DNA from: Candidatus Bathyarchaeota archaeon
Lineage (GTDB): Archaea > Thermoproteota > Bathyarchaeia > TCS64
Reading direction: 5' to 3'
Assembly (NCBI GenBank): GCA_026014875.1
Contig: JAOZHO010000033.1
Span: 77,256 to 109,444 of the forward strand
DNA length: 32,189 nt
A program made the position numbers and the translations under genes. This document shows positions 1 to 32,189 of the stretch, piece by piece. Under the pieces are notes generated by a model. It saw only the letters and a list, made by a program, of their open reading frames with translations. It was not told the DNA's origin and ran no database searches. Numbering within the stretch: position 1 is the first letter of the stretch; the number at the start of each line of letters is the position of its first letter.

Positions 1-1653
1 AGCGGGACCATACCCGGGACCCTCTACACCATCCGCGTCGGGGGCCTCGAAGACATGGAGTACAACCGCCACCTCGAACTCTTCAACAGCATAGAGCCCT
101 TCAACAGAACATACGGAATCGAACACGAGATCTACAGGTTCACGGAGAGAACCTTCGACTCCACCGAGGTCACCCCATACACGGACTATCTCGAGATCCC
201 CGAAGACATGAAGGAGAGCATCGAGGAGCTGGCCCAGACCATAGTCGAGGGCGCCTCCACACCCTACGATGAGCTGAAGGCCATCGAGGATTACCTCAAG
301 GCCAACTATGTCTACGATCAGGGCTACGAGAGAGCCCCCAACGGGACCGACCCCGTCGAGTGGTTCCTCTTCGAGGAGGAGAAAGGGCTCTGCACCCAGT
401 TCAACTCCGCGTTCGTCCTCCTAGCACGGAGCCTAGGCATCGCCGTCCGGCCCGTCGCCGGCTACCTCATCAAACCCGAGGCAACCTACCAGCTTGTGCT
501 GAGCAGGGACGCCCATCTCTGGGCGGAGGCCCACTTCGAGGGGCTGGGCTGGGTCACCTTCGACGCTACTCCACCGAGGATGGAGGAGGTGCAACCCCAG
601 GTGACGACCTACAAGACAGTCACCAACATCACGTACAACGATCCCGTCGCCCTCAAAGGGGGCACATTCCAGACTCACGGGACCGTCACTCTGAAGAACG
701 GCACCGGCGTCAGCGGCCTCACAGTGGAGCTCTTCCTCACCCTGAATAAGAACGAGACCGACGCCGCCTGCGGTACGGGAGTCGTCCAGGATGGCTTCTT
801 CAATATAACCTGCGACGCCAACCCGGGACTTGAAGTGGGAGACTACAACCTGACAGCCCACACCCTACCGGGAGGGATCTACGAGGAGTCGTGGAGCGAC
901 CCCCCCATCAGGATCATGGCCGACACCAACGTCACGATACAGGCCCCGGCGTCGGCATACGTCGGCGACCGAGTCTCGATCCATGGGACACTGCTGGATA
1001 AATCCAACGGGCAGCCCATCCCGAACGCGACCCTCACGATCAAGGTGGGGAACGAGACCCGGAGCCTCCGCACGGATAATGACGGAAACATTCGCCTCAG
1101 CCACACATTCGAGGCCGAAGGAAACGCTACGGTGGAACTCGCATTGGACGACTCGGACTATTATCTGGGCTCCGAGAGCAGCTTCGGGATCGCCGTGAGG
1201 ATACCCCCGACGCCGAAGCCCAGCGTATTCATGATCATCACGACCTTCCCCTACAACTTGATCATCTTCGCGGGATTCGCCGTGGTGATAGGGAGCGTCC
1301 TGGTTCTCACGCGTAAAAAGGAGAGCATCACACAATCCGTCCTAGTCGAGGAGATAGAAGAAGAGATGCCCCGGGACTATGAAGATTACAAGGACGGGAT
1401 AGTGAAGCTCTTCAACTGGTTCTACGCCAGATCAAGGAGAAGAATCGAGGGGATAGACGACAGCTTGACACCCAGAGAGTTCCAGGACGTGGTCCTGCAG
1501 TGGATCCCGGAGAAGGGAGCGCCCGCCCTCGAATATCTGGTGACCGCCTTCGAGATCGCAGACTATAGCGCGTCGAATCCGAGCCAGGAGATGTATGAAA
1601 AGAGTCTGGCCGCCGTCGAGCTGCTGGGAGGGATGATTGAACGTGGCGCGTAA
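1..1653 (+). CDS. Transglutaminase-like protein with DUF4129 tail (5' partial)
   Basis: The reading frame is open from base 1, so the gene starts before the window; the first ATG inside is at 55 and numbering is from there. A transglutaminase-like core occupies about residues 60-175, with the triad Cys113 (GLCTQFNS), His154 (DAHLW) and Asp170 (TFDATPP). Two Ig-like beta-rich segments follow (about 190-290 and 295-375), then one membrane helix (about 392-417) and a cytoplasmic tail of about 110 residues with the TPREF motif typical of DUF4129. The core and Ig-like part should therefore be outside the cell. The family (TgpA-like) sits with MoxR and DUF58 genes in many bacteria and archaea, and the same partners follow here. 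Substrate is unknown: a cysteine protease or crosslinking role is possible. TgpA proteins usually have several N-terminal helices; those would lie upstream. Confidence 0.88.
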   Translation, partial: SGTIPGTLYTIRVGGLEDMEYNRHLELFNSIEPFNRTYGIEHEIYRFTERTFDSTEVTPYTDYLEIPEDMKESIEELAQTIVEGASTPYDELKAIEDYLKANYVYDQGYERAPNGTDPVEWFLFEEEKGLCTQFNSAFVLLARSLGIAVRPVAGYLIKPEATYQLVLSRDAHLWAEAHFEGLGWVTFDATPPRMEEVQPQVTTYKTVTNITYNDPVALKGGTFQTHGTVTLKNGTGVSGLTVELFLTLNKNETDAACGTGVVQDGFFNITCDANPGLEVGDYNLTAHTLPGGIYEESWSDPPIRIMADTNVTIQAPASAYVGDRVSIHGTLLDKSNGQPIPNATLTIKVGNETRSLRTDNDGNIRLSHTFEAEGNATVELALDDSDYYLGSESSFGIAVRIPPTPKPSVFMIITTFPYNLIIFAGFAVVIGSVLVLTRKKESITQSVLVEEIEEEMPRDYEDYKDGIVKLFNWFYARSRRRIEGIDDSLTPREFQDVVLQWIPEKGAPALEYLVTAFEIADYSASNPSQEMYEKSLAAVELLGGMIERGA

Positions 1654-2860
1654 GGACATCGTCCGCCGCACATTGATCTGGGCCGTCTCAGCGGGGTTCC
1701 TGGGCTGGCTAATCTACTTCCACGACCTCCGCCTCGGAGACCTCGGGAGCTTCCTCCCCATGTCGGACCAGCTAGCTAGGTCGAACATGGACATCATCCT
1801 GATACCTCTCCTCGCATCAATCACCATATTCTATGTCGCGAGCATCGTCTCGATCACCCTCGAGGGAGTCCTCGCCGAGGTCCTCACGGGAACCCTCTAC
1901 GGCGCGGGGTTCGCCTCGTTCTTCGCCCTGTTCCTGGTTCTTCAGCCGGGGCAAGTCTTCTCTCAGGCAGGCTACCTCATCTCCGGGGCATTCGGGGTCC
2001 TCCTGGTCTACAACGTCGTCTCGACTCTGGCGAGGATAAGGGGAGCCCAGGCCCTCAAGGCCGCGACGGTGAGTGCCACGATCTTCATGGTGGGCCAGAT
2101 CGTCCTGAGGCTCATCTCCCTCTTCATCGGCGCGAGCGGGGCCTCGATGCCCCCTGGCATGGCGGAGGGGATCACGGGCTTCGTGAGTCTCGGGATCACC
2201 ATCGCGGGGGTCTTCACCCTCTTCGCGGTCTTCAAGTCCTCGAAGAACACCTACCTCGCCGCGACGGGGAGCATCGCGGGGAACTATCTGTTCTCGGTCT
2301 CCCTGAGCCTGATAGGGGCCCTCTACTACGGGTTCTTCCTCGGGGGCCTCAGGTCATACGCTCCGGGGATCGAGAGCCTGAGCCCGTATATCGAGTGGAC
2401 GGGCATCTGCGTCTTCGCGGCGATCATCTTCACAGTTATGCGACGGGGGATGCAGGGGTCCATCATGGTCAAGAACCGCTTCGGGGAGTGGGGGAAGCAC
2501 ATGCAGGAGATCACCACCTACAAGGGTGACAGGTTCGTCGGGTTCACCGAGGTCATCGACGACTTCGTGGAGCGGGGGAACCGGGAGAGGCTCCTCGTCA
2601 GACTCACCCTATTCCTCCACGAGAACCAGGCCGGTGACGACGAGATATCGGGGCACCTCGCCCCCCTAGTCAACTATAGGGATGAGAGTTTCCCTGAACT
2701 GGCCCGCTCGGGACGGGCTGAAGCAGTAGAAGAGGAGAATAAGCTGAGGCGCCTCAGCCTCCTCCAGGAGACGATAAGACACATAATTCCCCCTGGTTCG
2801 GGGGAGCCCGTGGAGGGCGGGGAACCTCTCCAGCAGGAATCGAGCACAGTAATGGAATGA
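1637..2860 (+). CDS. 8-TM membrane protein of MoxR/DUF58 operon
   Basis: I do not recognise a named family. About eight hydrophobic helices are visible at roughly residues 12-29, 53-74, 88-103, 111-131, 143-164, 178-199, 214-236 and 252-268. A charged, probably cytoplasmic C-terminal region of about 135 residues follows, rich in Glu, Arg and Gln at the end. The start is TTG at 1637, five bases after a GGAGG at 1627-1631; GTG at 1643 is an alternative. It overlaps the transglutaminase gene by 17 bases, so the two are probably translationally coupled. The context suggests a membrane subunit or scaffold for the MoxR-DUF58-transglutaminase module. Codon use resembles its neighbours. Confidence 0.8.
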   Translation: MNVARKDIVRRTLIWAVSAGFLGWLIYFHDLRLGDLGSFLPMSDQLARSNMDIILIPLLASITIFYVASIVSITLEGVLAEVLTGTLYGAGFASFFALFLVLQPGQVFSQAGYLISGAFGVLLVYNVVSTLARIRGAQALKAATVSATIFMVGQIVLRLISLFIGASGASMPPGMAEGITGFVSLGITIAGVFTLFAVFKSSKNTYLAATGSIAGNYLFSVSLSLIGALYYGFFLGGLRSYAPGIESLSPYIEWTGICVFAAIIFTVMRRGMQGSIMVKNRFGEWGKHMQEITTYKGDRFVGFTEVIDDFVERGNRERLLVRLTLFLHENQAGDDEISGHLAPLVNYRDESFPELARSGRAEAVEEENKLRRLSLLQETIRHIIPPGSGEPVEGGEPLQQESSTVME

Positions 2861-2876
2861 ATGAAGGAGATCTAAG

Positions 2877-3857
2877 ATGAACGTATGGGAAGTAAAGGAC
2901 GTCTGCACTAAGATCCTCGACAGCATAAGTATGTACTTCGTAGGAAACAAACTCATGCTCAGGAAGCTGCTGGCGTCGGGTCTAGCCAACGGCCACATCC
3001 TCTTCGAGGACTACCCGGGACTGGGTAAGACCCTCCTCGCGAAGGTCTTCGCGAGGGTCACGGGCTGCAACTGGGGCAGAGTCCAGTTCACGCCGGACCT
3101 CATGGCCGCCGACATCCTCGGCACCAGGGTCTGGAGGATGACGGAGTCCAAGTTCGTTCTGGAGAAGGGACCGATATTCACCAACATCCTCCTGGCGGAC
3201 GAGATCAACAGGAGCCCGCCGAAGACCCAGTCGGCCCTCCTGGAGGCGATGGAGGAGCGCCAGGTCACCATCGAGGGGGAGACCCACAAGCTCACCGCCC
3301 CCTTCTTCGTCATCGCGACCCAGAACCCCATCGAGCTCGAGGGCACCTACCCGCTCCCCGAGGCCCAGATGGACAGGTTCCTCATCAAGCTCAGCATGGG
3401 CTACGTCGCCACCAAGAACGAGGAAAGCCTCATATTGAAGCGGCGCATCGGCTGGCGCAGGGACGACCCAACCGATTTCATCAAGCCGGTAACGGATCAG
3501 GCCCTCTTCGTCGCGATGCAGCAGTTCATCGAGACAGAGATCTACGTCGACGACCAGATCATCGACTACATCACCGACATCGTCCGCCTAACCCGGCGCC
3601 ACCCCATGATAGAGGTGGGCGCCAGCCCCAGGGGGGGCCTCAGCCTCCTCAAGGTGGCGAGGTCTCACGCCGCGATATCGGGGCGTAGCTTCGTGACCCC
3701 CGACGATGTCAAGATGTTCGTGAACGACGCCTTGGGCCACAGGATGATCATGAAGATGGAGTACGCCATCGAGGGGGCGTTCAGCGTCTCCGCGATCCTC
3801 AAGGAGATCGTGGACCAGGTCGAGGTCCCCAAGCAGTTCATTGCGACGAACAGGTGA
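2877..3857 (+). CDS. MoxR-family AAA+ ATPase
   Basis: A 326-residue protein of normal MoxR length. Walker A is DYPGLGKT (residues 45-52, Lys51), Walker B is ILLADEINR (104-112, Asp108 and Glu109), and sensor 1 is the ATQNP stretch near 147-151. The segments GTYPLPEAQMDRF and SPRGGLSLLK are typical of the family. MoxR ATPases act as chaperone-like machines that insert cofactors into, or remodel, VWA or DUF58 partner proteins; that partner is probably the DUF58 gene that follows. The ATG at 2877 has a GGAGA seven to eight bases upstream. It lies 16 bases after the 8-TM gene and 9 bases before the DUF58 start, in the same operon. The role in this organism is inferred from the family. Confidence 0.95.
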   Translation: MNVWEVKDVCTKILDSISMYFVGNKLMLRKLLASGLANGHILFEDYPGLGKTLLAKVFARVTGCNWGRVQFTPDLMAADILGTRVWRMTESKFVLEKGPIFTNILLADEINRSPPKTQSALLEAMEERQVTIEGETHKLTAPFFVIATQNPIELEGTYPLPEAQMDRFLIKLSMGYVATKNEESLILKRRIGWRRDDPTDFIKPVTDQALFVAMQQFIETEIYVDDQIIDYITDIVRLTRRHPMIEVGASPRGGLSLLKVARSHAAISGRSFVTPDDVKMFVNDALGHRMIMKMEYAIEGAFSVSAILKEIVDQVEVPKQFIATNR

Positions 3858-3866
3858 AGGCACTAG

Positions 3867-5309
3867 TTGATAACCCAGGACACCCAGGAGCTCGTGGTGA
3901 GCGGCGTCACCTTCTTGGTGATGGGGATGTTCCTGGGGAACCTCATCTTCATCGTCCTCGGCCTCTTCCCCATCGTCTTCCTCGCCCTCGGGATCCTCAT
4001 AGGGCAACCCCAGGAGGTCACGGTGACCCGGGAGGGGGAGGACGCCAAGGTCTGGGTCGACAACCAGATAGCCGACACCCTCACCGCCACAGTCAAGGGA
4101 GGCGTCGGCCTCGTCAGCTTCAGCGACCCCATCCCCTCAAGCTTCAGCCTCGACGAGGGGACCAACGTCAAGTTCCTCTGGAAGGGGGTCACGGAGAAGC
4201 AAGTGACCATCAGCTACAGGGCCACCTGCGCCAAGCGGGGTAGGTACGAGCTCAACGATGTCGACTACGAGACCCGCCACCCCCTCCAGATCACCGACAA
4301 CAAGATCGGGAAGGCCCCGGCACCACGGGCCTATATCGTTCAGCCCAGGCCCATGTTCGTGCGCCGGATACGGGAGAGGAAGGCCATCACCCGGATCCCT
4401 ATGCCCATGGAGGCCATGATCAAGTTCGGGTTCCCCACCACCGACTTCCTCGAGGTCCGGGACTATCAGCCGGGTGACCTCTACAGGAACATCAACTGGA
4501 AGGTCACCGCCCGCCGTCTCAGCAGCTCTCCCTCGGCCCTCCAGGTCAACGAGTACGAAAAGGAGGGGAAGAAGATGGTCTGGATCTTCCTGGACAGCGC
4601 CACCCACATGGCCCTGGGCACCACGACGAAGAACACCATGGAATACGCGGTCCGGGCGACCCTGGGGCTCGCCGACTTTTACCTGAGCAGACAGTGCCAA
4701 GTGGGGCTCTGCATCTACGACTACGACGCCCACGAGTGGGAGGGGAGCTACCAAAAGACTCAGGGGGCCCCCGACCTCGACGTCGCTTTCTTCGGCGTGA
4801 AGCAGATGGAGCCCGAGGTCGAGGCCGAGGAGGCCCACGAGAAGCCCAAGGGGGCGAGGGAGGCCTCCTTCAGCAGGTACCTCTTCCCCGACACGGGGAA
4901 GAAGCAGCAGTTCAGGATCATGCGGGAGATGCTCAACGTGGACATCAGGTACAGCGGGGAGAGCCTGAAGGAGGCGATCCACAGCTGCCGCCGCCATATC
5001 GTGGGCACCCTCCCCCTCTTCATCATCATCACTATGCTCGACGCCTCGAAGACCGACGCCCTCTACGCGGGGATCAAGGAGCTCTACAAGTACTCGGGGC
5101 GGCTCAGGAGGAGGCCCTCCATCATCGTCTTCAACGTCCAAGGCTACAAGATAGCCGCCCAGAGGGAGGTGGAGGGGATCGCGGCGGAGCTCCTCGACTT
5201 CAGGAACAGGCCCCTCACGGGAATCCTGAGGAAGATGGGGGCCACCGTCGTGAACTGGAACCCCCAGACACAGAGCTTCGCCCAGGCACTGATCAAGCAG
5301 AGGGCATGA
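3867..5309 (+). CDS. DUF58 domain protein
   Basis: A 480-residue protein. Two closely spaced hydrophobic segments (about residues 9-45) form an N-terminal membrane hairpin. The DUF58 signature DYQPGDLYRNINWKVTARR is at about 199-217, followed by a VWA-like region with VWIFLDSA near 235. DUF58 proteins are regular partners of MoxR ATPases, and here the gene follows moxR directly. The start is TTG at 3867 with GGTGA at 3853-3857, overlapping the moxR stop, which implies coupled translation. An acidic insert around residues 310-330 (many Glu and Ala) is probably a flexible loop. Biochemical function is not known for most of the family; a cell-envelope role is plausible given the transglutaminase partner. 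Confidence 0.92.
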   Translation: MITQDTQELVVSGVTFLVMGMFLGNLIFIVLGLFPIVFLALGILIGQPQEVTVTREGEDAKVWVDNQIADTLTATVKGGVGLVSFSDPIPSSFSLDEGTNVKFLWKGVTEKQVTISYRATCAKRGRYELNDVDYETRHPLQITDNKIGKAPAPRAYIVQPRPMFVRRIRERKAITRIPMPMEAMIKFGFPTTDFLEVRDYQPGDLYRNINWKVTARRLSSSPSALQVNEYEKEGKKMVWIFLDSATHMALGTTTKNTMEYAVRATLGLADFYLSRQCQVGLCIYDYDAHEWEGSYQKTQGAPDLDVAFFGVKQMEPEVEAEEAHEKPKGAREASFSRYLFPDTGKKQQFRIMREMLNVDIRYSGESLKEAIHSCRRHIVGTLPLFIIITMLDASKTDALYAGIKELYKYSGRLRRRPSIIVFNVQGYKIAAQREVEGIAAELLDFRNRPLTGILRKMGATVVNWNPQTQSFAQALIKQRA

Positions 5310-5310
5310 C

Positions 5311-6063
5311 ATGAGGACGGACGCGTACATCAGGGGCTCGGAGTTCGTGGTCGCCCTCGCCTCCACATACATGGCGGCTGTGACCATGGTCCAGACCAGC
5401 CTCTACTGGCGGGCGAGGCCCTACATCGCGGTCATCCTGGGGCCCATAGCGTCCTCCTTGGGGGGGGGCCCCACGGGGGAGGGGGGCTCGGCCCTCGACC
5501 TCATAATCATCGGGATGGCGCTGGCCCTCTCGTTCACGTTCTGGCGGAAGGGGAACGAGGTGGGGTTCGGGAGGCTCTTCATGCTCAACATGCTCATGTT
5601 CTTCCCCTCGGTCCTCGACTTCTCGACATTCAACTGGATCAACCTCATCCTCCCCTATGAATCCATCGCGGCAGTCACAATACACTGGGTCTTCGGGGTC
5701 GGCCTCCTCCTCCAGGCCACCTACCTCACCCTAAGGTACACTGTGAGATTCAGGGAGATGCGGAAAGAGCTGGAGAAGCGGGGAGCCGAAGAGGACGACA
5801 TCGACGAGGTTTCCCGGGGGCAGATGGTCTACCTGGGTCAACTCGTGGCTGGGACCGTGGCTATATCTGCGGGGGTCTACTTCGGATACCCCTACATGAG
5901 CCAGTTCCTTGATGTGAAAGCCGCCGGGCTGCCCTACCCCCACCTCATCATCGGGGTCGTCTTCACCCTCCTCATAGCGGCGGGTACAATCCTATACCTC
6001 AGGGGAGGGGGGTCCCAGGTCGGAGCGGTCAAAGTAACCCCTGAGAACGCTAAAAGCGTCTGA
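5311..6063 (+). CDS. 7-TM membrane protein, last gene of MoxR/DUF58 operon
   Basis: A 250-residue hydrophobic protein that I cannot assign to a named family. Likely membrane segments are near residues 12-29, 36-50, 61-77, 88-104, 118-142, 173-192 and 211-230. A charged cytoplasmic loop lies at about 145-170 (RFREMRKELEKRG and acidic residues). Its ATG is one base after the DUF58 stop codon, so it belongs to the same transcript. The five-gene set ends here: the next gene is on the opposite strand and the two genes converge. It is probably a second membrane partner of the transglutaminase-MoxR-DUF58 system. No catalytic motif is visible. Confidence 0.8.
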   Translation: MRTDAYIRGSEFVVALASTYMAAVTMVQTSLYWRARPYIAVILGPIASSLGGGPTGEGGSALDLIIIGMALALSFTFWRKGNEVGFGRLFMLNMLMFFPSVLDFSTFNWINLILPYESIAAVTIHWVFGVGLLLQATYLTLRYTVRFREMRKELEKRGAEEDDIDEVSRGQMVYLGQLVAGTVAISAGVYFGYPYMSQFLDVKAAGLPYPHLIIGVVFTLLIAAGTILYLRGGGSQVGAVKVTPENAKSV

Positions 6064-6100
6064 CATAAAGAAGCTCTGGGAAATTGTAGAGAAAAGGGCC

Positions 6101-6400
6101 TCAGAGGAATCCGCGAATGGGCTTCTTCAGGACGTTCAGTATGAGGAGGACCCCGAAGCAGATCAATGCCAGCGCCCAGAGGTCAATGTTGAGTCCAATG
6201 AGCTCGGTGACCCCCCAGAGGACGATGAAGAAGCCGAAGAGGAGCCCCATCAGGTTCCTCCGCATAGGGACGCCGAAGCAGATATCCCTGTCGTAGGAGT
6301 GGCGGGATGTCCGTCGCCTCCTGCGGAGTGACTCGCCGCAGCTCTTGCAGTACTCCGTCTCATCGTCGTTCATCGCGCCACATTTGCTACAGTATACCAT
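6101..6400 (-). CDS. Zinc-ribbon small membrane protein
   Basis: A 99-residue protein. The N-terminus holds a zinc ribbon with CxxC pairs at Cys4/Cys7 and Cys18/Cys21 (YCSKCGAM and YCKSCGES). A strongly basic linker (about 26-33) follows, then two membrane helices (about 50-68 and 73-91). The ribbon should be cytoplasmic by the positive-inside rule. Such small ribbon-plus-helix proteins are common in archaea and mostly uncharacterised. No Shine-Dalgarno motif is seen; a TATA-like box about 30-40 bases upstream (6431-6440, minus strand) implies a very short leader. It shares a promoter region with pyruvate kinase on the other strand. Confidence 0.78.
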   Translation of the reverse strand: MVYCSKCGAMNDDETEYCKSCGESLRRRRRTSRHSYDRDICFGVPMRRNLMGLLFGFFIVLWGVTELIGLNIDLWALALICFGVLLILNVLKKPIRGFL

Positions 6401-6430
6401 CCCGAGTCCTGAGGGATACCAAGGAGCCCG

Positions 6431-6440
6431 CTAATAAATC
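6431..6440 (-). promoter_or_regulatory. TATA-like box of the zinc-ribbon gene
   Basis: On the minus strand the sequence reads GATTTATTAG, in an AT-rich patch about 35 bases before the ATG at 6400. This fits archaeal TATA spacing with a leader of about 10 bases. Confidence 0.45.
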
Positions 6441-6529
6441 GTTTCCAAGGAGGATTTACGGGAAATAATGAGGCCTCATCGGGTTGATATTTTAGGCATA
6501 TCTAGCTGCCAGCGGGGAAATCGGTGAAT

Positions 6530-6541
6530 AATTTATATTTT
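6530..6541 (+). promoter_or_regulatory. TATA box of pyruvate kinase
   Basis: AATTTATATTTT is the strongest TATA-like element in the 6401-6605 divergent spacer. Transcription would begin near 6560, leaving a leader of about 45 bases that carries the GGTGA ribosome-binding site at 6596-6600. Confidence 0.55.
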
Positions 6542-6605
6542 CAGATGAACGCTCACTTCTTGTGGTTCTTAATAACAGGTTCCGTTTATCCTCCGGGTGA
6601 TGAAT

Positions 6606-8033
6606 GTGACTAGCGGAGAGTTCGTGAAGGCAAAAATCGTCTGCACCATCGGGCCCGCCTCGATGAGGCCAGAAGCCTTAGCGGCGATGACGGAGGCCGG
6701 CATGGATGTGGCCCGGCTCAACTTCTCCCACGGAGACTTTGAGACGCACAGGAGAGTCGCCGAGAGCCTCCGCGACATCGGAAGTGTCGCGATCCTGGTC
6801 GACCTCCCGGGGCCAAAGATCCGCATCGGGCGTTTAGAGGGGAACGTTAGGCTCGTTCCTGGGAACAGAGTCCATTTCACGACCCATGACGTGCTCGGCA
6901 ACAGTGATGAGTTCCCCGTGTCCCACCCGGGGCTCCCATTGGAGTTGTCCGTGGGGGGAAGCATCTACATCAACGACGGCCTCATCGAGATTAGAGTGGT
7001 CTCCATCGACGAGAGCCTCGAGGGGTTCACGGGACGGGTGATCTCGGGAGGCGAGGTCACAAGCTTCAAAGGGCTGAACGCCCCGGGGGCCCAGCTGTCC
7101 ATGAGGCCCCCCACCGAGACGGATCTCGCGGGAATCGCGTTCGGAGTAGAGTTCTGCGACTGGTTCGCAGCCTCGTTCGTGAGGGAGCGGGGGGACGTCG
7201 AGGGCGTAAAGAAGGCTATCGAGGAGGCTGGGGGGGACCAGCCGGTGATCTCGAAGATCGAGCACCGGGAGGCGGTTGAGAACATCGACGAGATCGTGGA
7301 GGCGAGCGATGGGGTGATGGTGGCCCGGGGGGACCTGGGGATCGAGATGCCCTCCTGGGAGGTGCCCCTGATCCAGAAGAGGATCATCAGGAGATGCAAC
7401 GAGGCGGGGAAACCCGTGATCGTGGCGACCCAGATGCTTGAGTCCATGGTGATGAACCCGAGACCGACCAGGGCGGAGGCGAGCGACGTCGCGAACGCGA
7501 TCCTAGACGGCGCGGACGCGGTGATGCTCTCCGAGGAGACCGCGATGGGCCTCTTCCCCGTGGAGGCGGTCAAGGTGATGAACAGGATCACACAGACCGT
7601 GGAGGAGCAGGCCCCGAGGGTCCGCCCGGAGCGCATGGTGGAGGGCTCGGTCCCCGATGTCATAGGTCAACTGGCCGCGCAAGCAGCCCAGGCGGTGGGG
7701 CCTGCGGCGATCATCGTGGTGACCAGGAGCGGCTTCAGCGCCCGTATGGTCTCTAAGCACAGGCCCCGGACCCCGATCCTGTCCGTGGCGAGGAGCCCCG
7801 AGGTGAACAGGCGGGCCAGGCTCTACTGGGGCGTGGAGCCATTGAACGTGGAGTGGATAGAGGACAGGGACGAGCTCCTCGTGAGGGCGGTGAGGGGAAG
7901 CGTCGAGGCGGGCTACCTGGCCCGGGGCGATTCCGTGATGATCGTCTCCGGCTCTACCCTGGAGGCCCCCGGGGGGACCAGCGCCCTGGAGATCCTGAGC
8001 GTGGAGGACATCCTGATCCACGCGCAAGAATAA
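6606..8033 (+). CDS. pyk: Pyruvate kinase
   Basis: Transfers phosphate from phosphoenolpyruvate to ADP, the last step of glycolysis, in the cytoplasm. Full-length (about 475 residues). Family landmarks, numbered from the start chosen here: KIVCTIGP near the N-terminus, the RLNFSHG stretch (Arg37, Asn39, Ser41), the B domain (about 70-155), catalytic Lys217 in ISKIEH with Glu219, the metal-binding Asp243 in ARGDLGIEM, and MLESM plus the GADAVMLSEETA stretch near 302-313. The C-terminal regulatory domain is present. I choose GTG at 6606 because GGTGA lies five bases before it, as in other genes here; ATG 6600 and GTG 6597 are in frame but overlap that site. Transcribed alone. Confidence 0.95.
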   Translation: MTSGEFVKAKIVCTIGPASMRPEALAAMTEAGMDVARLNFSHGDFETHRRVAESLRDIGSVAILVDLPGPKIRIGRLEGNVRLVPGNRVHFTTHDVLGNSDEFPVSHPGLPLELSVGGSIYINDGLIEIRVVSIDESLEGFTGRVISGGEVTSFKGLNAPGAQLSMRPPTETDLAGIAFGVEFCDWFAASFVRERGDVEGVKKAIEEAGGDQPVISKIEHREAVENIDEIVEASDGVMVARGDLGIEMPSWEVPLIQKRIIRRCNEAGKPVIVATQMLESMVMNPRPTRAEASDVANAILDGADAVMLSEETAMGLFPVEAVKVMNRITQTVEEQAPRVRPERMVEGSVPDVIGQLAAQAAQAVGPAAIIVVTRSGFSARMVSKHRPRTPILSVARSPEVNRRARLYWGVEPLNVEWIEDRDELLVRAVRGSVEAGYLARGDSVMIVSGSTLEAPGGTSALEILSVEDILIHAQE

Positions 8034-8153
8034 AAAAAAATGGGATCGGGGGCGGTCTAGTCGTTTCCCTTGCCTTTAGGTTATTTGAGCCAGACATAGT
8101 CCTGCCCATGATCTGGGTGCCGTCGAACTTCTCGAGGAGATTTCCCATGATGA

Positions 8154-8171
8154 GGATGATGAAAATCATCT
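8154..8171 (+). other. GAAA-tetraloop hairpin in pyk 3' region
   Basis: GGATGAT, GAAA and ATCATCT form a seven-pair stem (six Watson-Crick pairs and one G-U) closed by a GNRA-type GAAA loop. It lies 120 bases after the pyruvate kinase stop and before the terminator at 8200-8224, so it would be part of a structured 3' untranslated region or a small RNA. Confidence 0.4.
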
Positions 8172-8199
8172 CGTCCCTGCGTGATGCGCGAGGGTTGTC

Positions 8200-8224
8200 A
8201 GGATTACGGCTATCCTCTTTTTTT
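8200..8224 (+). terminator. Hairpin plus T7 terminator after pyk
   Basis: AGGAT and ATCCT form a five-pair stem around a seven-base loop (8200-8216), followed by C and seven T residues (8218-8224). It would end the pyruvate kinase transcript with a 3' region of about 190 bases. Confidence 0.5.
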
Positions 8225-8339
8225 CATTTTGGCCGGTCAGTCATTGATGGGTCCAACGGCTAAAACTGCTGTAACTGTCAGAGATGTGAAAATAATGTTT
8301 AATCACAGAGTGTCATTTTAGGCCTTTCCGAGTACAAAA

Positions 8340-8350
8340 ATGTTATATCT
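8340..8350 (+). promoter_or_regulatory. TATA-like box of trpB2
   Basis: AATGTTATATC lies about 25 bases before a predicted transcription start near 8371. The same ten bases, ATGTTATATC, occur in the promoter of the DUF2148 gene (25846-25837, minus strand). Confidence 0.5.
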
Positions 8351-8407
8351 GCAGAGCGGGGAAATGAGTTCTACCTATAAAGGAGAAATGAGTGTGTATC
8401 ACTCGGA

Positions 8408-9784
8408 CTGGACAGAAAGATCCTCCTGACAGAGGATCAAATACCCAAGAAATGGTACTGTGTTTTACCCGACCTCCCCAAGCCCCTGCAACCCATACTA
8501 AACCCGGAGACCCTCGAGCCCATAGACCCCAAGATGCTCGAGGCCATCTTCGCCAAGGAGCTTCTGAAGCAGGAGATGTGTGGAGAACGGTTTGTGCAGA
8601 TACCTGAAGAGATACGGGACGTGTATCGTCTCTGGAGACCCACACCCATGTACAGGGCGAGGGGTCTGGAAAAAGCGTTGAAAACACCGGCAAAAATCTA
8701 CTACAAGTACGAGGGGGTCAGCCCCCCGGGGAGCCACAAGCCCAACACGGCGGTGGCCCAGGCCTACTACAACATGAAGGAGGGCACCGAGAAGCTGACC
8801 ACCGAGACCGGCGCAGGACAGTGGGGAAGCTCAATAGCTTTCGCCGGATCGTTCTTCGATATCGACGTCGAGGTCTACATGGTCCGCATCAGCTACGACC
8901 AGAAGCCCTACCGCAGGGTGATGATGCAGCTCTACGGGGCTGACGTCTACCCGAGCCCCAGCGACCGCACCAACACGGGGAAGAAGATACTGGCTGATAA
9001 CCCGGACAGCACCGGAAGCCTCGGCATCGCCATCAGCGAGGCCGTGGAATCGTGCATGGGAAGCGACACAACGAAGTACTGCCTTGGCAGCGTCCTCAAC
9101 CACGTGTTGATGCATCAGACGGTCATCGGCCAGGAGGCGAAGGAGCAGATGGCCATGGTGGAGGACTACCCAGACCAAATCATCGGATGCGTCGGAGGCG
9201 GCAGCAGCTTCGCCGGGCTATTCGAGCCCTTCTACTACGACAAGATAAACGGCAGGGCCCCGAAGGACGTCGAGTTCACGGCTGTCGAGTCGACGGCGTG
9301 CCCCAGCATGACCGCAGGCGAGTACATGTACGACCACGGAGACTCCGGGAGGATAATACCCCTCGTGCTCATGCACACCCTTGGACACGACTTCATCCCC
9401 GACCCCATCCACGCAGGAGGACTCAGATACCACGGAATGGCGCCAACCCTCAGCCTCATGGCCAACGAGGGTACCATCAACGTCAAGGCCCACAACCAGA
9501 TAGACGCCTTCGAGGCGGCGGCCCTCTTCGCGAAGACCGAGGGCATCGTTCCGGCGCCCGAGCCCAGCCACGCCATCAAGGAGACCATCGACGAGGCCCT
9601 CCGCTGCAAGGAGACCGGGGAGGAGAAGACACTCCTGTTCCTGCTCTGCGGCCACGGACACTTCGACATGAAGGCCTACGACGACTTCAACGCCGGCAAG
9701 CTGAAGCCATTCGCGCTGCCCCAGGATCGGATCGACCGGAGCGTGAACAGGGTGAAGGTGATGTACCCGGGCCTCAACAAGTGA
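8408..9784 (+). CDS. trpB: TrpB2-type tryptophan synthase beta chain (start codon problem)
   Basis: A PLP enzyme that joins indole and serine to make tryptophan. The GSHKPNTA motif carries the PLP lysine (residue 69 counted from ATG 8534), and ETGAGQWG and GCVGGGSSF bind substrate and cofactor phosphate. Length and motifs fit the TrpB2 branch, which is longer than TrpB1 and often not linked to trpA; no trpA is seen here. Family-like sequence begins about 42 codons before the first standard start (ATG 8534): the frame reads [15 protein letters not shown] from 8414. Between the upstream stop (8378) and 8534 this frame has no ATG, GTG or TTG. A CTG at 8408 sits where family members begin. Alternatively one missing base near 8403-8407 would join it to GTG 8394 or ATG 8388. 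Followed by a TIGR04076 gene in the same operon. Confidence 0.9.
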
Positions 9785-9797
9785 GGAGGATGTGACA

Positions 9798-10067
9798 ATG
9801 CAAGACCTGAAAGTCGTAGTGAAGGAGATAGGTGGATTCTGCGACACCATCGAGGAGGGCGCCTACTTCATCGTCAGGGGAGGGAGGATCAGCATACCCG
9901 AGGGCCACTTCTGCTACTGGGCCCTCAACAGCATCCTCCCTCTTCTGCCGGCGAAGCAGAGGAAGCTGGACGAGCCCGGTGACTGGATGCCTGGGACCTG
10001 GGAGGTCCAATGCCCCGATCCCAAGGGTCGGGTCATAATGCAGATAATCCCCATCGACCCCCTCTGA
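9798..10067 (+). CDS. TIGR04076 family protein
   Basis: A small (90-residue) cytoplasmic protein. It matches the TIGR04076 pattern I recall: an N-terminal KVVVKEI beta strand, a central FCYWALNSILPLLPA stretch, and a C-terminal CPDPKGRVIMQI strand. Function is unknown for the family. Start ATG 9798 has GAGGAGG at 9783-9789; GTG 9792 is possible. It begins 13 bases after the trpB2 stop, so they are probably cotranscribed. A second member of the family is at 26915-27253. The stop codon lies in the loop of a terminator hairpin. Confidence 0.8.
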   Translation: MQDLKVVVKEIGGFCDTIEEGAYFIVRGGRISIPEGHFCYWALNSILPLLPAKQRKLDEPGDWMPGTWEVQCPDPKGRVIMQIIPIDPL

Positions 10068-10135
10068 GGGGGGTCCAATATACACCGCACCCGGGTTTCA
10101 ACCGGGAGCAGTGTGTCACCCTCTATTCTTTTTTT
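10056..10135. terminator. Double-hairpin terminator between convergent genes
   Basis: The first hairpin, 10056-10075, pairs GACCCCCT with GGGGGGTC around a CTGA loop that contains the TGA stop of the upstream gene. A second hairpin (CCCGG/CCGGG, 10090-10106) and a T7 run (10129-10135) follow. Together they would stop + strand transcription before it reads into the convergent TyrA-like gene, whose last codons overlap the T-run. Confidence 0.6.
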
Positions 10136-10981
10136 ATTGATTCCAATATCTGGTTTCTGAATTCCCTTGCGGATTCGAGCTCCAGTTTTCCTCCCATCGA
10201 ACCCTTCAGGTTCTCAAGGAATGGGTCTACGATGTCGGAACCAGATTTGAGAAGCGTGGTGAGGTGGTTAGCCTCGTCCATGAACTTACGGATCAAAGGC
10301 CACGAGAACATGTTATCGTTGATCAGGGAGCGTATCAGCTCGGGGGATTCACCGATTATCGACTGAGTCACGGCTATCTGGACCTCGAAACTTGGCCCAG
10401 CGAGCTCCTTCATGAGTTGCAGGTCCCCGTCTGCCATGATGCGGGCGAAGACGAGGTTCATGAAATATGGGAGAGATAGTATCGAGGCCATGCATCGATC
10501 ATGGGTCTCGGGGTCTAATTGGACGAGCTTGGATTCGGGAAAGAGGGCTCTTGCCGTCTCCATCTCTTTCACGGAGTCGTTGACGGTGACCACCGCGATC
10601 GTCTCCCCCTGGAATGTGGCTATGTCGGGGCCAAACATTGGGTGAATGGCGAGAGGTCCAAGTCCGTCGGATCGTTTCAGCGCGGGGATCGTCTTGGTCT
10701 TAAATGACGCAATCTCGGATATGATGGTGTCACTCTTCGTGTGGGGCATCACCTCGTCTATGATCCCGGGGACCGCCTCGGTGGGAGCACAGATTAATAT
10801 GAGGTCCGCTCCGGATGCCGCTTCCTGAACCGAGATAGCGCGATATACGCCGTGGCGCTCAGCCACCTCCTGGGCTCTCCTAGAATCTACGTCATAAAGT
10901 TTAATCGCGTGACCCTGTTCGATGAAGAGCCTCGTAAAAACATTCACCCATTTTTCCGGCTCCAAAAACGGTTATTTTCAT
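10123..10981 (-). CDS. TyrA-like prephenate dehydrogenase, apparent one-base frameshift
   Basis: An NAD(P)-dependent dehydrogenase of the TyrA (prephenate/arogenate dehydrogenase) type. LGPLAIHPMFGPD contains the conserved active-site histidine region, and the helical C-terminal dimerisation part is present. The long open frame begins only at a TTG (10965) as MEPEKWVNVFTRLF and lacks the Rossmann glycine motif. Immediately upstream, in another frame from ATG 10981, the DNA reads MKITVFGAGKMGE, the expected start with GxGxxG. Removing one T from the T5 run (A5 on the + strand, 10936-10940) joins both into GAGKMGECFTRLFIEQGH, which matches the family. So this is either a recent frameshift or a homopolymer sequencing error. 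An AGGGGG site lies before ATG 10981. Probable pathway is tyrosine synthesis; related TyrA-like proteins may act on other substrates. Confidence 0.85.
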
Positions 10982-11017
10982 CTCCATCCCCCTTAGACGG
11001 GACCAATTAAGGAGATG

Positions 11018-11050
11018 GCGTTTATTTAACGCTTCTCGGTAGGTTAACCT
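11018..11050 (-). promoter_or_regulatory. Promoter and palindromes upstream of the TyrA-like gene
   Basis: On the minus strand GTTAAATAA forms a TATA-like box about 45 bases before ATG 10981. It lies inside an inverted repeat, GCGTT-TATTT-AACGC (11018-11032). A perfect ten-base palindrome, AGGTTAACCT, lies just upstream (11041-11050). Both could bind a regulator; this is inference. Confidence 0.4.
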
Positions 11051-11065
11051 GCCCATTCATTGCAT

Positions 11066-11080
11066 AAAATAAAAAGAAGA
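11066..11080 (-). terminator. T-rich terminator of the ThDP enzyme gene
   Basis: The minus strand reads TCTTCTTTTTATTTT 17-31 bases after the stop codon at 11097, a typical archaeal U-rich terminator. Confidence 0.5.
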
Positions 11081-11096
11081 GTCTGGAACTATGCGG

Positions 11097-12743
11097 TCAA
11101 GCCCTTATCCATCCGCCGTAGACCGGGTACCTAGAGCATATCACCTCGATGAACGCGGGCTTCCCGGATGCGTTCAGCTTTAGGGCCCGCTTCAAGGCCG
11201 GGGCGACCTCATCGGGGTTCTCGACCCTCTCCGAGTGGATACCTAGGCCTTCCACGGCCTTGGCCGTGTTAACGATGTCTGACGGGGTGACCTCTGAGGT
11301 GTAGGGGGAGTGGCCGTGACCCCAGAATCCGGGGCCGTAGCCCGCGAATCCTGAGTTGTTGATGTGGATCGTGGTGATGCCCATCCCGTTTCTGACCATG
11401 GTCTCGTAGTTGCCCACCTGGTAGCCGAAGCCGGCGTCCCCGGTGACGCTTACGATCTGGCGCTCCGGCATCGCGAGCTTGGCCCCCATCGCGGCGCCGA
11501 GCCCGAAGCCCAGGGTGGAGACGTTGCCCCATCCCATGAACCCGTGGGGGACGAGGGCCTCGTAGACGGTGCTGAGCTGGTCCCGGGTGTTCCCGGACTC
11601 GTGGGTGACGAAGCTGTTCTCCCGGTCCAGGGTTTCCATGATGTCAGCGTAGACCCGATAGGGATTGACGGGGGTCTCCCCAGACTCCATGGGGGGGCCG
11701 TACTTTTCCGCCTTCTTCTTCTTGGCGGCCTCGATCTCATCCGTGATACCCTTCCGCTTAGGGGCTCCCTGCCGCTCCAGTTCCGCGGTGAGCTGTCCGA
11801 GGACGAGCTTGGCGTCCCCGAGCACAGCGTGCTCCGTGGGGTACACCCGATTGATGTCCGACTCCTCGACGACGCAGTGGATGATCTTCTTCGATGACGC
11901 GTCTGGGATGCCGTGGCCGAAGCGGGTGGTGGAGAGGCCACATCCGACAGCGAGAACGAGGTCGGATTTCTCGAGGAAGTGCTCAGCGGGCGCCCCCCGG
12001 ACCCCTATGGAGAGGGGGTGGTCCTCGGGGAAGCCGCTCTTCGCCTTGAGGGTGGTGAGGACGGGGGCTCTAGCCAGCTCTGCGAAGCCGAGGAGCTCCT
12101 GACAGGCGTCTGCATAAAAAATCCCCTGGCCGGCGATGATGAGGGGCTTCGCGGAGGAGCGGAAAGCCCTCACGGCGATCTCCACGTCCCTAGGGTCGGC
12201 CATGGTCTTCCAACCCTTCACGGGGGAATAGGGAAACTCGTCTGTGTCGTATTCCCCGAGGCCCCTGGGGAGCTGGAGGAGCACGGGACCGGGGCGCCCG
12301 CTCTTGAGGCTGGTGAAGGCCCGCCTCATGAACTCCGGGACCCTGTGGGCCGCGTTGATGTACCCGCTCCACTTGGTGACGCTCTGAAATGCGCCCTCGA
12401 TATTATACATGGGTCTCCCCACCGAGTCAGCGGGGACCCCGTCTGTGAGGCAGATGAGGGGCGTCGAGTCCTCGTATGCCTGAGCCAGAGCGCCATATGC
12501 CATCTGGGTGCCGGCGGGGTTGAGCCCACCCATCACGGAGCAGACGCCGAAGCGCTTCCCGTTGGATACCCGAGAGAACCCGTCGGCGACCGCTACGGCG
12601 TAACGCTCGTCTCGGACCATGAAGTTGGGGACCCCCTCCTCCCCGCAAGCGTTTGTGAAGACGTTGGTGGGGAAGGTGCATACCTCCGTTACCGCCTCCG
12701 CCTTGAGAATCTTGATCAGGCCGTTAACGGCTTCGACCTTCAA
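11097..12743 (-). CDS. ThDP-dependent enzyme, acetolactate-synthase-like
   Basis: A 548-residue protein with the three-domain layout of the acetolactate synthase/benzoylformate decarboxylase superfamily. The N-terminal Pyr domain has Glu46 (VRDERYAVAVADGFSR), where the family has the Glu that activates thiamine diphosphate. The central domain spans about 185-330. The PP domain has GDAGFGYQVGNYETM to INNSGF (Asp436 onward), the metal and diphosphate site; the usual GDG is GDA here. Substrate is not clear: acetolactate synthase, oxalyl-CoA or sulfopyruvate decarboxylase-like roles are all possible. No small regulatory IlvN subunit or ketol-acid reductoisomerase gene is nearby, which argues against a dedicated branched-chain role. 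TTG start at 12743 has GAGG eight bases upstream. It follows the M20 gene by 60 bases. Confidence 0.88.
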   Translation of the reverse strand: MKVEAVNGLIKILKAEAVTEVCTFPTNVFTNACGEEGVPNFMVRDERYAVAVADGFSRVSNGKRFGVCSVMGGLNPAGTQMAYGALAQAYEDSTPLICLTDGVPADSVGRPMYNIEGAFQSVTKWSGYINAAHRVPEFMRRAFTSLKSGRPGPVLLQLPRGLGEYDTDEFPYSPVKGWKTMADPRDVEIAVRAFRSSAKPLIIAGQGIFYADACQELLGFAELARAPVLTTLKAKSGFPEDHPLSIGVRGAPAEHFLEKSDLVLAVGCGLSTTRFGHGIPDASSKKIIHCVVEESDINRVYPTEHAVLGDAKLVLGQLTAELERQGAPKRKGITDEIEAAKKKKAEKYGPPMESGETPVNPYRVYADIMETLDRENSFVTHESGNTRDQLSTVYEALVPHGFMGWGNVSTLGFGLGAAMGAKLAMPERQIVSVTGDAGFGYQVGNYETMVRNGMGITTIHINNSGFAGYGPGFWGHGHSPYTSEVTPSDIVNTAKAVEGLGIHSERVENPDEVAPALKRALKLNASGKPAFIEVICSRYPVYGGWIRA

Positions 12744-12803
12744 CAGAATAACCTCGAGAAATAGTCGATCCCCGAGAAGAAAAAACCTGCCATGGAGAGC
12801 GGA

Positions 12804-13973
12804 TCAGCCGCAGAATCGGTGAACCACCTTCTCCAGGACCCTCGCGACGTCAACCACCGAGTCAACCTCGACGTACTCCACCGCCGCGTGGGACCCGGAG
12901 CCTATCGGACCGAAGGCCACAGCGGGGGCACCCCTTTGTGCGATGATCTGGGTGTCCATCCAACCCGAGCCCCCGACGAAGTGCGGAGTCTCCCCCCTCA
13001 CCTCCTGGGAGCACTCGACGAGTATTTTGCAGATCTCCGCGTCCGTGGAGACCTCGAGGGGGGCCCTGTAGAAGGTGATCTCATAGCCCCCGTCGAACTT
13101 GGGATCTATATCGCCGATGGAGCTCAAGAGGTGGTCCAGCTCGGTCTCGACGTCGCCCTTGGTCTCCCCGGGGATGAGCCTCCTCTCCACTTTGAGCTTG
13201 CAGAGGTCTGGATATGTGCTCAGCTCCCTGCCCCCCTCGATGATGGAGGAGTGGACCGAGGGGGGCCCCACGAGCCTGTGGGAGCGCTTCATTAGAGACT
13301 CCTCCTGGAGGCTCTCTAGGCCCACCTGGACCTTCCCCATCTTCGCAATGGCATCCACGCCGATCTGCCAAGCGCTCCCGTGGGCGGCGACCCCCCGGGT
13401 CTCGATGTCGATCCAAGCGAACCCCTTGTGAGCCACGAGGACCTGGAACTCGGTGGGCTCACAGACTACCGCAGCGTCGACCTCCATGCTCTCCACGAGA
13501 CGCTCGGTGCCGATGCTCGCGAACTCCTCGTCGCAGACCGCCGCGACGACTAGGTCGCCTTTAAGTTGCTCCCCGGAGTCTACGAGGGCTTTTGCAGCGG
13601 AGAGAATCGCTGCGAGGCCTCCCTTCATGTCGTTGGTCCCCCTGCCGTACATCCTCCCATCCTTGACTATGGGGTCCAGGGGATCGATCTCCATGTATTC
13701 GATGCCCACGGTGTCGGTGTGTCCGTTCAGCATCAGGACGGGCCCCCCGCCCTTCCCCTTGAGGGTGCCGACGGCGTTGACTCTCCCGGGCTCCACCTCT
13801 TCGACCCTGGTCTCGAGGCCGAGGCCGCGCAGGTATTCCCCTATATATTCGGCGATCTCCGCCTCTCCCGGAGCCCCGGGAACGAGGCTCGGGTTGACCG
13901 AGTTGATTTTCACGAGGTCTTTTAGAAGCTCCAGTGTCTCGGAGGCATCGACTCGGCTCTTATTCTCGTCCAT
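12804..13973 (-). CDS. M20 family zinc peptidase/deacylase (ArgE/DapE-like)
   Basis: A 389-residue amidohydrolase of the ArgE/DapE/carboxypeptidase G2 family, cleaving an N-acyl or peptide bond with two metal ions. Visible residues: His85 and catalytic Asp87 in NGHTDTV, bridging Asp115 in GTNDMKGG, catalytic Glu149 and ligand Glu150 in CDEEF, a Glu ligand near 172 in CEPTE, and His362 in GSGSHAAVEY. The dimerisation (lid) domain is about 190-300. Exact substrate (acetylornithine, succinyl-diaminopimelate or peptides) cannot be told; no arginine or lysine biosynthesis genes are next to it. ATG 13973 is preceded by AAAGGT. It precedes the ThDP enzyme gene, with an A6 run (T6 on the coding strand) between them. 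Confidence 0.9.
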   Translation of the reverse strand: MDENKSRVDASETLELLKDLVKINSVNPSLVPGAPGEAEIAEYIGEYLRGLGLETRVEEVEPGRVNAVGTLKGKGGGPVLMLNGHTDTVGIEYMEIDPLDPIVKDGRMYGRGTNDMKGGLAAILSAAKALVDSGEQLKGDLVVAAVCDEEFASIGTERLVESMEVDAAVVCEPTEFQVLVAHKGFAWIDIETRGVAAHGSAWQIGVDAIAKMGKVQVGLESLQEESLMKRSHRLVGPPSVHSSIIEGGRELSTYPDLCKLKVERRLIPGETKGDVETELDHLLSSIGDIDPKFDGGYEITFYRAPLEVSTDAEICKILVECSQEVRGETPHFVGGSGWMDTQIIAQRGAPAVAFGPIGSGSHAAVEYVEVDSVVDVARVLEKVVHRFCG

Positions 13974-14123
13974 GTTTCATACCTTTGGGTCTCGATCTCT
14001 TGTCCTATTAAGAGCTTACTTTGATTTGCCCTAGGAGCACTATCTTGCCATCATGGTGAAAGTTCGAGCCTCGGCCGGCACGTCAAGTAAAAAGGTGTTA
14101 TCCCATCTCCCCTTCGAAGGAAC

Positions 14124-14132
14124 GTTATTTAA
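14124..14132 (+). promoter_or_regulatory. TATA-like box of MFS transporter gene
   Basis: GTTATTTAA lies about 65 bases before the chosen start. A transcription start near 14152 would leave a leader of about 40 bases. The 13974-14192 divergent spacer also holds a CTTAATAGG box on the minus strand (near 14003-14011) for the M20 gene. Confidence 0.4.
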
Positions 14133-14192
14133 CGGTCAGGTCTTTGATAGGGAAGTCTTTGAGATCTCTTCGTCGGACGGTGGTTGTGGTTG

Positions 14193-15413
14193 GTGCGATT
14201 CAGCGGTATCAGAGGCTTCGTTGAGAAGCAGAGCCACAACTACCGGATGATCCTCGTGAGGACCGCCGGGGCAAACTTCCTGATGAACCTGACGAGAAAC
14301 TACTTCTCCATCTACACAACGGGGCTGGGCGCGGACGCGGTCACCCTTGGCGGGATCAGGAGCATAAGCAGCGCGGTGAACATGCTCATCTCCATTCCCT
14401 CGGGCTGGCTCTCCGATACCTACAACCTGAAGAAGGTGATGGGGGTCGGGATGGCGATCCAGATCGTCATGGTCGCCCTCCTGGCATTGGCTAAGAATTG
14501 GACGTGGGTCCTCGTCTCCATGGCCTTGGACCCCTTCACGATGGCCCTGATGTTCCGCAGCCAGACAGTGATGATGTCCAACGCCCTCAAGGACGGGGAC
14601 CGGGCCACCGGTTTCGGGCTCAGACAGGTCTTTGGCCAGATGGTCGGGATCACAGCACCCATCCCCGCCGCTCTCATCGTGGGGTACTTCGGAGGGCTCA
14701 ATGTCGAGGGTATCCGCCCCCTCTTCTACCTGCGGACGATTGGGCTCGTGCTCCTATACGCCTATGTCTACACGAGGCTCGATGATGTGCCCCCTCAACC
14801 CAGGCCTGAGAAGAGCTCTGTTCTCCAAGATTTGAGGGAGGTGCTTGCAGGGGGGGAGGGGCTCAAGACCTGGATAGTTGTGAGTGGACTCGGGTCCATC
14901 GTATGGGGGATGATGGAGCCCTTCACATTCCTCTACGCCGCCGAGGTAAAGGGAGCGGACGCTCTGACCCTGGGGATCATGACCACGGTATCGATCCTCG
15001 CCTCCATCGTCTTCTCTCTCCCGGTGAATCAGATCGCGGACACCAAGGGGCGAAAGTTCGCTATCTTTCTCGTCAGACCCGCCCTGTACATATGGATGCT
15101 CATGGTGGTCCTGGCCCCTAGCCCCTCATGGCTCATACTGGCCTGGGTCTTCAGGGGGATCGGGCTCAGCTCCACGGCCTATGACACCATCGCGCTGGAG
15201 CTGGTGCCTCCCAGCCAGAGGGGGAGGTGGCTAGGGATCACGAACGCCTTCAGCAGCATCGTCAGGATACCGGCCCCTCTCATCGGCGGGTTCCTTTACC
15301 GTGGGAGTCATTCCTATCTGATCTTCCTCATCCCCCTCATCCTAGACCTGGGGCTCAGGATGCCTCTTCTCGGTTTGAAAATCCCAGAGACGGGCAAAGC
15401 CCTCCACAAGTAA
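14193..15413 (+). CDS. MFS transporter
   Basis: About 406 residues with roughly 11-12 hydrophobic helices, in the usual MFS arrangement of two six-helix halves. Motif A appears twice: GWLSDTYNLKK after helix 2 and NQIADTKGRKF in the second half (consensus GxxxDxxGR). The large central loop is around residues 190-215 (basic, Pro-rich). The substrate cannot be read from sequence. The start is uncertain: GTG 14193 is used here, while TTG 14190 and TTG 14184 are in frame upstream; the segment GIRGFVEKQSHNYR that follows looks like genuine cytoplasmic N-terminal sequence. It is divergent from the M20 gene, so uptake or export of amino-acid derivatives is possible but only inferred. Confidence 0.88.
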   Translation: MRFSGIRGFVEKQSHNYRMILVRTAGANFLMNLTRNYFSIYTTGLGADAVTLGGIRSISSAVNMLISIPSGWLSDTYNLKKVMGVGMAIQIVMVALLALAKNWTWVLVSMALDPFTMALMFRSQTVMMSNALKDGDRATGFGLRQVFGQMVGITAPIPAALIVGYFGGLNVEGIRPLFYLRTIGLVLLYAYVYTRLDDVPPQPRPEKSSVLQDLREVLAGGEGLKTWIVVSGLGSIVWGMMEPFTFLYAAEVKGADALTLGIMTTVSILASIVFSLPVNQIADTKGRKFAIFLVRPALYIWMLMVVLAPSPSWLILAWVFRGIGLSSTAYDTIALELVPPSQRGRWLGITNAFSSIVRIPAPLIGGFLYRGSHSYLIFLIPLILDLGLRMPLLGLKIPETGKALHK

Positions 15414-15492
15414 AAAAGAAGAGCCCCGCCTCAATGCTGATCAGGGGTCTACGGGGAAACGTTTAATCCCGTGTTCTTCTTTCTATCCAACG

Positions 15493-16218
15493 GTGAATAG
15501 GATACCCTTCTGTCCCAAATGTGGCATCGAGTTTGATGGAAACCCCGAGTTCTGCCCCAGTTGTGGGCAAAGTCTAAGAGAGACAGGAAGACGCCCAGCG
15601 CGAGGAGGGCGCGATGCGAGGGCCGGCGACCACCTATCTCTAGGTTTCAACCTCGCGCTGGCGAACCCCATGGTCTTCGCCCCAGTCATCATAGGGGGGC
15701 TCATCTCGAGCGCGATAAGTGTCTGGGGGCCCCAGTCCCTCAACCAGTCGGGGCATGTGCCCTTGTTCTTCATCGGATTCCTGATCTCAATCATCGGCGC
15801 GGTCGTGAGCTTCATACTGAACTTCGCGGCGATAGATATGGCCCGGGACGCGTACACGAACGAGCCGTTGGACCTGGGGAGGAGTTTCAGTTATGCGACG
15901 GGGAGGATTGGAACCTTCTTCGTGGCCTCCGTCGTCGCAGGAATACTCTCAATAACGATCATCCTCATTCCCGTCGCGATCCTCATGATGGTTATAGTCG
16001 TCGTGGACGAGACCGGCATCGTTGACGCGCTCAGCCAGTCCTTCGCAGTCCTCAGCAGGGACCTGGGGGACATCATCGTGATACTGCTCGTGGCCGTTAT
16101 CGGCTACGCTGTGCTGGGATGGGTCCCCCTCGTGGGGGGTCTCCTGACGTCGTGCTTCAGCCTAGTACTGGACCTTGCATTCATCGACGTCTACGACCAT
16201 TATAGAAGGGGAAACTAA
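15493..16218 (+). CDS. Zinc-ribbon multi-pass membrane protein
   Basis: A 241-residue protein. An N-terminal zinc ribbon has Cys7/Cys10 and Cys21/Cys24 (FCPKCGIEF and FCPSCGQSL). A basic linker (about 30-45) and then about five to six hydrophobic stretches (55-75, 90-117, 135-165, 184-205, 208-225) follow, resembling integral membrane proteins with a repeated hydrophobic core as in DUF4013-like or glycerophosphoryl diester phosphodiesterase membrane domains; I am not sure which. GTG start at 15493. A TATA-like AACGTTTAATC is at about 15459-15469. Converges with the HtpX gene with a 15-base gap. Function unknown. Confidence 0.78.
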   Translation: MNRIPFCPKCGIEFDGNPEFCPSCGQSLRETGRRPARGGRDARAGDHLSLGFNLALANPMVFAPVIIGGLISSAISVWGPQSLNQSGHVPLFFIGFLISIIGAVVSFILNFAAIDMARDAYTNEPLDLGRSFSYATGRIGTFFVASVVAGILSITIILIPVAILMMVIVVVDETGIVDALSQSFAVLSRDLGDIIVILLVAVIGYAVLGWVPLVGGLLTSCFSLVLDLAFIDVYDHYRRGN

Positions 16219-16233
16219 GTCCTCGAGCTGGGC

Positions 16234-17157
16234 TCACATCGCCCTTAGGCGTTTGATCCTCTCTTCGAGGGGGGGATGGGTGGCGTAGAGTAGGTCGAGG
16301 GCGCTCCTGTTGGGATCGGCGATGAAGAGGTGGCTCACCGCCTCGCTCACATCCATATTCCCCTTATTGTGCTCCTTGATCTTCTCGAGAGCCGAGGCGA
16401 GCCCCTCAGGGTAGCGGGTTAGCTCCGCCCCCGAGGCGTCTGCGAGATACTCTCTCTTTCGGGAGACTGCGAATTGGACGATGCGGGTTAGTAGTGGGGC
16501 GAATATCGCGAGGAAGAAGCCCACTGCGAGAATCGCTATCTCGACGCCCCTCCTGTCCCCGTCGCCTCGTCCCCTTCCCCCGCGCCTGCCGCCTCTGACG
16601 GACCCGAACCGATAGGTCCTGAGAATGATGTGACTCAGAATCGCAGCTAGCCCCACGAGCACGGCTACGAGGGTCATAAAGGTCACATCCCTGTTCCTGA
16701 TATGGCTGAGCTCGTGAGCGAGGACTCCCTCCAGCTCCTGCCGGTCCAGAGCATTCAGGAGCCCCCGGGTCACCGCGACGCTCGCATGCTCCGGGTCCCG
16801 ACCAGTCGCGAAGGCGTTGATCTCGTCGCTGGGGACGACGTAGACCTTTGGGGTGGGCACTCCCGCGGCGAGGCTGATCCCCTCAACGGTGTCCCTGAGG
16901 TAGATGTGCTCCCTGCCCTCAGCAGGAACTGCGCCCGTGGCGCTGAGGACAACCCGGTCCCCGTACATCCATGAACTGTAGCTGTAGCCCACCACGAAGA
17001 CGAGGCTGAGGGGAAGGATAACGTAGAGATATTCAGGTGCGAAAATGTATGAGAATGAGAAGAGGAGTGCAACTATGATGATGGAGAGGATGGAGGCGAG
17101 GAAGATGGAGCTCCTCTTGTTCCTCGAGATCTCGTCGTAGAGGCTTCTAGAGCCCAT
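16234..17157 (-). CDS. htpX: HtpX-like M48 membrane zinc protease
   Basis: A 307-residue membrane metalloprotease. Two N-terminal helices (about 18-40 and 43-63) lead to the catalytic domain with HELSH (His148, Glu149, His152); the third ligand is probably Glu236 in KREYLADASGAEL. Two more helices (about 158-180 and 206-225) flank a Gly/Arg-rich linker (186-204). HtpX proteases degrade misfolded membrane proteins. The ATG overlaps the LemA stop by one base (TGATG), so translation is coupled. The LemA-HtpX pair recurs in many archaea and bacteria. Length and motifs are normal for the family. Confidence 0.93.
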   Translation of the reverse strand: MGSRSLYDEISRNKRSSIFLASILSIIIVALLFSFSYIFAPEYLYVILPLSLVFVVGYSYSSWMYGDRVVLSATGAVPAEGREHIYLRDTVEGISLAAGVPTPKVYVVPSDEINAFATGRDPEHASVAVTRGLLNALDRQELEGVLAHELSHIRNRDVTFMTLVAVLVGLAAILSHIILRTYRFGSVRGGRRGGRGRGDGDRRGVEIAILAVGFFLAIFAPLLTRIVQFAVSRKREYLADASGAELTRYPEGLASALEKIKEHNKGNMDVSEAVSHLFIADPNRSALDLLYATHPPLEERIKRLRAM

Positions 17158-17705
17158 CAGAACTCCACTTTGGGGGCCTCGCGGGCCGCCTCAGGGGCCT
17201 CGAGGAACTCGTGCTTAGCCCTGCCCCCCGCGAACCAGACGCCGGGGATGGTCGTGATCATGTTGTTGAACTGGAGCACGCTGCTGTTGTAGAACTGGCG
17301 GGCGTAGGCGATCTTGTTCTCGATCCCCTCGAGCTGCTCCTGGAAGAGCTTGAAGTTGTCCGCAGCCTTCAGGTCAGGATAGGCCTCGGCTATGGCGAAA
17401 AGGCGGCCCAGCGCCCCGGTGAGGGCGTTGGAGGCCTGCATCCTCTCCTCCCTGCCTCCCGTGATCATCCCCGCTCGGGCGGCGGCGATGCCCTCGAATA
17501 TCTCCCGTTCGTGGGTGGCGTAGCCCTTCACGGTCTCGACTAGGTTAGGCACCAGGTCGAACCGCTTCTGGAGCTGGACGTCGATCTGGGCCCAGGCCTC
17601 CTCGATGCGGTTTGCGAGGACCTTGATCTTGTTGTAGATCGATATGAACCAGTATGCGACTATCGCGATGACTACCACGATTCCGATGAGAATTGTCCAA
17701 TCCAT
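17157..17705 (-). CDS. lemA: LemA family protein
   Basis: A 182-residue protein with one N-terminal membrane helix (about 4-23) followed by a long helical domain. The family signature is RFDLVPNLVETVKGYA (about 48-63), and the C-terminal region has the NNMITTIPG and FAGGRAKHEF stretches typical of LemA. The helical part is normally extracytoplasmic. Function is not well established; the gene is commonly next to HtpX, as here, and may modulate the protease or the envelope. Start ATG 17705, with a TATA-like box 36-45 bases upstream. First gene of a two-gene operon. Confidence 0.93.
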   Translation of the reverse strand: MDWTILIGIVVVIAIVAYWFISIYNKIKVLANRIEEAWAQIDVQLQKRFDLVPNLVETVKGYATHEREIFEGIAAARAGMITGGREERMQASNALTGALGRLFAIAEAYPDLKAADNFKLFQEQLEGIENKIAYARQFYNSSVLQFNNMITTIPGVWFAGGRAKHEFLEAPEAAREAPKVEF

Positions 17706-17740
17706 TTCACGACACCAATGATAAGAGACTTGAAGGGTAA

Positions 17741-17750
17741 TCTTATTAAC
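17741..17750 (-). promoter_or_regulatory. TATA-like box of lemA-htpX
   Basis: GTTAATAAGA on the minus strand lies 36-45 bases before ATG 17705, in the 66-base AT-rich spacer after alaX. Confidence 0.45.
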
Positions 17751-17771
17751 ATATTGAAAATTAGCGCCGGC

Positions 17772-18497
17772 TCATGGGGCCTGTTCGAGGAGGAAGTGCA
17801 CGATCTTCCGCCCCTTCTTGGCCTTGGAGAGTGTGAGCTCTGATAGGCGCCCGATCTCGCCCGTGCTCCCGACGTGGGTTCCAAAGCAGAAGGTGAGGGC
17901 GTGCCCAGGAATTTCCACCATCCTGAGCCGGTCGATGTTCCTTGGGATCTTCGCGAGGAACTCCCGCTTCCGTGCGTCGTCCCCGACATCGAGCTCCTCC
18001 CTTGAAACGAAAAATATTCGGAGAGGGAGGTCCTCATCCACGATACTGTTGAACACGGCCTCGACCTCCCGGACGGTCGCCTCGTCGAGCTCCGAGGGCT
18101 TGAAGTCGAGGCGCTCTAGGTCGGAGTAGACCTTGGGCCCGCTTCCCCGCATCTCGAAGAGGCCTGTGAGGAGGTGCTCCCCGCTATGTCGCCTCATGTT
18201 CCAGTGCCTGGGTTCCCAGTCGATAGTGCCATGGATCTCAGTCCCGACCGGGATGTCCCCAGCGAGGTAATGGTAGATGTCTTTCCCCCGTTTCATCACC
18301 TTGCGGACTGAAGTCTCTCCTCCTGCGTAGGTTATTTTGCCCGTGTCCGATGGCTGCCCACCCGACTCGGGGTAGAAGGCGGTCCTGTCGAGGATGACGA
18401 ACTTGGGGCCCGCTTTCACGATCCGGGCGTCGAACTCCTTGAGGTGACTGTCCTCCACATACAGGGGCTCGGATGAATTTTCGTTGGGCTCGTACAT
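17772..18497 (-). CDS. alaX: AlaX-type alanyl-tRNA editing protein
   Basis: A 241-residue free-standing homologue of the AlaRS editing domain that hydrolyses Ser-tRNA(Ala) or Gly-tRNA(Ala). Zinc ligands are His104 and His108 in RRHSGEHLL, with Cys204 and His208 in CFGTHVGSTGEIG. The N-terminal beta-barrel domain (about 12-95) has the FYPESGGQPSD motif. The length fits AlaX-M, which has this extra N-terminal domain. Start ATG 18497 has GGTGA six bases upstream and a TATA-like box about 45 bases upstream (18541-18552). Transcribed alone. Confidence 0.93.
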   Translation of the reverse strand: MYEPNENSSEPLYVEDSHLKEFDARIVKAGPKFVILDRTAFYPESGGQPSDTGKITYAGGETSVRKVMKRGKDIYHYLAGDIPVGTEIHGTIDWEPRHWNMRRHSGEHLLTGLFEMRGSGPKVYSDLERLDFKPSELDEATVREVEAVFNSIVDEDLPLRIFFVSREELDVGDDARKREFLAKIPRNIDRLRMVEIPGHALTFCFGTHVGSTGEIGRLSELTLSKAKKGRKIVHFLLEQAP

Positions 18498-18540
18498 CTA
18501 GGTCACCGCGAATATGGCACGCATTACATCGTTCCTACTG

Positions 18541-18552
18541 TGAATAATATGT
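18541..18552 (-). promoter_or_regulatory. TATA-like box of alaX
   Basis: ACATATTATTCA on the minus strand, 44-55 bases before ATG 18497. Confidence 0.45.
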
Positions 18553-18616
18553 TTCCTCCCGAATCTTTGTTGCGCGCGAAGGGGGCACCAATATTTTCCC
18601 ATGAGAGGGGAGATGC

Positions 18617-19621
18617 TCAGGAGAGACCGAGCAGCTTCTCGGGATTCTCCTTCACAAGCCTCCCGATGTCATCACCGGGGATCCCCAGGTCCAAGAGACA
18701 GGCGATGAACTCCCTGAGCCCCTCCACCGGCTCGGGCAGAGTGTAAACACCGAAGTCGGTTGCTATAATGCAGTGCTCGGCCCCAAGCTCTCGGATCTGC
18801 TCTGCAACGTGCTTCACGCCTCCCCCGGGCCCCTCGTTCATCCCTTCGTCGATGGAGGCGTACTCCTTCTCGACGTAGTAGTGGGTCTTGGGGATGCTCG
18901 TCGTGTGGGTGAATGCGGCGAGGGTGTACTCGATAAACGCTCCCCCGCGGGCCATACGTCGGAGCTCGTCCATCCCGGCGATCTTGGTGACCGCGCTGGA
19001 GACAACGACCCTCTTTATCCCGTAATCCCCGGCGAGGCCCACAAGCCTAACCGCCTCGTCCACCGAGACGTGCCCTGTGATCATGTAGACGTCAGGATTC
19101 TCCGCGATGAGGGAGAGGATCTCGTCAAGCTCTGGCCCCGGCTCCTCCTCCAAGGGTATCCTGATGCATCGGTCGAGCTCCTCCTCCTTGAATTTAGGGT
19201 AGAGCTCGCTGAGGGGCGTAAATTTCCCGTCCACCGATCTGCCCTCCCGGGCGGCCTGGTAGTACGTGGAGTGAGCGCCGAAGCTGACGTATTTAGCGCC
19301 GTCACCGTAGTGAAGGGCTGTCTTGACGGCCCGGGGGTTCATTCCACCGTAGACGGTGTTCAGTATGATGCCCCCGTAGGTCTGAAAGTCGGGGACCGCC
19401 CGATTCACCAGCCAGGCGGTGCCATTGCTCATCTCGAAGACGTCCATGAAGACGACGGCCCGCATACCTGCGTCCCGGGCTTGGATGGCGGCCTGGAAAG
19501 GGTCCACCCTGCGAGGGCTGCTGAAAATATGGGGGCCAGGGTGGACGTGAATATCGATGGCCCCAATGAGGAGCTCTTGAGAGAGTTCGAAGGAACGGCC
19601 ATCGGGCAAATACTCGGTCAT
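18617..19621 (-). CDS. DUF6282-type metal-dependent hydrolase
   Basis: A 334-residue protein resembling the DUF6282 family of amidohydrolase-fold proteins. Residues near the N-terminus (IDIHVHPGPH, about 22-31) form an HxHxG-type metal motif. Further TIM-barrel features are MITGHVS near 197 and IIATDFG near 288, where His and Asp ligands are expected. The substrate is unknown. A TATA-like TAATTATTTG on the minus strand, about 25-33 bases before ATG 19621, implies a very short leader; no Shine-Dalgarno motif is seen. It lies among other amide and peptide hydrolases, so a role in catabolism of amides or cyclic compounds is plausible but inferred. Confidence 0.75.
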   Translation of the reverse strand: MTEYLPDGRSFELSQELLIGAIDIHVHPGPHIFSSPRRVDPFQAAIQARDAGMRAVVFMDVFEMSNGTAWLVNRAVPDFQTYGGIILNTVYGGMNPRAVKTALHYGDGAKYVSFGAHSTYYQAAREGRSVDGKFTPLSELYPKFKEEELDRCIRIPLEEEPGPELDEILSLIAENPDVYMITGHVSVDEAVRLVGLAGDYGIKRVVVSSAVTKIAGMDELRRMARGGAFIEYTLAAFTHTTSIPKTHYYVEKEYASIDEGMNEGPGGGVKHVAEQIRELGAEHCIIATDFGVYTLPEPVEGLREFIACLLDLGIPGDDIGRLVKENPEKLLGLS

Positions 19622-19644
19622 GAAAGGGAATACGGCTTTAGATC

Positions 19645-19654
19645 ACAAATAATT
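19645..19654 (-). promoter_or_regulatory. TATA-like box of DUF6282 gene
   Basis: TAATTATTTG on the minus strand, about 24-33 bases before ATG 19621, implying near-leaderless transcription. Confidence 0.45.
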
Positions 19655-19690
19655 AGCGCTTGAGACGACGGCAAAGCGGACGCATTGTGG

Positions 19691-20770
19691 CTACTCCTGA
19701 TGGCACATCAGCATCATCTTGCTGAAGACGCCGCGTCCGCTACAGCCATCGCAGCTGATGCAGGTAGCCTCTGGCTGGCCAGCCTCGAGGTTCCTGATGA
19801 GGTCGGGCTCCCGGATGAAGGGACGGCTCATCGAGATGAGGTCTGTCACACCCTTCTCGAGGAGGGCCTCCATGCAACTAAGAGTCCTGATCCCGTTCAC
19901 GAGCCCCATGGGCGTGGGCATTATCGCCTCCCGCATCTTCGCGGCGTGGCCAGCGAAATTCGCCTCGGAAAGAGCTGGGTCGTCCGATTTAGCCCTCGTC
20001 TGACGGAGTTCCCTCACCTGTCCCACGCCGCCTCCGCTGACCTCTATGAGATCCATGCCGTGTTTCGCTAGCGCCGATGCGACCTTGACACTATCCTCCA
20101 CGGTGAACCCGTCGGGGCTGAAGTCGTCGCAGTTCATCTTGATGAGAACAGGGTAAGAGCCCCCGACTCGGGCCCGGATCTCGTCGTAGACCTCGTTAAG
20201 GAGGCGCATCCGGTTTTCGAGGCTCCCCCCGTACTCGTCGGTCCGTCTGTTCGCGAGTCTCGAGAGGAACTGGGAGACGAGATAGCCGTGGGCTCCGTGG
20301 ATCATGACCCCATCGAACCCGGCATCTATCGTCCGCTCCGCCGCGTCGCCGAATGCGTCCACGATACCGTGGATCTCGTCGACGGTGAGGGCTCTTCCCT
20401 TCCAGTCTCCCTCCTGGTACTCGGAGGGGCCTGCCCTGTCGACGATGCTCTTGTATCCGGCATGGTTGAGCTGGGTCACCACCTTGCCACCATGTCTATG
20501 GACTGCGTCCGTCAGCTCCCGGAGCTTGGAGACCTGATGGTCACCGCTGATTCCCGCCATGCCCACGTGGGCCTTCCCGGAGTCCATGACGTAGGTGTGG
20601 CCCTTGACGATGAGGCCGACGCCCCCCCTCGAGAGGCCCTCGTAGAGCCGGATGATCTCGGGGCGCACTATCCCGTTCTCGTCGGACCAGTAGGAGGTCG
20701 TAGCGGACCTCATGAACCGGTTCCGGATCTCCATGGATCCGATCTTGAAAGGCTCGAACAGCTTCGACAT
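19691..20770 (-). CDS. OYE-family NADH:flavin oxidoreductase with C-terminal Cys cluster
   Basis: A 359-residue FMN-binding TIM barrel of the old yellow enzyme family. Landmarks: LFEPFKIGSMEIRNRF at the N-terminus, GVGLIVKGHTYV, QLNHAG (about 100) and the HGAHGYLVSQFLS motif, which in the family provides the substrate-binding His pair. The end of the protein carries CISCDGCSG and a further Cys (C-x2-C-x2-C-x12-C), close to the [4Fe-4S] motif of 2,4-dienoyl-CoA reductase-like enzymes, but the FAD/NAD(P) module that usually follows is absent. Electrons must therefore come from a separate partner. I choose ATG 20770, with AGAAGGT upstream, over ATG 20791. A TATA-like box is at 20801-20810 (minus strand). 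Substrate unknown: an unsaturated acyl-CoA or enone reductase. Confidence 0.88.
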   Translation of the reverse strand: MSKLFEPFKIGSMEIRNRFMRSATTSYWSDENGIVRPEIIRLYEGLSRGGVGLIVKGHTYVMDSGKAHVGMAGISGDHQVSKLRELTDAVHRHGGKVVTQLNHAGYKSIVDRAGPSEYQEGDWKGRALTVDEIHGIVDAFGDAAERTIDAGFDGVMIHGAHGYLVSQFLSRLANRRTDEYGGSLENRMRLLNEVYDEIRARVGGSYPVLIKMNCDDFSPDGFTVEDSVKVASALAKHGMDLIEVSGGGVGQVRELRQTRAKSDDPALSEANFAGHAAKMREAIMPTPMGLVNGIRTLSCMEALLEKGVTDLISMSRPFIREPDLIRNLEAGQPEATCISCDGCSGRGVFSKMMLMCHQE

Positions 20771-20800
20771 CGTGAGACCTTCTAGCTTCATATCGCGAGA

Positions 20801-20810
20801 GGCTTATACT
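20801..20810 (-). promoter_or_regulatory. TATA-like box of the OYE gene
   Basis: AGTATAAGCC on the minus strand, about 31-40 bases before ATG 20770. Confidence 0.4.
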
Positions 20811-20848
20811 TGTTCCGAAGTCTGCCAGGCACTTGATCAGGCTGGCGT

Positions 20849-21283
20849 TTACACGCCTTTGATTCGTTCCCTGATCTCTTTGGCGATGCGAGCCATCTCC
20901 TCGTCGTTGAGACGCTGAGGAGACCCGGAAACGCCTTGGATCATGCCCCCCCTATCCCCCCGATTTCTGGGGATGACATGAATGTGAACGTGGGGGACCT
21001 CCTGGCCACTCTCCCGCCCGTTGTTGATGCCGATGGTGCTCGCTGGGGCCCCCATCGCCTCCTGGATCCGCCCCACAATCTTATGGAGTGCCGCAAAGAG
21101 GTGGCGGGCGTCCTCCTCGGGGAGGTCCTCGACCCGGGTTATGTGGGCCTTGGGGATGACCAGGGTGTGGCCAGGGGCTGAGGGGTGGATGTCGAGGAAG
21201 GCTAGGGTCTTCTCGTCCTCGTAGACCTTGTGGGATGGGATCTTCCCCTCGACGATGGCGCAAAAGATGCAGTGATCAGCCAT
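20849..21283 (-). CDS. HIT family nucleotide-binding hydrolase
   Basis: A 144-residue histidine-triad protein. The triad is His98, His100 and His102 in PHVHIHVIP. The N-terminus CIFCAIVEGKIP has the Cys5/Cys8 pair typical of zinc-binding HINT-type proteins. HIT proteins hydrolyse nucleoside phosphoramidates, dinucleoside polyphosphates or related compounds in the cytoplasm. ATG 21283 is chosen over TTG 21289 because GAGGTGA lies seven bases before it. It follows the DUF362-ferredoxin gene by 12 bases, so the two form an operon, with the OYE gene next. Confidence 0.92.
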   Translation of the reverse strand: MADHCIFCAIVEGKIPSHKVYEDEKTLAFLDIHPSAPGHTLVIPKAHITRVEDLPEEDARHLFAALHKIVGRIQEAMGAPASTIGINNGRESGQEVPHVHIHVIPRNRGDRGGMIQGVSGSPQRLNDEEMARIAKEIRERIKGV

Positions 21284-21295
21284 ATACAAATCACC

Positions 21296-22417
21296 TCAGC
21301 TGGCAGCGCTGCCCCCGACCCGTGCCTTGTAGGCCTCGGTCCTGACGACGCTCAGGGCTCCGTTGGGGCAGAGCTCGATGCAGCAGAAGCACTGGATGCA
21401 GTTCTGGTCCTGGAACTCAGGGATGCCCGCCATGGTGATGGCGTTCACGGGGCAGACCTTGGCGCAGATCCCGCAGCTCGTGCACTTCTCGGGGTCGCAC
21501 TCGATGGGCATCCTGACGTCGAGGAACATCTGGTCGTCCTGGTGGGTCCGGGGCTTCTTGAAGGGCCTCGACACCTCGGAGATGGGCGTACCGACGACCT
21601 CCACCTCCTCGAGCGACGATGGACCAAGTCCCCTCTCAGCCGCGATGAAATTGGTCCCCACCTCCAGGGGGTCCCAGCCCATCAAAGCAGTGCCTACGAG
21701 GTCTACGGCGACTGCGTCCCCTCCCGCGATGATGACACCGAGATCCACGGGATCCCCCGTGTTGGGACCCTCCCCCTCCATCGCGACGACGGCGTCCACC
21801 ACGTTGAGGCGGACCTGCCCCCGGATGGCCTGATAGAGATCCACGAGAAGACGGCTGAACCTCTCAGAGTCGTTGCCGGTTTGGACATGATGGTGGGCCT
21901 TGGTACCCCCCTGCTGGAGACCGAAGAGGTTTTTGACAGCGCAGGTGAGGGCGGTGAGGACGTGGGTTTTGAGCTTCGGAGCGTTAATTATTCCGGCGCA
22001 CTCTAGGGCGAACCGGGGAAACCAAACCTCCTTCAGGATCTCCCCGTCGGGGTTCCCGACCCGGACCGGCTCCTCGCGGTCCAGTATGTTGATCTCGACC
22101 CCCGCCTCATCACAGAGCTTCCTGATCCCGAGGCCGTCGAACACGACTTCGGGCCTAGCATATGAACCGGTAGCGGGGCACTCCCCCACGACGGGCTTCC
22201 CACCGGCTTCCTTGATCAACTCGACTATTGTCATGAAGACCCGGGGATCGGTGGTGGCCCCCGTCTCGGCGCTCTTGACTGTGAATAGGTTGGGCTTGAC
22301 GAGGAACGACTCCCCAGGCTCCACGAATTTTTCCATGCCTCCGAGGAGCCCCACGGCCTCCCTGACGGCGTCCTCTACGCTCTCCCCGACCTTGACCACC
22401 GCGACCCGAGGCTTCAT
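21296..22417 (-). CDS. DUF362 protein with two [4Fe-4S] ferredoxin motifs
   Basis: A 373-residue protein. The N-terminal DUF362 domain covers about 30-270 (VKPNLFTVKSAETGATTDP and APKLKTHVLTALTCAVKN are typical). The C-terminal bacterial-type ferredoxin part has two CxxCxxCxxxCP motifs (CTSCGICAKVCP and CIQCFCCIELCP, about 312-355). DUF362 proteins are soluble electron carriers or radical-linked enzymes of unknown substrate. Start ATG 22417. An AT-rich promoter is seen at 22441-22467 (minus strand). Its neighbours are a HIT protein and an OYE flavoenzyme, which lacks its own reductase module, so this ferredoxin could supply its electrons; this is inference. Confidence 0.92.
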   Translation of the reverse strand: MKPRVAVVKVGESVEDAVREAVGLLGGMEKFVEPGESFLVKPNLFTVKSAETGATTDPRVFMTIVELIKEAGGKPVVGECPATGSYARPEVVFDGLGIRKLCDEAGVEINILDREEPVRVGNPDGEILKEVWFPRFALECAGIINAPKLKTHVLTALTCAVKNLFGLQQGGTKAHHHVQTGNDSERFSRLLVDLYQAIRGQVRLNVVDAVVAMEGEGPNTGDPVDLGVIIAGGDAVAVDLVGTALMGWDPLEVGTNFIAAERGLGPSSLEEVEVVGTPISEVSRPFKKPRTHQDDQMFLDVRMPIECDPEKCTSCGICAKVCPVNAITMAGIPEFQDQNCIQCFCCIELCPNGALSVVRTEAYKARVGGSAAS

Positions 22418-22457
22418 GGATCACACATCTGGAGCGGTGAAATAAAAAATCGAGGCA

Positions 22458-22467
22458 GAAATAAAGC
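22458..22467 (-). promoter_or_regulatory. TATA-like box of DUF362-HIT operon
   Basis: GCTTTATTTC on the minus strand, 41-50 bases before ATG 22417. A second AT-rich patch, ATTTTTTATT (22441-22450), lies closer and is the alternative. Confidence 0.35.
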
Positions 22468-22563
22468 CGCGCGTGTCCTAAGGGTATCATTCTCCCAAAG
22501 AAAAACGTTGGTTTACCAATTCTCCATCCAAGCAGATGTCCAAGCTGCCCCCTAGCTCCAAGT

Positions 22564-22571
22564 AAAAAAAA
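22564..22571 (-). terminator. T8 terminator after creatininase-family gene
   Basis: Eight A residues on the + strand, read as T8 on the coding strand, begin 19 bases after the stop codon at 22590. Confidence 0.45.
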
Positions 22572-22589
22572 CGGAACAAAGGGGGAGGG

Positions 22590-23435
22590 CTAGTCTTTGA
22601 AAGCGTCGGGGACGGGTATCGTCTTCCATAAGTTGATGAAGTCGACGAAGAAGCCCACCCGCTCCTCGAAGCGTGCCCTGAACTCATCCGGGTCGGCGGT
22701 CCGAGGGTCGTTGGTTCCGTATACGCCCGTGGAGGTGAAGTCGATGTTCACCGGGGGCATCGTCGCGTTCCGGACTTGACTCACCAGTTCAAAGTCCTCC
22801 CTGTCTGGATCCATGAACTCGTAGAGCTTCGGATCCATCTTTAGTGCGGGCTCCCAGTTCTCGAGGCGCCACATCTCCACCAGCTCCGGGAAGAGCGCTA
22901 GAGCCCCAGAGGTCTCAGTTGGGCCCGAGTGGACATCCCAGTGCCTCTTCTGCCTGTCGGCGTACACTTTCGCGAGTTCCGTGTTGCTGGGGCCCGAGGG
23001 CTGAGCCACCATGACGTTGAAGTACTGCTTAGCGAGTCGGGCGGTAAGGGAGAAGATGTCGCTGTTCCCCCCGTGGTGGTTGGACATCACGAAACGCTTC
23101 ACCCCATGATCTGCGAGGCACTCGATGGTGTCCATGTACACCGCGAGGAGAGTATCCTCCTTGAATGTCACAGTCCCCCTGAAGCCCATGTGGTGGGGGC
23201 TGTACCCCGGCCAGCAAGGGTTGAAGCAGACGCTGTTGGTCCGCTTCGCGACCTCATGGACGAAGTGCTTCGCCCCCAGGCTGTCCATCCCCAGAGGGAG
23301 GTGGGGGCCATGCTGCTCGATGGCGCCCATACCCAAGACGATCACGGGCTCGGACTCGTTCTCGACCCAGTCCTCGAATGCGGGTCTGGTCAGCTCCCAG
23401 AGCCAGAACTTGTTCAGCTTACCGTTCTCTGACAA
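22590..23435 (-). CDS. Creatininase-family amidohydrolase
   Basis: A metal-dependent amidohydrolase of the creatininase/MftE/formamidase-like family, about 281 residues. The signature is IEQHGPHLPLGMD, carrying the metal-binding Glu, His and Asp (about 43-54 counted from GTG 23444). A second part is SNHHGGN near 121-127, and HSGPTETS near 172-179 supplies the late Glu. Possible substrates are creatinine-like cyclic amides, formamides or peptide-derived amides; the family does not reveal which. TTG 23435 has GGTGA six bases upstream; GTG 23444 lies within that site and is less likely. It follows the D-aminoacylase gene by about 50 bases on the same strand. Confidence 0.88.
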   Translation of the reverse strand: MSENGKLNKFWLWELTRPAFEDWVENESEPVIVLGMGAIEQHGPHLPLGMDSLGAKHFVHEVAKRTNSVCFNPCWPGYSPHHMGFRGTVTFKEDTLLAVYMDTIECLADHGVKRFVMSNHHGGNSDIFSLTARLAKQYFNVMVAQPSGPSNTELAKVYADRQKRHWDVHSGPTETSGALALFPELVEMWRLENWEPALKMDPKLYEFMDPDREDFELVSQVRNATMPPVNIDFTSTGVYGTNDPRTADPDEFRARFEERVGFFVDFINLWKTIPVPDAFKD

Positions 23436-23493
23436 TAAGTTCACCAGAAAAAGATGGGGCTAACGGGATTTAACGGGTTCGCAGGAAAAGGAA

Positions 23494-25119
23494 CTAGGTC
23501 CTCTTCAGGACCTTTCCAGCCATTGCCCCCGTGTGCTCCCCGTCCTTCATCGTGACGACGCCGTTCACCACAAGGTGGTCGATACCCACGGGGAAGCGCA
23601 TAGTCGCCTCGGCGGGTGTGAAATCGTTCCCGTCCAGCACCGTCTCCGGGTCGAAGACCACAAGGTCGGCCCACATCCCCGGGGCGATGAGCCCCCTGTC
23701 GTGGAGACCCACGATCCTCGCCGGGAGGCTCGTCATCTTCCTCACGGCCTCATGGAGCCCCAGGACCCCCCTCTCCCGGACGAAGCGCCCGAGGACCCGG
23801 GGGAACGTCCCGTAGAACCGGGGGTGGGGAGCGGATATATGCTTGGCCAGAACCCCCTCGGGGGAGTGGGCCATCCCGTCCGAGCCCACGGCGACCCAGG
23901 GAGTCTTCATGAACATGTCGACGTTCTCGGGGCTCTGGTTGAAGTTGACGAAGCCGAAGCCCCCCTTGAGCTCCCCGGACGCCAGCTTTATCGTGTGCTC
24001 CTTGAACAGCTCGAATATCGTGGTCTCGGGGTCCTCGCCTCGCTCCTCGGCGACGTCGGCGATGGTCTTCCCCACCTTGGAGGGGTCCAGGGAATAACTC
24101 GCAATGAGGGCCGCCTCGGGGCCTCCCCTCTCCTCCATGGAGACCGCGAGCCCCGCCTTGACCTCTGGGGCCACGTCGGGGTCGACGAGCCTCTTCGCCA
24201 GGGACTCGAGCCCCCCCTCGTTGGCCCACTGGGGGATCCATGCCCTGGGACCCGTTCCGCTCGCCCTGTACGGGTACTGATCCGCGGTGACGTCGATGCC
24301 CTCCTTCCGGGCCTCCTCGATCATCTCCAGAATCCTGGGACCCTCGTGCCAGAAGCGCTTCGCGAGTATCTTGAAGTGGGAGATGTTCACCGGGATCTTC
24401 GCCTCCCGGCCGATCCGGATGATCTCCTCAATCGCGGAGACGGGATCGCCTCGATCCCCCTCGTCCCGGAGGTGACTCGTGTAGAACCCCTCGTACTCGG
24501 CTGCGGTCTTGGCGAGCTCGATGACCTCCTCGGTCTCGGAGTAGCTCTGAGGATCGTACCTGAGCCCCGTGGTGAGTCCGAGGCAGCCGGCCTCCATGGC
24601 CTTCGCGACCTCGCCCTTCATAGCCTGGAGCTCCCCGGCGGTGGGGGCCCTCATCTCCATCCCCATCACGTACTGGCGGACTGTGCCGAAGCCTACGAGG
24701 GGAGCCACGTTCACGGAGATGCCCTCCTCGAGGCGCTTGAAGTACCCCTCCGTGGTGGACCAGTCGATCTCGACGCCGGCCTCCCGGAGCCAGGGGCTTC
24801 TCCGGAGGATGTTGTCCTTCATATCGTCGTTGAGGGGGGCCGCCCCGCTCCCGCAGCTCGGGTAAACGAGGGTGGAGACCCCCTGCTTCACCTTGTTGAT
24901 GGCCTTCCGCTCCACGAGAATGGTGAAGTCGGAGTGGTCGTGAAGATCAATGAAGCCCGGGCAGACAGCCCTGTCAGAAGCGTCAATGACGTCCCGAGCC
25001 TCCTTGGAGAACTTGCCAATCTCGGCTATCCGCCCGTCCTTAACGGCGACGTCCCCCTTGAACCAGGGGTTCCCGGCGCCGGTGTAGATCTTTCCGCCCT
25101 TTATTATCAGGTCAAACAT
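23494..25119 (-). CDS. N-acyl-D-amino-acid deacylase (D-aminoacylase)
   Basis: A 541-residue amidohydrolase that removes N-acyl groups from D-amino acids. The N-terminal beta domain starts FDLIIKGGKIYTGAGNPWFKGDVAV. The metal motif GFIDLHDHSDF follows near 55-66, with a Cys/Ser-rich loop (YPSCGSG). Later His and Asp ligands are in TSHLRDE and NISHFK, and GSDGMAHSP near 425 supplies the active-site Asp. The C-terminal MWADLVVFDPETV returns to the beta domain. Length is normal. ATG 25119 is used; TTG 25128 is in frame. A TATA-like box (25151-25162) gives a leader of about 10 bases or less and no Shine-Dalgarno motif is seen. Likely role: use of D-amino acids from peptidoglycan or racemised detritus. 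Confidence 0.92.
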   Translation of the reverse strand: MFDLIIKGGKIYTGAGNPWFKGDVAVKDGRIAEIGKFSKEARDVIDASDRAVCPGFIDLHDHSDFTILVERKAINKVKQGVSTLVYPSCGSGAAPLNDDMKDNILRRSPWLREAGVEIDWSTTEGYFKRLEEGISVNVAPLVGFGTVRQYVMGMEMRAPTAGELQAMKGEVAKAMEAGCLGLTTGLRYDPQSYSETEEVIELAKTAAEYEGFYTSHLRDEGDRGDPVSAIEEIIRIGREAKIPVNISHFKILAKRFWHEGPRILEMIEEARKEGIDVTADQYPYRASGTGPRAWIPQWANEGGLESLAKRLVDPDVAPEVKAGLAVSMEERGGPEAALIASYSLDPSKVGKTIADVAEERGEDPETTIFELFKEHTIKLASGELKGGFGFVNFNQSPENVDMFMKTPWVAVGSDGMAHSPEGVLAKHISAPHPRFYGTFPRVLGRFVRERGVLGLHEAVRKMTSLPARIVGLHDRGLIAPGMWADLVVFDPETVLDGNDFTPAEATMRFPVGIDHLVVNGVVTMKDGEHTGAMAGKVLKRT

Positions 25120-25150
25120 GAGATTCAATACTTTATCCGCGCAGGAGGGA

Positions 25151-25162
25151 TATATCTTATAG
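25151..25162 (-). promoter_or_regulatory. TATA-like box of D-aminoacylase gene
   Basis: TATAAGATATAT on the minus strand (near 25151-25162), about 32-43 bases before ATG 25119, giving a very short leader. Confidence 0.5.
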
Positions 25163-25228
25163 CCGGTGCGACCCAGTAGGGCCGGTGATTTTTAGGGGAG
25201 AACTCACCGAAGCTAAGAATACCTTTTT

Positions 25229-25801
25229 TCATGCTCTGTCGAAGTAGATGTTCTTTCCCTCTGCGGAGAGCGGGATGCCAACGATGACATCGGCGTCGAT
25301 AACCCCCAGGGCCTTCGCCGCCACCCCCACGGAGTACATGATCCTGTTGTCGGCATTGAGCGTAGAAGCTATCTTCACTGCGGATCCCATAGCGACCCCG
25401 AGGTCGACGGCATGCCATATGCATAGGGGTCCAGTGAAATCCTCTCCAAGCCGTTTCTCTGCGGCAATGAACTCGGCACAGGTCTCATAGCCACATGCCC
25501 CGCAGTTGAAGGGGTTCTCAGGTCTTTTCGGCATCGTCCCCTTGACTCCGATCAGAACGAGGACGGGGGAGTCCCTGAGATTCCCGGCATCCCTCGAAAA
25601 AAACGCCAGAGGGTTCCTCTTGTCCTTGTATAGACGTTCCATCTCGTCAGCGATCCTGTCTTTCCCCTCCCCGGTCAGCACCGCAGTCACTATCTCGTCC
25701 ACTCCCCTGGTCTTGGGGGCCGTCCTAGCGGCGACCGCCATCAGCCCCGCGATATTGAGAAGCCCATCGATCTCGGCGTCTCTGCCTGTTTTCACGGACA
25801 A
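25229..25801 (-). CDS. DUF2148 ferredoxin-like domain protein
   Basis: About 190 residues. The DUF2148 pattern is clear: MAVAARTAPKTRGVD, then FNCGACGYETCAEFI and GPLCIWHAVDLGVAMGSAVK, with four Cys suitable for an Fe-S cluster. Function is unknown. A longer ORF starts at ATG 25846, but that ATG lies in a TATA-like ATGTTATATC. TTG 25801 has GGAGA seven bases upstream, and family members begin close to it, so I use TTG 25801; GTG 25795 is a weaker alternative. Divergent from the SIMPL gene. Confidence 0.85.
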   Translation of the reverse strand: MSVKTGRDAEIDGLLNIAGLMAVAARTAPKTRGVDEIVTAVLTGEGKDRIADEMERLYKDKRNPLAFFSRDAGNLRDSPVLVLIGVKGTMPKRPENPFNCGACGYETCAEFIAAEKRLGEDFTGPLCIWHAVDLGVAMGSAVKIASTLNADNRIMYSVGVAAKALGVIDADVIVGIPLSAEGKNIYFDRA

Positions 25802-25836
25802 TACTGAATCTCCGGAGTGATCATACCAAGCTAGAC

Positions 25837-25846
25837 GATATAACAT
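25837..25846 (-). promoter_or_regulatory. TATA-like box of DUF2148 gene
   Basis: ATGTTATATC on the minus strand; it would set transcription near 25817 and a leader of about 15 bases before TTG 25801. It is identical over ten bases to the trpB2 promoter box at 8341-8350. Confidence 0.5.
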
Positions 25847-25948
25847 CGGTGCATGGGCCCGTATTCCCGGCCGTGTGGGATGAGTTCGCTCTGGGGATGA
25901 CGTTGGTTGAGACCTGAATTGGGCGCGATATTCACCGATGTAGGGACC

Positions 25949-26015
25949 TGTTCTAAGGGTTAGAACGTATCCACAATGAGTTTGAACAGTTGTTCTAAAG
26001 CGTGGTAATATTACC
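25949..26015 (+). promoter_or_regulatory. Operator-like inverted repeats and TATA of SIMPL gene
   Basis: GTTCTAA-GGG-TTAGAAC (25950-25966) is a perfect seven-base inverted repeat with a three-base spacer. GAACA-GT-TGTTC (25984-25995) is a second, and the latter runs into another TGTTCTAA (25991-25998). The 12-base palindrome GGTAATATTACC (26004-26015) overlaps the probable TATA box, which would set transcription near 26035 and ATG 26047. This repeated motif looks like a binding site for a dimeric regulator; the regulator is not in the window as far as I can tell. Confidence 0.5.
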
Positions 26016-26046
26016 CACGCGTGGTTCCTTATTGCTCGACGAAGAA

Positions 26047-26850
26047 ATGAGCTTGAAAAGGCAATACGTCTACGTCGTCGCGATCTGCCTCTCGGTCATA
26101 GTAGCCGGGGCGATCATCGCCTACAACCCGTTCCAAGAGAAGGGAGATGACAATGTATTCAAGTTCCCATCAGGGATACCGCCCTCGCTGGGGGTGGGGT
26201 ACGCCACCTCCTTGGGTGAAGGCGACGTCAACTCGATCCAGGTCTCCGGACAGGGGAGCGTCTCCGCTAAGGCGACGCAGGCAACCCTTACGCTGGGGGC
26301 ATGGACTGAGGACCCCGTCGCCGCCGAGGCCGTGGAGGACAACGCCCTCCTGATGACCTCGATCATCGACGCCATCATGGGACTCGGGATCGAGGAGGAC
26401 AAGATCAAGACCGTCACCTACAGTGTCAGCACCAACTACGACTGGGAGGCCAAGGCCGTTACAGGCTATCGGGTCACAAATATGATCCAGATCGTAGTCG
26501 AGGACATCGACATGGTAGGGGAGGTCATTGACGCCGCTGCGGTGGCAGGCGCCAACAGCATCCAGGGTATCAGCTTCGGAATCTCCGATGAGGAAGCCGC
26601 GGCCCTGGCCAACGACGCCTACGTCCTAGCCCTCCAGAACGCCCAGGGGAAGGCTGAGCTAATCGCCAGCACTCTGGACCTGGAGATCACCGGCGTCCTA
26701 TACGTGAGCGAGAGCTACTATGCCCCCTACTCCCCTATCAGGAGTTACGCGGAGGCATCGATGGACAGCGGCTTCGCCGCGCCCACCCCCATCATCGAGG
26801 GAACACTGAGCGTCTCGGTCAGCGTCCAGGTGGCTTTCAGCTTCCAGTAG
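26047..26850 (+). CDS. SIMPL (DUF541) domain protein, membrane-anchored
   Basis: About 267 residues from ATG 26047. An N-terminal hydrophobic segment (about 7-25) looks like a signal anchor, so the rest is probably outside the cell. The SIMPL/DUF541 domain follows (about 60-267): IQVSGQGSVSAKATQATLTLG opens it, SIIDAIMGLGIEEDKIKTVTYSVSTNYDW is its middle, and a beta-rich end follows. Family members include periplasmic oxidative-stress proteins of unknown activity. Earlier GTG codons at 26002 would extend it, but that region overlaps the palindromic promoter. No clear Shine-Dalgarno motif. A T-rich terminator follows. Confidence 0.88.
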   Translation: MSLKRQYVYVVAICLSVIVAGAIIAYNPFQEKGDDNVFKFPSGIPPSLGVGYATSLGEGDVNSIQVSGQGSVSAKATQATLTLGAWTEDPVAAEAVEDNALLMTSIIDAIMGLGIEEDKIKTVTYSVSTNYDWEAKAVTGYRVTNMIQIVVEDIDMVGEVIDAAAVAGANSIQGISFGISDEEAAALANDAYVLALQNAQGKAELIASTLDLEITGVLYVSESYYAPYSPIRSYAEASMDSGFAAPTPIIEGTLSVSVSVQVAFSFQ

Positions 26851-26869
26851 ATCGCGACAAACACTACCC

Positions 26870-26881
26870 TTTTTTATTTTT
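26870..26881 (+). terminator. T-rich terminator of SIMPL gene
   Basis: TTTTTTATTTTT begins 20 bases after the stop codon at 26850. Confidence 0.5.
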
Positions 26882-26914
26882 CAAATGAGCCTTAGCCGGT
26901 ACTAGGTGAGAGGT

Positions 26915-27253
26915 TTGTACAAGGTCGTCTTCACGGTCGTCGAGGTCAACGAGCCCGAGAGCCTCGACGGTGAGGCCATCCACGTCACCGGTCCCTGCAA
27001 AATTTACGAGGTTGGGGACAGGATCACTATCACGGGGAACCCCGGGAGGCTGGTTCTCGGGGAGACCGACAGCGTCTGCCTTGCAGCGTTCAGCGCGATC
27101 CTCCCCCTCACGTCCGCTTTCTGCAGGGACATCACTGAGCCTTGGGACTACATGGATCAGATCAAGTACTACAGCTGCCCCGACTCTGAGCGTCCAGTCG
27201 TCTTCAAGGTAGAGCGCATCCCCGTGAAGCAGGGCGAGGTCCCCCTCCGCTAA
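26915..27253 (+). CDS. TIGR04076 family protein (second copy)
   Basis: About 112 residues with the same layout as the 9798 gene: KVVFTVVEV strand, a Cys-containing loop (GPCKIYEVGDRI), a hydrophobic AAFSAILPL helix and YYSCPDSERPVVFKVERI at the end. This copy matches the family better in its second half and is longer in the middle. TTG 26915 has AGGTGA five bases upstream; GTG 26906 lies inside that motif. Its end overlaps the convergent MFS gene by four bases. Function unknown. Confidence 0.82.
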   Translation: MYKVVFTVVEVNEPESLDGEAIHVTGPCKIYEVGDRITITGNPGRLVLGETDSVCLAAFSAILPLTSAFCRDITEPWDYMDQIKYYSCPDSERPVVFKVERIPVKQGEVPLR

Positions 27254-28470
27254 GCGACGCTCTTCTCCTCCTCTGGGGGCTTTACATTTCTGAACATGAA
27301 GTATAGCCCGAGATCGTACGCCGCCTTCAGACCTCCCGCGATCAGGAAGGGAATTGAGGGCCCCACGAACTGCATGATGGCTCCCGCGATGCTGGGCCCC
27401 AGGGCCGAGGTGAGGCTCCGGGGGAGGTTTATGATCCCGGCGACCCGGCTTCTCTCTTCGGGCTTCACGATGGCCATGGTGTAAGACTGCCGCGTGGGGA
27501 CGTCCATCTGGGAGAGGAGGGACCGCCCCACGTAGACTGTGGACGAGGTCGCGAGGTTGGGCATGTAGGGGATGGACATCGTCATCAGGTTCGCAGGAAG
27601 ATGGCTGTAGACCATGGTGTTGATGAGCCCGATCCGCTCGGAGACCCGGGCCGCGAGCATGAAGGAGACCGCGGCGAGGAGGCTCGAGGCGGCGAAGATA
27701 GTGCCGATGGCGTCCATCCCGAGGCCGAACCTGTCGAAGAACCAGTAAGAGACGAGGCTCTGGGTTACGAAGCCGCTTCCCAGGGAGTCGACGCTGAAGA
27801 GCAAAGATAGCCTCAAGACGTTGCTCCGGGTCTCAGGCGAGAGAGGCAGGGCCTCCTCCGCTGGGTTCTCGACTTCGGCCGCATCGGAGAGCAGGGAGTA
27901 GAGGGCCACGGTCAGCAGGTTGAGAAGGGCGTATATCCCGAACATCCACATGTACGATGCCCCCACGGATAGGCTGAACCTGCCCTGAAGGATGACTATC
28001 GCGCCTGCGAAGAGCGAGCCGGCCGAGACTGCAACAGAGTTCAACGTGCTTCGAATCGCGTATAACCGAGTCCTCTTTTCGTCGGAACAGGCCTGGGCCA
28101 AGATGACCCCCTCCAGCATGTTGACGGGACCGAAACCTCCTCTGGAGCCCAGGGTTGAGACGACCGCGATGGGTACCAGCAGATAGGGGTTGGTCATCGT
28201 CGCGTATACGACACCGGCAAACACGGGGATCAACCCGAAGAACACCAGCATCCTCCTGCGGCCCACCTTGTCAGCCAAGAAGCCTGCGACCATATTGAAC
28301 AACGTCGACGCGAGGCGCCCTCCAGTTAGAACCAACCCTATCTGCCAAAGTGGAAGCCCCAGAAAGCTGAGATAGACCGCAATGAAAATAGAGACGAAAC
28401 TAGCTGAGAAGGACTGCATGGGCCTAGCGAATAGGAGAAGCTTGCCGTCCTTTGTGACCCAATCAAGCAA
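27250..28470 (-). CDS. MFS transporter
   Basis: A 406-residue 12-helix transporter. Motif A is GFLADKVGRRRM after helix 2, and the helices come in two groups of six separated by an acidic loop around residues 200-215. The second half has RSLLSQMDVPTRQSY and PRSLTSALGPSIAG, typical of drug- or metabolite-efflux MFS. TTG 28470 follows GGTGA (RC, near 28476-28480) by six bases. It is not obviously a close copy of the other MFS protein. A TATA-like AATAAACG is about 40 bases upstream. Substrate unknown. Confidence 0.9.
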   Translation of the reverse strand: MLDWVTKDGKLLLFARPMQSFSASFVSIFIAVYLSFLGLPLWQIGLVLTGGRLASTLFNMVAGFLADKVGRRRMLVFFGLIPVFAGVVYATMTNPYLLVPIAVVSTLGSRGGFGPVNMLEGVILAQACSDEKRTRLYAIRSTLNSVAVSAGSLFAGAIVILQGRFSLSVGASYMWMFGIYALLNLLTVALYSLLSDAAEVENPAEEALPLSPETRSNVLRLSLLFSVDSLGSGFVTQSLVSYWFFDRFGLGMDAIGTIFAASSLLAAVSFMLAARVSERIGLINTMVYSHLPANLMTMSIPYMPNLATSSTVYVGRSLLSQMDVPTRQSYTMAIVKPEERSRVAGIINLPRSLTSALGPSIAGAIMQFVGPSIPFLIAGGLKAAYDLGLYFMFRNVKPPEEEKSVA

Positions 28471-28869
28471 CGTTTTTCACCCTAAATCGTCTGGGCGGAC
28501 CCGCTATCGTTTATTGATTGGTGTTGAACGATGGGCTCAGGCAAAGACTTCACTCTCAGAGACCTCGACCTTGAGCCGTGTGTCGTCCCTCGGTTTTGTG
28601 GCCCGTATTTGTCTTTCGTCTCTCTTTCCTCCTACCATTCAGGCCTAAGATGGTTTAAAACGTTCGAGGACGAGATTTAATAATTCCTGGGTTGGCGGGT
28701 CCGCTTTAACGGGTGTTAGTTCCTGATTTTCCTTTTTATCTTGGTATTTCTCGCGTCGCGTTGTTTCAGTTTTTTGGGAGAGGATATGTCCGAAAGTGCC
28801 CTTTCTAGGGTTGCTTGTATAGGCCCCAAAAACGTTAATATGCCTCCTAGATGACCTTCATCCGATTCG
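28471..28869. other. 399-base gene-free spacer between divergent genes
   Basis: No protein gene of convincing length on either strand, and no tRNA-like cloverleaf. It holds the minus-strand MFS promoter (TATA-like near 28505-28513), a ten-base inverted repeat (GCGGACCCGC at 28495-28504 and its complement at 28695-28704, exactly 200 bases apart), T-rich stretches and the + strand TATA box of the 28870 gene. A 22-codon ORF at 28786 has a Shine-Dalgarno-like GGGAGAGG but nothing recognisable. Confidence 0.5.
28833..28841 (+). promoter_or_regulatory. TATA-like box of the 4-TM gene
   Basis: GTTAATATG, about 30 bases before ATG 28870, implying a leader of less than ten bases. Confidence 0.4.
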
Positions 28870-29385
28870 ATGGAACGTGGGCCCTTGGACGGTGAAGAGG
28901 AGAGCAGACCCGAAGAAGCCGGTGATTCCACTGAAAAATCTGTTTCTCAGGAAGAAAACGTTCAAAACGATGTCGAGTCTGAGGCAGACGTTGATTCGAG
29001 TGCACCTCAGACGACCAAGCCCAGAGGATTGACGTTCGACCATTACCTGGGTGGAAGCGGAATCGCATGGGGCCTCGGAACCCTGTTGATGCTGGTCGTA
29101 TCTTGGTCGTTGCAGTATGCCGGGGTCGAATTGACTGTGCCCATTATCCTTGCGCTCAACATCCTGCCAACCATGGTGGGAGGCATGGTCGCGACATACC
29201 TCTTCACACGGATAAGCAGGGTCAATTATGTGGTGGATGGGGCTAAAATTGGGGTTGGGGGGTTCTTCCTCACATTCCTCTACACGTCTTTGCTGGGCCA
29301 GGGAGTCGGGGGGGCCTATATACTCACCGGATTTTTACTAGGAGGAGTTTTTGGGGGCCTTATCACTAAAAAAATCTACGGATAG
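28870..29385 (+). CDS. 4-TM protein with acidic disordered N-terminus
   Basis: 171 residues. The first 50 are strongly acidic (many Glu, Asp, Ser) and probably disordered. About four Gly-rich membrane helices follow (near 62-80, 88-112, 121-142 and 145-166), ending with basic KKIYG. I do not recognise a family. It is next to, but separately promoted from, the DUF6754 cluster, and it is also less GC-rich than the earlier genes. It might be a membrane partner of that cluster; this is inference from position only. Confidence 0.65.
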   Translation: MERGPLDGEEESRPEEAGDSTEKSVSQEENVQNDVESEADVDSSAPQTTKPRGLTFDHYLGGSGIAWGLGTLLMLVVSWSLQYAGVELTVPIILALNILPTMVGGMVATYLFTRISRVNYVVDGAKIGVGGFFLTFLYTSLLGQGVGGAYILTGFLLGGVFGGLITKKIYG

Positions 29386-29387
29386 AC

Positions 29388-29399
29388 CTTATAATAAAT
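29388..29399 (+). promoter_or_regulatory. TATA-like box of the DUF6754 cluster
   Basis: CTTATAATAAAT, followed by a second AT-rich stretch (GTTAAATAAAAAC near 29400-29412). Transcription could start between 29413 and 29435, giving a leader of 25-50 bases before the first gene. Confidence 0.45.
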
Positions 29400-29460
29400 G
29401 TTAAATAAAAACATGGAGATAACCAAGCCTGACCGAAAGGAAGCGTGATGGGACTCCATA

Positions 29461-29754
29461 TTGGATCAAGACACAGAACCGGTGAACGTCGACGAACTAG
29501 TCGATAAGATCGCCAAAAAGGTTGTCGAGATAGGCATGGAGGCCCCAGCTATCCTCGCACTCGAGACCGCGAGGCCCCTGAGCTTCATAGGAAGCCAGAT
29601 GGGCAGGGCCATGATAGCACCATGGTTCGGGATATTCGGGTGGGGTGCGATGATGAAGGCCGACAATTACATGGAGGTCTTCGAGGATAGGAAGAACGTC
29701 GAGAAGCTCGTTCGAAGGATCGAGGAGCTCGCCGGGATTTCCGATCGGTCGTAA
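29461..29754 (+). CDS. 97-aa protein at head of DUF6754 cluster
   Basis: I do not recognise this protein. It begins acidic (DQDTEPVNVDELVDK), has a central hydrophobic stretch (SFIGSQMGRAMIAPWFGIFGWGAMMKA, about 42-68) that may be membrane-associated, and ends in a helix with alternating charge. TTG 29461 is the only possible start: an in-frame stop lies at 29446. It starts 76 bases after the previous gene and precedes the DUF6754 gene by 22 bases in the same transcript. Confidence 0.65.
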   Translation: MDQDTEPVNVDELVDKIAKKVVEIGMEAPAILALETARPLSFIGSQMGRAMIAPWFGIFGWGAMMKADNYMEVFEDRKNVEKLVRRIEELAGISDRS

Positions 29755-29776
29755 AAAAGAATGGAAGGGAAAATAA

Positions 29777-30556
29777 ATGGGATTAATCTTAGCAGGAAAA
29801 ATGCTAGATCTAGTAACACTTGCAGGAATATGGGCTGTCTCACTGTACCTAATCTACAGCAAGAGAGAGATCTGGATCCGTAGGCTCCCCGCCCTCGACT
29901 TCATCGAGGAAGCCGTAGGCAGGGCAGCCGAGATGGGTCGCCCCGTGGTGTGCCAGGGCTTCGGCTCTGGCACTTCGGGCATGCAGAGCTCGATCGCTCC
30001 ACAAATTATGGCTGGTCTCGCCGTTCTAGGACACGCTGCAAAGATCTGTGCCAGGCATGGCACAATGATCATTGCATCAATGCGTTCCGAGAGCGTCGTG
30101 CCGGTAGCAGATGAGGTCTTGAGAACTGCGTACAGACTCGAAGGAAAACTCGATGAGTACCTTGCCAATCGGGAAGAGCATCTACCATGGCTGCAAACTC
30201 AGGCGTCCATGGTGGCCTTGATCCTCAGGGCCAAGCCGGCCACGGGCATACTCATCGGGGCATTCTGGCATGAATCGATCCAGGTCGCAGAGGCCTTTGG
30301 GATGGTCGGGGCGGTGCAGATAGGCGGAACTGGTAGGCTATACCAGATCCCGTTCTTCGCCGCCGTCTGTGACATGAACCTCATCGGAGAGGAGATCTAC
30401 GCCGTCAGCGCATACATCAACCAGACTCCGCAGATGCTCGCGAGCATGGCTACTCAGGACTACTTCAAAATAGCCGGTATCGCTTTCATCTTACTAGGAA
30501 CCATACTGGCAACTTTGGGGATGGCAACCCCATTGTTGAACCTGTTCTCATGGTGA
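29777..30556 (+). CDS. DUF6754 domain membrane protein
   Basis: A 259-residue protein that matches the DUF6754 pattern I recall: IRRLPALDFIEEAVGRAAEMGRPV early, GTMIIASMRSE in the middle, and QIGGTGRLYQIPFFAAVCDMNLIGEEIYAVSAY near 180-215. One N-terminal helix (about 8-26) and one C-terminal helix (about 233-254) flank a soluble alpha/beta domain; the basic YSKREIWIRR after the first helix puts it in the cytoplasm. No catalytic residues are known. Function is unknown and the family occurs in bacteria and archaea. It is part of a five-gene transcript; a similar fold appears in the product of 31222-32064. Confidence 0.8.
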   Translation: MGLILAGKMLDLVTLAGIWAVSLYLIYSKREIWIRRLPALDFIEEAVGRAAEMGRPVVCQGFGSGTSGMQSSIAPQIMAGLAVLGHAAKICARHGTMIIASMRSESVVPVADEVLRTAYRLEGKLDEYLANREEHLPWLQTQASMVALILRAKPATGILIGAFWHESIQVAEAFGMVGAVQIGGTGRLYQIPFFAAVCDMNLIGEEIYAVSAYINQTPQMLASMATQDYFKIAGIAFILLGTILATLGMATPLLNLFSW

Positions 30557-30562
30557 TTTGAT

Positions 30563-31216
30563 ATGTCTCAAAGAACGATTAGGCGTCAGATCCCGCTGGC
30601 TCTGACATTTATTGTCGGTATCATAATCACGGCCAACTGGTTCATCGATTTGACACCACTGAATGACCTGGGAAACACCATCACGAACTTCAACACGGTG
30701 ATGGTTGCCTTCATGATGGGATTCGCCGGCGTAAACATTCTGATGATCCACACCAGAAGAATCCAGAAGAACATGAGCCAGGGCAATATGTTAGATGTAT
30801 TTTTTAGCGTATTGCTACTCGGCGCTTTGATCATCTGGACCGCCGTTGGAATCTTCATGGGTAGAAGCAGCGACACATACCAGTGGATGTACACCAACTT
30901 CAACCTCCCCCTGAGCTCGACAGCCTATGCAGCTACACTGTTCTATCTGGCCTCGGCCACCTACAGGGTGATCAGGGCCAGGTCGACTGAGACCACGATA
31001 CTTGTGGTGGTCAGCATTGTGGTCATCATGGGCAACATGCCGATGTTCGTAACCTACATACCCGCTCTGATGACCGTCAAGAACTGGCTCGCCGAAGTCG
31101 TGGTGACGGCCGCTTACAGGGCCATCACCATCGGAGTCGGCCTCGGAGGCATATTGATGGGGGTCAGAACGCTGCTGGCAATGGAGACTGGTTTCCTCGG
31201 AGGAACGGAGGACTGA
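30563..31216 (+). CDS. 5-6-TM protein of DUF6754 cluster
   Basis: 217 residues with about five or six membrane helices (near 9-26, 45-66, 86-105, 120-138, 148-170 and 180-205) and short loops carrying Arg and Lys. No family is recognised. GGTGA at 30550-30554 overlaps the stop codon of the DUF6754 gene and lies eight bases before ATG 30563, so translation is coupled. It probably forms the membrane part of a complex with its neighbours. Confidence 0.75.
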   Translation: MSQRTIRRQIPLALTFIVGIIITANWFIDLTPLNDLGNTITNFNTVMVAFMMGFAGVNILMIHTRRIQKNMSQGNMLDVFFSVLLLGALIIWTAVGIFMGRSSDTYQWMYTNFNLPLSSTAYAATLFYLASATYRVIRARSTETTILVVVSIVVIMGNMPMFVTYIPALMTVKNWLAEVVVTAAYRAITIGVGLGGILMGVRTLLAMETGFLGGTED

Positions 31217-31221
31217 TGTGA

Positions 31222-32064
31222 ATGGGTGAAAACGGTGGAATAGGTAAGACACTTATGAACCTGCCTACATGGCTGTACTTCGGCCTCATCATCTTAGCGA
31301 TGGGCTATATCACATTGTATCCTCTCGGCTTTCCGATACCAATTTCTGACCAGACAAGATATGTGTATGCCGCGGTGGACGAGTTGCAGCCCGGAGACAT
31401 CTTCTTTGTTGACATGGGCTACGAATCGGGAACCATTGCTTTCATGGAACCGGGAATGGTGGCTATTTTCAGGCACGCTATGACGAATGGAGTCAAGTTA
31501 GTCATTGTGAGCAGCGCCGTTGAAAGTCCGATGCTGGTAGGGCGACTTATGGATAAAGTCAAGCCTGAATCATTCGGATACGTGTATGGCACGGACTGGG
31601 TTCACCTCGGGTACTTTGCCGGAGGCGAGCCCGCATACGCAAGCCTACTCGGGGATATCAACGGCTTGGTCACTGAAGACTATCAGCAGACACCGACGAG
31701 CCAACTACCATTAATGGCAGAACTAGGAGCGCCCACCGCTGACAAAATCGATCTGGTGGGCATCTGGACTGCCGGAGGCGACGTCGTCGAGGGCTGGATT
31801 AGACAGGCTGCAGTAAAGTACGATCTTACATTCATCACCGAGGTGAATGAGATGATGGTGCCCACGATACTGCCCTACTACCCGATAAACTGCGATGGGA
31901 TCATAAACGGCGGTATAGGAGCCGCTGAGTATGAAAACCTATCTGGTTTTGCCGGGGAGGCGATCAAGCTCTCAGACATGATGACCATGGGAGGACTCGT
32001 GGTACTCGTATTCCTGATTCTTGGAAACATCGGCTTCTTAATGACAAAAGGAGGAAAAAGTTAG
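31222..32064 (+). CDS. TM-soluble-TM protein of DUF6754 cluster
   Basis: 280 residues. A helix near 16-34, a soluble alpha/beta domain (about 45-250), and a C-terminal helix (about 254-274). The soluble part has DIFFVDMGYESGT then KLVIVSSAVESP, and later DYQQTP and ILPYYPINCDGIINGGIGAAEYE. I recall a widespread uncharacterised family with the same DYxxTP, PYY and GGxxGAAEYE landmarks. By eye, this layout parallels the DUF6754 protein of the same operon, suggesting an old duplication. ATG 31222 follows a GGAGG at 31207-31211. Function unknown. Confidence 0.75.
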   Translation: MGENGGIGKTLMNLPTWLYFGLIILAMGYITLYPLGFPIPISDQTRYVYAAVDELQPGDIFFVDMGYESGTIAFMEPGMVAIFRHAMTNGVKLVIVSSAVESPMLVGRLMDKVKPESFGYVYGTDWVHLGYFAGGEPAYASLLGDINGLVTEDYQQTPTSQLPLMAELGAPTADKIDLVGIWTAGGDVVEGWIRQAAVKYDLTFITEVNEMMVPTILPYYPINCDGIINGGIGAAEYENLSGFAGEAIKLSDMMTMGGLVVLVFLILGNIGFLMTKGGKS

Positions 32065-32189
32065 ATGGCAGATGTAATCGGACTCTGGATCTCGGCTATC
32101 CTAACGATAATGATCACCACCCTGGCGTGGAAGGACACCCCCGTCTCCAAGACGGCGGAGCACATCTACCTAGGCGTGATTACAGCCAA
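32065..32189 (+). CDS. Membrane protein of DUF6754 cluster (3' partial)
   Basis: The window ends after 41 codons (ATG 32065 right after the previous stop; GGAGG at 32051-32055). The visible part is one membrane helix (about 5-20) and a short loop, ADVIGLWISAILTIMITTLA and then WKDTPVSKTAEHIYL. It has the look of another integral membrane subunit of the same operon. Nothing more can be said without downstream sequence. Confidence 0.65.
   Translation, partial: MADVIGLWISAILTIMITTLAWKDTPVSKTAEHIYLGVITA

Follow-up and report, generated by a model that had tools for sequence, protein, structure and literature searches.

The GlmL/MutL family (PF13941) comprises accessory proteins of the B12-dependent glutamate and ornithine mutases, and GlmL is believed to serve the B12 mutases as a reactivase or chaperone. 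To our knowledge, no context beyond this accessory role has been described for the family. In ECF transporters, ABC ATPases together with EcfT form one cytoplasmic module that is shared by several interchangeable membrane parts per genome. Barrel-sandwich domains are found in RnfC/NqrA and in biotin/lipoyl proteins, and DUF6754 (PF20539) is a Pfam entry without a function, to which the present analysis adds partners, topology and distribution.

The system described here can be compared with each of these. Its soluble partner is a member of the GlmL/MutL family, and nearly all of its unfused copies of full length retain two motifs, phosphate-1 (DxGSTTTK) and G[ST]GG. Nevertheless, it is about 160 residues longer than the GlmL models, it is paired or fused with a second protein, c1, and tied to a membrane cassette, and it scores under the GlmL and Or-4 equivalog cut-offs, two bacterial members reaching 217-220 bits against the GlmL equivalog (NF040745), whose cut-off is 475. 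In the neighbourhoods examined by eye, no B12-dependent mutase gene turned up repeatedly next to MutL or the cassette. The protein c1 has repeats similar to the RnfC/NqrA and biotin/lipoyl barrel-sandwich domains, but Rnf/Nqr Fe-S or flavin subunits are not among its regular partners. As in ECF transporters, one cytoplasmic module stands beside several membrane parts in a genome (cassettes, MutL and c1 at 7:1:1 and 6:1:1). However, an ASKHA protein and a barrel-sandwich protein make up the shared module, each cassette has four membrane proteins, no ABC ATPase was found as a regular partner in the neighbourhoods examined, and no relation was seen between the sequences. The two resemble each other in working plan only.

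Literature searches on DUF6754, PF13941 and the GlmL accessory name returned no paper on the system and none mentioning DUF6754, and neither a solved structure nor a paper was found for the membrane parts. A described counterpart of the system was not found in the collections and literature searched.

The window operon and its conservation

The window (the whole stretch of 32,189 nucleotides of Candidatus Bathyarchaeota DNA that was analysed) ends in five genes on the same strand, separated by gaps of 22, 6, 5 and 5 bases, as expected from the five tightly spaced genes of the preliminary description. The first one (29461..29754, plus strand, TTG start) encodes c3, a small protein of 97 aa without a Pfam or NCBIfam family, which gives a profile match with E 1e-22 and is a real family member, its relatives being found beside MutL or DUF6754 genes in other genomes. 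It is followed by A1, the DUF6754 protein (29777..30556, plus strand, 259 aa), in which a cytoplasmic Rossmannoid domain is predicted between two TM helices. A1 is the sole protein of the operon with a Pfam family above cut-off (PF20539, E 2e-56; 191.2 bits against a gathering cut-off of 27). A3 (30563..31216, plus strand, 217 aa) is a polytopic membrane protein with five predicted TM helices and without a Pfam or PDB relative. A2 (31222..32064, plus strand, 280 aa) has a TM-soluble-TM layout, with a Rossmannoid domain predicted to be extracellular and no Pfam family above cut-off. Finally, c0 (32070..32189, plus strand; c0 profile, E 3e-58) is a second polytopic membrane protein, whose first 40 codons lie in the window. 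Just upstream of the operon, the same strand encodes a 171-aa membrane protein without a Pfam or NCBIfam family above cut-off (28870-29385), and a SIMPL/DUF541 family protein with an N-terminal membrane anchor is encoded at 26002-26850.

The window stops where its contig stops. Another contig of this genome, C35, begins with exactly the 147 bases with which the window closes. On C35, c0 is completed (206 aa, L112:23-640) and converges on two genes, which encode c1 (384 aa) and a MutL-family protein (613 aa). With MutL and c1 lying on the adjoining contig, the system has more members and a clearer definition than can be read from the window alone. Beyond these two genes, C35 encodes a D-aminoacylase-type amidohydrolase, an M28-type peptidase, an MFS transporter, a second amidohydrolase and a EutA-like protein; the latter, a EutA-like reactivase and another ASKHA protein, lies about 7 kb past MutL (L112:10752-11999). 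The same genome carries a second full cassette on contig C51, in the order A1, A3, A2, c0 and then c3, and a second MutL-c1 pair on contig C50. Its second DUF6754 copy scores 87 bits, and one c1 copy has an intact ORF of 386 aa, without the two TGA stops first indicated. Among the other genes of contig C51 (L004:2871-15476) are those for a UbiA prenyltransferase and a B12-binding corrinoid protein, together with two oppositely oriented pairs of U32-peptidase-like genes.

In the GTDB collection, a scan gave at least 536 DUF6754-encoding stretches, the best 80 of which were taken as loci. The DUF6754 loci examined belong to at least 13 taxonomic groups, including Bathyarchaeota, Thermoproteota, Bacillota, Cloacimonadota, Zixiibacteriota, Fermentibacterota and Planctomycetota, and range over Thermoproteota/Bathyarchaeota plus about a dozen bacterial phyla. 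The order A1-A3-A2 is found in 107 of 115 DUF6754 loci, the A2-type gene being kept after the five-TM gene, and c0 usually comes next. In three of the eight exceptions the locus runs into a contig end; the other five are true orphan DUF6754 genes with no adjoining A3 or A2 (L072, L073, L076, L079 and L085). In several bacterial phyla, c3-MutL-c1-A1-A3-A2-c0 are consecutive on one strand as a single operon. These observations confirm two earlier suspicions, namely that the families also occur in bacteria and that they form a conserved system of unknown function. In the A1 tree, the window protein groups with those of Bathyarchaeota at 99/92 support; a single supported clade holds the archaeal and Bacillota sequences. 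Within the window's phylum the distribution is patchy, DUF6754 being present in 4 of 200 genomes. Judged by gene content and order, the window operon is one membrane cassette (A1-A3-A2-c0 with c3) of a conserved, predicted multi-protein system.

MutL and c1 as probable soluble partners

The two MutL copies of the window genome match PF13941 with 370 and 366 bits (cut-off 27, E 1e-110) over positions 1-450 of 450. In the window's phylum, strong MutL, strong c1 and DUF6754 matches fall in the same 4 of 200 genomes, and the MutL and c1 matches of the other genomes are short and local, with E above 1e-6. The chance of such a coincidence is 1.5e-8, but three of the four genomes share a genus, so that the fair figure is the one at the genus level, 1 in about 4000 per partner. 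In addition, both proteins are present in 28 of 28 further DUF6754 genomes, which were chosen for having DUF6754.

MutL and c1 are also found fused as one gene of 913-1148 aa at five loci (L139:6463-9363, L142:4960-7863, L143:1315-4758, L144:7196-10006 and L145:3-2741) in four to five genomes (G213, G210, G202, G227 and G215), and gene fusion is classic evidence for two proteins acting together. At least three genomes with such a fusion also carry a DUF6754 protein with a 700-aa N-terminal extension (L138, L140 and L141). The repeats of c1 are of the barrel-sandwich (RnfC/lipoyl-like) type, one member scoring over the RnfC_N cut-off (30.3 bits against 25.6), and no known relative was found for most of the protein. 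By genomic association, the MutL-c1 pair is the predicted other half of the system and would contact the cassette physically. The anatomy of the cassette and its link to MutL-c1 are, in our judgement, very probably correct.

Some genomes hold one such pair for a number of cassettes. Genome G062 has seven DUF6754 genes, one MutL and one c1, and a single MutL-c1 pair stands alongside seven cassettes in G220 and six in G216. With fragment matches counted, the DUF6754:MutL ratio is 7:1 in G220, 6:1 in G216, 5:1 in G218 and 9:2 in G225; the membrane part is present in 6-11 copies in some genomes. The reverse, one cassette with several MutL-c1 pairs, is seen in Symbiobacterium and other genomes, so that cassettes and modules do not stand in a fixed ratio. 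The presence of one MutL-c1 pair per six to seven cassettes suggests a shared module with interchangeable membrane parts. When the paralogous cassettes of a single genome are compared, conservation is highest for A1 in all six genomes and lowest for A2 in four of the six, as would be expected if A1 meets a shared partner and A2 varied ligands.

One catalytic ASKHA motif of MutL differs cleanly between archaea and bacteria. In our motif reading, the phosphate-2 motif contains GVGLGGATTNVY or NIY in all archaeal MutLs of the system and GVDIGGATTDVF or DIF in all unfused bacterial ones. The site reads GVGLGGATTN in archaeal MutLs versus GVDIGGATTD in bacterial ones, both aspartates being replaced in archaea. 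The archaeal proteins compared (L112:1909-3747, L113:9290-11125, L129-L131, L187, L188, L196 and L204) include the two of the window genome. Phosphate-1 is kept in every complete archaeal MutL and the adenosine motif in most (the pattern is missing in L188 and L196); all three motifs, phosphate-1, phosphate-2 and adenosine, are found in complete unfused bacterial MutLs. Since both phosphate-2 aspartates are lost, ATP hydrolysis is doubtful in archaea, and the MutL-c1 module of the window organism may bind nucleotide without hydrolysing it, or work by another mechanism.

Topology, neighbourhood and candidate functions

The sidedness of A1 and A2 was derived by counting Lys and Arg next to the pair of TM helices on either side of each soluble domain. 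By this positive-inside rule, the A1 domain is cytoplasmic in 84 of 90 sequences and the A2 domain is outside in 78 of 80. Sidedness and the sharing of the module are supported by computation. Bacterial A1 proteins often have an extra N-terminal outer domain, which is weakly fibronectin-III-like.

Concerning the gene neighbourhood, amidohydrolase or peptidase genes lie near the window cassette and many others. A Pfam scan placed 11 of 142 near genes in the amidohydrolase family, against 3 of 148 far genes, and a fuller count gave 15 of 241 near versus 5 of 182 farther (p 0.07). The window genome (G000) has 44 Amidohydro_3 matches (D-aminoacylase-type amidohydrolases) on many contigs, and 17-60 matches were found in each of the DUF6754-rich genomes including this one, some of them split genes. 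Given this p value and the abundance of such genes genome-wide, the amidohydrolase link should be taken as no more than a hint. Elsewhere among bacteria, the genes around the cassette read, by eye, as glycine-cleavage, lipoate-ligase, fatty-acid-synthesis or translation genes, and such housekeeping-like neighbours in several bacterial groups argue against a narrow catabolic role. At L061, L070, L081, L098, L150 and L149, from several bacterial phyla, glycine-cleavage-like genes precede the operon or its MutL, and at L150 a lipoate-ligase-like gene follows c0. A WOR-3 cassette (L148:5280-7965) is followed, by eye, by roadblock-like and DUF4388-like genes, with ExbB/ExbD-like genes slightly further on.

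The best explanation overall is, tentatively, a modular solute-transport or gating complex, which is favoured because of the anatomy of the system. In such a complex, the A2 domain would lie outside, A3 and c0 would form the membrane core, in line with the core already envisaged in the preliminary description, and the A1 domain would face the cytoplasm. Which small solute a cassette accepts, perhaps an amino-acid, peptide or N-acyl derivative, would be set by the outer A2 domain together with the core. The A1 domain would be the docking site of the shared MutL-c1 module, and the latter would open, drive or regulate the cassette through nucleotide-dependent movement. We infer transport, substrate and energy use, and a transport or gating function is a possibility to be held with caution; known-transporter likeness was found for no component, by sequence or by solved structure.

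The system could instead be a membrane-bound enzyme or cofactor-handling complex, in which MutL would be a reactivase or chaperone, c1 a lipoyl-like carrier and the membrane proteins the catalytic or cofactor-transfer site. The accessory role of the MutL family in B12-dependent mutases, the matches of c1 to RnfC_N and biotin/lipoyl-like domains, the position of the operon among glycine-cleavage- and lipoate-ligase-like genes in several bacteria (by eye) and the B12-binding corrinoid protein on the contig of the second cassette are all consistent with this idea. However, the cassette does not regularly have a mutase or a B12-binding protein as neighbour, the MutLs score far under the GlmL equivalog cut-off (217 versus 475 bits), and several different cassettes per MutL do not fit a single enzyme. 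This explanation is unlikely.

A sensory or signalling complex would account for a domain pair on the outer and inner faces of the membrane: A2 would bind a ligand outside, A1 would relay the signal inside, and MutL-c1 would act as an output or adaptor common to many receptors. The many receptor-like cassettes per soluble module and the extra outer domain of bacterial A1 proteins go in the same direction. Nonetheless, A3 and c0, two further polytopic proteins, are nearly always kept although a sensor needs fewer, and regular partners of the kinase, cyclase or regulator type were not seen. We regard a sensory role as unlikely.

The relation between A1 and A2

AlphaFold2 models built from 86 (A1) and 81 (A2) relatives have a mean pLDDT of 92 and 94, respectively. 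Both consist of a TM helix, a parallel alpha/beta (Rossmannoid) domain and a second TM helix, with a similar order of strands and helices, and A2 has one strand more. Models with pLDDT above 90 hence reproduce the helix, alpha/beta domain, helix layout that had been read from the sequence in both proteins. When searched against the folds in the PDB, neither model found a match with E below 0.001; the top hits, all weak (SIS-domain proteins for A1, various Rossmannoid proteins for A2), had TM-scores of about 0.25-0.4 over the query and were discarded. A PDB sequence search with all components except c3 gave nothing meaningful and no solved relative.

The preliminary description had gone further, proposing that A1 and A2 descend from an old duplication and that, on a membrane core, their soluble domains come together as a heteromer. 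Besides the common layout, three pairs of parallel stretches had been quoted, and these do occupy matching places in the models: (i) the end of the first strand or just beyond it (A1 62-69, A2 66-73), (ii) the second strand (A1 97-106, A2 94-103) and (iii) the last helix-strand unit (A1 191-206, A2 217-231). As sequence similarity, however, they are no better than chance. Profiles of A1 and A2 were compared in four ways (10-member, 86/81-member, trimmed local and trimmed global), and none of them supports homology. With the whole proteins, hhalign gave P 0.12 and 0.03 and aligned the TM helices only. With the trimmed domains, the comparison scored above 60 of 60 column shuffles and placed one quoted parallel in register, but P was 0.017 at best and the score ranked among those of unrelated families; two unrelated Rossmannoid domains could reach an equal score. 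The parallels are thus real as structural positions and fail as a sign of common descent. In addition, A2 has the extra strand, and the two domains are predicted on opposite faces of the membrane, which speaks against their pairing. An old duplication giving rise to a soluble heteromer is accordingly quite improbable.

An anti-phage defence or mobile-element system, suggested by the patchy distribution in the phylum (4 of 200 genomes) and by the frequency of unknown membrane genes in defence systems, is highly improbable in view of the metabolic-gene linkage, the retention of multi-copy cassettes across related genomes and the PADLOC models, which matched no component at E 0.01.

Returning to the modular transport or gating complex, there is a small but real prospect that it would represent a new class of membrane transporter or gated machine, in which an ASKHA-fold (actin/Hsp70/hexokinase superfamily) module takes the place of an ABC or rotary ATPase and one MutL-c1 serves up to seven substrate-specific four-protein cassettes, in archaea and in many little-studied bacteria. 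Through the link to MutL and c1, DUF6754 becomes part of a defined complex that is open to modelling, expression and assay rather than a domain of unknown function, and the MutL family gains a second context beside its accessory role for B12 mutases. A membrane system of seven proteins whose gene order has been preserved in archaea and some dozen bacterial groups must matter in these mostly uncultured organisms.
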